Of a DNA stretch of 64,000 nucleotides, positions 1 to 64,000 are shown in pieces. Location: contig NW_017264201.1 of assembly GCF_001619985.1 (NCBI RefSeq), forward strand, positions 620,001 to 684,000, in the 5' to 3' direction. The position numbers were made by a program, and so were the translations under genes. The notes below the pieces were generated by a model that was not told where the DNA came from, ran no database searches, and was given only the letters and a program-made list of their open reading frames with translations. Each line of letters starts with the position of its first letter. Position 1 is the stretch's first letter. The stretch is from Xylona heveae TC161. Its lineage: Eukaryota; Ascomycota; Xylonomycetes; Xylonales; Xylonaceae.

Positions 1-35
1 TTACCTTTCACAATGGCCATACTTACGTCTTCTAG

Positions 36-1041
36 CTCAATGTGCGACATTGCAACACTATGCCATCACTGAAGGCGTTTTTAATATTTCTTCCGACCTC
101 CTCATGCTTGCGGTCGTATTACCGCTAGTATTCCGAGTGCGTGTGCCACCAAAGCAAAAATTTGTTCTTTGCATAGTATTTGGTCTAGGAATTTTCGTTG
201 TACGTAACGCCGTTATGACCAGCTTTGCATCCGCTATTTCATCTACTCCAACATCATTAATGACTAACCGGGCAACTAGATTATCGCTGCGATACTCACC
301 AAAGTTTTCAACTTCTCCGACGTTTACTCGCCCGACTATATGTTCTGGTACATCGTTCAGGCTAGCGTGGCGGTTTATGTCTCCAACCTCCCAATGGTCT
401 GGGCATTCCTTCGCCAGCTCTTCCCTTTCTTGCGTTTCACCTCTTATTACCGTGGAGCCGGATACAAGTCCGGGGCATATCACTTAAGCAGCAATCCCAA
501 CAGTCGGACGAATAACAGCAGGCTTAAGCACGCAAAACTTGCGAACATGACCATCGGTGGCCATAAACGTTCCGGCGACGGTGATGATTATGACAATGAA
601 CTCGATGGCCGAGCGTTCCAAATGTCCAACTTCCATTCAAAGACAACTATAACCGGTGCGGCTGATAGGAACGGAGACGATGAATCATATGGAACGTCTA
701 GCGAATGTGAAGCTAGACATGGTCAGATTCGAGGCCAGAGCAGTCGAGGAAACGATGGCTCAAGCATCATCAGCAGCAGCAGCCAGGAACGCATAAACGG
801 CCCGAGTGAGAATGAGAATGTGGGCGTGAAGAAATGGCACTCGGCAAAAGCGGCCGACTCGAGCGTACATATTGGAGAAGAAGATCTTGGCCACCGCCTT
901 GGTGACAGCGGGAGTAGCTGCCCATCAAGTATGAATGTGGACCTGGAGAAGGTTGGTCAGCCGCAACATCAAGGACCAGGGGATTATAGGGACCCTTTTG
1001 ATGACAATCGACATGTTGATCGACATGGACAGGGCTTTTGA
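36..1041 (+). CDS. Fungal rhodopsin-domain integral membrane protein, 3' part
   Basis: Partial gene; the 5' end lies outside the window. Exons are 36-199 and 280-1041. An acceptor (CTTCTAG) precedes 36, the donor is GTACGTA at 200, and the intron has a TGACTAAC branch site. The visible protein starts inside the membrane domain. It carries family hallmarks: a HYAITEGVFNISSDLLMLA helix, then KVFNFSDVYSPDYMFWYI and VYVSNLPMVWAFLR at the last helix. These match the fungal rhodopsin-like domain (SAT4/PTH11-related integral membrane proteins). The remaining ~190 residues are a hydrophilic, Ser/Gly/Asp-rich cytoplasmic tail typical of this family. Function in the family is mostly unknown; proposed roles are surface sensing or receptor-like. 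The family call is secure, the specific role is not. Confidence 0.85.
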
Positions 1042-1744
1042 TGAGCCGCGAGCTGCGCTACAACCATTTGACTCTTTGCATCATCAGGATGGAAATCAGC
1101 ATAATGAGTTTCAAACCTACTTGACGAAAGTAATTGCGTTGGCTTTAGCATTTAACGTTAGATATTCAGTTTTTGCATTGTGGGATACAAATCTGGCGTG
1201 GTTAGAAATGGGCATGTTTTAGAGGATAGACGGTCGCCACAACTTCCCATTTTTCTTTGGCTTCTTATAGACTTAATATCTTTAATACCTAAGCGGGAAT
1301 CAAGCCTCATCTCAGATCGGCTTTGAGTCGCGCACAAAGCTAGTATCGAATGTTCAAAACCGCGACGGATGATCAATCAAAATTTGACTGATGAAAAGGT
1401 ATTTCGTAATGTGACGCAAGCTAGAAATGCTGTCATCTGCGCCACCCACCGCAATGCATTGTATTTAAAATCTCAATTTTGGTAGGCTATGATTTTGCTT
1501 ATACGATACCCAGTGCATATTGAAAAGATAATTTCCCCGAACGAATACCGTTGACCTGATCCGACAATAATACAAGGCAAAAAATAATAAAGAAAGAAAA
1601 AGTGAGGGCTCATACCCCATTAATAAACGGAAAACCGTTGCGTTTGACCTGAATATATGCAGTCCTCCAGGTCCATCAATACAAGAGAACAGAAATCAAA
1701 ATATTCCTGGCGACGAAAAGGATAAGTTAGCCCTAAAAAGGACT
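1042..1744. other. Convergent intergenic spacer
   Basis: About 700 bp between the 3' ends of the rhodopsin-domain gene and SPT16. AT-rich, with no convincing coding or RNA gene. It presumably holds both 3' UTRs and polyadenylation signals (several AATAAA-like stretches near 1560-1625). Confidence 0.6.
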
Positions 1745-4700
1745 TCACCTCTTCCGTTTACGTCCCTTCTCTTCATCTTCAAGACCATTTTCTCTGTCTT
1801 TCTTCTTTGCCTTCTTCTCTAATTCGTCCCAGTCATCACCGCTTTCATCTTCGTCAAAGCTTCCTTCTTCGCTATCTTCGGCCGAGGCGTCCTCGTCGAA
1901 CTCCGAATCCTCTTCGGAAGATTCGTCGGAGTTCATGAGCTCCTCATCAGAAATCTCAAACGCAGATTCCTCTTCCTCGGATTCGGCATCTTCAGAATCA
2001 GACTCAGCAGCAAGGAAAGACCAGCCACCGTCCACGAAGAATTGATGGGGATCCGCCACAACGGTCTTCATAATAGTACCCCAGTTAAGGTTGAGAGGAC
2101 CCTCGGAGAAAGGAATGTTGACAGAGTCGAGCCACTCTTTGACGTTCTCAAGAGACTCGACGGGAATAGTGTTGATATGTACAGGAGGACGGTTAAAGTC
2201 CTTGAAAACGAGAACCATATCGAAGTTTTTGAGACCAAACTGCGGAACAAACATGTCAGTCAAAGAATAGTCAGATGTATGGAGAGAAGGGTGTAAAATG
2301 TACCTGAACACGCTCAAGGTGAGCAATTTCGAGCTCATCGAGGGTGACAACCAAAAATGGAGGCTCCGTCAGCTGCACCAAACAGTCGGTAGACGGCTGG
2401 CATAGCACATTGGCACGGTTAGGGACACCGTGGAAACCGAGCTCACGGAAAGGAATATCGACATCAACGCCGTCATTCCGACCAGCATCCGAGATCTTCT
2501 CTGCAAAGGCCTTGAACTCCCGGTCAAGAGCTGCTCGCCTTCTTCGTTCCTCCTGCTCAGCTTCAAATTCCTCCTCGTCACCGTACCGGTGTCTCCGCTT
2601 GCGGTTTCCGGTCTCGTCGAATTGCATTTCCGTCGCTTCACGATAGAATTGAACATCTTTGGTCTTCTTCTTGCCAATCATGATGGGGTTCTTGAGATGG
2701 ACGTGGATGATAACGATAAGTTCGTGAGCGCAAGGTTGGAAGAAGAGGTGCTTGACATTGCTGAAAAGAATGTCGACCCGCTGATCCTGCCGTAGAGGGG
2801 ATTGATATCGCAGACCGTTTTGATGAATCTCCACCTCTCCAGGAACTCGCTTGCCATCCATGGCAGGTCGAACAAAAACGTTGTCGAGTCTCTGGGGGCG
2901 ACGATTTCGAATCTCAACGAGTTTATCCTGCTCCACAACGTCCTCCATCTCCTTCTTTTCCTGCTCTTTGCGCACCGCATTCTTTCTCAGTTCTGTGATA
3001 TGCTGGGCAACTTGTTCAAGGTGTCCAGCCTCCTTGGATCGGAATGTCAGGCTTCGAACAAAGTGCGCAGAGGCGTCCTCGAAGGGCTGGTCGTCTTTCC
3101 GTCCAACACCCTGTCCAGGAGAAAGGAAATTGATCCGGAGATATGCGTATTCGCCTTCATCGTTTTTGCTCGCGTTCTTAATCGTATTAATGTGGAAAGG
3201 AACAGGGCGACCCATGATTGGCAGGACGACGGTCGAGTTCTTTTGATCGACTACAATCATGAGGTCTCGAACGCGCGTTGGGAACTGATTATCCCATCTG
3301 TAAGACTCGAATCGCTTGAACTTCTTCTGGGTCGATCCATCTTGGTCTCCAGTTGCTTCGCTATAGCGCTCAAGACCCGCTTGCTGCTTCTTCTGGTGCA
3401 ATTCTTTCTGATGTCCACGACGGCGGGCCTCGGCACCCTCGTCGACTTGGGTCGTCCGCTCAGCCCTTAACTTGGTCTTGGTGATATTTTGGGCGGCAAT
3501 AGCGCCAGCGCGAGGGTCCTTCTTTTCCTTGGGTTTGGGAGCTGGCTCCTCATCCTCCTCCTTGAAAAAGAACGAGGTAGACTCCAAATCAGAAGGAGCG
3601 TCCTTTGTGAAGACAACTGGCTCTGCTCTCGTAACACGCACGGTATCCGACACCACCAACGAATAGACTGAACTGTTCTTATCTTGCGGCTGAGGGTTCT
3701 GCAGATCGTTAAGTCCAACAGTGACATAGAGAGTCATACCGTCCTTCAAAGTACGGGTATTCTTCGCATTGAGTACCATGGTGTTGTCTCTCGTCTCGAT
3801 ACCAATTCCTGCACCGACATTTTTGACGAAGTGCTTCTCGAGCTCTGGCTTCTTAGACTTTAAGAAGTTTAGAGCCTTGCTGTAGATGTCCTTGGCAACG
3901 GCACCTTCCCGAATTTCGCGAAGGACTACTTCATGGACTGCGAGTAGGGTCTTGTAGTTGTTCTCCTGCGACTTATTTGGGTCGACAAGGTATGTTCGCG
4001 CAATAATTGAGCAATATGTCCGATATCTCAATCCAAAGGCAGAGATGATAATTCCAGCATGCAAATTCTTATTGTCGGACATGGCGCCGACTTTGAGGTC
4101 ATAATGTCCGCCACTCTGGACGACAGGCACCCACGCCCAATCCAGCTGCTGGGGATCAAAATCCGAGGAGAGCTTCGGTAATTTTGCAAAGAACTTGGGG
4201 TCGTCAATCTTGTTGTCGACCTTTCGACTTAGCGCCTCATGGGTCATCTTCTTCTCCTCATCCAAAATCTCCGACATTTCCTCCACAAAATAGGATGTCA
4301 TCAGACCGGTGCAGGCTCTTGAAGCATTTCTCATAGCGCGCTAAAAAAAAAAAAAGGTTAGACACCGAAAAAGGCTAAAAGGGGGGAGGCAAATTGTAAC
4401 GCCGTACCAGTTCATTTTCATCCTTGATTGAGAATGCAGCTGCAGATAGGGCTGGAGCGATATCAAACTCTGTGACATCTTTGGAGATATCACCATAAGC
4501 ACGTTTCCATTCTTCCACGAACGGTCCGGTCGCAACATCCTTTGTCAAGATACCGACTTTATTCTGCATTCTCTATCAGCAGCGGGCTTAGAATAGGTCA
4601 CGGCGGCGCAACTTACACCTGAGTCCTTGATGATTTGGACACAGCGCTCAAATAGCTTGGTATTTTGTTCCGGGTCCTTGCCTCTTATTAAAAGCTCAAC

Positions 4701-5180
4701 GGGAATTTTGCCACTCTTTAAAGGCTCCAAATGCTTGGCTGTAAAGCGGCAATGTCAATCAAAACTTGTTCTCCAATTCATGATCTCATGATCGGTAGAT
4801 TGCGCACCTTTCTTTGCCGTGGTGACAATGTAGAGTGTCTCGGGAGTAAAAAGAAGGAGCGTGGCAGGAAATTCGTAGCCCAAGAGCCAAAACTGCAGAT
4901 ATGAAAAGTGCTTGATTAGTCCGCTGATTTTCGAGAGAGGGAAGTTTTGAAGATAGAAATCGCACGAGAACAGGTTGTAAGATATGATCGCACAACGTAC
5001 ATGCATAGCATTGTTCTTCTGAAAGGAGCTTGATTCCTCAGTCTTGCCAACAATAACGACAATCGACCCTACGCCGCCGAACAACGCGTCGCCGGAGCGC
5101 TTATCGGCCTTCCATGCCGAGACGAGGTGAGACAGGCGGTCATGGAAGGTGTCCTTGTCAATTTTGATCTCATCCGCCAT
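1745..5180 (-). CDS. SPT16: FACT complex subunit Spt16
   Basis: Histone chaperone that, with Pob3, reorganises nucleosomes during transcription and replication in the nucleus. Six exons (minus strand): 5180-5001, 4892-4808, 4738-4617, 4563-4408, 4340-2304, 2239-1745. All junctions have GT/AG signals and keep frame, giving 1024 aa, close to yeast Spt16 (1035). The N-terminal lobe begins [16 protein letters not shown]; an aminopeptidase-P-like (M24) pseudo-peptidase domain follows (about 170-410). Next come the Spt16 middle/PH-like domains (about 540-910, with [19 protein letters not shown] and [20 protein letters not shown]). The last ~90 residues are extremely acidic (Glu/Asp/Ser runs) and end in KRKR, the histone-binding tail of this family. 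No damage seen. The start is the first ATG of the conserved N-lobe. Confidence 0.97.
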
Positions 5181-5656
5181 GATCGCCGAATATCGCTGGG
5201 GCCGTCAAGGGAGCGAAATCAGGCCTTGGTGAAGGAAGAGATGGCGGACGAAGCAGGTGAAACTCAAGAAAACGAGAGCTTTGGACAAGTTCGTGCACAA
5301 GCGCGTCTGAGGTAATGAAGTGCTTCTGCCCGTATTCGGTCTAGCGCCAATGGCAAGTCCCGTCGCGCATTATCTGCATAATCGATTAGGGACTATGCAT
5401 AAGCCTGCATAAAACATATCAAATGCTCACTTTGAGGTCTCAAATCCAATGTTCATGTGAGTCTCAACTAGCTGCTCAGCTGCAGTTTCCCGTGAGTTAC
5501 CCCTACTGAACCCGTGAACAATATACAAGTCTGGAATTGCTCACAGAAGACTTTCTCAGAAATAAGACATACAACCTTGACGACACGCTCAGAGGCTTCT
5601 CACGACATAGTAGCTCTGATGTTGTTGCAACTTTCGAAAAACCCTCAGTTCAGACG
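5181..5656. promoter_or_regulatory. Divergent promoter region SPT16 / carrier
   Basis: A 476-bp spacer between two divergent starts. The frame of the carrier stays open upstream to 5537, so its 5' leader could add 40 residues if a more upstream start were used. No specific motif recognised. Confidence 0.5.
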
Positions 5657-7410
5657 ATGACCACGCCCCTCGATGTGGACCCGACAGACTTCCTCAGAAT
5701 TACGCCGGTAGTCGAGCAGGATGAAGATGGTCAGCCAAAGCATCCTCAGAAGAAGCATGCTGCCACTGGCGCGTCAGCGGCAGGAATACGAGCATTCAGC
5801 GCACAATTCCTATCATTTTATTTCCGTGCGCCGGTGAAAGCGTTCTTCCCTACGCGGGTTGAGTAAGCACTCCTAATCTCGCTTTTTCTCATGATTCATA
5901 GACTAATTTTTACTTCATTAATAGTTACATGGTATGCGATGTCCCAAGGTCCCATGCGGACGTCCATGGCACTCCAAAATTGTCTACTGCACCTCACTTA
6001 CTTTCTCCCAAAGGCATTTGCCCGAGCCATTAATCCTAGAGTCCGCGCAAAAGAACGCTGGTCATGGCGCATGACCACGCCGGGCCTGCTTGCCCATGCA
6101 GTAAAATACCACGGCTGGAGCTTCATTCCAAACCAGGTTCTCCCGCCATTAATTGCGAACGTCAGGTGAGCTGTTACCTATTCGCTCACATACATGAAAG
6201 GCTATAGGCCGCATTGCTCACCACTTTCTTCTTCTTTGCATATAGCGTCGGAACCATTCTCTACACAGGTTATCTCCAAACCCTCGCGCACTACCACGAG
6301 CCGTCAGCGCATTCAAGTAAACGACCGTACCCCCCGCCTCCACCGGCTGCCACATTTGCAGCTGGCTTCACAGCAGGCACCATTCAATCACTTGTCGCAG
6401 CGCCACTAGACGCGCTGCAAGTGCGCTTCAATGTCAGCGATATGCTTGAAGGCCATTACAAAAGCATGTGGGAGTACGGGCGGCACAAGCTCCAGGAAAT
6501 CGGTCTGCGCGGTGTATTCGCCGGCTGGACACTCTCCTTCCTCAAGGACGCGCTTGGAGCCGCAGTCTTCTTTAGCACATTCGAATACGTCAAGCAGCAA
6601 GCATACTATGGTTTTGTTACACAATACTACGGTTCCTTCCAGCCACCGCATCCTTTTCTCTCTCCTCCCACAGGAGGCGACGGGTCATCTACTTTCTCCA
6701 CATCTCCGTCCTCATCTCCTTTTAGACAACCCACCGCTCCCTCGCTTTCATCACCATCGCCATCTTCGCCATCTTCTCCATCTGTAGATAACCCTACCTT
6801 CACGCAGGTAGACGCCGCGGCAATCCCAGGCGTACCCAGTCCAACTCCACATCTCACGGACACCAACGTCCCCGCAACCCCCGGAATCCCCTCACCGTCC
6901 TCCTCATCCGAATCTCCCGATCCATTCGTCATCCCTGACGGACCAGGCGATACGGCGTTTCTCCCAGCCATTTTACCAGCCGATTACCCTACTCCTCGGC
7001 CCACCATCAAGCCGCATTTCACTTTAGAACCCGCCTTTCTTCTTTTAGCGGGCATATCCGCAGCCATTGCACAACAAATCATTCAGCACCCACTCACACT
7101 CATCCAAAACATACACTACGAGCGCCTCGAAGCCCTCGATTACCAGACCCGCCTCGAGCACACCACTGGCGGTGTGATGAAACGGTACTATCACGCCTAC
7201 GAGAAAACATTTGAACAATGCCAGCGCGAGGCTCGACGCGCAGGAGGTTGGCGCACGTGGTTGTACAAGGGCTTCTTCTTCTGCGCAATGCGTCAGGTGC
7301 CGAGTACGAGTGCAGGCCTGATTGTGTTTGAGCTCGTGCGCAGAAAGTACGGAACTCAGGCAGAGGCCGCGAAGATCGAAAAGGATGGGTACGATATCTT
7401 GTTGTCGTGA
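5657..7410 (+). CDS. Mitochondrial-carrier-like inner membrane protein
   Basis: Four exons: 5657-5862, 5925-5931, 6014-6165, 6246-7410, giving 509 aa. Exon 2 is only 7 nt (TTACATG). It restores RVDYM-AFARAINPRV across two introns, each with a branch site (GACTAAT; CTTACTTTC) and an AG acceptor. Conserved blocks are FYFRAPVKAFFPTRVD, WSWRMTTPGLLAHAVKYHGW and IPNQVLPPLIANV. A carrier-type repeat follows (GFTAGTIQSLVAAPLDALQV, with P-x-D then R), and a weaker one near the C-terminus (QQIIQHPLTLIQN). Between them is a ~120-residue Ser/Pro/Thr-rich insert. Only two recognisable, degenerate repeats make this a divergent member; substrate unknown. Start: ATG at 5657 precedes the first conserved-looking block; 5537 (in frame) is an alternative. 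Confidence 0.75.
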
Positions 7411-8959
7411 CAGTGCTGTGATACAATGTACTGCTCCTGCTCTCATCACTTCAGATTCATGGACCGGCGTTATATAGACAGGGCGCAATTTTTTTTTTTT
7501 TTTTTTTCAGCTTCATATCTTATATTTTATCCTTGGGGGCCTTAACTTTTACTGTCTTGCTCTATTCGCCACTTTTTCTTTTCTTCTTCTTGTTCTCTTT
7601 CTCATTGCATTCTGTTTTTCTATCTCTCTTCATTCCCCATCTCCCATTCTCTTCAGCTGAATTTAGGAATGTCTGCATAACGTTGGCGAGGAATGGGGGA
7701 GATTTAGATCGAGCATCTGTATATTAACCTAGCACACCAAGATACTACCCTGCTTAAAGATCCTCACCTTATACCATTGTAAGATAGAGAATTACTGGAT
7801 TAACAGCTTTTTAAAACCACTCAACTTGATGTTATGGTCGAACTATACAATCACCGTATCATATGTAGAATTGGCATTATATTTCTTAAGCACAGAATGT
7901 CCTAGTAAAAGCAATCGACTTAGACCTATGGCTTTCAGGGCGCTACTACGCTAGACCTTTCAATGCGGACAAATACGCGCAGGCCCAACTGTCCCAAAAA
8001 TAGAGGGCAGGGGATTTTATTGTCTTCAAAATATGGCTCATGGTATTTTGCGAAGAACTCAACTCAAAGGGCTCCAAATGGAAGGCCAATGGGAGAAAAA
8101 GATGTGATGTAAAAGTAAATGTTGAAATTTTTATTTCGCTCCATAAATGATTTTTCTATCTCAAACAGCCAACTGCCTTACATATCTACTTTCCCAAGAA
8201 AAAGGAGTAGCGACGCAACCACAGGATATGCGTCTAAGCATGGGTAGTGCAAAAATAAACCGCCGGCAGGCTGAACACTTGCACGCTTAGGGGGTCTGAG
8301 AACCAAAAATAGCAAATTATGATCTTTGCCTTACTTGACCGCCCCTTCAACTTCCCTTTCTGTCGCCCCCTTCCCATTTCTCTTACTCAGATGAATCCAC
8401 TGTACAGATGACAACTGCGCTGTAATTGTTCACTGCCTTTTCCCATCTGGCTTTCCTGCAACCTACGGAGTGTCCGTCCCGTAATGATACCCACATCCCG
8501 CATCATCAGACCAAGGAAACATAAAAAGATGTAAACAAGGATGACTTTTGTTAGTGTGGAAAAGCCGTCCCACGGTCAAAGGGTCGTGACGCCATGACAC
8601 ATAATATGCATGCTCAGAAAGAAACACATTGAAAAATAGACAAGAGAAACAAAGACCGAGAGGTGACGTTGTGCGTTTCTCTTGTGAAAGAAAAAGAATA
8701 TATCAAGGAAGAGTTGTGGCCGAGGATGACAGCTGCGCTCATGCAAGTGATTCGATGACCTTCGCTGCGCGGGCTCGAATTCCTTCAATTCGGAGCGCAA
8801 GAACACGGATGGCGAAAAAAGCCTGTCGTACAGCCATCTCAATAGCTCTGAAATCCGTATGAGGAAGAAGAATATCAGGGGAATGTTAAATGATTGCAGG
8901 TGATTTTTGAGCAGTTAAAAGATTGAAAGAGGGCTTATGTGAGAACAGTTTGAACAGTT
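7411..8959. other. Convergent intergenic region with poly-T tract
   Basis: About 1.5 kb between convergent 3' ends. A run of about 19 T sits near 7490-7508, just past the carrier stop. No supported gene; short reading frames near 8576-8862 show no conserved features. Confidence 0.55.
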
Positions 8960-11780
8960 TTAGATTCGCTGGTAGAAGAGGATGTATGCAACCTTGTTGT
9001 CCTTGACCGAGAACCTGTCGTTGGTCGATTTCTTCGAAGCGGACGTAGGAGTAGAGGTACCATTAGCAGAGTTTGACTTTTTATTACCAGGAGACATGCC
9101 GGTGCTGGTGCCGTTTACTTGACTCCAGCCCTCATCAGCGCCATCATCAGAACCAAGAATTTGCTGGTAGAAATTGTCGCTGGTAGCGCCATCGCGTTTG
9201 TGGTTTTCAAGTGCAGCGGCGAGTACTTTAGGATCCTCTTCACTACCGCCCTCGGCAACATCCTCGCTGCGCAGCCGTCGAATGACGGTGTCGTCGAGGC
9301 GAATCCATTCTCGGCCATCCTGACGTCGGACGTCAACAGTGTAGTGGCCACCGCTGGCGTTCTTCCCATGGTGATAGACAACTCCAATCAGCCTGTACTT
9401 GGGAAGGCCGCCGTGGCTCATCATAGCCCCGCGTTTATTAGGCGGGAAGACCTCCTTGGGGATCTCAAGCTCCAACGGATACCCGACCTTCTTCCAAATT
9501 TTCTGGGTTCCTCCAGTATTGTCATATTGAAAACGCTTCAGATGCAGGATTAATACTGGAGGCATAGTTTCAATGAACACTTGCTTAGTTGCCGTGACAT
9601 CTGGCCCGCGCGGCGACCCAAAATCGCCATGGAGAGCCTCGGAATGAGTCAAACCCTTGAGTGCGTCGGTAATGTTGCTGACTTGCGGAGAACCAATGTC
9701 AAGCTGAAGAGGCTGATACGGCTCCAGGGTTACGGAAGTCTTCAAGCCAGGAACACGGAGTTCAGACCGTAATTGACCACCGAAAATCTTGTTAACAGGC
9801 GAATCGAGGCCAGTCATGCCAGATGAACGAGTCACTGCCGATTTCTGCTTCGGCCCGACTTCCAGCCAGCCATCGTCAGCTGTGGAGCCTGGTCCGCCAA
9901 AAGAGTCACTGGTAGGCGAATTGACACTCTCTGCGGGTGTCGAAATGCCAGAAGGAGCGGTCGAGGCTGTTGCTTTCATGACGTTGATGCATTCATCATG
10001 AAGGCCTTCGAGAAGGAATCCTAAGAACTCCTCGGCATCTTGTTGGTGGCCACGCTTGCGGGTGTCAGCTTATTCAGCAAGTGCAATAATCGAAAGGCAG
10101 AAACTTACTCTCATTGATGAGAATCTTGGCAAGCCATTGATGGTTTCATAGAAAAAATGAGGAATAAATGCTTCGCCATATTGCTCAATCTCCGGGCCTT
10201 TTAGGCGCAGCTTGAGCTGCTCAGATGTCGGCGCCGAATCGAGGACCGTAAACTCACGCATGAACATTATCCTAAATTGTGGGTCAGAAAGTTTTGGTCA
10301 TATAGCGGCGAAAATAGTGTAAACTTACATGGCGTCAATAAGAGGAGTATCGCTCTTGAAACTGTAGGCAGAACGTTTGCCCATCAGGTCGAGAAAACTA
10401 TAAAAAGGAATGCAGAAAAGCAAGATTTGAAGAACCTTGGACGTATGTTAGGAGAAACAATCCTTTAAAAGACGGCGTCGGCTTGACTTACAGAATTCAT
10501 ATAGCACATATTACCAGTATTTACAAGACCTCGAGGCTCGACGAACTGAATTCTGGATTCCCTTACTACGGACTCAACATTGAAAGAATGCAGCGCTTCG
10601 CCAAGGGAGCCAGCTCTTGCAGCGCTAAAGCCGTTTGTTTGAATGGCGCCATTGAGGGGAGTCGCACTCGCGGATGGAGCGTTGGCGGCGATTGATTTGT
10701 TGCGAACAAGATCCGCCCAAGATTTGGGAGCAGCCTTTGGAGGCGTCGGCGATGCTACAGACGGCTCAGGAGACTTTTCGGTCACTTCCGCCTTCTCCTT
10801 GCTAGACTCCAAACTCTCCTCAACGCCGGTTGGGTGGGTAAGCGCAGGAGATGGCTGATCAGCGCTTACAGGGGCGGCTTGGTTGGCTTTTGGCAGTGCA
10901 GGTTTCGATTGGGATGCAGTTTGAGGCGTAGCAGGAACCAGAGGGACAACTGGGACGGCCGTCTTGGTGGTTTCGCGCTTGTGTGTCGGTTGGGCCTTGG
11001 CCGATGACGCGGTATCCGAAAGCTGGGTTGAAGGCCGACGGTTTGTCGCCTGTTCCGGAGTGTTTTCTGTGTGAATAAGAGGGGCATGAGATGCAGTGGC
11101 CGCAGATTCGGTAACATTATCTGCGAGCGAAGCTTGGGACTTTGATTCTTCTGGTCCCTCCCGAGACGGTAGCTCCAATGATGCAGCGGACTGGGAGACA
11201 GTTCTACGCTTTCTTCGACGCCTTGGAGCCCTTGAGGGAAATGGCTGGTCAGGGACCGAATACCACGGCAACTGATTCCTTTAGCTGTAGTCAAGAAATA
11301 TTGGCACTTTATACATACCGAAGGGTAAAACGGTATCCGTCGCGCTGGCGGGGAAGGAGGTCGGGCGAATGATGCGAAAGGGGCGTTGGGAGGAGGGGTC
11401 GGGACGTTGACGGACGTGGTCGAAGTGGAAGGCGATGGCATAGGCTGAGGTTGCGCCAGAACAGATGGGTGCGGTTGAGGCGATGGATGGCTCAGTGGAG
11501 CAATAGGCTGAGCGTGAGGGTAGGACGAGACGACCATAGGCGGAGGTTGGCTGTACTGCCGCGGAGGCGGCATGTGCATATGTTGGTAAGGTGAATACCA
11601 CTGCTGCCGTTGAGGCGAATGCGCGTGTGGATGAAAGTGCTGGTAGTGATAGCTGGCATAAGGCGAGGGCATAGGAGCATGACTAGCCGGAGAGAAGGGC
11701 ATGTCATTGTGCCCTCTGCGAGGGTGGAAAGGCATGGCAGAGAGCCCATGGGGCGCCGCCGGCAGATGAGGGTTCATCAT
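8960..11780 (-). CDS. UBP3: Ubiquitin carboxyl-terminal hydrolase, UBP3/USP10 type
   Basis: Cysteine protease that removes ubiquitin. Yeast Ubp3 (with Bre5) and animal USP10 (with G3BP) act in the cytoplasm, including on 40S ribosomal proteins. Exons (minus): 11780-11319, 11271-10492, 10435-10329, 10271-10109, 10054-8960; 868 aa. The first ~150 residues are His/Pro/Gln-rich and disordered. The Cys box is NTGNMCYMNSVLQ (Cys410), followed by PLIDAMIMFMREF and RGHQQDAEEFLGFLLEGLH. The His box is YHHGKNASGGHYTVDV (His741). The N-terminal disordered region and the catalytic layout fit UBP3/USP10 rather than CreB/USP12. An in-frame stop shortly upstream fixes the start at 11780. Divergent from the RNF10-like gene. 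Confidence 0.9.
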
Positions 11781-12551
11781 GCCGGCCGAGAGGTTTCTCT
11801 AACGCGCCTTCACAGCTCGGCCTGCTCTGGATGCTGAAGGAACCCAGGCGGCCGACTGTGAGGCAAGTGTGGTAAGAGGATAATCGGCAGAAGAGTAGCG
11901 GCGGCCAGGGTTGCAACCTGCTGCGTCTAAAACACCTCCAGCAGCGAACAGCTCAGGGGTTGAGCTTCAAGGTTGCAATGAACAGACGCGAAAAAAATGA
12001 AGGGGAAGCAAAATATGATGGGTGTGGGTGAAGGTGAATTGAAGGTGGAGGATAAATGATTATTTCTTTTTGTGATGGTGAGAGGCAAGTTAGTAGTTAG
12101 TCGGTGGTAGCTCTGATGGCGATCAATCATAACTTGCGCATAAAAATTATTTGTGCAAACGCGCATAACATGTCGTCAGAGAGGCTGGATGACATAATCA
12201 TAGCCTTTGCACAACGTGCAAGGTGCACAATTACCCGATTGGTGCAATTATGCTTTCTCTCTGGCCCCCCGCCACCACCATCACCAACGAGGTACTGTAC
12301 CTCAAACATCCCTCCATCTTGCTCGTCCATCCTTTCTCCTCTGTGTCATCCCCAAGCTGTCACCCTTGGGGGACACTTCAGTACTTCACATTCTCCTTAA
12401 GGCATCTTGTCTACTAATATTGTTTACGCTGTTTGTATCGATTTCTCCACTCTGTATCAGCAAGCATCCTCCGCCCAGGTTAAGCTAGACCCAACGCGAG
12501 GTCTGAGACCCGACAAGCTACCTAGGTGCACTCCGAAAGCCGTTTCACGTC
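11781..12551. promoter_or_regulatory. Divergent promoter, UBP3 / RNF10-like
   Basis: A 771-bp spacer shared by two divergent starts. It includes CT-rich and AT-rich stretches (around 12300-12450) and no supported gene. No recognised binding motif. Confidence 0.6.
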
Positions 12552-14915
12552 ATGTCTAATCAGTCTCCCGCTCTCTCCTCATCAAAGATCTCCAATACTC
12601 CTCCACAGATTTCGATACCAGCGCAGTCCCACGTCGGTCCTCCAGGCGGTGCTGAGAACTACTCCCAACGTCGTGGCGGCGGATCTTCAAGCTTTGGAGG
12701 GGGGTCTGCGTTCAAGGGTAACTCGCCTTCGGCCAGAAGCAACCAATCTCAACGAAAGCAGCACAAATCCTCGAAGAAGCCTAGGCTTGCTACAGAGGAT
12801 GCCATTGCGGAAGCTGTAAGCTCCCAAGTCAAAGCCCTGATTCGGATATGGCCCGCTTTTGCAATTACAGCACTAATGACACCATGTGTTCCAGGTCGCC
12901 ATGAGGTCTACGAATAGTCGCAAAGGACAAACGTCCATTACGCATCTGATGAACTTCTCCCTCCCACCGAGGCCTCCGAGTCATTATAGCCACGCTCATG
13001 GTCGTCCTGTGCGAAGAAATCCAACCTGGGGGCTTGGCTCTGGATACCATGCTGTCGATAAAGCGAGGTAATGCGCGTCTGATATGGACTTTTCGAGACA
13101 TCGTATTAAGTGTGTAACAGATATGTTCATGCAAACTACCGATTCATCGTAAAACCCAATGGCGATTACCGAGCGCAAGCTGTCGATGCGGATATTCATC
13201 TCGACTGGAGCTCTGTGCTCCAAGTTCTCGCCTCCGCTTTGTCTCAGTCTGCTGCATGTCCGATATGTTTGTCTGAACCAGTAGCACCGCGCATGGCCCG
13301 TTGTGGTCATATATTTTGCCTTCCATGCCTCCTGAGGTATATGCATTCGACGGACGGCACAAAACCTGTGCCTGAAAAGAAATCCCGCTCGCAAAAATGT
13401 CCTATTTGCTACGACACTGTTTATATGGCGGAGACTCGGCCAGTCCGCTGGTTCATTGGGCAAGAGGGAGAGCCGCCTCACGAAGGTGCGGATGTGGTTT
13501 TGCGCCTTGTGATGAGGCAGCCGGGAAGCACTCTTGCGCTTCCCCGCGATGGCGGAGATGTGTTGGAAGACAAAGGAGATATTCCGTGGCACTTTGCTGC
13601 CGAAGTGGCAGACTATGCACGGGTCATGAAGGGCGGGGAGAGTTATATGTTGTCGCAGTATGACGAGGAGATTGAGGCTCTCCGTCGGCAGGAACACGAG
13701 GATGAATTAATGTTTGGCGAAGGTGGCGAGTGGACCCGCAAGGCTGTAAATGCCATCAATGCAGCAAAGGAAGTTATCCGTGGAATCGGGGACCCTCCAG
13801 AAATGCCCGATCATCCGGTGGAGAAGAAGTCCAAGAGACTGCCGATTGATTTGCTCACCGACGAATCCGAAGTCCCAGAAATGTATCTGATTGATCATGC
13901 CCGACGTTCCGGTCAAAGTTCTAGCGCTGAATCCTCAACACCTACCTCTACGATTCCTGAACCGTCAGAGGCACCCCACGGGCCTCCACCGGTGCTGAAC
14001 CACTCTGGCTCTCGCGAGGCGCCTGATCAGGAACAAGCCGCCGCGGCAGCTCCCACGCACCCTCCGCACAAGCATGGGGAGCACGGTCATCACCCAGATT
14101 CGCCATACTATTTTTATCAAGCTCTGCTTCACTACTACCTCTCTCCTCTTGATATTCGAATCCTGAAGGCCGCATTTGGTACCTTCTCTGCATTTCCCAG
14201 CGCTTTGCTTCCGCGCGTGGAGCGGGTCTCCACTGGTCACACAATTGATGACGAGCTCCGAAAACGTACAAAATACCTTGCCCATCTGCCTTATGGATGT
14301 GAGATTGGCTTCTTGGAATGCGATTGGACAGATATTGTCCCTCCGGAAATACTGGACAAGTTTAAGCCAGACCTTGATCGGCGGCGGAAACGTAACCAAG
14401 ACAAACAAGTTAAGGAAGAGCGAGATCGCCTTCGCGCTGAGAAACAGGAGGACAAACGCTGGGCGGCTGCTGGGCACCGGCCATTTAGTCTCCCTCGCGA
14501 AAGTTTCTCCGAGGAAGATTTCCAACCCCTCACGGCCGGTGATTTTGCGCCGTCTTCGGCAGATATTGTCAGCACTTCGTCATCCCCGCCATGGCCGTCT
14601 TCGCGCAGTCATCAAGGATCTGCTTTTGCATCTCTGGCTTCTCCTTCAACCAGTCCCACTACTCCTCGAACCGTATGGGGTACAACGGCTATTGCGCCTG
14701 CCTCACCTACACTGCACCCTCGTGACAGTGAGCTGCATGACGACGGGTGGCTTCAGGGATGGGAGAAGGATCTGTTGCACGAAGATGAGCTGATTGCTCA
14801 GGTCGAGGCTGCTTCACTTGGGGAAGAGGCCAAGGGCGGTGGCAATGCTAACAAGAAAAAGAAGAAAGGGAAGAAGATTACTCTAATGAGTACCAATGCG
14901 CGGAGAGGAGCATGA
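12552..14915 (+). CDS. RING-finger E3 ligase, RNF10/Mag2 family
   Basis: Exons 12552-12815, 12895-13067, 13121-14915, giving 743 aa. The N-terminus is Ser/Gly/Arg-rich. The family signature THLMNFSLPPRP and then a short block ending KARYVHANYRFIV correspond to the HLLNF ... NCQFVV region of animal RNF10. A C3HC4 RING follows at about 192-242 (CPIC, CGHIFCLPC, then a longer loop before CPIC), with the cysteines and histidine present. The C-terminal half is charged, with a long Lys/Arg/Glu helix and a Lys-rich end. In animals RNF10, and in yeast Mag2, mono-ubiquitylate 40S proteins (uS3/uS5) on stalled or non-functional ribosomes. That role here is inferred from the family. It lies back to back with the UBP3/USP10-type gene. 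Confidence 0.88.
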
Positions 14916-15774
14916 CTTGTTGTCAAATGCCCTTTCTTCATTTATCCTTGCGTCTATGATTGATTTTAGCTACCGTCGAAACTCGAGCTTGGGCATAGCG
15001 ATCTGATTTTCTTTTTTTGTGAAGGAGTCTTTTGGGGCTCGCGCATTTCTTCCTTGGCGTGAAGATTTTATTTCTGTTTACATGAATATTCAGCATACCT
15101 GCCTTTTGGCGCATTGAGGGGGACAGGAAGGTTTATATGGCAAGGAAGCTCGACGAAGACTCGGCTTCAGCCTGCAATACTCTTGTACCAATTGGGTACC
15201 AGGCACCTCGCACCAGATATATATGACGTTGTCAATCATAAAAATGTCGGATACGAAGAAAATAAAATTACATGATTAATGAATGATAAATAAAGTTTCG
15301 TGGTGATGATGATGATGATGATGATGAGAATGGTGATGCTGCCATACCCGCAGAGAGACAAAGGCATGTGGCTGGACCATCCAATCAAATGTTTGTTGTT
15401 CCTGGAGGACGAGCCCATGACCGAAAGGGGAAAGTGTTGTTCATTTTGAAAACCCTCGGTGTTCGTCGGCCCCTCGCTCCGTAGCTAAAGAGGTCGCAAT
15501 TGATCAAAGTAGCCCGACAGGTCTAAACACCCCAACCCCAATAATAATCTCCCCCAATAATTATTTTTATTTCTTATTTCACTCTCTGAGGTGACAGGCT
15601 TCACCTATCTCTGGGCGAGACAAGTTATTCGAGATAGCACACTGGCTCTCTCGTATATTTTTGATCTCAATTCCGGACAAGCCTCGATTGCGAATAGTTG
15701 ATCAATTTCGCATGGTACCCGGCTGAGAGAAGCATTAAAAGTCTCCACGTGCCATTAATTACTCTCAACCCGAA
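14916..15774. promoter_or_regulatory. Spacer and ERG4 promoter region
   Basis: Holds the 3' UTR of the RING gene, a (GAT)n microsatellite near 15304-15328 and the upstream region of ERG4. No gene seen. Confidence 0.55.
15651..15657 (+). promoter_or_regulatory. TCGTATA sterol-response-like motif
   Basis: TCGTATA, the core recognised by yeast Upc2/Ecm22 at sterol genes, lies 118 nt upstream of the ERG4 start. A CACGTG E-box lies about 25-30 nt upstream of the same ATG (CTCCACGTGCC). Whether this fungus uses either site is unknown; filamentous fungi mostly use SrbA and AtrR instead. Confidence 0.35.
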
Positions 15775-17691
15775 ATGACCGTCACACGCTCGCAGTCGGG
15801 CACTCTGCCCAAGTAAGTGTCCTTCTTGTTCTGTCTGTAGCCTTTTTAACGTCCTGGTAATTGACTTTTAAAATTGCAGAAAGGTTGAGTACCCCGATTT
15901 TGTCGAAACTCCCTCGAGACGCAGAGCAAATGGCACGCCGTCAAGACGCGCAACCAGCAAGACTCCTGGCCTTGATGACAGCCCATCCGTAAAACGCGCA
16001 ACTGCTAGGGCGGCTCGGGACATTTCTCCCACGATCAAGCAGGAAGATGTCGAGACCCGGACCCTGTCCCAGACCAAGGAAGGCGTTGAGACAACGACTT
16101 CAGAAACCCAGACCGAGAAGCCGACTCAACCCAAAGTGACCGATGGATGGGCTGAAGGGATGGATCCCAAGGTCGATTACAGCGGCCACTTTGAGTTTGG
16201 TGGCTCGTGGGGGGTTACTGCCATGATGCTTGGCTTCCCCTGTTTGATGTGGTATATGTGGATCGGCGCTACATTTTATGACGGTCACTTGCCATTGCCC
16301 CAGGACGGGCAAACTTTTGTCGAATTTCTCAAACATCTCGGTCATCTCGTGTACGAGGGCGCATTTCCGACAGCCAAGGCGTGGGTCATGTACTGGACTT
16401 TCTTCATCTTTGAAGGAGCCTGCTATCTGCTCCTTCCTGGTGTCTGGACTAAGGGCAAGCCTCTGCCACACGAGGGAGGCAAGCAACTTCCTTACTACTG
16501 CTCTGGCATGTGGTCGTGGTACACGACCATTGTCGTCGCCCTTGTGCTCCACGTGACTGGGCTCTTCAAGCTGTACACCATCATTGACGAGTTTGGTCCG
16601 CTCATGTCGGTCGCGATTCTCACGGGCTTCTTAGTCTCGTTTGTTGCTTACTTTTCTGCCCTTTTCCGCGGTGCTCAGCATCGCATGACGGGTTATCCCA
16701 TTTATGACTTCTTCATGGGCGCCGAGCTGAATCCGCGCATGTTTGGCATTCTGGATTTCAAGATGTTCTTCGAGGTCCGTCTGCCATGGTTCATCCTCTT
16801 CTTGGTCTCTCTGGGCGCGGCGGCCCGTCAGTATGAGCTGTATGGCTACGTCTCTGGGGAGGTTGGTTTCCTGCTCATGGCTCACTTTTTGTATGCCAAT
16901 GCCTGCTCGAAGGGTGAGGAGCTTATTGTCACCACCTGGTATGTCTGCCACACTTGTTCTAAAACTGGGTATATAGTATTAACATTTGGTTTTTAGGGAC
17001 ATGTATTACGAGAAGTGGGGCTTTATGCTGATCTTCTGGAACTTGGCGGGTGTGCCCTTGAGCTATTGCCACTGCACCATCTACCTTGCCAATCACCACC
17101 CCTCAGAATACCACTGGAACCGCGTCTTCCTTGTTGGCCTTTATGCCATGTACCTTTTCGTCTACTGGGTTTGGGACACCACCAACAGTCAGAAGAACCA
17201 GTTCCGTCACCAAGAGCGCGGCACTCTGATGAACCGAAAGACCTTCCCTCAGCTGCCTTACCGTCGCATTGAGAATCCCAAGACCATCAAGACAGCGACT
17301 GGTGATTCGATTCTCGTTGACGGCTGGTGTAAGTATTACTTTTTCTCCCCGCAACAAATGCATATCGTTTAGACGTTCAAGATTGCTGACTGTTGGGAAA
17401 ATAGATGGCAAGGCGCGCAAAGTTCATTATAGCTGCGACCTGTTCTTCGCTCTCACCTGGGGTCTCATTACTGGATTCAACAGCCCCTTCCCGTGGTTTT
17501 ATCCTCTCTTCTTCGCCGTCATGATTATTCACCGTGCTACTCGTGACATTCAACGCTGCGAGGCCAAGTACGGCGAGGCTTGGCAAGAGTACAAACGACA
17601 GGTGCCTTACCTGTTCATCCCCGTAAGTCCTTTGCATCGCAGTGTTTGGTTAAATTTAAACTGACATTTACCTTTACAGTATGTCTTTTAG
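15775..17691 (+). CDS. ERG4: Delta(24(24(1)))-sterol reductase Erg4
   Basis: Last step of ergosterol synthesis: NADPH-dependent reduction of the C24(28) double bond, in the ER membrane. Exons 15775-15812, 15880-16938, 16997-17328, 17405-17622, 17680-17691; 552 aa. The final exon is 12 nt and encodes only YVF plus the stop, giving the PYLFIPYVF C-terminus. A polar, disordered N-terminus (~90 aa) precedes about eight to nine hydrophobic segments. Family blocks include [51 protein letters not shown] and [19 protein letters not shown]. These identify the ERG4/ERG24 reductase family, and the sequence between them is ERG4-like. No lesion. Likely sterol-regulated (see the upstream motif). Confidence 0.95.
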
Positions 17692-18578
17692 ATTAGTTGA
17701 ACCATCTTGTTCGACTTTCAAGACCCAGCTGCACGGAAGAAAAAAGCAAGCCTATGGATAGAGATTTGCCGCCACCTAACAGAAATCGTCCCAACTGACT
17801 CGTACGGTACAAATTTGTACATAATGTGCAATCATCCAAGCCAAGCAAGCATCACGCTAGAAGGGCCAAAAAAGCAATATACGATATACGATTTCAGACG
17901 CTCAACCCATCTCTTTTGGACCAAGAGTGATAAAGAGAAGCAAGGAAAAGTTAGCATAGAGATGTTCAATTCATATACTAAAAGATACTTTATTTTTAAT
18001 ACCAGCATTCTTGGATTTTTTTTCTTGCCTTTTTTTTTTTCTGTATCATATTGTTGCACATCCCAGTTACGCATCGGAAATTTAAAGACTAATCTAATAG
18101 TGGGATGATCCGTTATTCATTCTCTTTATGTATTGCGCAAGCTGATGAAGTTTTCAACTGCATTCCATTTTTTCATGCAACATTCAAATTTATTAATGTC
18201 ACCTAATGTCCAGAAATAAATGCTGACTGTAAGATAGAAGTGCCACGTTATGCTGAGTTGTGTAGCAATGCATGAATCAACTTAGTTATAAGCAGGGATT
18301 TCTTATCGATAAGGTGACCCACACCATTACAACATCCAACCACAACGTCATACCCCGGACACCCAACAACAGAGTACGATGCTATGATTTATTGCCAGAC
18401 CACCATCCTTTCACTTTCAAATTTCATCCTGAAACACATACCTTATACCAGTTCAGTCATAAGAGAAAAGGTCATAAAGTGGGACGAGAAGGATCACAAC
18501 TAAAATAATCACGCAATTGGCAATTGATACTCAGCATCTTACCACCGTTCCTCATAAAATACACGACAAATCATAATC
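17692..18578. other. Intergenic, ERG4 3' region and FN3K-like promoter
   Basis: About 890 bp, AT-rich, with T-runs around 18018-18041. No coding region supported. The block before 18579 is the probable promoter of the kinase-like gene. Confidence 0.55.
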
Positions 18579-19842
18579 ATGAAGCTAGATTCCGCAATTG
18601 TCAAGGCCCTGAGCCTCGATCCAGCCGTCATATCTGTGGCCTCGCACGGCGGATCCGGATTCTCAAGCACATCCAAGGTTTCCACAACAGTGACAAGCCC
18701 CGAGGGAAAGGAGGAGAAGCGCAACTTTTTCGTCAAGACAGGCAAGGGAAGAGACGCCGAGATTATGTTTGAAGGTAATATACACCAATAAAACTGTTTC
18801 AATCTGTCGTTCAATTCTCACCTTACTGACGCCGTTCTATAATAGGAGAACACACTTCCCTCAACGCCATCCACGACGCAGTTCCCAGCCTATGCCCTGC
18901 CTCTCTCGCATGGGGCAAACTCTCCGACTCTCCCGGCGGTGCATTTCTGGTCACCGAATTCCTTGACCTAGGAGGCGGCAGCATCTTCAGCCCCTCTTCA
19001 TCCTCATCATCGTCAGAAGGATCGGGAATGTCTCTCGCGCAAAAGCTCGCAAAGCTACATACTACCCCCGCGCCTCCACCGCACGACGGATCGTCTGACA
19101 AACCCATGTTTGGTTTCCCCGCAACCACATGCTGCGGCGACACGGCGCAGCCCAATGACTACAAGGCCAGCTGGGCAGAATTCTACGCTGAGAACAGGCT
19201 ACGCTTCATTCTGCGCCAGAGCGAGAGCACAAACGGCGCAGATGACGAACTCCGCTCGCTCGTCAAAAAGACTGCAGATGTCGTCGTGCCGAGATTGATT
19301 GGAGACGAAGTACTGAATAATGGAAAAGGCGTCACCCCCGTGGTCACACACGGCGATCTTTGGTCCGGTAACAAGTCCCGCGGAACCATTGGAGGTCGGC
19401 CGGGCGTCGAGGATGTCGTGTTTGATCCGAGTGCGTGCTATGCTCACGGCGAGTTTGATCATGGTATCATGAGCATGTTTGGTGGGTTTGGAAAGTCGTT
19501 TTGGGATGAGTACCATCGCTATTGCCCAAAGACGGAACCACAGGACCAGTGGGAAGACCGAGTGGCTCTGTATGAATTGTATGTTCCTTTTCCCTTTTTC
19601 ATTCCCATCTCTGTCTCCCCTTTCTCCATGACATCCCTCTTCCATCCGGCCGGCAGATGGTTTGAGTTTTAATGTCCTCGATATTTCAGTTGAATCTGAA
19701 AAATTATAAAGAGATGAGATGGCTAACGTGACATCTTTCGACTCACAGATATCACCACCTCAACCACCATGCCATTTTCGGCGGATACCGCGCCGGAGCG
19801 GTATCCATCATGAAGAAACTCTGGAAGAAATACGGCGACTAA
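18579..19842 (+). CDS. Fructosamine/ketosamine-3-kinase family protein
   Basis: Exons 18579-18774, 18846-19578, 19749-19842; 340 aa, near the usual ~300 for FN3K. The family phosphorylates sugar adducts on protein lysines so that they fall off (deglycation). Seen here: MKLDSAIVKAL; an ATP-binding Lys in NFFVKTGKGRDAEIMFEGE; FLVTEFLDLG hinge; MSLAQKLAKLH; the catalytic loop VTHGDLWSGNKS with Asp and Asn; then VFDPSACYAHGEFDHGIMSM. The last exon supplies the conserved end (YHHLNHHAIFGGYRAGAV ... KKLWKKYGD). The aminoglycoside-phosphotransferase fold looks intact. A Ser-run in the middle (about 143-153) is a lineage insert. Substrate not determinable. Confidence 0.9.
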
Positions 19843-20440
19843 CTTTGTCCCATTTATTTTTATTTTTATTTTTATTTTTATTTATATTTATTTTCATCTT
19901 ATTACCTATCCCTTTGGCCCTCATTACGTATAGATGAAGTATCGTGTAATATATACGCGCAATATATCCAAGAGTCCGAGATATTTTGTATATAGATATC
20001 AAGTTCCCGTAGAGGCATTTTACATAGTATCCCCAATCACGAAGCCGTACATTCTGTTTCCAATATAAACGCGCACATTTCATTCATCATATACATGATA
20101 CATGACACTTTGAATCTAGCTTGACGTGTACACGCTACATGCTACATGTCACTGATCCCTCGTCCCTCGTCCATTGTCATAGTACCTACCTAGCTACTCA
20201 TACTTCTTTAACCTTGCTCAAATCTGTACTAACCACGCTATTTAGGTAGGCATCTCTGCACATGTATATACTATTTTGTTTTTTTTTGTTGTTTTTTTTA
20301 CCCCCTTGCCTATTTGCCTATTTGCACTTTATATGTATGTATGTATATATATATATATCTCTCTCTCTCTCTCCCTCTCAAATAAAAAATAGATAACAAA
20401 AAAAGATACAAAAAAGATACAAAATAAAAAAAAAAAAAAT
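19843..20440. repeat. AT-rich convergent spacer with simple repeats
   Basis: Contains a (TTTTA)n-type microsatellite at about 19852-19890, then (TA)n/(TC)n tracts at about 20335-20375 and A-rich runs at about 20383-20440, just past the hydrolase stop. No gene seen. Confidence 0.7.
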
Positions 20441-22441
20441 CTAGCAAATATTCTCAATCTTGCCAGCGTCAGCCACGCGCGGACCCAAATCCGATCGCAG
20501 CGCGCGGTTGAACAGCTCGAGGAGCATCTCGAAACAGATTTTGGAAATGGCTGGGTCGTAGCGGCCTTTGCTGGATTCGTCGCGGATGAATGCATCTGTG
20601 GTTGTTAGTGTTTGGTAATGTATGTGTAGTACGTTCCTTTTGGTTTTTATTTTTATTTTTGGGGTTCCTTGGGTTTTCTTGGTTTAGTTGTGGATATGGT
20701 AGTGGGATATTAAGAGGATGAGAGGATAGGGATAAAAGGGTAGGGATAAAAGGGTAGGGATAAAAGGGTAGGGATAAAAGATAGGGATAAGAGGAGAGGG
20801 ATAAGAGGATAGAAAAAGAGGATAGGAAAAGAGGATAGGAAAAGAGGATAAGAGGAAAGAGGATACATACGTTGAGCCCAAGCGACTTCGTACCAGTTGA
20901 AGCAGACGTTGGCGTCGTGCAGAGTTTGGCGGATCAGATCGCGGCCCTGGGGAGGGACGTGGTTGTCTTTTTTGCCGAAAATCTATGAATGATTGTCAGC
21001 AGAAGTCTCAATATATATATATATAAAAGAAAGGAAAGATTGAAAAAAGAAAAAAAAAGATTTGGGGGGGAAGAAGGGAGGAAAAGAAAAGAAAAACGGA
21101 AAAAAGGAAAAGAGATGACTCTTTCCCTTTTCTAGCCCTTTTGAGACACTGAGATCCTGAGATCGTGAACGCACACAACCCCCCACTCCCCTCCCCAACG
21201 AAGATCAAATACAAGAATACATACCATGACCAATTCGCCTTTAATGTCCCCGGCGCGCTTCAGGCTGTCGTCGCCCTCGCCGAGAGTACTGCTGTGAATG
21301 TCCGTGGCAAAATAACACACGGCGGCATTGACGCGCGAGTCTAGCGCGCACCGGTACGCCAGGTGGCCGCCCAGACACATGCCTGTTGCGCCGATGCGGC
21401 CGTTGCACGTCGGCAGATCCAAAAGAGCGCTTACTGCGAGAGAAGCATCTTCGTCATACGCAGCGACTTTCTATATGTATACGGGAGCTTGTCAGCAGCT
21501 CGATTACAAGATTATATTTACAAGATTGCATTTGAACACAGTGCAGTTTTGGTCTGAAACGGAGCAAAGAAAGCGGGGGGGGGAAGAAACTTGAAAACAA
21601 GATAGCATGGTAAGACGCACCTTTTTCACCTTGAGCTCGTTGCCAAGATCCGTGCCGGGGCCATCATATGCCAAGGGCTCCGGGCCGACGAATTCGTGAT
21701 ACGACGACGGCGCGGCGACAATGTAACCTTGGCTGGCAATCTGTCTGGCAAATCGTGCAACGGGGCCGGTGACTGCATTACATTCTTAGCTAACGGAGGA
21801 AGGAGAGAAGGGGAGGCGTTTCTTCTTGAGGAGCTGGGAGATCAATGATATAGGGATATAGATGGTATATCATATCTATATACTATACAGGAGAAGGAGG
21901 GGATGCATATAAGAGAACATACCTTGGTAAATCTCCGAAAAGACAACTACGCCCGGAAATCGAGCATGAGGGTAGTTGGTGATAGTAGGATGAAAGAGGA
22001 AGATGCCTGGTTGAGATGTCCGTCCGTTAACACAAGAGTCTTGAACCCGTGATTCGATCATAATCTGCATTTCCGAGTTTCCGAGTTTCCAAGTTTTGAT
22101 GCCAGCATATAGCAAAAGGCAAGACGTGGTAATGTTGACATTAAATGACAAAACTGCAATACATATATCCCCACTGCCAATCGATTGACCAGACGATCGT
22201 TCTAAATCAACCCCGCGCAATTCAGAGTATCAAATGCATGTGAAATACACTGCCACGAAACAACAGAAACACCCCCCACGCAGGAGTCGGGGGGGGGGGG
22301 ATGAAACCAAAGACAACAGCAACGACAGGTAAAGAGAAAGACAGTTATTTAAAATCAGAAGAGACAATATTACAACTTACGCATAGAAGACTTGCCGTCC
22401 GCCGTGGCAGGGACATCCTGATGGGTCTCTTTGATGAGCAT
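20441..22441 (-). CDS. Dienelactone hydrolase family protein
   Basis: Alpha/beta-hydrolase. Exons (minus): 22441-22381, 22006-21923, 21772-21621, 21470-21225, 20982-20871, 20595-20441; 269 aa, typical of the family (~240-280). Five introns of 150-374 nt are long for this window and rich in simple sequence. The triad can be placed: nucleophile Cys in GATGMCLGGHLAYR, Asp in FGKKDNHVPPQGR, His in the WAQHAFIRDESSKGRYD segment. The N-terminal strand is FPGVVVFSEIYQV. The reaction class is hydrolysis of lactones or esters. Cys instead of Ser as nucleophile is normal for dienelactone hydrolases. Physiological substrate unknown. Confidence 0.88.
20700..20860. repeat. Intronic minisatellite
   Basis: Inside the last intron (20596-20870) of the hydrolase. 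About four copies of a 14-nt unit (AGGGATAAAAGGGT) decay into shorter GAGGATAGGAAAA-type units. It makes this intron about 275 nt. Confidence 0.85.
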
Positions 22442-23285
22442 CTTCGCTAGCTTGCTCTCTCTCTCTCTCTGGAACTTCAATGCAAAGATATTAGCCCTCT
22501 TGCGCTTTCATTTCTTATGTAGAAAGGACGTATGTCCAAAAAACTTCGAACAATTGGAAAAGGTTCTTCTCGTACAGAAATGTGATGCACTGATACCTTT
22601 TTTGGGTGTTGATATGGTGTATCGATAGCTTGTCTTCCGGCGGTGCAAGAGAGAGCTAACTAGTGGGAGATCTAGGGCCAACTCGGCAGATGCCGTTAGT
22701 CGACTGAGGGGCATCGATGAGGGGCATTGCTCAGGTTCACGTACAGCTACCTTGGCTGCAATGTTTTATAGCTACGTTCTGGTTCAAGAGATGACATCTG
22801 ATTTATTTAAATTTGTCAAGCTGACTTGGTTGGTCTATAAATCATTTACCCCATCAAATGCCAGATTGTTTTTCCTCTTGCCAAAACACCAAATGTACCT
22901 AGGCCCCTCGTTTCTTTCATTCGCATCGAAAAATAATATCAGACAGAAGAAATAAAAAATATGTTTGAATTGTGAAAAAATCGTTATCGCATTTCCTCAT
23001 ATATCAATCAACGCCATATCTTTTCCTCTGATACATGCACCACTTCTCATACGCTGCTAGCCCAGTTAATCTTGCACATGTACAATTCCACTGTTCCCAC
23101 CACCCGACCAACAATTGACCGCGACCATGCAAAGTAAATCTCAACAGCAAATTACTGAAATCAAGAAACCAAAAAGATGAAGACAATTATGGAAATGAAA
23201 AAAAAAATGACACCACCCGATTTGCTTCGGCTGCCCGAATAGAGGCCAGAAATTAAATGGTAACAAGAAATGAAAAACAATGTCA
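22442..23285. other. Intergenic, hydrolase promoter and ARMC8-like 3' region
   Basis: 844 bp, AT-rich; no gene supported. The part near 22442 is the probable promoter of the hydrolase. Confidence 0.55.
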
Positions 23286-26200
23286 CTATCTTAGGAGACT
23301 TCCTAACTGAGCCAGCGCAGTCTTGACTCGCTCTCGCACATCCAATTCGGGATCGGACTCCATGCCTCTGAGTCGACTCTCGATCCCTAGATTCTTTAAT
23401 TCCAATGCTCTCGCACGGCCATTCATCTGATCAGAGGTATCATCTACCCATGTCAAATTGATAACGATCCAGGCACATGCGGCGCGAATATGTCGATTTG
23501 GATGATTGAACAAGGGCACGAGCTCGGACATGAGATCGCTCTGAGAAATGAGAATCTGTCGATGTCGTGGCTGACCAGCAGCGATGTGAACAAGCACAAA
23601 ACAGACGGCAAGGATGATTTCAGGCGTTGGTGGGATCGATTTGCCAGAGGTCTGGTTCTGGTTCGCATTCTGCGGTGGCTGAGAGAAAGAAGGAGACGAA
23701 GACGAAGAAGAGGCGGAAACTGCGATATTGCCAATTCGATACTGGGGATATGTCGTAGTTGTTCCTGCTGATGCTGCACGTTGAGCGCGGGCGCCTGTCC
23801 GATCGGCACGTTGGTTGTCGCCGTCGACGACCCGCGGACGGAGTTTTGATTCGAAAATATGAAACATTTGATCCTGGCCGAGCGTAGAGAATAGGAAATC
23901 AATCATCTCTGGGGCGCCGGGACCGCAGATGAGATTTCGAATGAGGTCTAAACCTTGTTCCTGTACAGCGATATCGTCTCGACGCGCTTGTTGGACTGGG
24001 TCGAGTTCATCATCTTTGATGACGGCTAGCCGGGCCTTGATGTTTTCTGTAGTCGATGGCGCGGTGCCCAGTCGCGATGACGAGTTTGCACCATTTGTCT
24101 CGAGCGAAACGTCTGGCCGCGATGATCGGCTAAGTGAGCCAATGCTGTCTGTCATTGTAAGGTCACCCTCATATTCATCTCCTGCGCAAGGCCGCTCGGG
24201 CTCTGTCGAGTTGAGAAGATCGACTTGCTCTCCTGCAGCATTTGAAGAGCCCATGCCGAGCGGCGTTCGTGGTGTTGACGGCCTGAATTCTTCACCGTAG
24301 TTACCGAAATCATCAGTCTCTTCGGTGATGAGCTGGATAAGCCAGCTGGGTCCGAGCTCCCGTACACATGACATTTTGACGTCGTTTGGTGCGGAAAAGA
24401 CAAGATGCTTGAGCGCCCAGACGGCGTTGAGTCGAAGTTTGGCGCTCGGTGAGTGCGCTTGCTGGCACAGAATGTGGAGCACGCCGGCATCAAGAATGGT
24501 CTGCCAAATGAAGTTTAGAATAAATTCTAAGAAACGACGAGGAAGGGAAGAAAAAGCTAGAACTCACCTCACGCATTGGGCTAAATTCAATGACCAAATT
24601 GCAAATAACTGCTGTCGCGGATATCTGAACTTCAATATTGTGATGCCTCAGCAGGGAAAAAAGGGGCGTAGCAATGCCATTGTCGATCAGACTGGTCCGT
24701 AAAACACTGACCGACCTTGAGAGTGCGCGAGCAGCACTACAGGCGGCCAAAAGGACCGATGGTGGATTGCCAGCTGATGTGGTTGAGATGCCATCACTGA
24801 CACCAGCTGCACCAGGTTCCAACGGTTTCAGCGAGTCGATAATATAAGGCACAACGCCATTGTCAATAATTTTCTTCCGATACTCGTCTTTAAACGGGGA
24901 AATAGCGGCTAAAGCGCTGAGCGCGCCCGCCCGGCACCGCATCAAATGTGTCACCATGGGCGATACTCCAGCAGGGCCTAGATTATTCGAGCTGAGCGCT
25001 TCAACAGATGATGAGGCATACTGCGTCTCGGTTGGGTTTGCACTCCAATATGCCGGACGGGTTGAGCTCGGGACTGCTTCAAAGGTCTTTTTAAGAAGTT
25101 GTGCCAAGACCTTTATGGCATCCGCGTCGTCTGCCGCTTTCTGTAAGTCTGGGCTGTCCATGACTAGTAATGCAAGCACCAGGGGAGCTCGCTCTATGAC
25201 AGCCCATCCGTCGCATGCATCTGGGCTTTGCGTAACGTCCAGCTTGTCGCACTCATCTTTAAGAATGCGAACGAGAAGCGGGACAATGAGCAGTGCCAGA
25301 CTGGCTTCACGACGCTTGTGCGCAAAGCCGGAGCGACACAAAATCGAAAGCACCCAAGCGGCCATGACCCGGATCCGTCCACCCTCGGCGCGGGCGACAT
25401 GCACAAGCCATGCAACCAGAGGGCTGTCAATATCCTCTGCCAGCGCACGCTCATTGCTGGAGCCGAGCTCGGACGCCAAGTTCGTTGCGCTCGATGTCCT
25501 TGAGAATCGTGAACTGCCAAGTGGGGGAAACGCCGCCGATTGAGGCGAGCTACTCTTAGAGTAGTACCCGGGTAACTGCGGAAGCAGCTGGTCTATGGGA
25601 TTGAGATGCGCAGTTCGCGGCGTCAATGCAAACCCCCAAGCCGCTTTGGCGACCGGGTCTAAGCTTGAGGGTGGAAAGACGGCAACCATAGCGGGGGAAA
25701 AAAGTAACTGTAATGTCCGGTACTTCGAGTGCTGAATGATGACCGCTATCGCCTCTAAAATAGGAGCCAACTGAGCTCGAGATGGCGCAGGCGGCGGAAT
25801 GGCCTCCGTCGCATGAGGGCGGTCCGCTGAGGGCTCCGCTGTGGACAAGATGAAGCCCGTAGCTACAATGAAGCTCGCTAGTCTTGCGGCCAAGGCATCA
25901 AGGACATGATGCCTGGCTAATGCGGCCCGATGACGATCTTCTCGACACGACTTTGCAATTATAGAAGCTGTGAGAGCAATCTGTTCTTGAATGATGGAGG
26001 CGGATGAGGTTTGCGACAAAATCGCGGCTATATTCTCTGCATTTCGCCGACCGCATAGCAAGCTGGGCAGGGAAGCATCTGAGAGACCTACGCCGGGGTA
26101 ATCGGAAGGAAGAGACTGTGCAATGCTATCGAGGGCGCGCAGTGTTGCGAGGAGAAGCTGCGGTGAAGCTTCGCCGGGGGCTAGGGTAGCGAGGAGAGGT

Positions 26201-26720
26201 GGAATGACACCGGCTGAGAGGAGAGGTGCCACGAAAGCCGGCCCACCTAAATTGGAGATGCATACAGTGGTTACTCAAACAATGATTCTCTCCAAAAAAT
26301 AATTAGAGCGAAAAGGGGTGCGCGTCCACATTGAACGGTTTGTGCTTCCCTACGTAACAGAAAGACACAATCACACCCGCAAGAATACACGAGCAGCTTA
26401 CCTTGAGCTAGGCTTCCAACGACAATGGTGGCCTGTAAACGCGCTTCGTCCTGTGCATCCCCGAAGGAGTCGTGCACAATGCCTTGACCGTCTCGTGACA
26501 TGCCATTGCCATCTCTGCTTGAAGCAGCTTTGCCCCGCGCACGAGCAGAGGTCAGGATTCGGACGACAGGTGGGACCACGCCGAGGTTGATCCAACTTTC
26601 TTTGCGCTGCTCATGGCCAATAATCTCATTCTTGAGCGCTCTGAGGGCGGCCACCTGCGCGGAAATGGAAGACGGATCACGGAGCTCGGCGAGCAATGGA
26701 GGCGAAGCAGGGCGGGTCAT
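23286..26720 (-). CDS. Armadillo-repeat protein, ARMC8/Vid28 (GID5)-like
   Basis: Exons (minus): 26720-26402, 26246-24568, 24500-23286; 1070 aa. The N-terminus (QVAALRALKNEIIGHEQRKE, then WINLGVVPPVVRIL) matches the start of ARMC8/Vid28, a scaffold subunit of the GID/CTLH E3 ligase that tags gluconeogenic enzymes for degradation. Helical armadillo repeats run through most of the protein, e.g. NIEVQISATAVICNLVIEFS, LHILCQQAHSPSAKLRLNAV and NHPNRHIRAACAWIVINLTW near the C-terminus. The middle has long Ser/Asp/Asn-rich loops (about 780-960), longer than in yeast. The armadillo call is secure; the orthology to GID5 rests on the N- and C-terminal resemblance only. Confidence 0.82.
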
Positions 26721-28497
26721 CTTGAAATTGATCAGGACGATAGACTGAGGCTATTGATAGCCGCCAAAGGAAGAAGTCGCCTCGGGGCAAGAATGTGATA
26801 TATAGCCTGCCAAATCTGCGCAGTTTGCTCCGTACTAGAGGCGCAACGTTTTGTCGTTGTCGAGAGTAGCAACAACAGCAGGTTGCTATCGGCGTTGGTA
26901 GAAAATGACGTCGTCAGGCAATTATCAAGATGTCAACGGGCCCGTCGTTCCCAGACTTGGCAAGAGTGCGCGTGAAAGCTCAAGCAGTTGAATTTTTCAT
27001 TTGAAGGCCCGAATGGCGAGTACAGAGTGAGTTGCTCTAACGCTACCAGCGAACCAGAAATTATCTTCGAACCTCAGAGGAGCGTATGCTGCTGTCCGTC
27101 AACGAGGCCGTGCAGGGAGCACAGAGAGGGATGGCGTTAGAATTTGGCCGTTCTGAATATGGGGTGTAATCGGCTGGTGTGCGTCGCCAGTGGCAGACTA
27201 CGAAGAAGGAGGTTGATTGGAATTTTGGCAGCGAATGGAAAACAAGGCAGATCAGGCTGTCATTTGGTGATTTGAGGGAGCGAGTCGATTGATGATGACG
27301 GAAAGGGTCAAGGCCGTAAATGAGATTATAGCAATTAGACACGTCAAACAAAATAAATTTCAGAGCACGAATCCAGCAATGAAATGAAGCCTTGGTACAA
27401 AGAAGCAAGCAGAAGGCCGAAAACAATAATAGCTATAACACAGAAACATGAATTAGCTTCATCAACGTCTCGGGATCTCTTGGTCTATAGTTGTCTTCCG
27501 TTGCTCCTGCTGCTATCAGCAGAGCTCCTTTGATTGGCGCAAGATGCGAGCCGAGGTTGTCCGGCGCCGGAGCAGCGGCAATCCCCGAACTTCTGATGGA
27601 GATTGACCATGTCCACTTTGTGGATTATTTGCGTCGAAATGTGTCAAATCACACTTGCTGAACGCGTGTAGTTGATAATCAAGACTGAAATTTGATTCAC
27701 ATATACGGTAATTATGTATTAGGAATTGCAGATAGTTATATGTTGATTGCAAGCCTCCAATAGTATTTATCATGGTTAACATCCATGCAAGACTATTCTC
27801 GTTCTGAAGTGAAGGATCCTTAAAATACATCCAATTATGAAGAAAAATGAACACGATGAATTACTGCCAAGGCTCCCATATATGCTGTCCCCTGTGTCAT
27901 AAACAAGTGAAATGAGAGCCGCATGGTCTTTTCCCAGACAATTGAGGTCATCCAAAGCAAATCAGCTGCAGAACAAGCGTCGATGCGAATTCCGAATAGC
28001 GAATGCCCTGCTCTGAATGCCGAGCCGCATCTATGCCATGGTTCGCTTTCCAGGATTTGCTTTTGCTTGGATCCCAAGGTGTAGCCATACTGCCATATGA
28101 CGCGCCTTGCAACCAACAGTATTCATGACAGGCACATGCAAAACGATTGATAGACGTTGCATGGCAGATACTGTCTTTTTGCACGAAGAGAAGATCGGGA
28201 CATGGGAAAAAAGAAAAAGGGAGAAAAGAGAAGAGAATAAAATTAAAATAAAATGGAGGAGACAAAGACGTTGCCAGTAGTGGAGAAATAACGCCACGGG
28301 TATATGCTGCGATGAATGAAAAATGCTCAAGAAAAAGCGCCTCCGTGCCTCCATATAGCTTATAGGAGAATCATGCTTTGAAAACATAAAAAGGAAAAAA
28401 GAGTTCCACCATGGTCATCATGCGCGTCATCGAAGCGAAAGGAGAAATAGAAAGCCACTGCTCCTACAAATCGGCCAATTGACCTCGGAGCATAGCA
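26721..28497. other. Intergenic, 1.8 kb
   Basis: Upstream of the ARMC8-like gene and downstream of the cyclin. A TGACGTCG CRE-like site is near 26907. Several reading frames of 60-120 codons exist on the minus strand (27061-28387) but none shows conserved features or a coherent exon structure. I see no gene or RNA gene. Confidence 0.5.
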
Positions 28498-29706
28498 TCA
28501 GGGCTCAGGAGCAGCAGCGTCGCCATTTGTCTCCATTGCATCTTCAATTGTAAATCCCTCACTACGCTGCACGAGGCTGCGATAATAATCGACCAGAACC
28601 TCAGGCTTTGGTACAATGCGCCACTCAACACGCCAGAGAAACTCGAGCTCGAGCAAGGCTAATTCGCGAAGACTGACACCGCCTACTCGTGCATATGTAT
28701 TGTTTGTCCAAAACGCGTCCGAGAGACCCTTGGAAGCCACAGTGGCAGCAGTGATGAGAAATCGGTGAACCGTCAACGAGGAGATGTTGAAGGCCGGATA
28801 GAGAGCGCACAAGCGATCGATGTAGTAGACCATGCTGAGCAGGATGGGCGGACTGAGAGTGGCATGCGTTGTGAGACGAGCGAGGTAGTCTGGAATGGAA
28901 ATGCCAGGAGGAGCTCTGAATCGCAAAGGCCAATTAGGTTAGTTGGAACTCAAAAATAGATTGGGGAGCCAACGGGGTAGTCCGTACCTGGAGTGGAAGC
29001 GCGTCAGGCCGCCATTGCTGAGTGGAATGGTATCATTATACCGAACAAGCTCCATTAGCATATTGGAAATAAGTACGATGAGATCTTTGACGTTGCAGTC
29101 TTCGTAGCGAGCCGGCATGACCTTAAGGGCGGGCTGAGGAGCGCGCAGTCTCTTTGGGGAGGCAACCTCTCGATCAACCGATGTGTTGGACGCAGAAGGT
29201 ACTGGATTGGGCTGAGCCGGAGTTGCAGGTGTTTGCGATTGCTGAGCCTGAGCAGTGGTCCGTGGCGAGGTAGACGTCTCTCGGCGCTTGCCCAGTGGAG
29301 TAGTGTTTGTTGGAGCAATCGGCGCCGACTCGGCGGCAGCCGGGCCAGAAGAGGGGGAATGTGATGGGATCATGTGTGTAGAAATGTGCGGGGAGGCAGC
29401 AGCAGCAGGAGCAGCACCACTACCACCTCGACAACTTATATCACTCTCAACGTAGGCGGGTCTCGAAGCTATGTCGGAGGTAACTGGAGGACCGACCGTC
29501 CGCGGCGGTTGCAAGCTCTTTGGAGGAGAAACACTTGCTATGCCGGCCCTGTACGAAGAAAAGGAGGAGGAAGAGGAAGACGAAGAAGGATGCGGAAATG
29601 GACGTGAGGGAGAGCGCGATTGCACGCATGCGCGAGAGCGATGAAAAGCAGCGACGGACGCAGGATTGACAGGGTGTAAAGTCGGCGAGGGTGAGGAAGT
29701 CAACAT
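28498..29706 (-). CDS. PHO80: PHO80-type cyclin
   Basis: Regulatory partner of the Pho85 CDK; in yeast and Neurospora (PREG) the pair represses phosphate-starvation genes. Exons (minus): 29706-28988 and 28915-28498; 378 aa. The first ~200 residues are low-complexity Ser/Pro/Ala and contain a KRRE and a KRLR basic patch. The cyclin box follows: LTRFHSRAPPGISIPDYLAR, SMVYYIDRLCALYPAFNISS, LTVHRFLITAATVASKG, NNTYARVGGVSLREL, LEFLWRVEWRIVPKPE. These line up block by block with yeast Pho80 (SLTAHRFLLTATTVATKG; YAKVGGV). The yeast-specific C-terminal tail is missing; the long N-terminal extension is usual in filamentous fungi. Confidence 0.9.
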
Positions 29707-31293
29707 CGCGCCGCGTCAAAGTGAATGCAGGTAGGTAGCCAAGTGAAAGACAGGAAGTGGCCAAAGAAGCGCGCGGGCATAATGCGGCGGGCGAGACGAA
29801 CCGGGGGTAGATGGCTGAGAGGATTGACTGGGGACGTTTGGAGAGTGTCTGTGGAAGACCGTAACAGGAACGAGGGGAAGAGAGAGAAGGTCTCTGTTGA
29901 GGACAGTCTCTGAAGATGGAAAGCGCCCAGGATGATCAGTCTTCTACCAGATCTGCCAGTGTCGGATTAATAGGGCTGATCATTTGAAAGAGATTGAAAA
30001 AGGGAGCCACACACAGTTGCAGGAACAAAGTCTTGGCTGGGGGGCGTTGTGGGCGACCTTTGTTCGTGGAGGAGTTTCTCGTCTGACGTACTTTCCCGCA
30101 CCGAAGCCACGTAAAAGTGATCTAAACCAAGGCTGACCCGCGCGAAAGGAGACGGGAAAGTACTCCGGAGGAAGCTCCACTCGGGCAATTACGTAGCTAC
30201 GAGAGAGCGAGAGAAGGGAGAGCGAACCCGGTAGCGATCCCAGATACTCCTCTGGTACAGACAGAGGTACTTCCGTTCAAGAGTTGGAAAAAGAACAGAA
30301 GAAAACAGAGGGAGATGGGGGGAGAGAGCGAGGGGAAAGCCATGAAATAAAGTCAAAGGGGAAATAGCAGAGATCAGCCTTCATGCATGTTTTCACACAA
30401 CGTGTCGTTCGGCTCATAGCGATCTCGACCCGGTCGTGGGCAGATGCGCTGCCTCCATTGGCCGAGCCACAGGAGAGAAATGACCAGGGGTAAGCAGGAA
30501 AGACGGAATCCAATGATGATGATTTGACCATTTTTTAACAAGCATACATTTCTAAGATTGCACCATTGCATCTCATCTCCGTATCATCGTGGCGTATCAG
30601 CAACTACCTTAGGTAGGTAAGTCAGGTAGGTTAGATAAAGAAAAGAGCGAAACGCAGAGATAACAGCATTTCCACTTATTGGACTCTCGGTCGCCTTAGA
30701 TATCCATCCTTTCTCCCATGGTAACCCATTCAATAAAAAAAAAAATGATAGAAAGAAATCCTCACGCTTGTAATGGGTTCATGCAGGATAATAGCTCCGT
30801 ACAGCATCGTCCAACTCAAAGGTTCCTGCCAAGAAAACCATCGCTTCATGTTCTGCATCTATATTAACTCTCGGTCCAACACAAGCCGATCTGTGACACA
30901 TCGATTTGACCATTTGGCTTTGAAGAGCGTTTCTACTAAACCAACTCGACGCTGCTAATCACGTGATCAGTCAAGTAGTTAATTTTACGGTATCTTAACT
31001 TCATTATCTAAAACAAGAATCAACTAACGCCTCGCTTTACGCCGAACTACGGTATAAACATGCAAAAGCCAGTAATGCTCATAATAAAAGACTGCGTCTT
31101 TCTACAATTGGTCTGGTAGTCCTCCGAGAGCGAGAGTCGGGATCCAAGATTAATGATGTCGGCAAACCTGGGGACTGGCAAATCTCCCTACAAGATGGGA
31201 TAATATCCAGCGTGTATCCAACGCGTCCAATCAATCGAGGGTAACAAAAAGGCACATTTTCCAGCTCGTAACGGCCAACCAGGCAATCGCCCG
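29707..31293. promoter_or_regulatory. Long upstream region of the PHO80-type cyclin
   Basis: 1.6 kb without a supported gene. It contains a perfect ATCACGTGAT palindrome (30958-30967), of the kind bound by bHLH factors (Pho4/PalcA or SREBP class), and short AGGTAGGTAAG repeats near 30613-30633. A long promoter/leader is plausible, but nothing proves it. Confidence 0.45.
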
Positions 31294-32498
31294 TTAGTTG
31301 GACTTCTGCTTCTGAGCATCTTTTTGCTCCTTAGCGTGAACGGCCTGCTCGCGCTCCTTGAGCTTACGCTCTTCTGTCTCGACCATGTCTATAATCAATG
31401 CGTGTTAGACTGTCTCATTGGCTGCGGACATGGACAACGGCTGGGACAAGAGAAAAGGGACATACCCATCCACTGGTCCTCACCAGCGTAGCGCTCACGG
31501 TGAATCTTCTTCTCAATGATGCGCTTGTGCTCCGGATCGTTGGGATCAACCACCTTGACCGTCTGCCATCGGCTCTGACCCTGTTTCGCGTCGCCAATCT
31601 CAAAGGCGGCCGTAGCTACCAATACTGCCAGCGTCAAACCTTGGGCATACACACGTGCCTGCACCAGCTTTTGTTGCGTCGAGAGGTAGGGATTGCGACC
31701 AACGAGACCGAGCGCAACGGCCATGGATGCCAGCCATGAGACACCGACAATAGGATACCGGTTTTCACGGCCCCAGTCCATGAATTTCTCGTAGCTAGAC
31801 TTTTGCGCCTCGAGCTGTTGCAGCTCGCGAGACGACTCATCGCGATATTGTTCGTCAGGGTGGCGGGAAATTTCAAAAGCACGGGAAGACCGGTCAGCAT
31901 TGATGATAGCTATTAACAAAATATATTAGCCTCAATTCAATAACTTCATTCTCGTCCTTGAAATCGATTGATGCCGCAGCATGTGGATTTGTCGCAAGTC
32001 GTAGCAGCAACTGCAGGGACAATCGCTCGCATCAATGTCTTCAGAATTCTCGCCGTAAGACAAGCTTATTGTGATAGAGCGTATACTTTATGAGAGAGTA
32101 CGCTTTGCGCGGTTCGTGTATGCTGAATACGATAAAAAGCTCCCACAATCGCTTGAATTTGGGATACGACCGAACGCGGAGCCACGTGAGAGAATAGCCC
32201 AATGCGAATGATAGGACAATGGAAGTCAAACCAAAAGAGCGTAGGACACCGTACCTGCAAAAGTACCAGAGGAGGTGAAAAGGAAAGTCCGCATCGGTAT
32301 GGTCAGGGATCTAAACGCAGGAAATCGTGCACTGGCGGCCCAGATACCCGCACCACCAACGGCAAGACCAAGAGCACCTCCGACAAGACCGCCCTTGACG
32401 ACGGCACTGGAAAAGTCAGTATGAACGCAAAGGGTCTCAAGAGCTCGGACTGCTTACTTGTAGTGAGCTTGCTCTTCTTCTTTAGTGAGAATCTTCAT
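31294..32498 (-). CDS. RCF2: HIG1-domain respiratory supercomplex factor, Rcf2 type
   Basis: Inner mitochondrial membrane protein associated with cytochrome c oxidase. Exons (minus): 32498-32458, 32406-32255, 31909-31466, 31388-31294; 243 aa, like yeast Rcf2 (224). The N-terminus is MKILTKEEEQAHYNAVVKGG with a Gly-rich hydrophobic helix. The HIG1 domain sits in exon 3: YEKFMDWGRENRYPIVGVSW, then GLVGRNPYLSTQQKLVQARV and a second helix pair. The C-terminus is a charged KEREQAVHAKEQKDAQKQK helix. Intron 2 is 345 nt, much longer than the other two (51 and 77 nt), and remains open for over 60 codons in one frame on the sense strand. Confidence 0.88.
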
Positions 32499-33789
32499 GT
32501 TTGTTTATGAGAGGAAACAGCTATCGATCTCGAGATACGGGGAAGGAATAATGAAATATTCTCAGCCAGTCAAGCAGGCAGCTTTTAAGAGAAAAATTGC
32601 TTGCTTAAACAATTTGTCAATGGCGTTCTTGGCTCCTCGGAGACGTTTTGGTGGAGGCGTCTGGAATTGGTGAGGATGACTCGCGCGAGACTCTCGGGCA
32701 GCGGCTACGGAAAAAGTTCGGAGAGTTCGTATAAGTAATCAAACGACGGAAGAATCAGGGTCAATACGAATAGGCTTCCGGATGAACCGATTGATACCCT
32801 TTATGTGTCTCAATTCCTTTCAACTTCTGGGAGAAAAGAAGATTATGTAGAATGTGAAGTATTTACGAAGAAAACAATTAACTGTTTCAGCTTTCGTAGC
32901 CTTTTGCCTGAGTTTTCCCAAATACCTGATGACGATGGCATGATCCAATAGCTCCCGTCGGCTGATAATTGCCGGAGCTGAAAGTAGCGAATACTTCATT
33001 CCGAAGGAACTTGAAGCGTAATTTCGAGGTATAGGAAACAATAAATGCTTTGCACGATACGGGGCTCCTGCTCGTAGGAAACGTTTGGCAAAGCTCTAGC
33101 TACATAGACATGATTCGCTATCAGCTCGAATTGCTTAAATTGTGAGCTGATCAAATGCAGGTCTGCATGATATGCTTATGTGGACGCTGACCTCTGCGAC
33201 TGCCACATACTCTATTCTAGACGCCCAAGGAAGAAACCACTACCCACATACGGAGTAAAGCTCCCTTTGACAGAGGGGTAAGCCTCACGGAAAAAATATC
33301 CGGAGGCTAAGTGACACTCGCGTCAGCTGAGGATGTAGGGGCAGATTGAGTCACCAAATACGGATTTACTGGTCAAGGCTTGCAGGATGACCTTAAATTT
33401 CTGACTGCATTTTTATCTTATCGCGTCTCATCCGAGAAAACGGTACAACCAACTCCGCACATTGGACCAGCGCCATTAGGAGTCGAACCCAATATCAGTT
33501 ATATATACACACTCTCTGCACAATCCGGACGTATATTTCTTGCTCGGAGGGGGCGAGGGAAGCTTGGAGTGTCTACCTACCTAAGGTAGGTAGGTTTATA
33601 GATTGCCATTTGAATATGTCCCGGAGGCCAATGCGCTCTACGAGAGACGCTTGCATCATTGAGAAGGCCAAGCCTGACAATTTATGTGTCTATACTTGAA
33701 CCGACTAAATTTCCTACTCATGTTCTGAAGGAAGCAAAAACGATAGAAGACCGCGCCGACAAATGTACACACTTAAATTTGTTTTACGC
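32499..33789. other. Intergenic, Rcf2 promoter and NUDIX 3' region
   Basis: 1.3 kb with no supported gene. The stretch near 32500-32700 is the probable Rcf2 promoter. Confidence 0.5.
33573..33593. repeat. Perfect 21-nt inverted repeat
   Basis: CTACCTACCT, one A, then AGGTAGGTAG: a perfect palindrome with a one-base centre in an intergenic region. CCTACC/GGTAGG repeats recur elsewhere in the window (30613-30633, 43630). Role unknown; such runs are common in filamentous-fungal spacers. Confidence 0.8.
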
Positions 33790-35473
33790 TTATTGTTTTT
33801 GCCAACGCCTAAAAAGATGAACAAGGATCAAGCCTAAAAATGTAAATCGACCAAGCAGCGCCAGCGCCACTGAGCGTCGAACATAAGTATAGTATCCGTC
33901 CAAAAGGACCCCAACAGCGCTCGAACGCGGTCTATGCCAGGACCGTTCTCTCACATTTTGAGTGATTCCTCCTTCTGATCTTCTCACTAATCCGACGGCG
34001 TCTAAACCTTCTTCCACGGCCACTGCGGGGGGCTCGGAAAGGGCAGCCGCTGATTCCATTGTTTCTGCAGAATCAATATCTTTTGTTTGCCCCACAGCCA
34101 TATTTTGCTCCTCATTGCCACCGCCGCTTTGCTTGGTCACTTGTTCCGACCTTGCCAGTCTTTGTTCCTCTTCCAATTCGCATTGTTTCCTTCGTCGGAA
34201 AAAGAACGTCATCACTCTAATTGTAAATCTAACGTCCCAAGGCGTAAATGTCGGATAGCTCCACAGACCAAGGGCGTCGTGTGGGGGAAGCAATTCGAGG
34301 AAGTCGGCGAGAACACCGAGCGTAAGGCCCCAGAGCAAGAGTGGTCGATCCATGTTAGCTGAACCAGCATGATCGCCAAGCCACCATTCCTTCAATGTGG
34401 TAAGCAAGGGTCGCTTTGCAAGTGCGCGCGACGGCGAAGTTGACAACGTCGGGGTCGGAGGCTCTGCACTAATTTGGCCGACAGCTCGACCTCTAGCCGC
34501 AGCCTGGCTCTTTGTTTCGTCATGAGAATCATGTCTCCCCTCTACTGCGCCCGGGACAATCGTGTCCCCTTCATCGCAGCCATCATAGCTAGGTAAGAAA
34601 CCAGGTGCTCGGCTGGAATAGAGACTTTCGGTTGGCCTTAGTCGGACTGCAGCAAAGACCATTTGACCTAGCATCGCCCGGAAGAATGCTCTCGTAAGAT
34701 GACCGCTTTGGCGGATCAACCGATCCGATACATCGCATCGTTCTACCGTTCGTTGCGAGGGTGCTAGCAGCGCCCGTAGAGAGACCCAATGAGCAGATGC
34801 TACTTCAGACTGCTGAAGCTTCAACGGAGGCACGTCGGGACGAGTGATAAGAAACACGAAAGGGCAGAGTACCATGAGCCTACAAAGGTGAAAGCTAACG
34901 TCAGTAATCCTTCGTGTCGTGGGAAAGGTAGCCAATGGGGAAATGGTCGCCTCACGGTATGGTCCCCCATGAGGTAGTCACCACACGTTCTGATAGGTTG
35001 CCAACATAAATTGATGAGCCATCTGCAGGAGATATATCAAGTCCAACTTCTTCTAGAGTTTCCCGTATCGCAGCGGCCAAATCGTTCTCGTCGGACGGGT
35101 CTCTCTTGCCGCCGGGAAGCGCAACGTGGCTCGTCCATCGATCTCCCTTTCTAGCGGCTCTTTTAATGAAGAGGATCTCTGGATCCCCGTGCCGCACCCA
35201 CGGCTGTGAAAAGAAAGCATCGAGCTCATCCTCCGTTTGTTGCGACTTCAACTCTCCCCTAGCGGGGCTTGCAATTCCCGCATTGCTGGAAGGCGGCTGA
35301 AAAAGCGGATGTGGCCGAATGCGAACTGCCAAGGCAACCGAAGCGCGCTTCTTCACTTTGGGAGGGTTTGGGACATGTGGGTAGGGATTAATGACAATAT
35401 TTCGAAGCACGTGGTGCAGCTTCGGTATGATCCCCGATAATGCTCGCAAAGGTTCACCTGCATCGTCAGACAT
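33790..35473 (-). CDS. NUDIX hydrolase with C-terminal membrane segment
   Basis: Exons (minus): 35473-34956 and 34879-33790; 535 aa. The NUDIX fold spans about residues 45-240. The Nudix box GGKRDPSDENDLAAAIRETL, continued by EEVGL, has intact R-E-x-x-E-E and the one-residue-longer spacing seen in CoA-diphosphatase-like NUDT7/8 proteins. LFIKRAARKGDRWTSHVALP just ahead resembles the region before the box in that group. The rest (about 250-535) has no recognised domain: it is charged and Ser-rich, contains an LLLWGLTLGVLADFLELLP helix, and ends with a hydrophobic helix (ALALLGRFTFLGLILVHLF) and RRWQKQ, suggesting tail anchoring. Start: ATG at 35473 (MSDDAGEPLRALSG); the frame is open further upstream without an ATG. 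Confidence 0.85.
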
Positions 35474-36029
35474 TAGATATATGTGTATCCGGGTGAGCAG
35501 GTTGTTAGAAATAATTCGCAACAATAAGCAATCAGTACTAGTCCAAGGTAACTCTGAATGGTATTTGAGCTTGATTACAATTCTTCAAGCGCTAACAGAA
35601 CTGAAGCTCGGCCTGTCGTTAGAGTACTCCGCAGTAGTGAGAACTGATAGTGTTCAACATATGTCGGGGCGGAAAGATCCGATAGACCTTACTCAATTAA
35701 GAAAGCGGTGAGAGAGAAAGCCATGGAGGTGAAACGTGCTGGGAGCAGCATCGAGGATTGGTTCGCTTAAGCGCTGCTTGGAGACCTGGTTAAACATGGG
35801 GTCCTCTCTGCATGTGTTTGGCTTTCTGCACCACACTTACGTCTTTTTCTCTTCTCCCACTTTTTCTAATATCTGGGTTTCTGAATTTTATAGCAAGTTC
35901 AAGTGGTTCTCCATTGTCTATTCAATTCCCGTTCTTGGCTGGCTTGCAGCTTTTATCTCTAGACCAGACCTCCAAGTTGAGCTTCACGCCAAGTTCGGCT
36001 AAGGACTGGTCTCGAATCGATCTCCAAAG
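35474..36029. promoter_or_regulatory. Divergent promoter, NUDIX / VTC
   Basis: 556 bp between divergent starts. It contains AACGTG (35733-35738), i.e. CACGTT on the minus strand, a Pho4-class half-strength site about 290 nt from the VTC start. Pyrimidine-rich just before 36030. No gene. Confidence 0.4.
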
Positions 36030-38634
36030 ATGCGCTTCGGGACGACTCTCCGCGACTCGATCTACCCACCTTGGGAATCGCAGTACATTGATTATAAAAA
36101 GCTCAAAAACATCTTGCGCGAGGATCGCCAGGGGAAAGCCTCTCGAGCGGATCAGGACGATGAAGTCGACGAGTGGACAGAGCAGGACGAGGGAACCTTT
36201 GTGGAGGAGCTTATCAACGTCCAGCTCGAAAAGGTCAATGCATTCCAAAATCAGACCTTTGAGCAGCTTCGTGAGCGGGCTGCCAAATGCGAGACGAGGC
36301 TCGAAGCTCTCCTGAGCAAGGGCAAAGAGAATGGAGAGCCCAATCCGAGCGATGATAAAGTTGACATGTCGGACAACTCCAAGCAGGAAACACTTCGCGA
36401 GATCATGGAGGAGCTTGACAACATTGCCAAAGAGATAAATGAGCTTGAAAAATACAGTCGAATCAATTTCACGGGCTTCTTGAAAGCTGCTAAAAAGCAT
36501 GACCGGAAACGAGGACAGCGATACCGAGTGAAGCCGCTTCTGCAGGTGCGGCTGAGTGCTCTTCCTTTCAACTCGGAGAATTACTCTCCGCTTCTCTACA
36601 GGTAATTCAACTACAACTTTCCTTTAGGGTGTATTCTGGACGAGATTGCTAACTAGAAGGCAAGACTGTCTGCCATGTATTCCTTCGTCCGCCAACATCT
36701 TGAAGGAGAAGTGCCCAAGGAGAGAACTATGTCCGTGGCCGAAATTGATCCCACCAGCTCACGTTACAGCTCTTACAAGTGTAAGTTACTCATTGGTAAA
36801 AAGCAAATATGCCTCAAACTTATAACTGACGGGCGTAGTTTGGGTGCACCCCGACAATCTTCTGGAAGTGAAAACCTACATTCTTCGTCGTCTCCCTGTT
36901 CTGGTCTATAACCCGCAGACATCAAAGGTCGCTGACGGCGCTCGCACCGATCCGACCATCACATCTCTTTACTTCGACAACTCCAAATTTTCCCTCTACA
37001 CGCAAAAAGTCGACCGTGCTCCGGACTCGTCGTCTTTGCGCCTACGATGGTTTGGCCAGCTCGCCGAACAGCCTGAAATCATGTTTGAGAAGAAGATCGC
37101 CAAGGAAGGCGACGAGAGTGAAGAAGTCAGATTTCCCATCAAGGAAAAATATATTCAGTCATTCATCAAGGGTGATTACAAGATGGAGAAGTCGGTTCGG
37201 AAACTCCAAGATCGATCAGGACCAGACAGTAAGGAGATTCAAGCATTGGAGAAGAGTGTGGATGAGATCCAGAAAGCCATCAAGGAAAACAATTTGCAAC
37301 CCGTTTTGCGCGCCAATTACACTCGCACTGCCTTCCAGATCCCGGGAGACGACCGAGTGAGGATCTCGCTCGACACAGAGCTTGCCCTCATTCGAGAAGA
37401 CTCTTTTGATACTGATCGTCCGTGCAGAGATCCAGAGGACTGGCATCGCAGGGACATTGACGATGCTCAGATGGAGTTCCCCTATAACAACATCCGTAAG
37501 GGTGAAATTTCTAGATTCCCTTATGCTCTGTTGGACATCAAAGTCCGGGGAGGCCCGGCAAAGAAGACTCCTGAGTGGGTCTCGGATCTGATGTCTTCAC
37601 ACTTGGTCAAGGAGGCACCTCGATTCTCTAAATTCGTGCATGGTGTCGCACAATTGTTTGAGGACCAAGTCAACAGCTTCCCATTCTGGCTGGGCGAACT
37701 TGATACGGACATTCGAAAGGACCCGGCTCAGGCTTTTGAGCAAGAGCAGGAGAAGAAAGCCAAGCGTGCAGAAGACGAGATTGCTGTAGGGAGCTTCCTT
37801 GGCTCCAAGTCCAGCCCCTATTGGAAGCCAGTCGTTGGCTCGCCAGCCGACAGACATTTTGACCGGAAACGGAGCGAGAGAGACGAGTTGCTTAAACTTA
37901 CCGCGACTAGATCGAGATCTGTCCCAGGTGAAGTTGGTGAAGTTGGTGAGGAGCGCGATTCAGACGATGACGGAAAACAGGCGCCTGAGGCGGCTGCATC
38001 ACCCACCTCGCATGGTCTCGCTTCTCTTTTCCCGTCATTTTCTACATCAAAGTACGCGCGGGCGCGCAGAGGAGAGCGCGTTGAGCTTCCTCCAGGCGTG
38101 AGACACCCTGGCACATTCATCAAAGACTCGGGACCCGTCAAGGTGGAGGCCAAAGTCTGGCTTGCGAATCAGAGAACCTTCATCAAATGGCAGCATGTAT
38201 CTGTGCTGTTGGCATCACTTTCTCTGGGTCTGTATAATGCCGCAGGTGAATCGAACAATGTGGCCCGAATCCTCGCCATTGTCTACACTCTGATCGCAGT
38301 TTTTGCCGGCGTCTGGGGGTGGGCCATGTACATCTATCGCAGTCGTCTTATCCAGGAGAGGAGTGGCAAAGACTTTGACAACGTTGTCGGCCCCCTGATA
38401 ATTTGCGTGGGGCTTGCAATTGCACTCTGCCTCAACTTCGGATTCAAGGTACGTACACATATCAAAATGCCGTTACATCAAACATGGTTAGCTAATTCTA
38501 GTCAGTATCATGCTGTTATGGAAGCTCGCAATGCGCATGGAGCGAGAAACGAGACGGCTACTCTTGTAGCAGACATGTTGGCAAATGGCCATGGACTTGT
38601 CCAGCAGAGACCCGATGCCGGCACTTCTTACTAA
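36030..38634 (+). CDS. VTC3: Vacuolar transporter chaperone subunit, VTC2/VTC3 type
   Basis: Subunit of the vacuolar VTC complex that makes polyphosphate and moves it into the vacuole. Exons 36030-36601, 36665-36780, 36839-38448, 38506-38634; 808 aa. The SPX domain (1 to about 190) starts MRFGTTLRDSIYPPWESQYI, then DYKKLKNILRE; the YPPW-x-x-x-Y-I-x-Y form is that of Vtc2/Vtc3, not Vtc4. The triphosphate-tunnel-like domain (about 230-560) shows SLRLRWFGQL, EIMFEKKI and ALLDIKVRGG. The C-terminus is a DUF202-like domain with three membrane helices (VSVLLASLSLGLYNAAG; ILAIVYTLIAVFAGVWGWAM; VVGPLIICVGLAIALCLNFG). In yeast Vtc2/Vtc3 are regulatory and Vtc4 is the polymerase. VTC2 versus VTC3 cannot be told apart here. 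Confidence 0.9.
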
Positions 38635-39784
38635 GGTCCTTGAGACTCTCGAGGAATTATGGATGGCTTCCGGTAAGAGCTGCTGTCGAATTTATAGAGC
38701 GAAGACTGCAATTGCGAATTTATGGCTATATGTACGAATGTTTGTAGAGAAATACCTGAAAGTCATCCGCTCCTAGTGCTCTAGGGACGTAATATTGTAT
38801 ATACCCAACCAATCAAAGGGGGAAAATTCATAAAAAGAAAATAAAACTATGTTCTTATCGACTGCAATGCTTGCGCAGTCATCAAAGTCGGCGTTGATGC
38901 CCAGTGAAATATTACTTTCGTGATTTATGAATTTATCAGATTGCAAGATTCATGTGCTGGCCCCAATCAAGGTAGGTTTGCTGCGGGGTGACATCTAGTG
39001 GCATGCCATAGAACGAGCTACCTACAGAGTAGTGCTAAGAGCATGAGAGTGAGGCTGACAAAAGAGAGAATAAGGAACCCAGAGCCAGCTAAACAAACGA
39101 GCCTTATAACACTCCCGGCAAAGCTATCATAGTCGACAGGTTGTAATGAGAAGGATGGAACTCGCGACCCGCATCTACTTTGCTGCTGGCAGTCGTTATT
39201 AGTTTTTGAGATCACATTTTCAACTTCTTCAGATTTTAACTAATTCTTCATATACATGGCTGCTCTTGTGCGCTGGTGGCCAGCTAAATGGCTGATCGGC
39301 GTTCGAGTGTCAAGGGCGCCGACCGTTTATGTACGCGATCTGCCTGCAGAGCCACCGCCTTTTTCAACGTCTAGACTCCCCAATAAGAGAAGCCTCTATC
39401 GACGGTTGTATGTCGGAGCTGTGGAGTCACAGAGGCGTGGTGGGGCTACTCCAACAGCAGACGTCTTCCAACACTCAGAACATTTTTATCGGTGGAAGAA
39501 TCAACTTGCATGACCATGAACCTAGCCGCCCTGTGATCCTGTTAAGTGTCTCTATCTGTATCTCTTGACATTCCAGTATTGGCCTCAACCCACACTACGG
39601 GAACCAGCTTCCTCATGCGACCTTTCCCACAAATCAAGATTCACGGGATTGGGGTTTCGTGATCTCTTAATCCTTCTCCGCATCCAGCGCTCCCACTAGA
39701 GCCTCATTCGTCATTCACGTCTCCGCCGCCAGGTCAAAATCGTGGCATGATATTCAGGTCTTTCCCCACATTGCGTACCCAGTG
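38635..39784. other. Intergenic, 1.15 kb
   Basis: Between VTC and the unknown gene. An 85-codon frame at 39256-39513 has no recognisable feature and no supporting context, so I do not call it. The end of the block is the probable promoter of the next gene. Confidence 0.5.
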
Positions 39785-42282
39785 ATGAATGGCAGCATAA
39801 GCAGCGGCATGAAGTCTGACTTTTATGGCGATGATAACCATCATGCAGAAGTATACCCGACTCCGAAGGTACGGAGAAAAATTCAATATCAAGAAGGCAT
39901 GTGATTCTGACTTGGCAAATATGGGTTTAGAGCGGAAGCTTCAATCGAAAGCCGTCTCCAGTTCGAACCTCTCTATACGGGCGTAGACGATATCGCGACA
40001 GTACTGTTCCAGTAATTTCGGAATCACAATCGCACCGCGGCCACCCCCGAGATGGTAACGTTTCAGAGGATATTACCCTGACTCTGCCGACGTTACCACG
40101 AGTAAGAGAATGGCCGCCACAATGTTACACCCTTCATTCAGATCTCCAACCTGATGAAGCCGAGCAATATATCTGCCAAGGGGCCCCCGTCTTTACAGGC
40201 TACTGCGATGATGTTACCCATGCGGCGCCAGGAAACTTCCACTTTTATGCAGTCATAGACAACGACTCGACCAAGGGCTCGGACCGTGCCCGTTTTCAAT
40301 GCGAAGCGTTCCGTGACGTTTCACTCTCGCTTCCTACGGAGAAGAAACCTTGGCCATGGGAAGCTTTGGAGCAACCGAGTATGGCGTATTGTTTTGGTAA
40401 ATCGCCGGGAACGGTCACGCTCAATTACTGGGCAGCGGCCTCTGGAAACTTGAACGCAACGGTGGAGGTGAATTCAAAAATTAAACCGCGGAAAATTGGA
40501 CTACTCGCAACCTTGGACCGACTGCGTTATTTGGAGGGAGGCCTAGAAGAGAGCGTATGCGATCCATTCCCGACCCTGGAGAAAAGAAATGTCCATTCTA
40601 ATCACATAAACAGGAGTCGGAAGAGCTGTATCAAAGTCTATATGGCAACCTCCTGCATGATCCAGAAAAGCACACAGAGCCCCACTACGGAATGGAGAAG
40701 CAGATTGCGGACTTGATCACGGTTTTGAGCCGGTCAGACTGGATTGATTTTAGGCGGCCAGAAAACCAGATGGTGGCTAAATTTTTCACCAGTCGCGACC
40801 AGAACAGATATCATCAATTCTTTATCCAATTACTATTGGCGGTCGAACTCTACCTGCGCATACACTGCCCAGAACATTCAGACATTGCGAAACGCAAATT
40901 GCTGCCCCAGCTGCCTCCGAAGATCTCGTGGGATCTGGCACTCGCTCAGCGCTGGTTAGAGAATATGTCAATTGGAAAGCCGCAGACCAGTTCCAACGCA
41001 AGCGAGGTTTCATTCGAGCTCAAAAGCAAGAAGCGACAGGTTAAGACACTTCGAGAGTTTGCCTGGACACTAAAGTAAGGGAAAGCATTGGCCAGCATGT
41101 GAACAAAGAGCTTGTCTTATTAACTACCAAAACTCCAGATGGCCAAACATGAGCGAGGTGGAATATGCCCTGGGCAAAGGAGACCGTGAGGAGACGGCGG
41201 TCGAAGACCGGAGCGCCGATGCCATGTCTTGGTTTACTGGAGTCATTCTTCCTGGGAAAACGCTGCCTTGGCTTCTCATGAATTCGTTGATCGATTGTGA
41301 TCAAGACACAGGAGAGGCTCTCAAGTACCTAACATACATGCACCCAAATGCCGGATTTCAGTACCGGACAAACACCTACTGGTCGTGGGAGTGTGTTGTA
41401 GGTAAAGTCTTGGGCGCGGCCAGAGGGGTTAACCAAATCGCCGGTTGGATTGGGCCTTGCAATTATAGTCCAGACTTGAAGCGCATCGAAATTGCCTGCA
41501 TTCGTACGCGTCGGATCAAGCAGCGCCTTAGCCCTCAAGATGTCCGAAGCATGAGCAAACGCACTGATCCTCTTGGTCCAGCCGATGAAAGCTATCCGGT
41601 CAATGATTACGAGCTCGTGGCACCTGATACCGAAGATGTCACGGATGCGATTCGCATCGAAAAACTAAACTTCCGCGCCCGCAAGGGTCCGCAGAGCAGC
41701 AGCGGTAGCCCTCATGCCCCACTGACGTTTGATGCAGCCATCACCTTTGCCATGGAAGGGCGTTCGTTGCCCCTGCGTCTGCGGTACAATGTCGATTTCG
41801 TCTACGCGGCGCCATGTGTGGCTGGTCCGCATCCGCTCTTTTTCGATTTCGCCTACCGATTCTGCAAAGTGATTAATCTACACAATGTGCATCACTGGGG
41901 AAATACAGCTACAGCTACTCCCGTGACACCTTCAGGTTCCAGTCATAGTCGATCCTCCAGCGTGGCTGGACGTGGCAGTGGACCCGGTCGGAGCAACTCG
42001 CTCAGCGACAGTGAACGCGATCGAGAGAAAGCAGCATCCACGTACGTCCCGGACATTGAGATGGTTCTTGTCGTGGAAGCTTTTGGGGTCCCTGACAATG
42101 AAGTCTTTGCCCGAGCATGGTGCGCGCATTGGGGTCTCAGTGCCATCACGGCTGATCTTCGGAGAAGTTGCGCTGCATGCGCCATCCGCGAAGCTTATGC
42201 GGCTTGTGTGAGCGTCGTCATTTTGACCAATGGCGGACGCGATGTGGACGTGGAAAAGGTTGAACGACGGAGTTTTGCATAG
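39785..42282 (+). CDS. Unknown protein, 770 aa
   Basis: Four exons: 39785-39868, 39931-40554, 40614-41074, 41139-42282. All junctions have GT/AG signals and plausible branch sites, and the frame is open throughout, so the gene looks real and under selection. I do not recognise a domain. The N-terminal ~110 residues are polar and Arg/Ser-rich. A compact folded region follows (about 85-220, with QPDEAEQYICQGAPVFTGYC and NFHFYAVIDND), then a helical part (IADLITVLSRSDWIDFRRPE; FFIQLLLAVELYLRIHCPEH). The C-terminal half (from about 400) is mixed, with a Ser/Gly/Arg insert (about 660-690). The end is PDIEMVLVVEAFGVPDNEVF plus an Ala/Cys-rich helix. No signal peptide or clear membrane segment. Nuclear or cytosolic is a guess. 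Confidence 0.75.
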
Positions 42283-44226
42283 ATGAGTCTGACTGATTTT
42301 TTTTTCTCTTGTTTTATGATATCCAGCGGATTTGCGTCGCATTGTTTGTCCATTGCGTATGGAGGTATCTTCAGCTAGATGGGTTTTCAGATCAGAATTC
42401 ATGAGAGTGAGTCCAATCAATGGGTCTGGTCGTGATAGAAAGAGCCACTGGAGTTTCTGTGTATGGCACGTATCTCCAGCAAAGGGCAATTGCCCCCAAA
42501 GCTTGATACCAATAGGCGATAGATGAGAAATTTTCGTGCATCTGCCTTGTACCCTTCCCCATGATGGAGATGCGTCGTCAAGGAAGAGAAACATCCATGT
42601 CGACCATATAGTATTTCACGCGCTAAGGTTGCTTTGATATTCTCCGTCTACTAGTTATATTTACCACAGGCCCAATCATTTGAGAAAATAAGAGGAGACC
42701 CTACACGGGACCTCTTACGTACGTCTTCTTATCTACCGGGACATATCATAGAGACGTTATTCATCATAGAATATTATCATTTCCATTTCCCGGTATCACC
42801 GAATCATGAGGGAAGAGTGCGTCCCTTATTCTGGGCAGCGATCTACGGAATGCAGTTGTAGGCGATGCACTTCGTGGAGTAAGCCACCAACAGGCCCTAA
42901 CAAGGATCCCCGACTTGCACCGCAATCCCGCTAGACGAGTTATGGGAACACACCCAATCATGCGGCGACGGAGTTAAGCCCAGCGGTATGTATTTTATAG
43001 CTTGACGGGCCAGGGGTGCACAATCTCCTGCTAAGCAACTCCAACTACAACCGGTGTGTGTATTATATTGTCCAACTACCAAGTATATGAAGGGGAGTGG
43101 GGGCCAAAACAAGTTCAATCGGCGTCTCACACTTTTGGTAGCACACAGACTCCGCATCAGAAGGTTGATACACTATCCATTATCCCAGCAAGCCAAATCC
43201 GCTCCTAAGAATAATCCATATTCTCACCACACTTGCACCTCGAGCTTTGCAAGATGGCAACCACGGCCAGCATAGTTGAGGGGCAGTGCTGCGCAAATCG
43301 TTTGATGAATTGGATACTTTGAAGCTTATCGATCACGAAAGAGGAGTATTGTACTTTGAAACGCAAACTTATCACCTCCCCGCCCGACGTCGATCTTTAC
43401 GAGTTCAGGGCCCCTGCATGATTCCCCAACTGCAACTCGCATGGCGGTGGACTGTGCGATATGCGTCCAGGCCCTTATGATATTAACAGCATGACGGGAC
43501 CGCGATGCTTGGCGTAAGACCTAGCCAGCTAAATCCTCTGGAGGTCGAGACGCCACGGTCAAATCAATTAACGGTGCAGCAGCCATGCTTAGTGGGCAAT
43601 GGAAAACTGATGCTTTTTAGCAATGATTCTACCTACCTACTTGTGCAGCCCGTGCTTGACCGGTGCCGGTCATTTCTCTCTTTATCCTGAGTATCCTTTT
43701 CCTGCTCTTCGCTTTGCAACTCTCCCCCTTCTCTGTCCTTGCGATTTTTTTCGCCATGAATAGAGCACAGTCTGTCTAAGCTATAGATTGCGTCTTTTCG
43801 CTGGTTCAATATATCTTTTCAGATTCGTCTATGCTTGCTGCTCGATTTTCTTGACTGCGCCGCACGCAATTTCCGACGGACTACTTCTCTTGGCCCCCAA
43901 CACAAGACTTATTGTCGCCTCCCCGTTCTTGCAAGGTTTCCCTGAACCTGGTGATTTTCTGGAACTTTGGACCATTTATCACCAGGAATTCGGATCCGCC
44001 ATTGTTATTGTGAGGGGAGCGTGAACGCGCTGCCACTTTCCTCTTGTGTGCCACTGGTTCCATCTTCGCGCAAACCTGGTCTCAGCGCCCCGGGAAATTG
44101 TCACTCGACCAAGGAGCATCGGAATTTTGAGTCCTCAAAGTTTCAGGCGTACGAAATCGCGTGGACAAAGCAGAGAAGGTCAGGTCTAAGCAGAAGCCTG
44201 GATCACAAACTGCTGCATCCGCAAAT
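42283..44226. other. Intergenic, 1.9 kb
   Basis: No supported gene. Short frames (e.g. minus 42897-43157, plus 43286-43480) lack recognisable features. Pyrimidine-rich upstream of 44227 (about 43670-43890), consistent with a promoter/5' UTR for the membrane protein. Confidence 0.5.
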
Positions 44227-45336
44227 ATGGAACGACATACCGTACAGTCACACTCCGCGAACGGTTCGTCAGAGAGCCGGCCAGAGTCGCCAGCGGCCGA
44301 CGTGACAACGCCTCTAAACACTCCTCCGCCAGCGCAAAAGAATGACAATCAGGAATATCCGCAGGAGCAGCATTATCTCCAATCTTACCAGAACCATGAG
44401 CAGCCGGGTCTTATACCAGTCCCTCCTGGGACAACGATCTCGCCCGGCAAAGTCGACCATGGAATGCAAGCATATAACAACGAGCAAAAAGAGGTGCTTC
44501 TTGATCAACAAGGCTACGGCGCGGCACCACCGTATGCTGAGGACCCAAGCGGAAAACCCAAGATCCTGGGCATGCGCCGCAAGACCTTTTGGATTGTTTT
44601 TGGTATCGTGCTTGCAGTCATTGTTATTGGTGCAGCTGTAGGCGGCGGCGTCGGTGGCGGGTTAAGCGCGAAACATCATTCAGAGTCACCCAAATCGTCG
44701 GCATCTGCAGCCGCAGCGAAAGCCTCCGCTGCCGCCGCTACTTCTATCACCACCACCGCGAAGCTACCCGACCATACCATCACCGTTACCCAGATTGCTC
44801 CAGGGGCCAAAACGGTCTCAAAATCTACTTCTCCTACTGCCTCTGCGACTAAATCGACTTCGACGGCCTCGCAAATTCCGGACTCGGGCTGTCCAAAATC
44901 CAACGGTACCAGGACCATACCTATTGATCCATATACGAATAACAATGTGATGGTTGATAATACTGTGCAACGCTACGAGACCATTTGCGATACTGATTGG
45001 CCCTCTGGGCCTTCTTTTGGGAATCCCGGTGTCATGGATGTCTGGGTGGACAATCTTGTCACTGGGCAAGACCTGACCGATACCATGGCTAACTGCATGC
45101 TACTGTGTGCCTGGTACAATTCCAACTTCAACTCTACCAACAAGCAGTATGGCGATACGAAGCAAAAGCCCGACGGCACTGGCGGAGATATGGGATTCAT
45201 GCCTGGTGTGATCAATGCCTGTCGTGCCGTTGTGCTTGAGATCAGACCAGAGGGACGATGCTGGCTGAAGAATGCCACTGGAAATTCCACTCAGTACTCG
45301 ACATATGAAGTCGATGGAGCTGTGCTGGTAACGTGA
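44227..45336 (+). CDS. Single-pass membrane protein with Ser/Thr/Ala stalk
   Basis: Single exon, 369 aa. There is no signal peptide. The N-terminal ~115 residues are polar, Gln/Pro/Ser-rich and presumably cytoplasmic. One membrane helix follows (FWIVFGIVLAVIVIGAAVGG), flanked by RRK and continuing Gly-rich. Next is an Ala/Ser/Thr-rich low-complexity stalk, then a ~150-residue globular end with six to seven Cys and several N-x-S/T sites (NGTR, NSTN, NATGNSTQ), including ICDTDWPSGPSFGNPG and INACRAVVLEIRPEGRCWLK. This layout is common in Pezizomycotina surface proteins of unknown function (WSC-like topology, but no WSC domain seen). The start is the first ATG of the frame; upstream codons are open without an ATG. 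Confidence 0.8.
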   Translation: MERHTVQSHSANGSSESRPESPAADVTTPLNTPPPAQKNDNQEYPQEQHYLQSYQNHEQPGLIPVPPGTTISPGKVDHGMQAYNNEQKEVLLDQQGYGAAPPYAEDPSGKPKILGMRRKTFWIVFGIVLAVIVIGAAVGGGVGGGLSAKHHSESPKSSASAAAAKASAAAATSITTTAKLPDHTITVTQIAPGAKTVSKSTSPTASATKSTSTASQIPDSGCPKSNGTRTIPIDPYTNNNVMVDNTVQRYETICDTDWPSGPSFGNPGVMDVWVDNLVTGQDLTDTMANCMLLCAWYNSNFNSTNKQYGDTKQKPDGTGGDMGFMPGVINACRAVVLEIRPEGRCWLKNATGNSTQYSTYEVDGAVLVT

Positions 45337-46343
45337 TAATGGTGAGCAAAATGTCCCCTATGCCAATAGTTCGCGTCGTCAGTGATTTCCGGTGAACTAG
45401 TGAACTGAGACCCAGGTGGCTGACAGACTTTAGTGTTTAATACAAGGTTTCTACGACATGGAACAGCACGACATTTTTCTATTGCATAGTTGAACAAAAA
45501 CGATAGCATCAGTGTTCTTCTTTTCTGATTTGATTTCTAATTTTGCCTTTATCACTCACACTTTCTTCTATCATATATCTTTTTCCCTTTTGCATTTTGT
45601 CATATTGCATACGAGCATCTCAGCCTGGACCACGATGTACATGTACAAGCAACACACTTAGATACCCTTGTTTCCAAGCTTGTCAATCAGAGACTTATAA
45701 TTCAATTCAGTTGCACTGTTCTTTTTTGTGTGTGATTGTTTTGTTCTGATCTGCTGTGAAACTTTTCTTGAAGAGCAGGTCACAATATCATCAATTCACG
45801 TCTGTACAATTGCGGCTATATCGATGGAAACCAGACAGGATATCACATAAAGTTGAAGGGTTATCGAAATGCAACGAACCCGCCCAGGACCACACTTCGA
45901 TGGTACGAACACTTTTGAACAGATAACTCTATGGATTTGAGGCCGGACTTTCCGCCTGAAGTCCCTCGTTCTGGACCACCCAGCGTCCGGTTAACTTTTC
46001 CAACCGCAAATCTGACCTCCGTTGACAAATCAGGGCGGCAACCCCCATTTTCCAATACTAAGACTGGTTCAGTCCGCAACTGCTCATCCCATATCTCTTA
46101 CCATCGCTTGTCTTGCGTCCTCCGCCAGCTTTTTCGAAGAGCGCCAGGAGCTCTTAGTCTAGCAAGGCTGTTTACAATCGCCTCCCATCGCCCTCTCCGC
46201 GTTTCCTCATTCATCTGTAAGTCCAATTGACGCTCTCACTTCAGTCCTCTCTAATCCTGTCCTCCAAAGAATCTTGTGATACTAGACTCGCTCCTCCTAA
46301 AGTAAATCGTCATCATCATAATCATCGTCCTCGCCATCACACA
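45337..46343. other. Intergenic, 1 kb
   Basis: AT- and T-rich after the membrane-protein stop. The 5' side of the next gene includes a pyrimidine-rich leader and (CAT)-rich sequence near 46308-46340. No gene. Confidence 0.5.
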
Positions 46344-47187
46344 ATGGACCAATCGCAAGAGCAGCCTCGCTCGCCCGACTACTTTCAACAACAGTACAAG
46401 AGACACCTTACTCGGCTTGCAACTGAAATTCTCAGCCACGGGGGCCCACCATCTCCGGAAGATATCGATGAAACAGTCAAAGAACTAGACGGCATGCTGA
46501 AAGAGGATAGGAAACTCCTAAACCTCCAATTCAACGTCGCCAAGAAGTTTCTCATCGCCGGCCTTGCCATGAAACTAGAGGAGCTGATGGGTCAGGGTGA
46601 ACACTTGGCTGAACGCATCAACGAGTCGTCTGCAACTAGGATGCGCCGATCCGCGACTCCCGACCAAACCAAGGCTCGGCTTCTCAAGTTCATGGCCCGC
46701 TTGACCAAGGAAGACATCAAAGCATGTGGCTTGGACGTCGAGAACCATTGGCCTGTCGTTCAGAAATTTTCCAGAGTAAGTCACGATAGAGGCAGCCGTC
46801 CACTTTCTCCCTTTGAGTCATGTTTTTTTTTCCTCTGCTCTCATATATTATACCTCTTCTCATATACTTTGGATTATCCCGATATGTTAAGAAGCCTGAG
46901 ATCTCACGCTTCCAACCCGGCCCTGGTCCACTAGATTGGCTAACCCTTAATAGTACCGCATCTCCTCCATCTACTTTGACAAGACGTTCATGAAAACGAG
47001 CCCCAAGGTAGAATTCGCAAGGGTCCTCCACTCAATGCACGAGCAGCCGTTTCTCTGGGAAAAGGACTTTTCGAAGCTATATGCTCGCTGGAGCACCCTT
47101 TTTGCTTTTGTCTATGGGCAAAGCGTGCAGGCCGTCGACAGAGGACACCTCCGGAATATCTTTGCGTTCTTGAATTCTGAGTCCTGA
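46344..47187 (+). CDS. Unknown small helical protein, 221 aa
   Basis: Two exons, 46344-46775 and 46954-47187, with a GTAAGT donor, a GCTAAC branch site and a TAG acceptor. I do not recognise the family. It appears almost all alpha-helical: YKRHLTRLATEILS, DIDETVKELDGMLKEDRKLL, KARLLKFMARLTKEDIKACG. It has no signal peptide or membrane helix. The second exon has an aromatic-rich part (MHEQPFLWEKDFSKLYARWS). The intron is 178 nt, long for its neighbours. It is the last confident gene before the gene-poor block. Confidence 0.65.
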
Positions 47188-49500
47188 TACGATCATACGG
47201 TTCTCTTCTCAGCGTTCTTCATTATGCTTCTTCAGCATTTTTTAGTTATTTCTCAGCCTTTTTCATTATCAACATGACAACAGGCCATTGACGGATCAAG
47301 ACTTATCGGCTGTGTGGAAGAAAGGATGAAGGTCTAGCTGGTTGCTGTATCCTGCGTTGCTGTAGCCTGCGATTGCTGTTAAATGTGATATTTTACTTGC
47401 GTTTTATTATTGTTGTTATTATCGTCCTTTTCATCGCTTAATCGTTTTATCGTTTTATTGTTTTCTCAGCATCATTAGTATCTCTATCCTTTGTAATTGA
47501 AACATGCAACTTCTCGAGAAGTGACACTGCGACAGCCTCAATCCACGAGCTCTTCCTCATTGCCGCGCGGTGACTATGCCCACTGCCATTCGCTCATAGC
47601 CACATAGGAGTATGATGTGAATCATCTATCAATCACAATCCCAGTAATTTGCTGGATTCACGAGAGTTATAGTAAATTAAGACTGAAGCGTTTCATTGTT
47701 CAGCTTGTTCTGTCAGGATTCAATGGTATTTACTCTTGCTATTTACCATTACATTTACCATTACATTTACCATTACCATCACCATTTACCGGTACTCTTT
47801 ACCAGTATCCTTTACCATTACATTTACCAATAGCATTACTATTAGCATTGCCATTACTAGTTACTCTTTACGGTCTTGACTCTTACCATTTACCCTGTAC
47901 TAGATACTGGATACTGGATACCTTGAATACCGTCATTTGATATTCATTAATCGTTATCATTTACCTGGAATATGGTATACCGTTATTCGTCAATGGTTAA
48001 TGTCTGATAATGGCCGGTTTGACGGTGAAGAAATTGCAATCACTGCAGCCTGCAGCCCGCAACACATAGCTTCACCGTCCACAGGACCATAGGAGCACAG
48101 GCATGGCCCGCCAGTGAAGATAAAATCATCGAGTGATGCGTTGAGCAGGAGTAGAAATATAAATATCCACTTCTCACCCCTCCATCGATGATTCGAGTCC
48201 TTTTGACATTTTACCACTCGGAGTCTCGGACGGCGGACGGTATTATAGTCCTTTTAAATCGAGTATGTATTTCTTCTGAGTCTAAGATTCTAATATATAT
48301 TCTCTCTTTCCCTTTCCCTTTCTCTCTCTCCCTCGCCCTTCCCCTCTTTCCGTCTCTTTCATCCAACAAATAAAAATAAAAATAAAAACGCAAAACGAAA
48401 AAAGAAAAAAGAAAAAAGAAAAACAACGTATGGATTCTTGGATTCTTGAAAATTGGAAATATATTACAATTCACAGATCCGCAGCATATCCAGAACTCAG
48501 AGCAATGGAACTGACCGTGGAGCCGTGGATTCGTGGATGTATCGACTATCCAACTAACTTAACGAAGAGTCGCGGACTCGCTGCTCGCACTGCTGGATTT
48601 GTCAACTCGCCGCCCCGTCGCTTTATCGCATCTACGCCTGGAAGGCTGGGAAATAAGCTCCCCGAACCGCGGATAGTCGGGAACTCGGGGAACAAGACTA
48701 AGCTCCAAGCTCCTTGAAACCGGAGTTTTCGATTGTCAGACGGTCAGACGGTCAGACCAGACCGTACCGCTCAAACACAGGCCCTAAACGAATATTGGCA
48801 GGTGGCGGGCCTCGACGAGTCCACGAAGTCGAGAGGAAAACAGAAGCAGAGAATCCGAGTTCCGAACATGCTTGAGTCACAAGATGAGGTACCAATTGCT
48901 TGACTCCTTGAGTGACGACCTCGACGAGTCTTTCAGGAATCAGGAGAGCAGCAAGAATTGAGTCAAGATGCAAACAACGATTTTTTTTCGTGGGTTTTCA
49001 ATATAGGAGAGCTATCTCGCAGCTCGCTCGCAGTTGATATTTTTGGATCAAGGCAATCCAACTGCCAGCAGATCATTCATTGATATCCAGAGTATTTGAT
49101 ACTCAACTGTTATGCAAAGAAGTGTGATTGGCCCCAGAACACTGCGGGATGAAATTTGGGAAGTCGATCTTGGATCACTGAACATGTTACATGTTACATT
49201 CAAAATGAAGCATTGAAGCATTGAAACCTATACGTTCCTTGAAATACTGGGACAAACAAGCTCGACTCCTCGAGATTTCGATATTTGTGGATACAGAGCG
49301 ACGAACGCCGTCGCAAGCGCGGAAAACCGCTACAAAGGGGAAAAATCAGAACTTCGGCAGCTGGGCTGGTTTCTCAAGTCAAATGCTGGTTTTTCAACAA
49401 TCATCTAATATTGATGTCAACCATCTTGATATTAGTTTGATATTGGTTTCGATGATAGGGAGGTGTAAAGTCAATACACACAATCGCTTACAAGGACGAG
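47188..49500. repeat. Gene-poor segment with simple-sequence arrays
   Basis: At about 47745-47900 there is an array of imperfect CCATTA/CATTTAC units. At about 48298-48360 lies a CT-rich tract, followed by an A-rich AAAAAGAAA tract to about 48424. At about 48737-48765 the unit CAGACGGT repeats. No conserved coding sequence; frames of up to 97 codons lack any feature. Confidence 0.65.
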
Positions 49501-50889
49501 TTGTTGGATCTTAGGAGGACAGGCTAGACTGGACGCCCAGAAGCAACGGAGCAACTATACAAGGAATCAAGAGACTGGTTGCAAAACGGCAAGACGGCGT
49601 GGCGCAGCTACATTGCTTTCGTTCCTGTCGAGAAACAGAAAGGAGAATTATACTGACTATATCATAACATATACTGATGGCAAACAGTGGTTCATTATGG
49701 AGTTTTGACTCAATATCTTCAAGATTCACCGGTGTAACAATGACATCCCGTGTGCCACTGCAGTATGGTGACCTAGAAATAACAAAGAACTTTTGAAAGT
49801 GGTTTGGAAGAGACAAAGAACATTTGGAATGTTTCGTTTGGAAGATGTGGCAATGGAAAAACATATATTGACTCGTGGAGGCTCGCGAGAAATGTATGCT
49901 GACTGGATAAGTACATGTTAGGGTACTGTTAGAGAACAAAACCCGCTGGAAGATGAGAAAGACGATCTGGCAAGTTACACTATCAACAAGCTGTTGTACT
50001 ATTTCAATACTCTCAACACAACACAGACCCGTTCTATTTCGTCTCAATTCCCGATATGTCGGTTCGTCATGCTGTCCTCGACTTCCCGCTCATGGAAAAG
50101 AAAGGAATACCTCGCCAACCCTCCAAGGAAGAATTAAAGGTTCTTTTACGCCTTTTTCCAAATCACTGGCCTCAATGTTAGCTCTTATGTGCTCTAGGCT
50201 CGACTGACGAATTATTGTTTCATCAACTCACTGGATAAAGAGCTACAATATAATTTCAACTCAAGCCAACGCCCATTTACCGCCGTTGCAGCATTCACTC
50301 ATTTGCCGTTAGCCTTGCTGTTTATAGTAATATCCATATCAACCATTTTCGGCAAATACGCTGAAAGATCCACTTCGTTGCGGCAACGCACTCGCGGCCC
50401 ATCATGCATTGAAACGAATGCTCCACCGTCTCAGCTAGGGCTTGCTCTCCTGCATGTCTGGACTTTTGTCCTCACAGATCAGTCAGCTTACTCACAAACT
50501 GGAGCCACGAATGTCAGAATGATGTAACACCTTTATAATCCTCTACTACTATCCAACCTAGGCTTTGGAGTTGTCCTTCAGTCTATTTATTCAATTTTAA
50601 CGCAGCCTTTTACTAGTATTACAACTACAGTCTGTTTCGGCTTCGACTATATGGCGAGTATTCTTTGTATTGCGGAACAATGGAGACCCATCAAGATCGC
50701 CTGTCGACCGAAGTCTTGAAGCTGTATTCGCTCTAGCATACACTTTTCCTTCCCTGAATTCACACAACTGTTTTCATTTCAGATCAGAGCCAGTCTTACG
50801 CAATTTGCAGCAATGGCTGTCTGAACAAAGGGTTATTGAAAGTTGGGTCCTTTCGTCTAGGTCATGTTATTGTTTGACAACAAGTGTCA
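49501..50889 (+). other. Decayed sequence of unknown origin
   Basis: No intact gene. Short open pieces on the plus strand switch frame repeatedly and look like decayed coding sequence, for example near 49560-49650 and 49800-50150. They could be the 5' part of the homing-endonuclease element that follows, or another element. I cannot assign a family. Confidence 0.35.
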
Positions 50890-51233
50890 TGGGTCCGTGG
50901 CATTCCTGAAATGTACAAGCACATGGAAGAAGACTTCCGTCTGGCCGTTATTGCAGGCCTTATGGAGTCTGACGGATGCTACGTGAAGTCGCACAATACC
51001 TATCGGTTTATTCAAATGACCGAAGGCCACAAAAGATCGGAGAAGATCTAAGAGAGACGGCATTGGCTACAGGAATATCTGTATCAGGAATTGACGAGGT
51101 AACTCGCCCACCCGTCGGAAATTACAACACAACAAGGACGGGCCCAATAGGAGGTACATTTGCTACTCAAACAAGACACCTGCTTATCCCGCGAAAGAAG
51201 ATGCGACTGCCGTCTTTTACAGTCAGATATTAG
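50890..51233 (+). pseudogene. LAGLIDADG homing-endonuclease remnant (intein- or HO-like)
   Basis: One frame reads WVRGIPEMYKHMEEDF and RLAVIAGLMESDGCY, then NTYRFIQMTEGH; after a frame change an adjacent frame continues KIGEDLRETALATGISVSG and later HLLIPRKKMRLP. This order is that of the second LAGLIDADG motif (LAGLIDxDG with its acidic residue) and following core of DOD-type nuclear homing endonucleases. Such proteins are found inside fungal inteins (VMA, PRP8 and others) and in yeast HO. About 180 nt further, near 51409-51429, a frame reads YVSEHNS, resembling an intein C-terminal splice junction (HN followed by Ser). The frame is broken in the core and upstream, so it is a fossil. First LAGLIDADG motif and intein N-terminus not found. 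The host protein is unknown. Confidence 0.6.
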
Positions 51234-51520
51234 GTTATATCTTTCAGACCTATATTTGACAAAATGCACACTAAGACCTTCTTATAGTAGTGTGCTCCAG
51301 ACTGCACGACTTGCGGAATGCGGATTGTGGCAATTGACAGTAGACAATTGGCATTTTGCAAGAGAATCAAGACTGTCATTTGGATCCTGTCCATTTATAC
51401 TGTACCGATTATGTCAGTGAGCACAATAGCGCTCCTCGGACTGAAGATCTCTCAACATCTCGTTGATCGAGATGAAATCAAGCGGCCAAGTCGGCTAACA
51501 ACACATCTAATATCAAGATA

Positions 51521-51677
51521 GCCGGCGAAGAAGAAGATTCAGGTGATGATGAAATGAGTGATGAGGATGGTGAAACCAATGTTGCTTTGCAGGATTGCAA
51601 TGATTGTAATACTAATATTGATGATCTAATATCATTTACAACTCCTACTCATTTTCAGCCTACTTTTTTGTCTTAAC
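51521..51677 (+). pseudogene. Acidic open tail downstream of the endonuclease remnant
   Basis: A short frame, IAGEEEDSGDDEMSDEDGET, continues to an in-frame stop at 51675-51677. It looks like the C-terminal acidic tail of a once-coding protein, lies in a different frame from the pieces just upstream, and may be the C-terminal extein or an unrelated fragment. Weak evidence. Confidence 0.3.
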
Positions 51678-52211
51678 CACCATCCATATCTATTCTAAAG
51701 CCCACAAGATCAGCCAGAAGCTCTCAACCTTTGCAACAAAGGAAACCTTCAAACCTTCCATGTCGTTTATAAATTTCAAAGGTGAGTTCATTCCTACATG
51801 TCTCATTACCTTCCTCACCTCACCCTTCTCTTACTTTTCTCTCATGATAGTTTTACCTTGCTCTTAGTTCACTCTTATCTTACTCTTACTCTACTCTTAC
51901 TTTCTACTAACATGCATTTAACAATAGAGCAACCCTGCTTTCTAAATTTCTACCACCTACATTAGTACCAAACATAGTTCTAGTAAGTTAAACCTAGCTG
52001 TATATGTAAGAGTCTACCACTAATCACTGAGGAATCACTACAAAGATCACTACAATTGTGCTGCACTACCCTACCGTCATTTTCTCACACCAGAATTTTA
52101 ATTTGTCTTGTAAGGAAACATTCCCTAGATTTACTAGCAACATTTTGTACTAATACTTTACTTCAAAGATTACTCCAACAAAATGACGCTACTGCCAGAC
52201 GCATACCACCC
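51678..52211. other. AT-rich spacer with TTACTC low-complexity tract
   Basis: Contains CTTACT/CTCTTA repeats near 51840-51910. No gene seen. Confidence 0.5.
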
Positions 52212-52634
52212 ATGAAATCCTGCGCCGAAAAAGCCGAACTACGATTCCGCCAAAATCACAGACACTGGGTCCGGCTCAGGGATTCGGCAGTCCAAGATGG
52301 GTGGCCATTCAATGTCCCTGAGCTGGTAAAGGAGCCAATAACTCAGGGCAAAACTAGTGGTAAGCCTTACAAGGTAACTACAATGGTAACTACGACTGAC
52401 TTGACTGAATGCAAACCAGCGGAGGCATTGCGTGAAATCCAGTTTTATCAAGAAAGCAGCGGCCTCTTTCTCCCCAACTTGGCTTTCTCCCGTTTGGTGC
52501 GAGAAATCGCCATGAGCTACAACACAGAGCTGTGATTTCGACAGGTTGCAATGCTTGCATTGCAGGAGGCGACAGAGGCGTATCTTGCAGCATTTTTCGA
52601 TAGTTCGTGCAACTTGAGCATTATTTTGAGGTGA
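52212..52634 (+). pseudogene. Diverged histone H3-fold reading frame with internal stop
   Basis: From 52413 the frame reads KPAEALREIQFYQ, then LPNLAFSRLVREIAMSYNTE-L, a stop at 52533-52535, F-R-Q and VAMLALQEATEAYLAAFFD, ending at 52634. This aligns without gaps to the H3 fold: KPGTVALREIRRYQ, KLPFQRLVREIA, TDLRFQ, ALQEA-EAYL, FED. The stop (TGA) sits exactly where H3 has Arg after TDL, so a CGA-to-TGA transition explains it. Upstream, GKTSGKPYKV faintly recalls the H3 tail. The C-terminal helix (AIHAKRVT and beyond) is absent. It is far too diverged for a canonical H3 and has no introns visible. It could be an old duplicate of H3, of CENP-A or of another H3 variant. Similarity was judged by eye. 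Confidence 0.7.
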
Positions 52635-53326
52635 TGCATTCATCAGATGCCAATCTTCTATAACATGGATCTCTGCTTTCTGCGGATTGTGGTCGCGTTG
52701 TCGTTCAGACTGATGGTCAGAATCAGATCAAGTAACTGGTCGAGACATTGCTATTGTCATTCCCCTTGTCTGCTTGCCTGCTTGCTTGGAAATAAGGAGT
52801 TTGGCTACACAAGTTGGCAAGAATGCCCACTGCTCGAGCTGATGGATCGACAGGTTTAAAAATTTGATTCTAAAAATTTGATTCTACAACTGAGGCTTTT
52901 AAACTGTCAATGGCATGTACAGAGCATGGGTTCTTTGATTCATCAAATTGATGATTTATCGAATTATCGAATCGTCGAATCCATATATCGCCTTTCAAAA
53001 TCCTTTGTAATGACGCTTTGCGATTTTCAGACTGAGGAGATCATCAAAAGGCAATGTGCAGTCCATCTCGGCTCTCTGCCTATTTGAAACAATTATATAT
53101 TGATTGACATGTATGCGGCGAGACCATTTGACGTCCCGCCGCTGGGACTACTTGCAAACTCTCAGGAATCCAGACAGAATGTCACAAAAGGGCGAATTAT
53201 GAGTTAGAACATGTGTCAAGATCCAAGATTCAAGAATCGGAGTTAAATCCGCAAGAATTGAAGACAACTTTGATGAATCATGAGCTGGAAGTACATGGAC
53301 AGAGAAAAAATGTGATGGAGCCACAT
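52635..53326. other. AT-rich non-coding segment
   Basis: No supported gene. A small tandem duplication of AAAAATTTGATTCT occurs near 52856-52885. Confidence 0.5.
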
Positions 53327-54225
53327 CTAGGGTGTCCGTTGGTCTTGTCGGGGTTGGTCTTTAAGGTAAAGACCAAGGTATTGCCAGGCTGCAGGTCACA
53401 GCTTGCTTGTTCCCAAAGAGGCTGCGCTGAGACCCTTACCACCCTTGCAGAGACAAATTTGACAAAAGCTGAAAAGCAAGGCCGCAAGAGTTCTGGAACT
53501 TCTGGCCGAAATTGCCAATGAAGCTTGAAAAGAATGCTTTTCAGTGCTCCCAGGTTTAGGTCTTTTTAGAATCATGGTGCTGCGGTGCACCGTGCTTCGG
53601 ACTTGTCTGTTTCGTTTTTTGAACAGGCTGCAAGCTTAATTTTCAAAAGACTGTACAGAAATCCAAAACGTTCGGGACCTTGCGTATAATTTCCGAAACG
53701 GTGAGGGGACAGCTTCTGGAGTGAGAAAGGCGGCGAAACAGTTAAGCCTTCACAGAAAGGGTTCGACCGTTCGACGGAGACGAGTCGCAAGACGAGCACC
53801 AATTTCTTGGGAGACTCTTTGGTCTCCCGATAAGAGAAAACACCACTAGGGTGTCCGTTGGGGCCGGTGGAAATCGGTGGTCTTTGGTCTTTTACACACT
53901 CAACCCGGACCAGGTGTGCAAATTTGAGAGGAGGATCAGACCAGGAACATGCCTCCACCGGTCTGTGATCACCACCAACATTGCCCACTTATATAGGATA
54001 TACATCAACAATCAGTCAGCAAAGTTATGCTCATAATGCAGGTTATTTGCCCAAAATATACACATATATACCAGATTTATGCATAGATGGGTTTAGTTAA
54101 AAAAACCGCCCACGCCCGGTCTGGAGGTTGGTTTTACCTTATAGACCAACCCAGACCAAAGAACACCTTGGTGTGGAGCATTTCGGGCACAAGAGCGACC
54201 CAGACCAGACCAACGGACGCCCTAG
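53327..54225. mobile_element. Non-autonomous terminal-inverted-repeat element (TA target)
   Basis: The left end at 53327 reads CTAGGGTGTCCGTTGGTCTT; the right end, reverse-complemented from 54225, reads CTAGGGCGTCCGTTGGTCTG. They match at 18 of 20 positions. Both ends are bounded by TA, as in Tc1/mariner/pogo-type insertions. A second left-end copy starts at 53846 (CTAGGGTGTCCGTTGGGGCC), so either a 380-bp element (53846-54225) sits beside a solo end, or one element is nested in another. Subterminal hairpins occur (GGTCTTTA/TAAAGACC near 53360; GGTCTGG...CCAGACC near 54118-54157). No transposase coding sequence is inside, so it is MITE-like and depends on an outside enzyme. Confidence 0.7.
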
Positions 54226-54468
54226 AAAAGACTCAAAAAGGGAGATCGTCTGGTATATTTTGATTTGGGCTGCTGTGGGTTTAAATGACGGTATAGTTGG
54301 ACATGAAAATGGAGGACGGAGGATGGATGATGTGGCTTGCACAGACAAAATAATGAGGAAATTGAGAAACGAAGAAACGGGGAGAGGAGAATATGCAAAA
54401 GAGAAAAAGAGAAAAGAGATGGAAATGGCATTATTCGTTCAAGTCTATACTACATGACCAGAAATGCG
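54226..54468. other. Downstream spacer of the kelch gene
   Basis: AG-rich on the plus strand; likely 3' UTR of the kelch gene. No gene. Confidence 0.5.
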
Positions 54469-57137
54469 TTATACGTCAATTGTAAAATTTGATATCTGTG
54501 AGTAGTACGCGCTGATGCCGAGGTCGAGCAGGAAAGTATCGTCAAACACGCGTCTAGTTTGAATTGAGCTGTTAGTACGCATTACAGTCAATTGGCTATT
54601 CAGTATCAAGGAATTCCAAGACGTAGAAATGGGTATGAGTGTACACGGGGGACAATATAATCACCGGCACATCTGAATTGACGACGAAGATTTACTCACC
54701 CATCGTATCCTCCGACAACGAAGAGCCTTGAATCGTACAGGACAGCAGCATGATACCCCCTCGGACTGGGCGCCGCACCATATACTTTTCTCTTATCCCA
54801 CTGCATAGTCACGAGATTAAGTAGCAGCAAGTCGTTTGAATACTCGACACCGTCATGGCCACCAAAGACGAACAAATAACTCCCCACAACGGTCGCGGTA
54901 TGACTCAGTCGCGGAAAAGACACTTCGATATTGACGCTTTTCCAAACCAGCGTCTCGACATCAAATATCCACACGTCGCGGAAGCAGTCTACACCATCTG
55001 AGCCGCCGTAGACAATGAGTTTCGAGCCGACCATATTCGCCGTATGGTATCCTCTGGCCGTGGGACGCGAAGGGGAGGCCGAAGAAGCAGAAACATTCTT
55101 CGTCGTAGTCAGTCCGTCCTTGCCCTTGGCCGTAGTGGTGGTAGTAGTGGCACGGGATGAAGACCCAGCACTGATGAGTTTCCACGTTGCGCGATTGAGA
55201 TCCGTAAGGTCCAATCTCCACACATCATTCAAGGCGCGCACGCCATCTCCGCCGCCAAACACGTATAATCCGCCCTTGTACACGCAGGCGGTATGCGCGC
55301 GGCGTTTCGATGGCTGGGGCCCGTTGATTTTGGGTTTCTTGTATCGCAGATTGACCGTATCGAGGACATATACGTCGTTGAAATATGAAGGCCCGTCGCC
55401 ACCGCCAAAAATGACAATCTTCTTGCCTACGGTGTTCATTGTCATTGCGCGCAGCGGAAGCGGGATCGTGCCCTGGCAGGGTGGCGTGGTCCAGTACATG
55501 CAGTCTGCGTCAAGAACGGCGAGCTCGTTGAAACACGCTTTGGAGTCGCATCCGCCAAATACGTAGATATTGCTGCCCACGGTGCACATTGCATGCGCGC
55601 GTACAGGCAGGCGGTCGTGACCCAGGCTACGGGCGCGCGACCAGTACATGGCCCCGGGCGGCGCGGGCTCAACTTTTGGCCCTTTTTCGGCGTCGTATAG
55701 AGCAGGAAGTTGTGTGGGTGGATGTCGTTTAGCCCGCGGCTGGTAGGCAGGCTCGGGCGGAGGCGCGGGCGGGTCGGGTTTGAAGTTGAACGCCGAAGTA
55801 GATTTTGGAACCTTGAACCAGGACATTGACGCCTCAATATCGCTCTTCTTCACCTTCTTCTTCACCTTCTTCTTCTTCTTCGTCTTTTTCGAGGACGATT
55901 TTTGATTCGAGGCTGTTTTTGTCGTGGCAGTTGGGTTGGGTGAGGTTGATCTCGTCGGTCCATCGGGGTTTAATACAGAAGTTTCGGGAATAGGAGACAA
56001 CCCGAGGTCGGAGGAAGATTTGTTGCTAACGTTGGGCTTGAGTGTCGACATGTTTTCGAGGGACGGCGTTGACAGGTTTCTACTCTGGGATGCTTGTGAT
56101 GATGGTTCCTGTGCGCGACGGGGCTCTGCAATGGTGTTTCCGACGTTGGAATTAGAAGAGTTGTCCTCCTCATTGTTAGACGTAAGCGCCGTCTGAGACA
56201 TGTTTGGAGTTGTCTTCGATCGTAGAGGAATAGATTCAGGAGTTTCCGTTAGTGTTAGAGATGAGACATTACTAGGCTTTTGTGGAACCTTTTTTCTTTC
56301 CAATTCGTCATCATCTCGCATGAGTGTCTCAGGGGGCACGATTCTTCGTGTCAGCGGTTGCTGCGGCGCGGCAAATTGGTCGAGATAAGATACATCAGGC
56401 ATTGTCTTCTCTTTCAAGTGAGCCGGTACCGCCTCTTCAGCTTCGCTCTCGCTCTCATCGCTGCTTTCGGAAGGTGAGTCGCTGATTTCTTCAGGTTTCC
56501 TTGCCGAGGGCTGAGTGGTCGGAAGTAAAGGAGATGACCGCGGTTCAGGAATCTTGTTTCCAGTTGACGGGTCCTTTTGCACTCGCTTCAAAGGCAGTAC
56601 GAGCTTTGCCCGTCGAGCCACTTTTCCAATAACAGATCCTTTCGTGGCGCCTTTCTTTGCCCTCTGTTCTCTTTCTTCCGAAGAGCTGCCTTCAGATTCT
56701 TCCTGCGGGCTTGCAGTGAGAACCTCTCTCCTTGGACTGGGTCTTCGTTCCAGCGTGGGCCTATTCCTAAACGCTGCCTTGCCCATCGTACCATGACCGA
56801 TAGGATCTGTGGGCGGCGACAGTATGGGCGAGCCCAGGGGGTATGCAGGAGCAGTAGGGAAACCGCGTTCATTCCCACCCTCTCTATCGGTGCCGCCTGC
56901 GGTGCGGGGTCTGGAGAACAAACTGGCAGCATCACGAGGCTGCGGAGATGCGCGGCCTGTAATGAAGCTAGATTTGCCATCTGCAGGATCTGTTGGCTTT
57001 GATGTCATGTTCGCTGACGCTGCAGCCACTCGACTTGAAGACGCGGCTGACGACGGCGCAAGTGAAGACTGACTTGATCCTGCCGTGAGATTTTGCCGAC
57101 TTCCAGCGCTTTGAAATTTCCAATTCGATGGCTCCAT
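54469..57137 (-). CDS. Kelch-repeat protein
   Basis: Exons (minus): 57137-54700 and 54553-54469; 840 aa. The first ~460 residues are disordered (Ser/Pro/Arg/Glu-rich) with a strongly basic KKTKKKKKVKKKVKKSD patch. Six kelch repeats then form a probable beta-propeller. Each has the G-G and Y/W hallmarks: IYVFGGCDSKACFNELAVLD; IVIFGGGDGPSYFNDVYVLD; LYVFGGGDGVRALNDVWRLD; LIVYGGSDGVDCFRDVWIFD; LFVFGGHDGVEYSNDLLLLN; LFVVGGYDGRVFDDTFLLDL. The second exon completes the last repeat, which supports the splice. Repeat 3 to 4 is interrupted by a Ser/Thr/Lys-rich loop. Such proteins in fungi serve in cell polarity or Ras signalling; no specific role can be assigned here. Confidence 0.88.
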
Positions 57138-57987
57138 TTCTGTTTCTCTGCGTCATAGATTGTAACCTGGAGAATTGACTCCCTCAAAAAGGGCAGATGC
57201 GTGCCAGGTAGCATACAAGCCACGAGACGCTTGATATCCGACAGTGCCTCAACGGCGGAGCTAAATCTGGAGAAAGAGCAAAATGAAGCAAATAAACAAG
57301 AACAAGTACAGTCTAACAGCACTGAAATATAGTACGTGAACAGGGTATCGTCTAAAAACGCGCAATATAGCAACCCTGGGAGGAAGCTAAACGCCAAAGC
57401 AGAACGAAGCGCAAATGAAAAATCGATACAGAAGATTCAAGCATGAGATACAAATTCAGCGATATGCTCCGCAAAAGCTTAGACGACTATGACTGGAGAG
57501 AAAAGAGGTGAACTAAATATCTCAATGTCGGCGAGAGAACGCGCGTATCATGCAAGTAAGGAGCGTGTGCTGTTGCAATGTGACAACAAATTGCTCAACA
57601 GATCAGGCAACACATGAAGGAGCGACTGAAAACTCGACAGATATCGACTTTCAATTTAACATTAAAAGCGCGCGAAATGAAATCGAGGGACTGCGGAGGG
57701 AGATAAACACAGGACGTGCAGTGATCGTGGTGGGGCCCCAGCACAACCTCAGCTGGTCGTTACATATCCAGATCATCGCTATCTGTGGCTGAACTGGTGG
57801 TGTGGCGCAGCAGGGACCGCGATCTGGATCTGATTCGATCTGATAATGATCCGATGCCCCACCATTATCCTTTAGCTATCACCGCCAGGGCCGCCCTAGA
57901 GACCCCTCAATCCAATATTTCATGGCCATCGTAATTGGAAAATGAATTGATGCGAGTATAAGGGAATATAGATGGTAATTCTGCAAG
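57138..57987. promoter_or_regulatory. Divergent promoter, kelch / thiamine pyrophosphokinase
   Basis: 850 bp between divergent starts. GATCTG direct repeats lie near 57821-57845. No coding region and no thiamine-riboswitch signature (no CTGAGA with a matching ACC-CTGATC partner) seen. Confidence 0.5.
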
Positions 57988-59389
57988 ATGGCAACTTCAA
58001 CTTCACCATATGAGTGGAGACCAGTGGAGTATATGAAACAAGGCTCCAAGGCCAAGTTCGCACTACTGATACTCAATCAGCCCATTACTGATATTCCGGT
58101 ATTTGAACGTTTATGGGAAAACGGTATGCTTCTCCTTCACATTTATTGAAATGTCCTCTATCCATTTGCCTCTCTAGTGTTTATCCTGTTCTTGACTTCT
58201 TTTTACAATGGAAGAGCTAGTTGTTACTACATCACCCGTACATCGCGTGACTTCTTTTGGTTCTCCTTCTGCAAGTTCAATTGCGTACATTATTCCCATA
58301 TGTCTGTGTTCTTGCGCATTCGTTATCTCTCGTCATTATACGATCCATCTGGTCATCGCAATTGCGATTTGTTCGTTGCATCATTCTTCCGCTTCTTTAC
58401 GTTCTCTTGTCTCGCAATGTTACAATACCCATGTCATTGTCAATGCATCTGCTCCCATGCCAGCGACTCCATACTAACCAACAACAGCTGCTGTAAAGAT
58501 ATGCGCCGATGGCGGGGCTAATCGTCTCCACGATCTTTTACTTGACCGCGGGTTATCATTTGTACGTTCCCGTCTTGCTCATCCAAAGCGCTACAGTCCG
58601 ACAGCCTCGCATTCACAAGCTCCAATAACCTACAAATACCTCTCATCAAATTACGCGCTTCATATCTAACCAGTCCAGACCCCCAACATAATCCATGGCG
58701 ACTTGGACTCCCTCCGCTCCGAAGTCGAGCAATACTACCAAGACAAACCTCAGCCTCCTATCCCATCCTTCGCTAGCTCTTCCCCATCTACATCGACTGT
58801 TCCAACTGTCGAAATAAGCAAAGACCCAGACCAGTACTCATCGGACTTTACAAAATGTCTGAAGCGCTTGGCCCGTTTTCCCGAGCCCATGGATGTCATT
58901 GCTCTCGGCGGCCTTGGTGGCCGCGTCGACCAGGGGTTCTCACAGGTGCACCATTTATATATGGCTAGTTTAAACAATCTGCCTGGCGATGGCGCCGAGG
59001 TTGAAGGGGCGAGTCTCAGCAACCCTCGAAAAGAGAATCAGCCAATCACAGGCCGCGACAAACGATACTACCACGACGCCAAATCACTCATGCGTGGGCG
59101 TGATCTCTATCTGTATTCCGAGCAGAGTATCTCGTTCGTGCTGCATCCAGGGCAAAACAAAATCTATACGCCTATGAGCGAGGGCTATCTGACCGAGAAC
59201 GTGGGCATTATTCCAGTCGGGAAGCCTGCAAAGATCACAATTGAAGGGTTTGAGTGGGACGTGCAGGACTGGCCGACAGAATTTGGCGGGCAGGTTAGCA
59301 CGAGTAATCATATACGAAGCGACGTGTTGATGGTGGAGACGAATGAGAGGGTTCTTTTTACGCTGGAAAGGACCGAAGGCTGGTCGTGA
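57988..59389 (+). CDS. THI80: Thiamine pyrophosphokinase
   Basis: Transfers pyrophosphate from ATP to thiamine to make the cofactor TPP, in the cytosol. Exons 57988-58123, 58488-58561, 58679-59389; 306 aa. The N-terminus MATSTSPYEWRPVEYM leads to KFALLILNQPI. The active-site blocks are NAAVKICADGGANRLHDLL (built across intron 1), NIIHGDLDSLRSEV, and VIALGGLGGRVDQGFSQVHH. The thiamine-binding C-terminal domain ends with TSNHIRSDVLMVETNERVLF. Intron 1 is 364 nt, unusually long here. All catalytic motifs are present. The start is the only ATG giving the conserved N-terminal strand after splicing. Confidence 0.93.
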
Positions 59390-59707
59390 GGACAGGGGAA
59401 ATATATTACGAATGTTTTGAGTTTGGAATCTTTCTAGATGGTCGGTAAGCGCGGGCAGCGATGCCTTCTTGAAGCTATACGGCTTTGGAGATGAGTATAT
59501 CAAGATATCCTTAAAGAGCAGTTGATAGAGACGAATATTTTTGACGTGTTTGGCAAGGTATATGTGTTATTCATCGTGGAGTCCTCTATTTGCGCGTGAC
59601 TGGGCTTAATTACAAAAACATTACTTTCGAGAGATACGAGAGACCCAGCGTCCTCGAAAAGAGTCATATGTCCAAAACTATACGCTGAAATACAAAAAGG
59701 CATGGCA
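59390..59707. other. Convergent spacer THI80 / eIF2D
   Basis: 318 bp between two 3' ends; no gene. Presumed 3' UTRs. Confidence 0.6.
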
Positions 59708-61903
59708 TTATCGCTTCTTGCCCTTCGTCTTGTCGACGATCTCGACCCACTGTCTGCTTATGCCCCGCTTCTCTAGCGCCTTGATAACAGCATCCTTTTG
59801 TGGACCTTGCACCATAATCTCCATGACTGGATGCTTGGGGCTACTTCCAACTAATTGTCCGACGCTGGTTGAACCGGCGCAAGCTGTGCGTAATTCATCC
59901 GCAAGAGGGTTGGGTTTGATATAGAACGCTTCGACGCCAGATACTTTTGTGACCGTCTTGTTTCCTGAGCGAGTCTCTAGCACAATTTGCACCTTGGGCG
60001 CAGCTCCAGACTTTGGCTTGACCTGGTCCATGCTCTCGTTTCCGCGTAAGATGGCCCAGTAATTTGCGCAGCCTTGGAGAACGCGCTCGACAAGGGCGTC
60101 TCTTGGTACAGCTCCTTTCGCAAGGACCTCACGATCCATTGGTGACTGGCCATCAAAAACGGCATTTGCCAAGATGGGGTTTAAGTTGACCAGCCGCTTA
60201 TTGGTCGATGCAATGAGGTTTTCGGACTCAATATATGCTGTAACAATGATGCGGATTTCGCTAGCCACATAGGCGGCTTTGACACTGAGAAAGTGTGAGC
60301 ATTTGGGTTTGAGAAAAGGAGAATGTTCAAATACCTGGATCCAGAAGCTTCGAAGAGAGGAGCGAACTTGTCCTTTGGCTTGTAGAGATTGACCTTGGTC
60401 AGCTTCTGTCCAATCGAATCATCTCGTCCAGGGTCACTGGAGGCAGCAGTTCGAGCTGCTGCGCCTGCACGATCCGCTCCAGCAGAGGGAGCCTCCTTTT
60501 TCGGAAGCCGGTAAGGAACAAAGTTGAGTAATGCTTGATCATCAAAGTCGACGTCCATGATGACAATTTCTCCTCCGCTGCGGTCCTTTGATTTGACCAA
60601 AAGCTCCTTGTCAAGAGTTTTGATAAACTTTTTGACATTCTTCCAGCTTGTCTTTTTGATTTGTAAAGATGATGCCTGCGCTGGTGTATATGCGGGTAGG
60701 TATGGCAGCACAAGATTGGCTATGACAAATGACTGGGTCAGCGGGAAGACAAGCCCATGGTGTGGCGGCTCTTTGTTGGTTGTTTTATGATGGTATAAGC
60801 CGTACAAGAACGCTTTCCGGAAGGCATCATCGATTTCTGCAAAAAAGTTAGTTCCCTGAGAAATATTTCGCGATGGTAAATCGAACAACAAATTACCTCT
60901 TGTGGTCAGCTCCTTGTCCTCAACTTCGACCTCGTCAAAAGGCTTCTCATCCTGCATAGCGGATTCTTCCTCTCCTGCCGGGCCTCGTTCCTCTGCCGAC
61001 TCCTGCTCTCCCCCCAAAGATACACCTTGACCGTGTGTCCCCGCTCCTTCCTCCTCGTCACTTATAGAGAGCTCTCCCAATTCTTCCTCGAGGTCTGAAT
61101 CATCCGCACCTGTTACCGCCCAGCCGTCAAGAGAGTTTGGCGCCGCTCGTCCAGCCTTCCCGTCCGGGTTCCAAGCCCAAATTTCATCCCCTTCCCATTG
61201 TACCGGATGTACAGCTTTGCCTTTTTCTCCTCGTGCTTTCTGCAAGCTGCTGACATCGATTTCGCACACTCCGACAGCTAACGGAACAGTGGGATTTTCA
61301 TGACTTGCGATTGCGACCACAGCTCCTTTTGTGGCATTTGTTGGAAAAGGGGGACCTCTTGTCAGACCAGGTGTCATGAGATCCGCACCGCCTTGAAGTT
61401 TTTCTAGTACGAAACTCGGTGTATGTAGAAGAGGGACAATATTAGGGTTCCGCCATAACGTGTACACTGCAGAAATCGATTGAATCAGTAGGTGCCAAAT
61501 GGAAGCTCTCATGGAGAACTCTTACCGGTCGGATACATCCGATCTTCTACTTTAATCCAAAGTATCCTATTGTCCTCGCCATCATGTGTGCCAGCATAGA
61601 CTGTTCCAGAGACCTGCTTCAGGTTGGGCCCCGCAGTGGTAGTGAATCTTGCGGACATTGTATTGTCCGGGAGGAGAGCATTTCGAAGGGTAGATACGGT
61701 GGGTGCAGGCGTCGATTGCTCTGACTCAGGCTTATCCTGGCTTGCTGGAATCTCCAATTTGAAGTCTGCAATGATTTGGTCCGCAACTCGGCGGCGCTCA
61801 GACGAGCGCAGCGGGGAGAATGGTTTAATCTTGGAAGGTTAGCGCGGCGCAAGACGAAGAGGTATGCAGTAAATTTGCGCACATTGGGCTTTTTCTTGAA
61901 CAT
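59708..61903 (-). CDS. TMA64: Translation factor eIF2D (Tma64)
   Basis: Ribosome-associated factor that can deliver tRNA to the P site and recycle 40S subunits. Exons (minus): 61903-61883, 61829-61526, 61466-60897, 60836-60335, 60284-59708; 657 aa. Exon 1 is only 21 nt (MFKKKPN), joining to IKPFSPLRSSERRRVADQII, the conserved eIF2D start. A PUA domain follows (MTPGLTRGPPFPTNATKGAV, VAIASHENPTVPLAVGVCEI). A very acidic linker comes next (about 250-310), then a winged-helix part and a SWIB/MDM2-like region. The SUI1 domain at the C-terminus has HPVMEIMVQGPQKDAVIKAL, EKRGISRQWVEIVDKTKGKK. The layout and length match eIF2D across eukaryotes. Confidence 0.93.
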
Positions 61904-63139
61904 GATAGAAGCTAAGCAGACAAAATATTCTCAAAAAAGAAATAGGAGATGGAATTCTGTGAAGTCGGCTTCTACTACAACTGTTTTCCTTTTTCGTAGC
62001 AGTGGTAGTGCGTCTGTGCGGCACTTTCCGCGTCGTGGGGTTTTATGACGATAGAGCTCGTGGTGGCATGGAAAAGGCAATTTATACACAACGTCCGAAG
62101 CACCTCACTCGTCCTTCATGAACGACTACGTGATCTGATCATGGACTGGAAACCGTGATGCTCCGTGTACATCTTCCAAAAACAGGATTCAATCTCAAAT
62201 ATCGAAGAGTCAATTGCCCTTTTCGACTTGCTCGAAATAGGCATGTTACTCGATTCTCTTCAGCTGAGTAAATAGTTGGGACTCCTTTTCCCTGAAGAGG
62301 ACACTTTCTTACACATGAGTCAGCTTCAGACTATGGCATATTACCTTTTTCCGGAGACAAAAATTGTACTTGAGCTACCCGAGCAAGGAAAATGCATCAA
62401 GGATAAGCAGGCAGAACCAACTTTGACTCATCGACCCCCGATATTCGTCACGTGATATCCAGACAACCGTCAAGACTGGATGTTATAGATAACGAATGAT
62501 AACTCAATCTTAACAAATATCATGGTCTTACAGAATGAAATTCCTCAGCTGTTTTACGCATGATCATTTCGATGCTCAACGTGGATGCAGGACTGAAGAA
62601 AATGCCGGGCCTGGAACCGTGCAACGCGCGCAGCTAAACGATGCAACCCCTCCAACCCCACGTTGCGGCAGGGTAGCCGATACTAACGAGAGGACCTGCC
62701 TTTTGGGGTATCTGCCCCTCTTTCCCGCGCGCTATTCGGTGATCGTTCCCTTCCCGGAACCTGATAGCCTTATCGATGTGCCATGGATCGATTGGCGCCC
62801 CCCCGAAGCTACAAGCAGTAATGCTTTCCCTGGACAATGAGCTGAAGCAAACTTATCGCTATGGTGCTGCAGTGTGGAGAAGTTCATGCAGGTTGCTCTC
62901 GCGGCTTGTTTCGTTTTCTCTCTTTTCAGAATTTTTTCCCTTCTCCCTTCAAGGTTTCCTCGCACCTTGCAGGACTTTCTTTTCACGCTTTCTTCTCCAT
63001 TGATGCAGTTTATTGATTTTCTGTTTCTTTTGAACGGTATTACAATCGCGAATTACTTTGACACTCCTTGGACAAAAGACTCTTTCACTGAGTGACGTCA
63101 GATTCTGCAAGAAAAACGAGGGTCTTTTGAAGAATCAAC
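61904..63139. promoter_or_regulatory. Divergent promoter, eIF2D / APC permease
   Basis: 1.24 kb without a supported gene. Motifs seen: TGACTCA (62424-62430, the Gcn4/CpcA site), TCACGTGA around 62448-62455 (E-box), and a perfect CRE, TGACGTCA (63093-63100), 40 nt upstream of the permease ATG. Their use is inferred only from the consensus. Confidence 0.45.
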
Positions 63140-63913
63140 ATGGGGCGAGATTCTGTTGACGCCTCGGCCGATGCGGCCTTGGCCGCCATGGGGTACAAGT
63201 CTGAATTGCCCCGCAATTTAAGCATGATGAGTATTCTAGGGCTGTAAGCATAACCCGAACCGAATGTTGAAGGATCCGTCCATAATTTCCAGATTCACTT
63301 GCAGGCACCAGATCCAAACAGAGGCATAACAGCTGACATGATGCCCGCGCAGATCATTTGCCATTATGGCCGTTCCATTTGGTCTAAGCACAACATTATA
63401 CATTACATTGACTGATGGCCAATCGGTGACCATCATATGGGGATGGGTTCTAGTATCTCTTATATCCCTGTCGATTGCTGCATCACTTGCAGAAATATGC
63501 GCCGTGTATCCTACCGCTGGCGGAGTATACTACTGGTCCGCAATGCTGTCGACGAGAAAGTATGCTCCTATTGCCTCATGGGTCACTGGCTGGCTCACGC
63601 TTGTGGGCAACTGGACCGTCACAACGAGTATCAATTTCTCTGGCGCTCAATTGATTCTCTCTGCAATAACGCTATGGCGGGAAGACTTTGTGCCCAACCA
63701 GTACCAGACTGTGCTCATGTACTGGGCCGTAATGCTTGTCTGTTTCTCTGTCAATGCATTCGGATCAAAGTATCTTGATCTGATCAATAAAATATGCATC
63801 TACTGGACAGCCGCCTCCGTCTTGATCATTCTCGTGACTCTTCTGACCATGGCCGATCACCGGCGCAGCGGCGCTTTTGTTTTTGGTCATTATGACGCTT
63901 CTGCAAGTGGATG
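63140..63913 (+). CDS. APC-family permease (GABA/choline/amino-acid type), 5' part
   Basis: Partial; the 3' end is outside the window. Exons 63140-63243 and 63353-63913, with a GTAAAC donor at 63914 and the next exon beyond the end. Plasma-membrane transporter of the amino acid-choline family. Seen: N-terminal MGRDSVDASADAALAAMGYK, then LPRNLSMMSILGLSFAIMAV (first helix), SLAEICAVYPTAGGVYYWSA (the family's helix-2/3 hallmark) and ASWVTGWLTLVGNWTVTTSI. Helices 1-5 or so are visible. The part ending FVFGHYDASASGW is the usual loop before helix 6 in Uga4/Hnm1-like permeases. Substrate (GABA, choline, amino acids, thiamine-like) cannot be chosen from this part. Confidence 0.9.
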
Positions 63914-64000
63914 GTAAACCTCTCCTTTCACCTCTCTCACCTTCTCCCCTCCTCTTTTCTTCCTCTTCTCTTCTTTCTTCTTTCCGTTCCTTTTTCCCCA
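63914..64000 (+). other. Start of permease intron 2
   Basis: Begins at the GTAAAC donor and is almost pure pyrimidine (CT-rich) to the window end. The acceptor is not in the window. Confidence 0.6.

Follow-up and report, generated by a model that had tools for sequence, protein, structure and literature searches.

How did an H3-like frame broken by a stop codon come to lie in this part of the Xylona heveae genome, and to what gene did it once belong? We examined this in a window of 64,000 nucleotides (the whole stretch of DNA analysed, C9:620001-684000) and by searches of the genome, which comprised 24.3 Mb on 17 contigs. The earlier note on this DNA had placed the frame in a gene-poor block, and this was borne out: no open frame of at least 230 codons was listed between 46934 and 54696. 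Scans of the whole window for tRNAs and Rfam families found nothing. The host has an H3 gene on C2, with an H4 gene nearby, as well as a CENP-A gene on C8, both of which appeared intact. As set out below, the relic is very probably a fragment of H3L, an H3-like gene that was part of the hAT DNA transposons of this genome.

The H3 fold that had been read from the letters was confirmed by a profile search. In a genome scan, PF00125 matched C9:672407-672625 above the cut-off (E 5.8e-12, 50.1 bits), with one TGA inside the match. Scored separately, the two halves of the relic stayed under the Pfam cut-off (E 0.0016 and 7.1e-4), and the best match of the first half to solved H3 chains had an E value of 1.4e-5. 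From Ala47 to Phe104 the relic aligned to host H3 without gaps, with 30 of 58 residues identical. The profile match and this identity revealed an H3-type histone fold that has clearly diverged from host H3. The gap-free alignment from KPGTVALREI to the FED motif that the earlier note had proposed, with about half of the residues kept, stood over this range, except that its KP sits in a putative intron. When 52360-52419 was removed as a GT-AG intron, the frame read KTSAEALREI.

The extent first proposed, 52212-52634, contained a real relic, yet the homology exceeded it, beginning at 52191 and running through a second putative intron into the last exon (NANLL). The nearest relative was a relic on contig C10 (C10a), with 77% DNA identity over 52191-52649. 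The DNA similarity to C10a began at 52191, the point where hAT similarity stopped, and at relaxed settings it ended at 52659, with a second in-frame stop at 52661. The window copy was broken at both ends. Its parts and its surroundings are as follows.

51543 to 52190, plus strand: hAT-1 fragment with the end of a transposase frame and the sequence that follows it, 77-78% identical in DNA to copies on C1, C5 and C6.
52191 to 52359, plus strand: what is left of exon 1 of H3L (the tail region), with 75% identity to C10a across 169 bases; its start was lost where it meets the hAT fragment.
52360 to 52419, plus strand: putative phase 1 intron in codon 45, GT-AG, 60 bases, 90% identical to C10a and in the same place in the C11 relic.
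52420 to 52602, plus strand: exon 2 of H3L, with the larger part of the histone fold; it matches PF00125 and aligns to host H3.
52533 to 52535, plus strand: in-frame TGA at the Arg83 position (H3 numbering).
52603 to 52646, plus strand: putative phase 1 intron in codon 106, GT-AG, 44 bases.
52647 to 52663, plus strand: beginning of the final exon (NANLL), as far as an in-frame TAA; the remainder of the fold is missing.
53846 to 54226, no strand assigned: short transposon in the neighbourhood of the relic, both ends of which match those of the C10 hAT-2 element.

In C10a, an ATG occurs 18 bases ahead of the point equivalent to 52191. Exon 1 resembles the H3 tail only by visual comparison in the window copy and C10a, and more clearly in C11. 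A motif like GTAACTACAATGGTAACTA was also seen in the first intron of the window copy (52360-52419) and of C10a, and upstream of another relic on C10 (C10b).

Family and protein searches showed that H3L is present as several dispersed copies. Five dead genes were found on four contigs, namely the window copy on C9 and the following four.

C10, from 446395 and at about 448.6 kb: C10a and C10b, a tandem pair.
C5, about 466.5-467.1 kb, plus strand: one H3L.
C11, about 438 kb: one H3L.

All five relics have Pro at position 63, which is absent from host H3 and CENP-A, and all five have the putative phase 1 intron in codon 106. Both splice sites of the codon-45 intron were present in C9, C10a and C11; by eye, the donor in C5 was AT, not GT, and only an acceptor was seen in C10b. 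After splicing, with its two stops retained, the C11 relic could be followed from a TTRK tail almost to the end of the fold. A relaxed DNA match of 54% identity pointed to a tandem repeat of 2 kb on C10, but was not trusted outside the gene.

The shared features bear on whether the relic is a decayed copy of the host canonical H3 gene, one of the origins that the earlier note had offered. Host H3 has introns in codon 44, near codon 8 and near codon 119, and the first of these sits only 3 bases upstream of the H3L codon-45 intron, which would suit such a descent. The observed identity would suit it as well, since neutral simulations in which host silent sites were saturating reached 30 of 58 in 166, 200 and 261 of 2000 runs under three transition weights. 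However, the codon-106 intron is absent from host H3, the C11 relic showed no intron near codon 8 or codon 119, Pro63 is common to the five relics, and their similarity to one another went beyond the neutral null in most of the tested pairs. A dead CENP-A-like centromere histone, also raised earlier, agreed with one observation, in that loop 1 of C10b (C10:448679-448873) is as long as that of host CENP-A; in its tandem neighbour C10a it has H3 length. The window copy itself has the shorter loop 1 of H3, with Phe and without Trp, and its identity was 0.53 over 57 codons to host H3 and host CENP-A alike. Moreover, the apparently intact CENP-A gene on C8 has different introns, lacking both the one in the codon-45 region and the one in codon 106. 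Because of loop 1 and the introns, we set both origins aside: descent from canonical H3 is very improbable, and a centromere histone is slightly less credible still. The other suggestion of the earlier note, a diverged, lineage-specific gene of H3 type that left H3 and then died, agreed well with these results.

What had been overlooked was the transposon. Each of the four relatives is located inside or next to a hAT element, and the window copy adjoins a hAT fragment. On C5, an element of 7,605 bases (C5:459946-467550) is bounded by terminal TAGGCTGTAGAATGG and inverted TAGGCTGCAGAATGG, and contains hAT sequence on the minus strand, common to C1, C6 and C11, together with H3L on the plus strand. 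The end sequence occurred exactly at three places in the genome, all three being hAT-1 ends, and with up to 2 mismatches at 67 places, against 31 for a reversed control pattern. By eye, the flanks of the element differ and show no target duplication. On C11, H3L lies beside the same hAT as on C5, and a single end was seen, at 437370. Three contigs also carry the hAT-1 end motif, with one mismatch, in roughly their first 2 kb (C8:2011-2025, C9:1678-1692 and C16:1565-1579); at the C8 and C16 starts, the sequence adjoining it matches the C5 element.

The second element, C10:434917-451952 (hAT-2), has 14-bp inverted ends TAGGGTGTCCGTTG that differ by one transition, and its 8-bp flanks, ATCGCATC and ATCACATC, a putative target duplication, are alike at 7 of 8 bases, the difference again being a transition. 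These ends were the best of 9 candidates from a scan that allowed RIP-type changes. The element contains both C10a and C10b as well as diverged pieces of hAT transposase (seven protein matches, 34-47% identity, best E 1.7e-15). Nested within it is an LTR retrotransposon with 514-bp repeats that are 91% alike; a homologue on C1 scores RVT_1, and we read the nested copy as gypsy-type. Without this insertion the element measures 9,456 bases. Broken open frames without a Pfam match lie on the minus strand between the two H3Ls (C10:447016-448158) and may correspond to the 'central ORF' in a Pyrenophora element.

H3L therefore lies between hAT ends, with transposase, in two families, C5 and C10, and in both the transposase and H3L are arranged head to head, pointing apart. 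This arrangement argues against a former host H3 variant that was never in a transposon, and that was duplicated and died in AT-rich blocks where hATs are found merely since such blocks collect both. That origin would account for the position of the window copy outside any pair of transposon ends, for introns kept as in an ordinary gene duplicate, and for the nested repeats that fill these blocks. Against it stand the identical head-to-head order between hAT ends of two families and the published hAT elements, which hold the same content. We regard it as unlikely, and prefer an H3L gene that belonged to the transposons.

Around the window copy, the traces of hAT elements were fragmentary. The hAT-1 fragment matched the C6 frame at the protein level (61% over 56 amino acids, E 1.7e-20), and the C6 frame in turn matched PF05699 Dimer_Tnp_hAT (E 1e-7); the window frame alone (51476-51673) had no Pfam match. 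When the window was searched for the hAT-1 end, a single match with 3 mismatches appeared, as expected by chance, and no transposon end-pair around the copy and no hAT-1 end beside it was found. As the window copy lies outside hAT ends and only adjoins a hAT-1 fragment, it was classed as a family fragment and not as an element. There was also a mismatch between neighbours, the hAT fragment being of the hAT-1 family and the H3L of the C10 (hAT-2) type. In addition, the two point in the same direction, unlike the arrangement in C5 and C10. Together with the lack of a flanking transposon end, these points speak against the transposon reading, as do the C5 flanks without a duplication, the single end on C11 and the tolerance for RIP-type changes in the scan behind the C10 ends. 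Given the fragment of the other family and the shared direction, a rearrangement in the window is likely. Farther along, a further single end of C10 hAT-2 type was observed at 53328 (window 53328-54226), and the region 52650-54650 has at least 39 matching places in the genome, itself included.

The earlier note had placed the stop on a conserved Arg codon and attributed it to a C-to-T change, CGA to TGA, of the kind made by RIP. The placement at the Arg83 position was retained, but since both C10a and C10b read TGT there, a change from CGA cannot be asserted. RIP has acted in this genome: between hAT pieces of C1 and C5, 57 of 58 differences were transitions, and the same count was obtained between C1 and C6. 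Compared with the window as a whole (0.65), TpA/ApT was raised in the examined stretches of C5, C10 and C11 (1.00-1.44); their substitution index was 1.02-1.37 against 1.31 for the window, and was not lowered in all of them (C11, 1.37). From the window copy to C10a, 62 of the 112 differences were C to T or G to A changes, 14 ran in the reverse direction and 36 were transversions. The window copy itself carried no RIP signature, with a TpA/ApT of 0.55 and a substitution index of 1.68, higher than in 591 of 636 window stretches, at a GC content of 0.48. RIP was accordingly rejected as the cause of the TGA. Taken together, these observations suggest that the transposons would have carried and copied H3L, and that RIP might then have struck copies in AT-rich blocks. 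Separately, a short piece of H3L would have been stranded in the window, where it may have lost both ends through rearrangement and acquired its TGA.

Whether H3L was maintained before it died was examined through the amino acid identity of the relics. For three pairs the neutral null never reached the observed identity in 2000 runs (C9-C10b, C9-C11 and C10b-C5); it did so twice for C9-C5, once for C10b-C11 and 51 times for C9-C10a. The near-identical pair C5-C11 behaved neutrally (1568 of 2000). These were 7 of the 10 possible pairs, C10a-C10b, C10a-C5 and C10a-C11 being left out. Between the window copy and host H3, a laxer null than the saturating one described above gave 0 of 2000 three times. 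Counting against selection, intron 1 is 90% identical over 60 bases between the window copy and C10a, and the exons 75-76%. Given the stricter comparison with host H3 and the better-kept intron, H3L was probably under selection before it died, though this falls short of proof, and that selection may date from a time when H3L was still a host gene. The similarity among relics above the neutral null hints that H3L was a resident gene which selection maintained. Judged by the fold alone, the product of a living H3L would most likely have been a histone of H3 type, paired with H4. No working histone is made from the window copy.

The family fits a known kind, the hAT-borne H3-like genes of fungi. 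The text of Manning et al. (2013, PMC3538342) describes hAT elements of Pyrenophora tritici-repentis that carry an H3L which is neither H3 nor CenH3. By that description, rather than by sequence comparison, the two systems are alike in holding a diverged H3-like gene between hAT ends beside a transposase, and in a lengthened tail, seen here in C11. They differ in that 26 near-identical and mostly intact copies are described there in elements 5.6 and 2.3 kb long (PMC3538342), whereas the five copies here are dead and the elements longer. In Pseudocercospora fijiensis and relatives (Mycosphaerellaceae), many RIP-killed, intron-less H3 copies in hATs are described in the text of Dhillon et al. 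(2019, PMC6710886). As reported there, those elements resemble the present ones in their RIP-damaged copies in AT-rich blocks, in holding one or two H3-like copies each and in the intact host H3; they are about 9.5 kb long with an 8-bp target duplication, close to the length of the C10 element without its retrotransposon. In contrast, the hundreds of copies there lack introns and were read as a captured transcript (PMC6710886), and the copies here are few and have two introns. CENP-A (CenH3) is likewise a fast-evolving H3-type histone, but it differs from the window H3L in loop 1 length, Trp and introns.

In a search of part of the literature, by title and main text, we recognised no further hAT-borne H3-like cases and found no report of an intron-bearing H3L in two diverged hAT families. 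The retained introns, the two diverged carrier families and the relic similarity above the neutral null are possibly new. The same introns and the same head-to-head position in two families with strongly diverged transposases also speak for a further reading, which we offer tentatively and consider rather doubtful: H3L might have been a long-standing working gene of the hATs instead of a passenger, inherited by both families, selected, and perhaps altering chromatin at the element. The copy in the window is no more than a dead piece; the family makes it testable whether a transposon benefits from bringing its own histone.
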